DNA of 9,364 nucleotides from Candidatus Auribacterota bacterium (GTDB lineage Bacteria > Auribacterota > JAFGBW01): assembly GCA_016932965.1 (NCBI GenBank), contig JAFGBW010000069.1, positions 1 to 9,364 on the forward strand, given 5' to 3'. The notes below the pieces were generated by a model. That model was not told where the DNA came from. It was given only the letters and a program-made list of their open reading frames with translations, and ran no database searches. Shown piece by piece: positions 1 through 9,364 of the stretch. Numbering within the stretch: the first letter of the stretch is position 1; every line of letters begins with the position of its first letter. Position numbers and translations under genes: made by a program.

Positions 1-420
1 GAATACCACCAGAAAGCAGTCTGGAAGGAGAATGGCATATCACACTTTGATACTGAAGGAGGGGGTTCCGGACGGCTGATAAAACACGATGATAAGAAAC
101 AACTGATTAACGTACCCACTATTCGTCTAGCTGATTTTTTAAAAGAAAAAATTGATTTTCTAAAAATAGATATTGGGGGAGCGGAAACAGAAGTTATACA
201 GGACTGTTACGACAATCTACATAATGTAGCATATCTATTTGTGGAATATCATTCCCATCATAAAGAAAAACAAAGCCTCCATGAGATTTTAACACTTCTT
301 AACAAAGCTGGTTTCCGATATCATGTTAAAGAAGTAGTTACTGTTCCCTATCATTTTTTAAAAAGACCACTTCAAGATGAGATGGAACTGCAATTAAATA
401 TTTTTGCATTGAAAAAATAA
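1..420 (+). CDS. FkbM family methyltransferase, C-terminal part (5' end outside window)
   Basis: The frame is open from base 1 to the TAA at 418-420, giving 139 residues with no start inside the window. The protein shows the C-terminal half of the FkbM-type SAM-dependent methyltransferase fold: a VPTIRLADFL segment, then FLKIDIGGAE, then a strand reading VAYLFVEYHS, and a C-terminal LNIFALKK. Members of this family usually O-methylate sugars or polyketides, and they are common in polysaccharide loci, as here. One oddity is the core motif: the family normally reads KIDIEGAE, but here codon 175-177 is GGG, giving Gly where Glu is expected. The SAM-binding motif I lies upstream of the window and cannot be checked. 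The family call is firm, the substrate is unknown, and activity is uncertain because of the Glu-to-Gly change and the decayed gene directly downstream. Confidence 0.88.
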   Translation, partial: EYHQKAVWKENGISHFDTEGGGSGRLIKHDDKKQLINVPTIRLADFLKEKIDFLKIDIGGAETEVIQDCYDNLHNVAYLFVEYHSHHKEKQSLHEILTLLNKAGFRYHVKEVVTVPYHFLKRPLQDEMELQLNIFALKK

Positions 421-512
421 AATATGAATCATTCCTCGTCCATCCAACTAAATTCTTAAGAACTCGAATGGATCGGGGTAAGATTCTTAGACCCCATAGG
501 CAGAGTATTTAA

Positions 513-866
513 TATAAAGAAAATTATTATCGGGCAATCTATCCGAAAGCAAAAGAATTTGCCGATTATTTATTTAATCAGGGGATCATCCGTCGTTTAT
601 TCGAAAAAAATCTTTTGATTGAGACAGATTATTCCGATTTTCAAATCAATGGATATAGTTATGTCCTGAAACATATAACCCAACCTTTAATTGTTCCCTC
701 CTATGAATGGCCTAGAACCATGTTAAAAGATGCGGCACTTTTTTATATAGATTTAAACCTTGAATTACTTGATTTCAATCTAGGTCTCATTGACATTCAG
801 TTTGGGAATATGATCCATATTGATAATGCCAGACCTGTGTGGATTGATTTCGGCTCTATTGCATAA
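513..866 (+). pseudogene. Kinase-like N-terminal fragment of the decayed fusion gene
   Basis: This is the longest intact piece of the N-terminal region, open from just after the TAA at 510-512 to the TAA at 864-866. Readable family landmarks are YYRAIYPKA near the start, VPSYEWPRTMLKDAALFYID in the middle, and NARPVWIDFGSI at the end. They match the conserved pattern (S-Y-x-E-W, L-K-D-A-A-L, P-V-x-I-D) of the region preceding the methyltransferase. A TTG at 615 could start translation, but it would fall in the middle of the domain and has no clear ribosome binding site. I treat it as a remnant rather than a small gene. Confidence 0.75.
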
Positions 867-1068
867 ATAGATAATCCTGTCATAGGGCGCATAGAATTTT
901 TCAGCTATTGTATTTATCCTTTATTTATCATGTCTAAAGGCACTCATTTAAGCCGTATCAGCAGATTAATCATGAAGGAAGGCGGAATGGATGAACAGGA
1001 AATTTTTGAATTAATACGGCTAAAAATAACTTTTCCCAATAATAGAAAAGAAATGCTGCTTTTATTGC

Positions 1069-1641
1069 ATGAATAGATTGAAAAAAATACGGTTCCCTGT
1101 TATCCAGACAACCTGGTCTGATTATTATTCAGAACAGGCTTTATGCAATAAACAAATAGAAACATCCTCTGATTTGGATCCTTATAAAGTGCATATAAGA
1201 ACTCCTTTGATCAATGAAGCTATTGAGCGCTTTAAACCTAATAAAATGATTGATATTGGTTGCAATGCCGGACTTTATTCTTTGATTGCCGTAAAAAAAG
1301 GAATCCAAGTTCTGGCTTTTGATTTTGATGAGGAAGCGGTTGATAAACTTTATGCAACCGTTAAAACACATTATAAAGATCCATGCATTTCGACCGCGGT
1401 GAAGGATGTCAAGCAGGAATGCTCTCATCCGGGAGATTTAGCATTAGCTTTAGCATTGACCCATCATCTGTCCTTAAGTCAACGTTTTCCATTCTCCTTT
1501 GTAACCCAAGTGTTAAGCTCTTATACATCTAATGTTTTAATAACAGAATTCATGCCTAATGGATTGGGGACCGGAAAAACCGGTCCTGTTCCTGATCCTT
1601 TACCGGAGCATTATACACTCCAAAATTTTACTGACGCATAA
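1069..1641 (+). pseudogene. SAM methyltransferase fragment of the decayed fusion gene (190 codons open)
   Basis: The ATG at 1069 overlaps the TAG (1074-1076) that closes the preceding frame, and the frame then stays open to 1641. The protein has TTWSDYYSEQ, SAM-binding motif I as IDIGCNAGLYSL, LAFDFDEEAV for the ribose-binding acidic position, and LALALTHHLSL followed by LITEFMP, all typical of the methyltransferase half of the NoeA-like family. It lacks the usual C-terminal strands, which continue in the same frame beyond the TAA at 1639 as far as 1738. A segment before LALALALTHH also looks shortened. The ATGAATAG overlap could allow reinitiation, so a truncated protein might still be made, but no Shine-Dalgarno site is evident upstream and activity is doubtful. 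Confidence 0.7.
1568..1586. repeat. Perfect 7-bp inverted repeat with AAAAA loop
   Basis: GGACCGG (1568-1574) and CCGGTCC (1580-1586) are exact reverse complements around five A residues. The hairpin lies inside the decayed methyltransferase sequence and is not followed by a run of T, so it is not a standard intrinsic terminator. It may simply reflect the coding sequence GTGKTGP. Confidence 0.5.
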
Positions 1642-1760
1642 AAAAAATATTTTCAACATATAGAAGTAAATGATTATCCGGTCCCTGAAGGAACAAGCCG
1701 GAGAATATTTATCATCTATTGGAATAAATATAAAAAATAAATACCGGTTAATAAGTGATT

Positions 1761-2498
1761 ATGAACACTCTTTTTTATTCAAATACAAATTTCTACAATC
1801 CGGTAATTTTGAATCCTGCAACTTTTTCCCGAATTGCCTCGTGTAAAGAAATATGGAATGAAATTTTATCATTTTACGCCGATCTTGCCTCTGATGAGTA
1901 TATCAAATACCTAGAGACGTATTATCGCGAATCATTAAAACGTTTTGGCAATCATTGGTGGTATTTCGATATAGTCAACGTATTATATACCGCATCAAAA
2001 TTGTTACAGCCGAAAAATTACCTCGAAATCGGCGTGAGAAGAGGTCGGTCTGTTTGTACCGTAGCCAAAGCATGCCCTTCCGTGGATATTTATGCTTTTG
2101 ATTTATGGGTTAAGAATTATGCTGATATGGATAATCCCGGCCCTCATCTTGTCGAACAAGAATTAAAAAAAGTATCGCATTCAGGAAAAATACAATTTTA
2201 TAACGGAGACAGTCATGAAACCATTCCTGAATTTTTTTCAAAAAATCCTTCCCTTTCCTTTGATCTTATTACTGTCGATGGAGATCATTCCAAGGATGGA
2301 GCATGGAAAGATCTCCAGAACGTGATTCCCCGGCTTTCACTCGGGGGTATAATCGTTTTCGATGATATCAGCCATCCCTCCCATCCTTATTTACTTTCCG
2401 TCTGGAAACAGGCACTTGGGGATTTTCCTTTTTTAACTGGATTTGAATATACGGATCTCGGATACGGTGTCGCTTATGCAATAAGGAAATCAAATTGA
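1761..2498 (+). CDS. Class I SAM-dependent methyltransferase (Methyltransf_24-like)
   Basis: A 245-residue protein from the ATG at 1761; a GTG two codons upstream (1755) is an alternative. Neither has a strong Shine-Dalgarno site, only AAGTG just before the ATG. Motif I is NYLEIGVRRGRS (about residues 86-97), followed by IYAFDLW for the ribose-binding acidic residue. It then has ITVDGDHSKDGAWKD, with D173, D175 and H176, and GGIIVFDDIS with D201 and D202. This DGxH plus FDD arrangement is typical of the CmcI/rhamnosyl O-methyltransferase-like group, where the acidic residues are thought to bind a metal. In a locus with glycosyltransferases, O-methylation of a sugar residue is the likely role, but the substrate cannot be read from sequence. 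The stop overlaps the TTG start of the next gene (TTGA), implying coupled translation. The fold call is firm. Confidence 0.87.
   Translation: MNTLFYSNTNFYNPVILNPATFSRIASCKEIWNEILSFYADLASDEYIKYLETYYRESLKRFGNHWWYFDIVNVLYTASKLLQPKNYLEIGVRRGRSVCTVAKACPSVDIYAFDLWVKNYADMDNPGPHLVEQELKKVSHSGKIQFYNGDSHETIPEFFSKNPSLSFDLITVDGDHSKDGAWKDLQNVIPRLSLGGIIVFDDISHPSHPYLLSVWKQALGDFPFLTGFEYTDLGYGVAYAIRKSN
2483..2487 (+). promoter_or_regulatory. Shine-Dalgarno AAGGA supporting a TTG start
   Basis: AAGGA lies seven bases before the TTG at 2495. This supports TTG as the real start of the epimerase/dehydratase gene, because the GxxGxxG motif begins nine codons later and any later start would damage the Rossmann fold. 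Confidence 0.7.
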
Positions 2499-3424
2499 AA
2501 AATATAAAAATTCTAATTACTGGTGCAGGCGGCTTTTTAGGATCTCATATCAGCCAATATTTAACCGACAGAAGTTACAAAGTAGCGATCAATGGCCGTT
2601 TCTCACCAAAATATTTTAAAACAATACATGATCACAACTGGTGGAAATCCTATGGAATGACCCTTCCGGACAAACGTTTTATACATATGATAAAGGAGAT
2701 TCAGCCTCATTTTCTTGTCCACTGCGCAGGTTCGGCCTCAGTGCAACATTCAATGAAAGAACCCTACAGGGATTTTCTTGCGAATGTAAAAATGTGTGCG
2801 TTTATCTTGGAGAATCTCAGAATATATGCACCAGAATGCCATTTTATTTTTTTATCCAGCGCCGCAGTTTATGGGAATCCGCTCTCATTACCGGTAAATG
2901 AAAACACGCTTTGTAAACCAGTATCTCCTTATGGATATCATAAAATGCTTTGCGAAAATTTAATAGAGGAATATTCCAGCATCTATGGTCTCCGTACAAC
3001 CATTCTCAGAATTTTTTCTGCTTATGGAGAAAGATTGAAAAAACAGGTTATCTACGATTTATTCAAAAAAATATCTGATCCTGCCACTTTTAGAATTGAA
3101 GTTTTGGGAACAGGAAACGAAACCAGGGATTTTATCCATGCTTTGGATATTGCCAAGGCCATAGAAATCATCATTTTAAATCAATCCTGCGGTATTTTTA
3201 ATCTTGGATCCGGACAAGAAATAGAAATCCATGCGCTAGTGGAAAAAATAAAAAACATTTTACAATCTTCTTTGCCTGTCCATTATTCAAATGTTGTAAG
3301 ACAAGGGGATCCCTTAAACTGGCGGGCTGATATGAACAAAATCATGTCCATTGGTTTTACCCCTTCTATTCCTTTTGATGAGGGTTTGAAAAAATATTGC
3401 ACGTGGCTAAACACTTCATGTTAA
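2495..3424 (+). CDS. NAD(P)-dependent epimerase/dehydratase, extended SDR family
   Basis: A 309-residue protein of usual length for sugar-nucleotide epimerases and dehydratases. The Rossmann glycine motif ITGAGGFLG has G10, G13 and G16. LVHCAGSASV follows, then FLSSAAVYG with the catalytic Ser around 121-122, and PYGYHK giving the YxxxK pair Y146 and K150. Later GTGNETRDFIHALDIAKAI and IFNLGSGQEI are the substrate-side signatures common in GalE, RmlB and GDP-6-deoxyhexose reductase relatives. It probably makes or interconverts an NDP-activated sugar in the cytoplasm for the downstream glycosyltransferases. The start is TTG, overlapping the upstream TGA by four bases and supported by AAGGA. 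Its 3' end overlaps the next ATG by seven bases. The family is certain; whether it is an epimerase, dehydratase or reductase is not decidable here. Confidence 0.9.
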   Translation: MKNIKILITGAGGFLGSHISQYLTDRSYKVAINGRFSPKYFKTIHDHNWWKSYGMTLPDKRFIHMIKEIQPHFLVHCAGSASVQHSMKEPYRDFLANVKMCAFILENLRIYAPECHFIFLSSAAVYGNPLSLPVNENTLCKPVSPYGYHKMLCENLIEEYSSIYGLRTTILRIFSAYGERLKKQVIYDLFKKISDPATFRIEVLGTGNETRDFIHALDIAKAIEIIILNQSCGIFNLGSGQEIEIHALVEKIKNILQSSLPVHYSNVVRQGDPLNWRADMNKIMSIGFTPSIPFDEGLKKYCTWLNTSC

Positions 3425-5316
3425 GACAAAAAATTCGCATCGGTTTTCCCCTTATCGGTAGCAAAGAATGGATTGGTGGAATCACCTATATTGAAATGTT
3501 CGTCAAAGCAATTAATACCTTAGAACCAGAAAAAAAACCGAAATTATATTTAATCATATACGATCATTCCTTAAAAAATTATGAACTATATAAATATTTC
3601 ATCTCTTATTTTGATGGTATTCTTTTTACAGGAATGAATCTTCCAGAAGCATTAGAAGTGCTGGGCAAAAACTTTATTTATTGTTTTAATGAAGAATGTT
3701 TATATAGGCATATTGATTTCTATTATCCTGTTTTAGGAGCTACACCCGTTCCTTGTCCGTTTGCTTTTTGGATTCCGGATTTCCAACATTTTTACTATCC
3801 AGAATTATTTTCAAAAACTGAAGCAAACAGCCGGACTCTCAGTTATCAGAAAATAGCCTATGAATCAGCATACTTGGTATTAAGCAGTCAGAGCGCTCAA
3901 AATGATTTCTATAAAATATTCCCTCATCCTATGACAAAGACGCGAGTTTTACCTTTTTACGCTCTGCAGGAAAAAGAATGGTTTATTTCTAACCCTTTAG
4001 AAATATCAAAAAAATATAAGATCCCAGAAAAATATTTAATCTGCTGCAATCAATTTTGGGCACATAAAAATCACCTATGCCTTTTTAAGGCAATCAGCGA
4101 GTTAAAAAAAAATGGCATCACCATTCCTATTGTCTGCACTGGATCCACCCGTGATTACCGTAACACTCATTACATGGATGAAATAATTGAACAGATCAAA
4201 AAATTAGGAATTCACGATGAAATCTACATACTTGGAAATATTCCCAGATTAGATCAAATAGCCCTTATTCGGCAGTCCATGGCAATAATTCAACCTTCTC
4301 TCTTCGAAGGCTGGAGCACTGTAGTTGAGGATGCCAGAATTCTTGGAAAAACGATAATTCTTTCAGATTTACCAGTGCATTTAGAGCAGGCCACGCCTTA
4401 TGCAAGGTATTTCAAAAGAAATGATTATTGGGATTTAAAAAATAATCTAGAGAAATTATTGCCTGATTTATTTCCTGGCCCGGATATTGAAAAAGAGAAA
4501 TTAGCACCATCACAATCTATATCTCTTGTTAAAAATTTTGCCACTCAGTTCATGGAACTGGTTTTAGAATCAGTAAATAACACCGTAAATAAATCCGTTA
4601 TTAATTCTAGCGCCGACTTGTTTTCAAAGCATATTGTAGGGATCACATACCTTTTCGAAGAGAATGATTTTTCTTCTGTCAAGATCACACCAACGTGCAA
4701 ATCCTTGTTAAAATTTCCTCGCTATGCAGATTTTCTTATTCAATACGGGAAAGCGTTAAAAACACAAAATAAAAAATACTGGAATTATTTCTATAACCTT
4801 GGAATAAAAGTGATCGTTAAAAAAATTCACAAAAACGATGGGATTCTGCAGGAACTCGTTAATTATTTTAAAGAAAAATCCGTTTTTAATAAGGAGGAAT
4901 ATTTATTAATGCAACTTATCACTAAATTCAGCAGTAAAGATTTTCTTGTCAGATTTTATTTTAATCTCGGAAAGAGTTATGAAATAACCTACCCAAAGAA
5001 AAGCTCAACTTATTATAATAAGGCATTAAAAATTCTTAAAAAAATACAAAATAAAAATATTGTCCAACTATACAGAATGGCTTCCTGTTATATGAGAATT
5101 AATGATTTTAAAAAGACAAAGGAATTGTTCGGAAAAATTATTAATAAAACTACTATTTCTCGGCTGATTTCCGGATCTTATTTTCACCTTGGAGAGGTCG
5201 CGCTAGAAGAGAAGGACTTGGTACAGGCCAAAGAATATTTTAATAAATGCCTCGCGCTGGTACCGGATCATCAAAAAGCAAAAGAGTATATAGCTGCGAT
5301 TCAGATAAAAACTTAA
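3418..5316 (+). CDS. GT-B glycosyltransferase (GT4-like) with C-terminal TPR-like module
   Basis: The ATG at 3418 (ATGTTAA, overlapping the upstream stop) gives 632 residues; in-frame TTG 3397 or GTG 3403 would add a few. The N-terminal domain begins IRIGFPLIGSKEWIGGITY and contains FWIPDFQHFYYPE (W118). The C-terminal Rossmann half starts at CNQFWAHKNH (210-219) and carries SLFEGWSTVVED with E297 and E304, the donor-binding glutamate pair of GT4-type enzymes. About 380 residues form the catalytic part, as in stand-alone members. Another roughly 250 residues follow: a helical linker (for example near residues 432-465) and TPR-like helices ending in SGSYFHLGE (585-593) and PDHQKAKEY (616-624). 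That tail recurs in the next two proteins. It probably transfers a sugar from an NDP-sugar to a growing glycan at the cytoplasmic side; donor and acceptor are unknown. No strong Shine-Dalgarno site is visible, so coupling to the SDR gene is likely. Confidence 0.88.
   Translation: MLRQKIRIGFPLIGSKEWIGGITYIEMFVKAINTLEPEKKPKLYLIIYDHSLKNYELYKYFISYFDGILFTGMNLPEALEVLGKNFIYCFNEECLYRHIDFYYPVLGATPVPCPFAFWIPDFQHFYYPELFSKTEANSRTLSYQKIAYESAYLVLSSQSAQNDFYKIFPHPMTKTRVLPFYALQEKEWFISNPLEISKKYKIPEKYLICCNQFWAHKNHLCLFKAISELKKNGITIPIVCTGSTRDYRNTHYMDEIIEQIKKLGIHDEIYILGNIPRLDQIALIRQSMAIIQPSLFEGWSTVVEDARILGKTIILSDLPVHLEQATPYARYFKRNDYWDLKNNLEKLLPDLFPGPDIEKEKLAPSQSISLVKNFATQFMELVLESVNNTVNKSVINSSADLFSKHIVGITYLFEENDFSSVKITPTCKSLLKFPRYADFLIQYGKALKTQNKKYWNYFYNLGIKVIVKKIHKNDGILQELVNYFKEKSVFNKEEYLLMQLITKFSSKDFLVRFYFNLGKSYEITYPKKSSTYYNKALKILKKIQNKNIVQLYRMASCYMRINDFKKTKELFGKIINKTTISRLISGSYFHLGEVALEEKDLVQAKEYFNKCLALVPDHQKAKEYIAAIQIKT
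5068..5289 (+). repeat. Shared TPR-like module, copy 1 (glycosyltransferase, residues 551-624)
   Basis: This stretch encodes LYRMASCYM..., then SGSYFHLGEVALEE, then PDHQKAKEY. It aligns without gaps over 74 residues with 6131-6352 and 8200-8421. Against copy 3 about 31 of 74 residues are identical by eye. The 34-residue distance between LYR and SGSYFHLG and the alternating small and aromatic positions fit a pair of TPR helix hairpins. Its role is probably protein-protein docking; that is inference. Confidence 0.8.
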
Positions 5317-5337
5317 ATCATCATTAAATAGTTATAC

Positions 5338-5343
5338 GGAGAA
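5338..5343 (+). promoter_or_regulatory. Shine-Dalgarno GGAGAA before the ATG at 5348
   Basis: GGAGAA ends four bases before the ATG at 5348, in the 31-base gap after the glycosyltransferase gene, and supports that start. No promoter or terminator is evident in the gap, so the gene probably reads from the same transcript. Confidence 0.6.
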
Positions 5344-5347
5344 TCTA

Positions 5348-6376
5348 ATGAATGCTAATCCAAATATCATTATAGAGCCGTGCTGGAATGATTATATGAA
5401 TTGGCTGTCCTTTGCCAATGCCGGCATGCTTTCTTCCAGAATCAACGTGGATTGCATGAATTATGCAATCCAACATCTGCCCAGCCAGACGCCGATCATT
5501 GAAATCGGTTCATTTTGCGGGCTTTCCACTAATTTGATCAGTTATCTCAAGGAAAAACACGGGGTAAAAAATCCATTGGTCACCTGTGACAAGTGGATTT
5601 TTGAAGGATCCGAAACAACCATTTCTCTGGGAGATTCTAAAACCATCACGCATAAGGAATACCGGGAATTCATTAAGGAAAGTTATATCCGGAATATCAA
5701 CATGTTCAGCCGGTATGATCTTCCATATACCATTGAGGTTTTCTCTGATGAGTTCTTTAACCTTTGGAAAAACAATACCCAGAGTCAGGATATCCTGGGC
5801 AGGGAAATCCAGTTGGGTGGAAAAATTTCCTTTTGTTACATTGACGGCAACCATAGTTACAAATGTGCTAAACGAGATTTCGAAAATTGCGATCACTATC
5901 TGGAAAAAGGAGGGTTCATCCTGTTCGATGATTCTGCGGATGATTCGAATTGGGGAGTCAATCTCTTAGTCAAAGAAATAGTTAATGAAGGAAAATATAT
6001 CCTGTTAGATAATACGTTAAATTACTTCTTTCAAAAAAAAGGCGGAAAGAATGAGCCGGCTATTCTTTCATTTCAAAAAACCAAGGAAAATCAGAAGAAA
6101 GAAAAAATCCGGCATGATATCTGCCTTCACTATTACCAGCTAGGATCGCTTCACCAGAAAAACAATCAACTGAACGAAGCAAAAAAATATTTTAGCCTGG
6201 CTTTCAAGCATTCTCCGGCTCCTAATATTGAAGCCGGATATTTCTTCCATCTGGCAGAAATAGCTCTGGCTGAGAAAAAAACCGCCAAGGCCAAAAAGCA
6301 TTTAAAGAAATGCCTTTCTTTGATTCCGGATCATCAAAAAGCAAAGGAACATTTAAATCAATTAAATCAGATTTAG
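5348..6376 (+). CDS. Class I SAM-dependent methyltransferase with C-terminal TPR-like module
   Basis: A 342-residue protein in two parts. Residues 1 to about 235 are a methyltransferase of the same type as the one at 1761-2498: motif I is PIIEIGSFCGLSTNLI (EIGSFCG from residue 52), followed by CYIDGNHSYKCAKRDF (D166, H169) and GGFILFDDSADD (D194, D195). The DGxH plus FDD acidic residues suggest metal-assisted O-methylation, probably of a glycan. After a charged linker (about 238-258) the last 80 residues are TPR-like, with AGYFFHLAEIAL (from 296) and PDHQKAKEH (327-335) at the same spacing as in the neighbouring glycosyltransferase. The ATG has a good Shine-Dalgarno site. The catalytic part alone is of usual family length, so the TPR tail looks like an added module. 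The substrate is not known. Confidence 0.87.
   Translation: MNANPNIIIEPCWNDYMNWLSFANAGMLSSRINVDCMNYAIQHLPSQTPIIEIGSFCGLSTNLISYLKEKHGVKNPLVTCDKWIFEGSETTISLGDSKTITHKEYREFIKESYIRNINMFSRYDLPYTIEVFSDEFFNLWKNNTQSQDILGREIQLGGKISFCYIDGNHSYKCAKRDFENCDHYLEKGGFILFDDSADDSNWGVNLLVKEIVNEGKYILLDNTLNYFFQKKGGKNEPAILSFQKTKENQKKEKIRHDICLHYYQLGSLHQKNNQLNEAKKYFSLAFKHSPAPNIEAGYFFHLAEIALAEKKTAKAKKHLKKCLSLIPDHQKAKEHLNQLNQI
6131..6352 (+). repeat. Shared TPR-like module, copy 2 (methyltransferase, residues 262-335)
   Basis: Encodes YYQLGSLHQ..., AGYFFHLAEIAL and PDHQKAKEH, aligned without gaps to copies 1 and 3. At the DNA level its end (6287-6352) matches 5224-5289 of the upstream glycosyltransferase gene at 51 of 66 bases, including a 20-base identical run (6326-6345 against 5263-5282). 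This points to a fairly recent duplication or to gene conversion between the two tails. Confidence 0.78.
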
Positions 6377-6432
6377 CTTCTATTGCTGATCAAAAAACAG
6401 TCTGATAACAAATCTAATATCATTCTCATTCA

Positions 6433-6445
6433 GCCTTTAAAAGGC
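6433..6445. repeat. Short near-perfect palindrome GCCTTT-A-AAAGGC
   Basis: A 6-1-6 dyad lies in the 110-base gap before the fusion gene, and its right arm overlaps the ribosome binding site of the mini-ORF at 6455. It might be an operator or a weak hairpin affecting translation, or it may be chance. It is the only clear dyad in this gap. Confidence 0.3.
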
Positions 6446-6454
6446 GGAAATAAT

Positions 6455-6490
6455 ATGAACGTTCCCCAATATTTAAGCAAATATCCATGA
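6455..6490 (+). CDS. Possible 11-residue leader ORF coupled to the fusion gene
   Basis: ATG at 6455 opens MNVPQYLSKYP and ends at TGA 6488-6490, overlapping the ATG of the 906-residue gene in the ATGA arrangement typical of translational coupling. It has a purine-rich ribosome binding site, AAGGCGGA (6441-6448), six bases upstream. The large downstream gene has none of its own: the bases before its ATG read AAGCAAATATCC. Ribosomes may therefore load at the mini-ORF and reinitiate. The same frame is open back to the preceding gene's TAG at 6374, so it could instead be the tail of a lost gene. No known leader peptide is recognised. Confidence 0.35.
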   Translation: MNVPQYLSKYP

Positions 6491-9207
6491 AATCCATCAT
6501 CTTTATTGAACCTTATGCTTCCCTGGGCGGGCATATGTATAAAAATCTCCATTGTCTGGAAAAAAAGATCAGGGAACAGGACATTTCCTACCAATTCATT
6601 GCAGAAAAAAATATCCGGCTACCTTCCGGAAGACATATCCTCCCTGCTCTTAGGAGTTCCATTCAATTACAAGAAGAACCGGACAACGTACAAACGGAAA
6701 TCCGGAAAAACGAATACCGCGATCTCATCGCCTCCCGCTCCCATACCATGTTTGTTTTTTTAACCGCTTTTCAAAATGAACTGCAGATTGTTCATCAATT
6801 TCTCCAGGACCCGTCTTTTCGAGAAAGTCTGATTAAAAAAGAAAATAAACTTGTTTTCCATATTACCACCCCTTCATTCCACCTTTTCAATATCATTACA
6901 GCCTGTAAAAAAGAATTGTCTGAACTTCAAAACAATCTTTTTTTCAGTTTCTTTTCCAGACTCCAAACCTGGGTTATAAAAAACCAATGGGAAACTCCAA
7001 ATGCCTTTACCCTGTTTGCCAGCGGTTATGAAGATTTGAGATACGCAAACCAATCCCGTCATATGAAAGAAAAATGGCTCTCCTGTCTTGGCCGGTTTCA
7101 AACCGTAAAATGTCCTCACTTGATCCTTGAAGGATTTCAAAAATTCAAAAAAAATCCTTTTCATGTTCATTTTTATCCCATCAATGAGCTAAACTTCGGG
7201 CTCTATTCTGCTTTCATGAAAAACAAAAAATCTTCTGACAGGATCGTCTGTCAGCCCATGAAGCCTAAAGAATACCAAAACGCAATCTTTCAAACCAAAG
7301 TCGGTCTTCTCCCTTATGACTCCCGACACTATTCTATCCAGGCCTCAGGCCCTCTTGAAGAATACCTTTTTGCCGGTGTTCCTGTGATCGTGCCAAAAGA
7401 AAGCTGGCTTTCCTATTTTGCTGAAAAATTTGATGCAGGTTATGTCAATTACGATGAAACTGTTCCAAAGGATTTTGAAACTCAACTAGAAAAATTATTG
7501 AACAACTATGATCATTATAAACAAAAATCCCTTCTGGCCGCTGACAAGATTTTTCAGGAACGGAACACCGGTTGTTTTGTAAAAATTCTTCAAAACATAG
7601 GCGAAAATAAAGTCTCCGGCATTGAACTTTCACCGGAAAAAGCTCAACAGTTAAAACCCATTCTAAACAAAGGCTGCTGCCGTCTGTATACTCTCTTTGC
7701 AGAAGAATGCTTCCGTAAAGGAGAATCACAAAGAGCCCATCTTTTCCTGAAAAAAGCATTGTCCTATGACCAAAATGACTGGAAAACACGTTGTGTTATA
7801 AACGAAATGCAACATCAGGATAAGAGCATTCTTTTTTTAAATAAGTTGATAAACTCTCATCTTATTCATAACCCTTATGATTTTATTGAAGAATGGAAAA
7901 AAATAAATTCAACAAATATTGGCCAAATACAGACCGAAATCTTGAATCCGGTTCTTGAACAATGGAAAGATTTTATTTCTCTCCAGGACATCCCCTTCAT
8001 GTTAGACAGGCTTAAGCATAAAATAATTTTATCCATGCAAGATAGACTCTTAACTTGCGTCAACAATTTTAGATCCCTTCCTGAAGCCTTGATAAAAACA
8101 GGGGAATGGATGGAAAAGCATCATCAAAAAGATTGGAAAAAATTTTACCAAAAAGCAGTCCTTCTTTTAAAAAAGAAAAAAACCAAGTCTGATTTAGACT
8201 TATACCGTCTGGCATCTGCCCTTCAAAAAATGGGTAAAGACAATGAATCAAATTTGTGGTTTAACCGGGTCATCCGTAATTCAGACAATACCCAGCTCAA
8301 ATCAGGAAGCTATTTCCACCTGGGAAATGGAGCGATGGAAAAAATGCGTCTTAAAAAAGCAGTTGATTTTTTCCTTGATTGTCTAAGTTGCAATCCCTTT
8401 CATCAAAAAGCCAAAGAATACCTGCAAACTTCTGTTATGGAATTAAGAAAACTCCTTGAGGGTCTGAAAAAAGGACGCCATGCAAAAGATCTCCTGAATT
8501 ACATCCAGCGGGCATCTGAATTGAATCTCCTCATCCCCCCTGAGATCAAAAACGATGAACTCTATTTTGCCATCCAAAAACTTTCCAAAGAATCAAAGCT
8601 TTCACATGTCCTTGAAATCGGTTCCTCGTCAGGCGGGGGCAGCACAGAAGCTTTTGTTAACGGGCTTCGGGAGAATCCATCGCACCCGCAATTGTATTGC
8701 ATGGAAGTTTCAAAGGTCCGGTTTCAGGAACTCTCAAACCGGTACAAAACAGAATCTTTTGTCCATTGCCTTCATGCATCTTCAGTTCCGGTTTTGAAAT
8801 TTCCTTCTGAAGAAAAGGTCAAAGCGTTTTATTATTCCCTGTCAAAAAATGAATCCGTTTATCCCCTGGACAAGATTCTGGGCTGGCTGAAACAGGACAT
8901 CGAATATGTCCGGCAATCAAAAGTGTCTGATAACGGCATCCAGCGGATCAAAGAAGAAAATCATATTGAATATTTTGACATGGTATTGATTGACGGAAGC
9001 GAATTCCTGGGAGAGGCTGAATTGGAGGAAGTGTACGGCGCCGGCATCATTTTACTCGACGATATCAATGGCTATAAAAATTACAAAAACCGCCAGCGTC
9101 TTCTAAACGACCCGCAATATACCCTTCTGGCTGAAAACCGAAAAGTCAGGAACGGATATGCAATTTTTAAAAGAAAAAACGTCTCTATTTCCTCCGTGAT
9201 GACATAA
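6487..9207 (+). CDS. Glycosyltransferase-TPR-methyltransferase fusion protein
   Basis: A 906-residue protein with three parts. Residues 1 to about 370 resemble a GT-B glycosyltransferase: the N-terminus is IIFIEPYASLGGHMYKNL and the donor-side motif is ASGPLEEYLFAGVPVIV (286-302). Residues about 395-660 are helical and TPR-like: one unit lies near 400-436, and the shared module sits at 572-645 with SGSYFHLGN (606-614) and HQKAKEY (639-645). Residues about 660-906 form a class I methyltransferase: IPPEIKNDELYFAIQ, motif I VLEIGSSSGGGSTEAF (LEIG from 709), MVLIDGSEF (D836) and IILLDDINGYKNY (D858, D859), ending NGYAIFKRKN. This domain also occurs on its own or in other fusions in polysaccharide loci. 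The fusion suggests that sugar addition and O-methylation happen in one protein, the methyl group possibly capping or marking the added residue. The start follows an 11-codon mini-ORF through ATGA. The domain order is firm; the sugar and acceptor are unknown. Confidence 0.86.
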   Translation: MKSIIFIEPYASLGGHMYKNLHCLEKKIREQDISYQFIAEKNIRLPSGRHILPALRSSIQLQEEPDNVQTEIRKNEYRDLIASRSHTMFVFLTAFQNELQIVHQFLQDPSFRESLIKKENKLVFHITTPSFHLFNIITACKKELSELQNNLFFSFFSRLQTWVIKNQWETPNAFTLFASGYEDLRYANQSRHMKEKWLSCLGRFQTVKCPHLILEGFQKFKKNPFHVHFYPINELNFGLYSAFMKNKKSSDRIVCQPMKPKEYQNAIFQTKVGLLPYDSRHYSIQASGPLEEYLFAGVPVIVPKESWLSYFAEKFDAGYVNYDETVPKDFETQLEKLLNNYDHYKQKSLLAADKIFQERNTGCFVKILQNIGENKVSGIELSPEKAQQLKPILNKGCCRLYTLFAEECFRKGESQRAHLFLKKALSYDQNDWKTRCVINEMQHQDKSILFLNKLINSHLIHNPYDFIEEWKKINSTNIGQIQTEILNPVLEQWKDFISLQDIPFMLDRLKHKIILSMQDRLLTCVNNFRSLPEALIKTGEWMEKHHQKDWKKFYQKAVLLLKKKKTKSDLDLYRLASALQKMGKDNESNLWFNRVIRNSDNTQLKSGSYFHLGNGAMEKMRLKKAVDFFLDCLSCNPFHQKAKEYLQTSVMELRKLLEGLKKGRHAKDLLNYIQRASELNLLIPPEIKNDELYFAIQKLSKESKLSHVLEIGSSSGGGSTEAFVNGLRENPSHPQLYCMEVSKVRFQELSNRYKTESFVHCLHASSVPVLKFPSEEKVKAFYYSLSKNESVYPLDKILGWLKQDIEYVRQSKVSDNGIQRIKEENHIEYFDMVLIDGSEFLGEAELEEVYGAGIILLDDINGYKNYKNRQRLLNDPQYTLLAENRKVRNGYAIFKRKNVSISSVMT
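8200..8421 (+). repeat. Shared TPR-like module, copy 3 (fusion protein, residues 572-645)
   Basis: Encodes LYRLASALQ..., SGSYFHLGNGAMEK and FHQKAKEY, gap-free against copies 1 and 2. The similarity to copy 1 extends about 19 residues further upstream (FYQKAVLLLKKK against YYNKALKILKKI). Unlike the other two copies it is internal: a methyltransferase domain follows it. Confidence 0.78.
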
Positions 9208-9218
9208 TTTATTTGTAA

Positions 9219-9364
9219 ATGAATTCTCAACTGCCTATTCATTTTTTCACTATTGTTCTAAACGGGGAACCGTTCATCCGATATCACATCAAAGTCATGG
9301 AGAAACTCCATTTCCGCTGGCACTGGCATATCGTGGAAGGTGTCGCGGAATTAAATCATGACAC
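9219..9364 (+). CDS. Glycosyltransferase-like protein, N-terminal part (3' end outside window)
   Basis: ATG at 9219, eleven bases after the previous stop, gives 48 complete codons before the window ends. The residues FFTIVLNGEPFIRYHIKV followed by FRWHWHIVEGVAELNHD match the start of a conserved family, often annotated as glycosyltransferase-like, found in surface polysaccharide and methyltransferase-rich loci. No clear Shine-Dalgarno site precedes it, so translation may depend on the upstream gene. Too little is present to judge the active site. The start choice is supported because the conserved FFTIVLNG begins nine codons in, as expected. Confidence 0.78.
   Translation, partial: MNSQLPIHFFTIVLNGEPFIRYHIKVMEKLHFRWHWHIVEGVAELNHD

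Follow-up and report, generated by a model that had tools for sequence, protein, structure and literature searches.

A two-histidine TPR module on glycosyltransferases and methyltransferases as a candidate flagellin-docking domain

Three adjacent enzyme genes of an Auribacterota genome encode copies of one 74-residue TPR module, and relatives of this module are found on glycosyltransferases, methyltransferases, and other enzymes far beyond this genome. With a probability of roughly 60%, and judging from sequence and gene context, we propose that the module is a flagellin-docking TPR common to the glycosyltransferases and tailoring methyltransferases of cytoplasmic flagellin glycosylation. Its two repeats would form a docking domain that grips not-yet-exported flagellin (or a complex of flagellin with a chaperone) in the cytoplasm, and each of the enzymes acting in turn in a flagellin O-glycosylation system would carry it. 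Glycosyltransferases would capture the flagellin acceptor through the module, and methyltransferases would return via the module to the growing, pseudaminic-acid-containing glycan on this acceptor and tailor it. What we infer in this scheme is that the module binds flagellin directly, that the enzymes act in this order, and that the glycan is methylated.

Little is understood of how a soluble bacterial glycosyltransferase selects its protein acceptor, or of how the right protein later receives further sugars and methyl groups. A signature module on both glycosyltransferases and tailoring enzymes enables a direct test of whether all of them recognize the protein. It could also be used as a marker when uncultured phyla are searched for flagellin-glycosylation enzymes from many catalytic families, and possibly as a tag for steering glycosylation enzymes to a chosen protein.

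Three module copies in one glycan locus

The stretch of DNA that we analyzed (9,364 nucleotides, hereafter called the window) carries the following features:

1..420, + strand: FkbM methyltransferase, 3' end (Methyltransf_21 and fkbM_fam)
1755..2498, + strand: Methyltransf_24 methyltransferase without the module
2495..3424, + strand: NAD-dependent sugar epimerase/dehydratase of the same glycan cluster (Pfam Epimerase, E 5e-43)
3418..5316, + strand: GT4-type glycosyltransferase, 639 aa, with a C-terminal TPR tail (Pfam Glycos_transf_1, E 5.5e-14)
5068..5289, + strand: putative docking module copy 1 (TPR unit b, TPR unit c, and cap), C-terminus of the GT4 protein
5348..6376, + strand: Methyltransf_24 class I SAM methyltransferase, 342 aa, with a C-terminal TPR tail (Pfam Methyltransf_24, E 8.3e-14)
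6131..6352, + strand: putative docking module copy 2, C-terminus of the Methyltransf_24 protein
6487..9207, + strand: 906-aa protein with a probable GT-B-like N-terminal half, the module, and a probable methyltransferase C-terminal end (sub-threshold Glycos_transf_1, methyltransferase motifs)
8200..8421, + strand: putative docking module copy 3, internal in the 906-aa protein (pLDDT 83-93)

Pairwise alignment of the translations joins the three 74-residue stretches (window positions 5068-5289, 6131-6352, and 8200-8421) without any gap, and the initial annotation, which had reported them, was correct in both coordinates and alignment. Pairwise identity is 35-42% (28/74 between glycosyltransferase and methyltransferase, 31/74 between glycosyltransferase and fusion protein, 26/74 between methyltransferase and fusion protein), with 18 of the 74 columns identical across all three copies. 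Their likeness is far above chance because local BLOSUM62 scores of 160, 152, and 120 lie 22-29 SD above those of shuffled sequences (means of ca. 24, SD ca. 4.5). The 74 residues comprise two TPR units (b and c) and the first turns of a capping helix, and are preceded by more TPR-like helices with weaker conservation. An extended module of 115 residues was considered and rejected since the preceding TPR is common to near relatives yet not to copies of different phyla, which leaves the 74 residues as the common core.

The three proteins had been described as enzymes of different catalytic type, and this is solid for the GT4 and Methyltransf_24 labels but weak for those of the 906-aa fusion. 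The N-terminal half of the latter matches Glycos_transf_1 at E=0.006, i.e., below the cut-off, while its C-terminal 255 aa gave no significant Pfam match, methyltransferase families included, and compare weakly with other methyltransferases at the profile level. Methyltransferase motifs (LEIGSSSGG, VLIDGSE, and ILLDDI) are readable in the sequence. Because the full-length model is poor (mean pLDDT 49, good only in the module at 83-93), the assignment of the two catalytic ends rests on these motifs and the sub-threshold matches. Across 709 columns, the protein shares 23.6% identity with a module protein from a pseudaminate-type locus of Aminicenantes. Pfam TPR matches are present in all three window proteins, though weak in the third, and an alternative TTG start at 3397 would add 7 residues to the GT4 protein. 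Further upstream, the reading frames of window positions 421-1755 are broken, and the segments 615-866 and 1069-1641 resemble the halves of one frameshifted methyltransferase; it looks NoeA-like by eye and may reflect either a pseudogene or errors of a noisy contig end.

A distinct TPR family with a conserved groove

The fold of the module is that of an ordinary TPR, but its sequence family is distinct from generic TPRs. TPRs are defined here as 34-residue helix-turn-helix repeats with consensus at positions 4, 7, 8, 11, 20, 24, 27, and 32, and membership in the Pfam TPR clan is apparent from domain matches (TPR_2 and TPR_8 above cut-off in the first two window proteins), from the consensus positions, most of which are kept, and from an all-helical model. 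In this model, the C-terminal 160 residues of the glycosyltransferase form a confident TPR solenoid with a pLDDT of ca. 98 in the module. A PDB fold search returned ordinary TPR neighbors of the module model, and no flagellin glycosyltransferase was among the neighbors listed.

The HQKAKEY and SGSYFHLG signatures had been proposed to be more specific than a TPR consensus, and indeed a profile built from the three copies scores 38-77 bits on other strong copies, whereas 20 generic TPR loci from this genome never exceed 17.6 bits; with the generic TPR_8 model, some of these loci outscore the window modules. With TPR_8 itself, a search of this genome matches 85 places on dozens of contigs and favors other proteins. 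TPR proteins at large without enrichment for the signatures or for glycan enzymes, the outcome that had been set as a test against the proposal, are thus not what the profile search brought back. Copies from two more distant Auribacterota families reach 21-32 bits with the three-copy profile and 40-45 bits with a 23-row profile, but a generic TPR protein of a flagellin-negative genome (G006) reaches 25 and 37 bits, respectively, so that membership of the 40-45-bit copies leans on the two-histidine signature. They were counted as modules because both signature histidines are present and because each lies at the C-terminus of a glycosyltransferase or a similar protein. The G006 match was rejected since this generic protein of tandem TPRs lacks the two histidines, and the weak matches L084-L086 were also taken as generic TPR.

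In a TPR, the concave face is lined by positions 2, 5, 9, 12, 13, 33, and 34, which are variable across TPRs in general. In the module, the frozen groove residues are Y1, S5, H39, E42, and H67 (module numbering). Repeat b has Y at position 5 in 32/32 copies and S at position 9 in 30/32, while repeat c has G at position 2, F/Y at 5 (32/32), H at 6 (32/32), E at 9, and H at 34 (32/32). Both histidines are therefore invariant among the 32 aligned copies, though the second is not absolute since an Omnitrophota copy found after this alignment (G122) keeps H39 but carries F in place of H67. Expressed as relative entropy, positions 5 and 9 have 4.5 and 3.1 bits in repeat b and 3.5 and 2.2 bits in repeat c, compared to 1.7 and 0.6 bits in 42 generic TPR units. 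Other non-scaffold positions show no excess conservation (1.05-1.5 bits on average in the module versus 1.3 in the generic units). Kinship of the copies inflates conservation but should raise all positions and not the groove alone. This frozen groove is the pattern to be expected if the copies bind a common ligand.

These results bear on whether the module is a TPR passenger that was inherited and multiplied through gene duplication, with no ligand common to its copies. Its fold is ordinary, as such a passenger would have it, and copies 1 and 2 share 78-80% DNA identity over 61-68 bases at their 3' ends, which suggests local duplication or conversion. However, a tree of 32 copies is star-like across phyla, the window's three copies form no clade in it and are not mutual closest relatives, and groove positions are conserved when other surface positions are not; we therefore consider a mere passenger quite improbable. 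On the same tree, we rejected a recent tandem origin of the three copies, whose nearest relatives were found on other contigs or in other genomes.

Enzyme partners, pseudaminic acid genes, and flagellin

The source genome (3.1 Mb in 300 contigs, the window being contig C129) encodes nine module copies, as recovered by a search with one of them, on four contigs, i.e., three on C129, three on C107, two on C179, and one on C243. Candidatus Auribacterota RS_1_24 of the same order has ca. six, clustered on one contig. A scan of one collection revealed full-length distant copies in Aminicenantes, Omnitrophota, three Nitrospinaceae/Nitrospina MAGs, bacterium GBS-1, and a MAG labeled Proteobacteria, and the module is thus found in at least five phyla. 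These distant relatives are biased to G[VAS][YFC]FHLGE[IVM] copies because the scan used a five-row alignment (a 14-row alignment was too diverse). A plasmid scan with one module copy gave no match.

Catalytic partners of the module according to Pfam are GT2, GT4, GT9, Methyltransf_24, FkbM (Methyltransf_21), Methyltransf_11, and radical SAM. Its position is mostly C-terminal, with exceptions such as a GT4 protein interrupted by the module (module residues 164-238, GT domain from residue 330), a protein built as GT2-module-GT2-module, or the G122 protein of Omnitrophota in which the module lies N-terminal to the Methyltransf_24 domain. Attachment of profile matches to varied catalytic domains, which the initial annotation had named within its check, was borne out and recurs in other phyla. 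Its idea of a common docking tag within one glycan locus gains from the specific profile, these varied domains, and the frozen groove, with docking itself being what we infer. A Nitrospinaceae MAG encodes two module-bearing radical-SAM proteins (L078:12027-13439 and 13495-14994) with a SPASM-like cysteine motif, seen by eye, between the parts. In the same-order genome RS_1_24, a stand-alone protein of 174 aa (L046:6762-7283) has a diverged copy of the module but lacks any catalytic domain and could be an adaptor.

More tentatively, and short of what we would call probable, the cross-phylum two-histidine module may be an address tag that recruits a complete and interchangeable enzyme set to one protein acceptor, comprising several glycosyltransferase families, sugar methyltransferases, and possibly radical-SAM enzymes. 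If true, flagellin glycosylation would be a protein-anchored assembly line, similar to carrier-protein systems, in which each enzyme recognizes the carrier and not just the sugar.

The modules might instead tie the enzymes together or to a common scaffold protein in a glycan-assembly metabolon that does not bind flagellin. Such an arrangement would suit the presence of several module enzymes per locus (and nine in the source genome), the role of TPRs as general scaffolds, and the existence of proteins with two fused module units. However, some flagellated genomes carry one copy only, so that copy-copy pairing is not the general role, and no conserved non-enzymatic scaffold was found beside module genes. 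A metabolon also does not predict co-occurrence with flagellin (see below), and we regard it as unlikely. Docking either to one partner or to each other had been envisaged at first; one partner, flagellin or a flagellin complex, is now preferred, and mutual docking is less favored.

The window's first 561 bases match the last 562 bases of C243 (L039 15184-15745) with 94.5% identity, and the match extends to the contig end on both sides. Between the two versions, the FkbM motif reads IDIGGAE versus IDIEGAR, with each side having its own unlikely change; because even this conserved motif differs, noisy ends of one sequence are favored over two genes. C243 and the window probably represent one locus split by assembly noise, the alternative being a repeat. 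On C243, the full FkbM gene is a module-FkbM fusion beside pseudaminic-acid genes encoding PseB (530 bits, cut-off 408), PseI (452 bits, cut-off 340), and PseF (292 bits, cut-off 206). A PseG-like protein just under cut-off, a formyltransferase-like protein, and a PIG-L deacetylase are also encoded there, followed by the module-FkbM gene. Flagellar genes of C243 include FliG (by Pfam) as well as FliF, FliE, FlgC, and FlgB (by sequence), with the basal-body genes located ca. 13 kb away from the glycan genes. No flagellin gene was found in the window or on C243, and the flagellins of this genome are encoded on other contigs (C72 and C211). In the Aminicenantes locus, NeuB-family, PseF-like, and PIG-L-like genes lie directly upstream of two strong module genes, and in the same-order genome RS_1_24, NeuB and cytidylyltransferase genes lie among the module genes. 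The module is thus encoded together with a nonulosonic-acid pathway on C243 (linked to the window by the end overlap) and in the Aminicenantes locus. Pseudaminic acid also occurs in capsules and O-antigens. Homologous proteins with no strong family match (L039:6786-7733 and L076:6644-7507; 25% identity, E 2e-14) are encoded beside pseudaminate-type genes in two phyla.

All distant module genomes encode flagellin (7/7) and NeuB (7/7). Among Auribacterota, flagellin is present in 7/44 genomes, and 6/6 module genomes are among those seven, an association with a hypergeometric p of 1e-6 by genome and 4e-4 by family (4/17 families each) in a sample whose module genomes are few and related. A strong NeuB match was detected in 14 Auribacterota genomes, but the module is restricted to flagellin-positive ones; it thus tracks flagellin more closely than NeuB in this phylum, and NeuB/pseudaminate alone was rejected as its correlate. 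One same-order, flagellin-positive genome (77%-complete) has no module copy. Omnitrophota have flagellin in 10/384 genomes and in 2/2 module genomes (15 candidates scored per genome), though only one of these two is independent (chance 0.023) because the other was the search center. Linkage is clear on a single contig of the proteobacterial MAG, which carries the genes for the module protein, a NeuB-family synthase, flagellin, FliS, and other flagellar proteins within ca. 46 kb. The glycan island of this MAG also encodes an OGT-like GT41 protein with many TPRs (L107:4773-7313) close to the flagellin gene. Separately, the same-order genome RS_1_24 encodes a protein that looks GT2-like and has generic TPRs directly 3' of fliS (L117:11780-12982), and its module enzymes lie on another contig.

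Chaperone genes would likewise co-occur with flagellin, and the ligand of the module could be a protein acceptor other than flagellin or an export factor of the flagellum (FliS, FliD, a pilin, or a surface-layer protein). The FlaF chaperone, e.g., has the same flagellins as its cytoplasmic binding partners (PMC7591256). However, the known TPR-glycosyltransferase precedents bind flagellin itself, and we would give a different ligand a rather low chance.

Comparison with known systems

A flagellin-binding module of cytoplasmic O-glycosylation, carried here by tailoring methyltransferases as well, is the most economical interpretation. FlmG of Caulobacter crescentus is a soluble flagellin O-glycosyltransferase whose TPR part binds flagellin, and like the module enzymes it combines TPR and glycosyltransferase in a pseudaminic acid setting; unlike the module, its TPR part is N-terminal, spans ca. 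313 aa, and belongs to a single glycosyltransferase without being common to methyltransferases (PMC7591256). In Maf-1, a C-terminal TPR confers flagellin acceptor and site specificity (Unay et al. 2024, cited in PMC13317340). Maf-1 resembles the module system in its C-terminal TPR and in nonulosonic-acid transfer but differs in having a Maf catalytic domain and in being one enzyme instead of an enzyme set. The module can be likened to FlmG and Maf-1 by architecture and context, i.e., a TPR fused to a glycosyltransferase, a nonulosonic-acid pathway, and flagellin-bearing genomes.

The TPR of Listeria GmaR has been proposed to recognize flagellin (PMC9638930). Both GmaR and TPR-bearing GT2 proteins of clostridial flagellar islands have a GT domain followed by TPRs and function in flagellin modification, but GmaR has an additional antirepressor role, and no common signature is described for their TPRs (PMC9638930, PMC13317340). 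Flagellin glycosylation islands can also include FkbM and other methyltransferases or GT-methyltransferase fusions and, like the locus described here, mix glycosyltransferases, sugar-synthesis genes, and methyltransferases; a common docking module is not mentioned in the portions available of the respective sources (PMC4875605, PMC5207246). Eukaryotic O-GlcNAc transferase and SPINDLY use a TPR superhelix for acceptor recognition, similar to the role proposed for the module, and their TPR domains are among its closest solved folds and sequence matches, but their superhelices are long and their targets are eukaryotic proteins.

In the open-licence papers searched, we found no description of a short signature TPR module across glycosyltransferase families, methyltransferases, and radical-SAM enzymes of at least five phyla, which is weak evidence. 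The initial annotation had suggested an undescribed docking domain; what stands of this is a distinct signature family, whereas the fold is a standard TPR and acceptor binding by TPRs is known from FlmG and Maf-1 and proposed for GmaR. Fold and acceptor-binding principle are thus familiar, and the new part is one signature module spread over a whole enzyme set.
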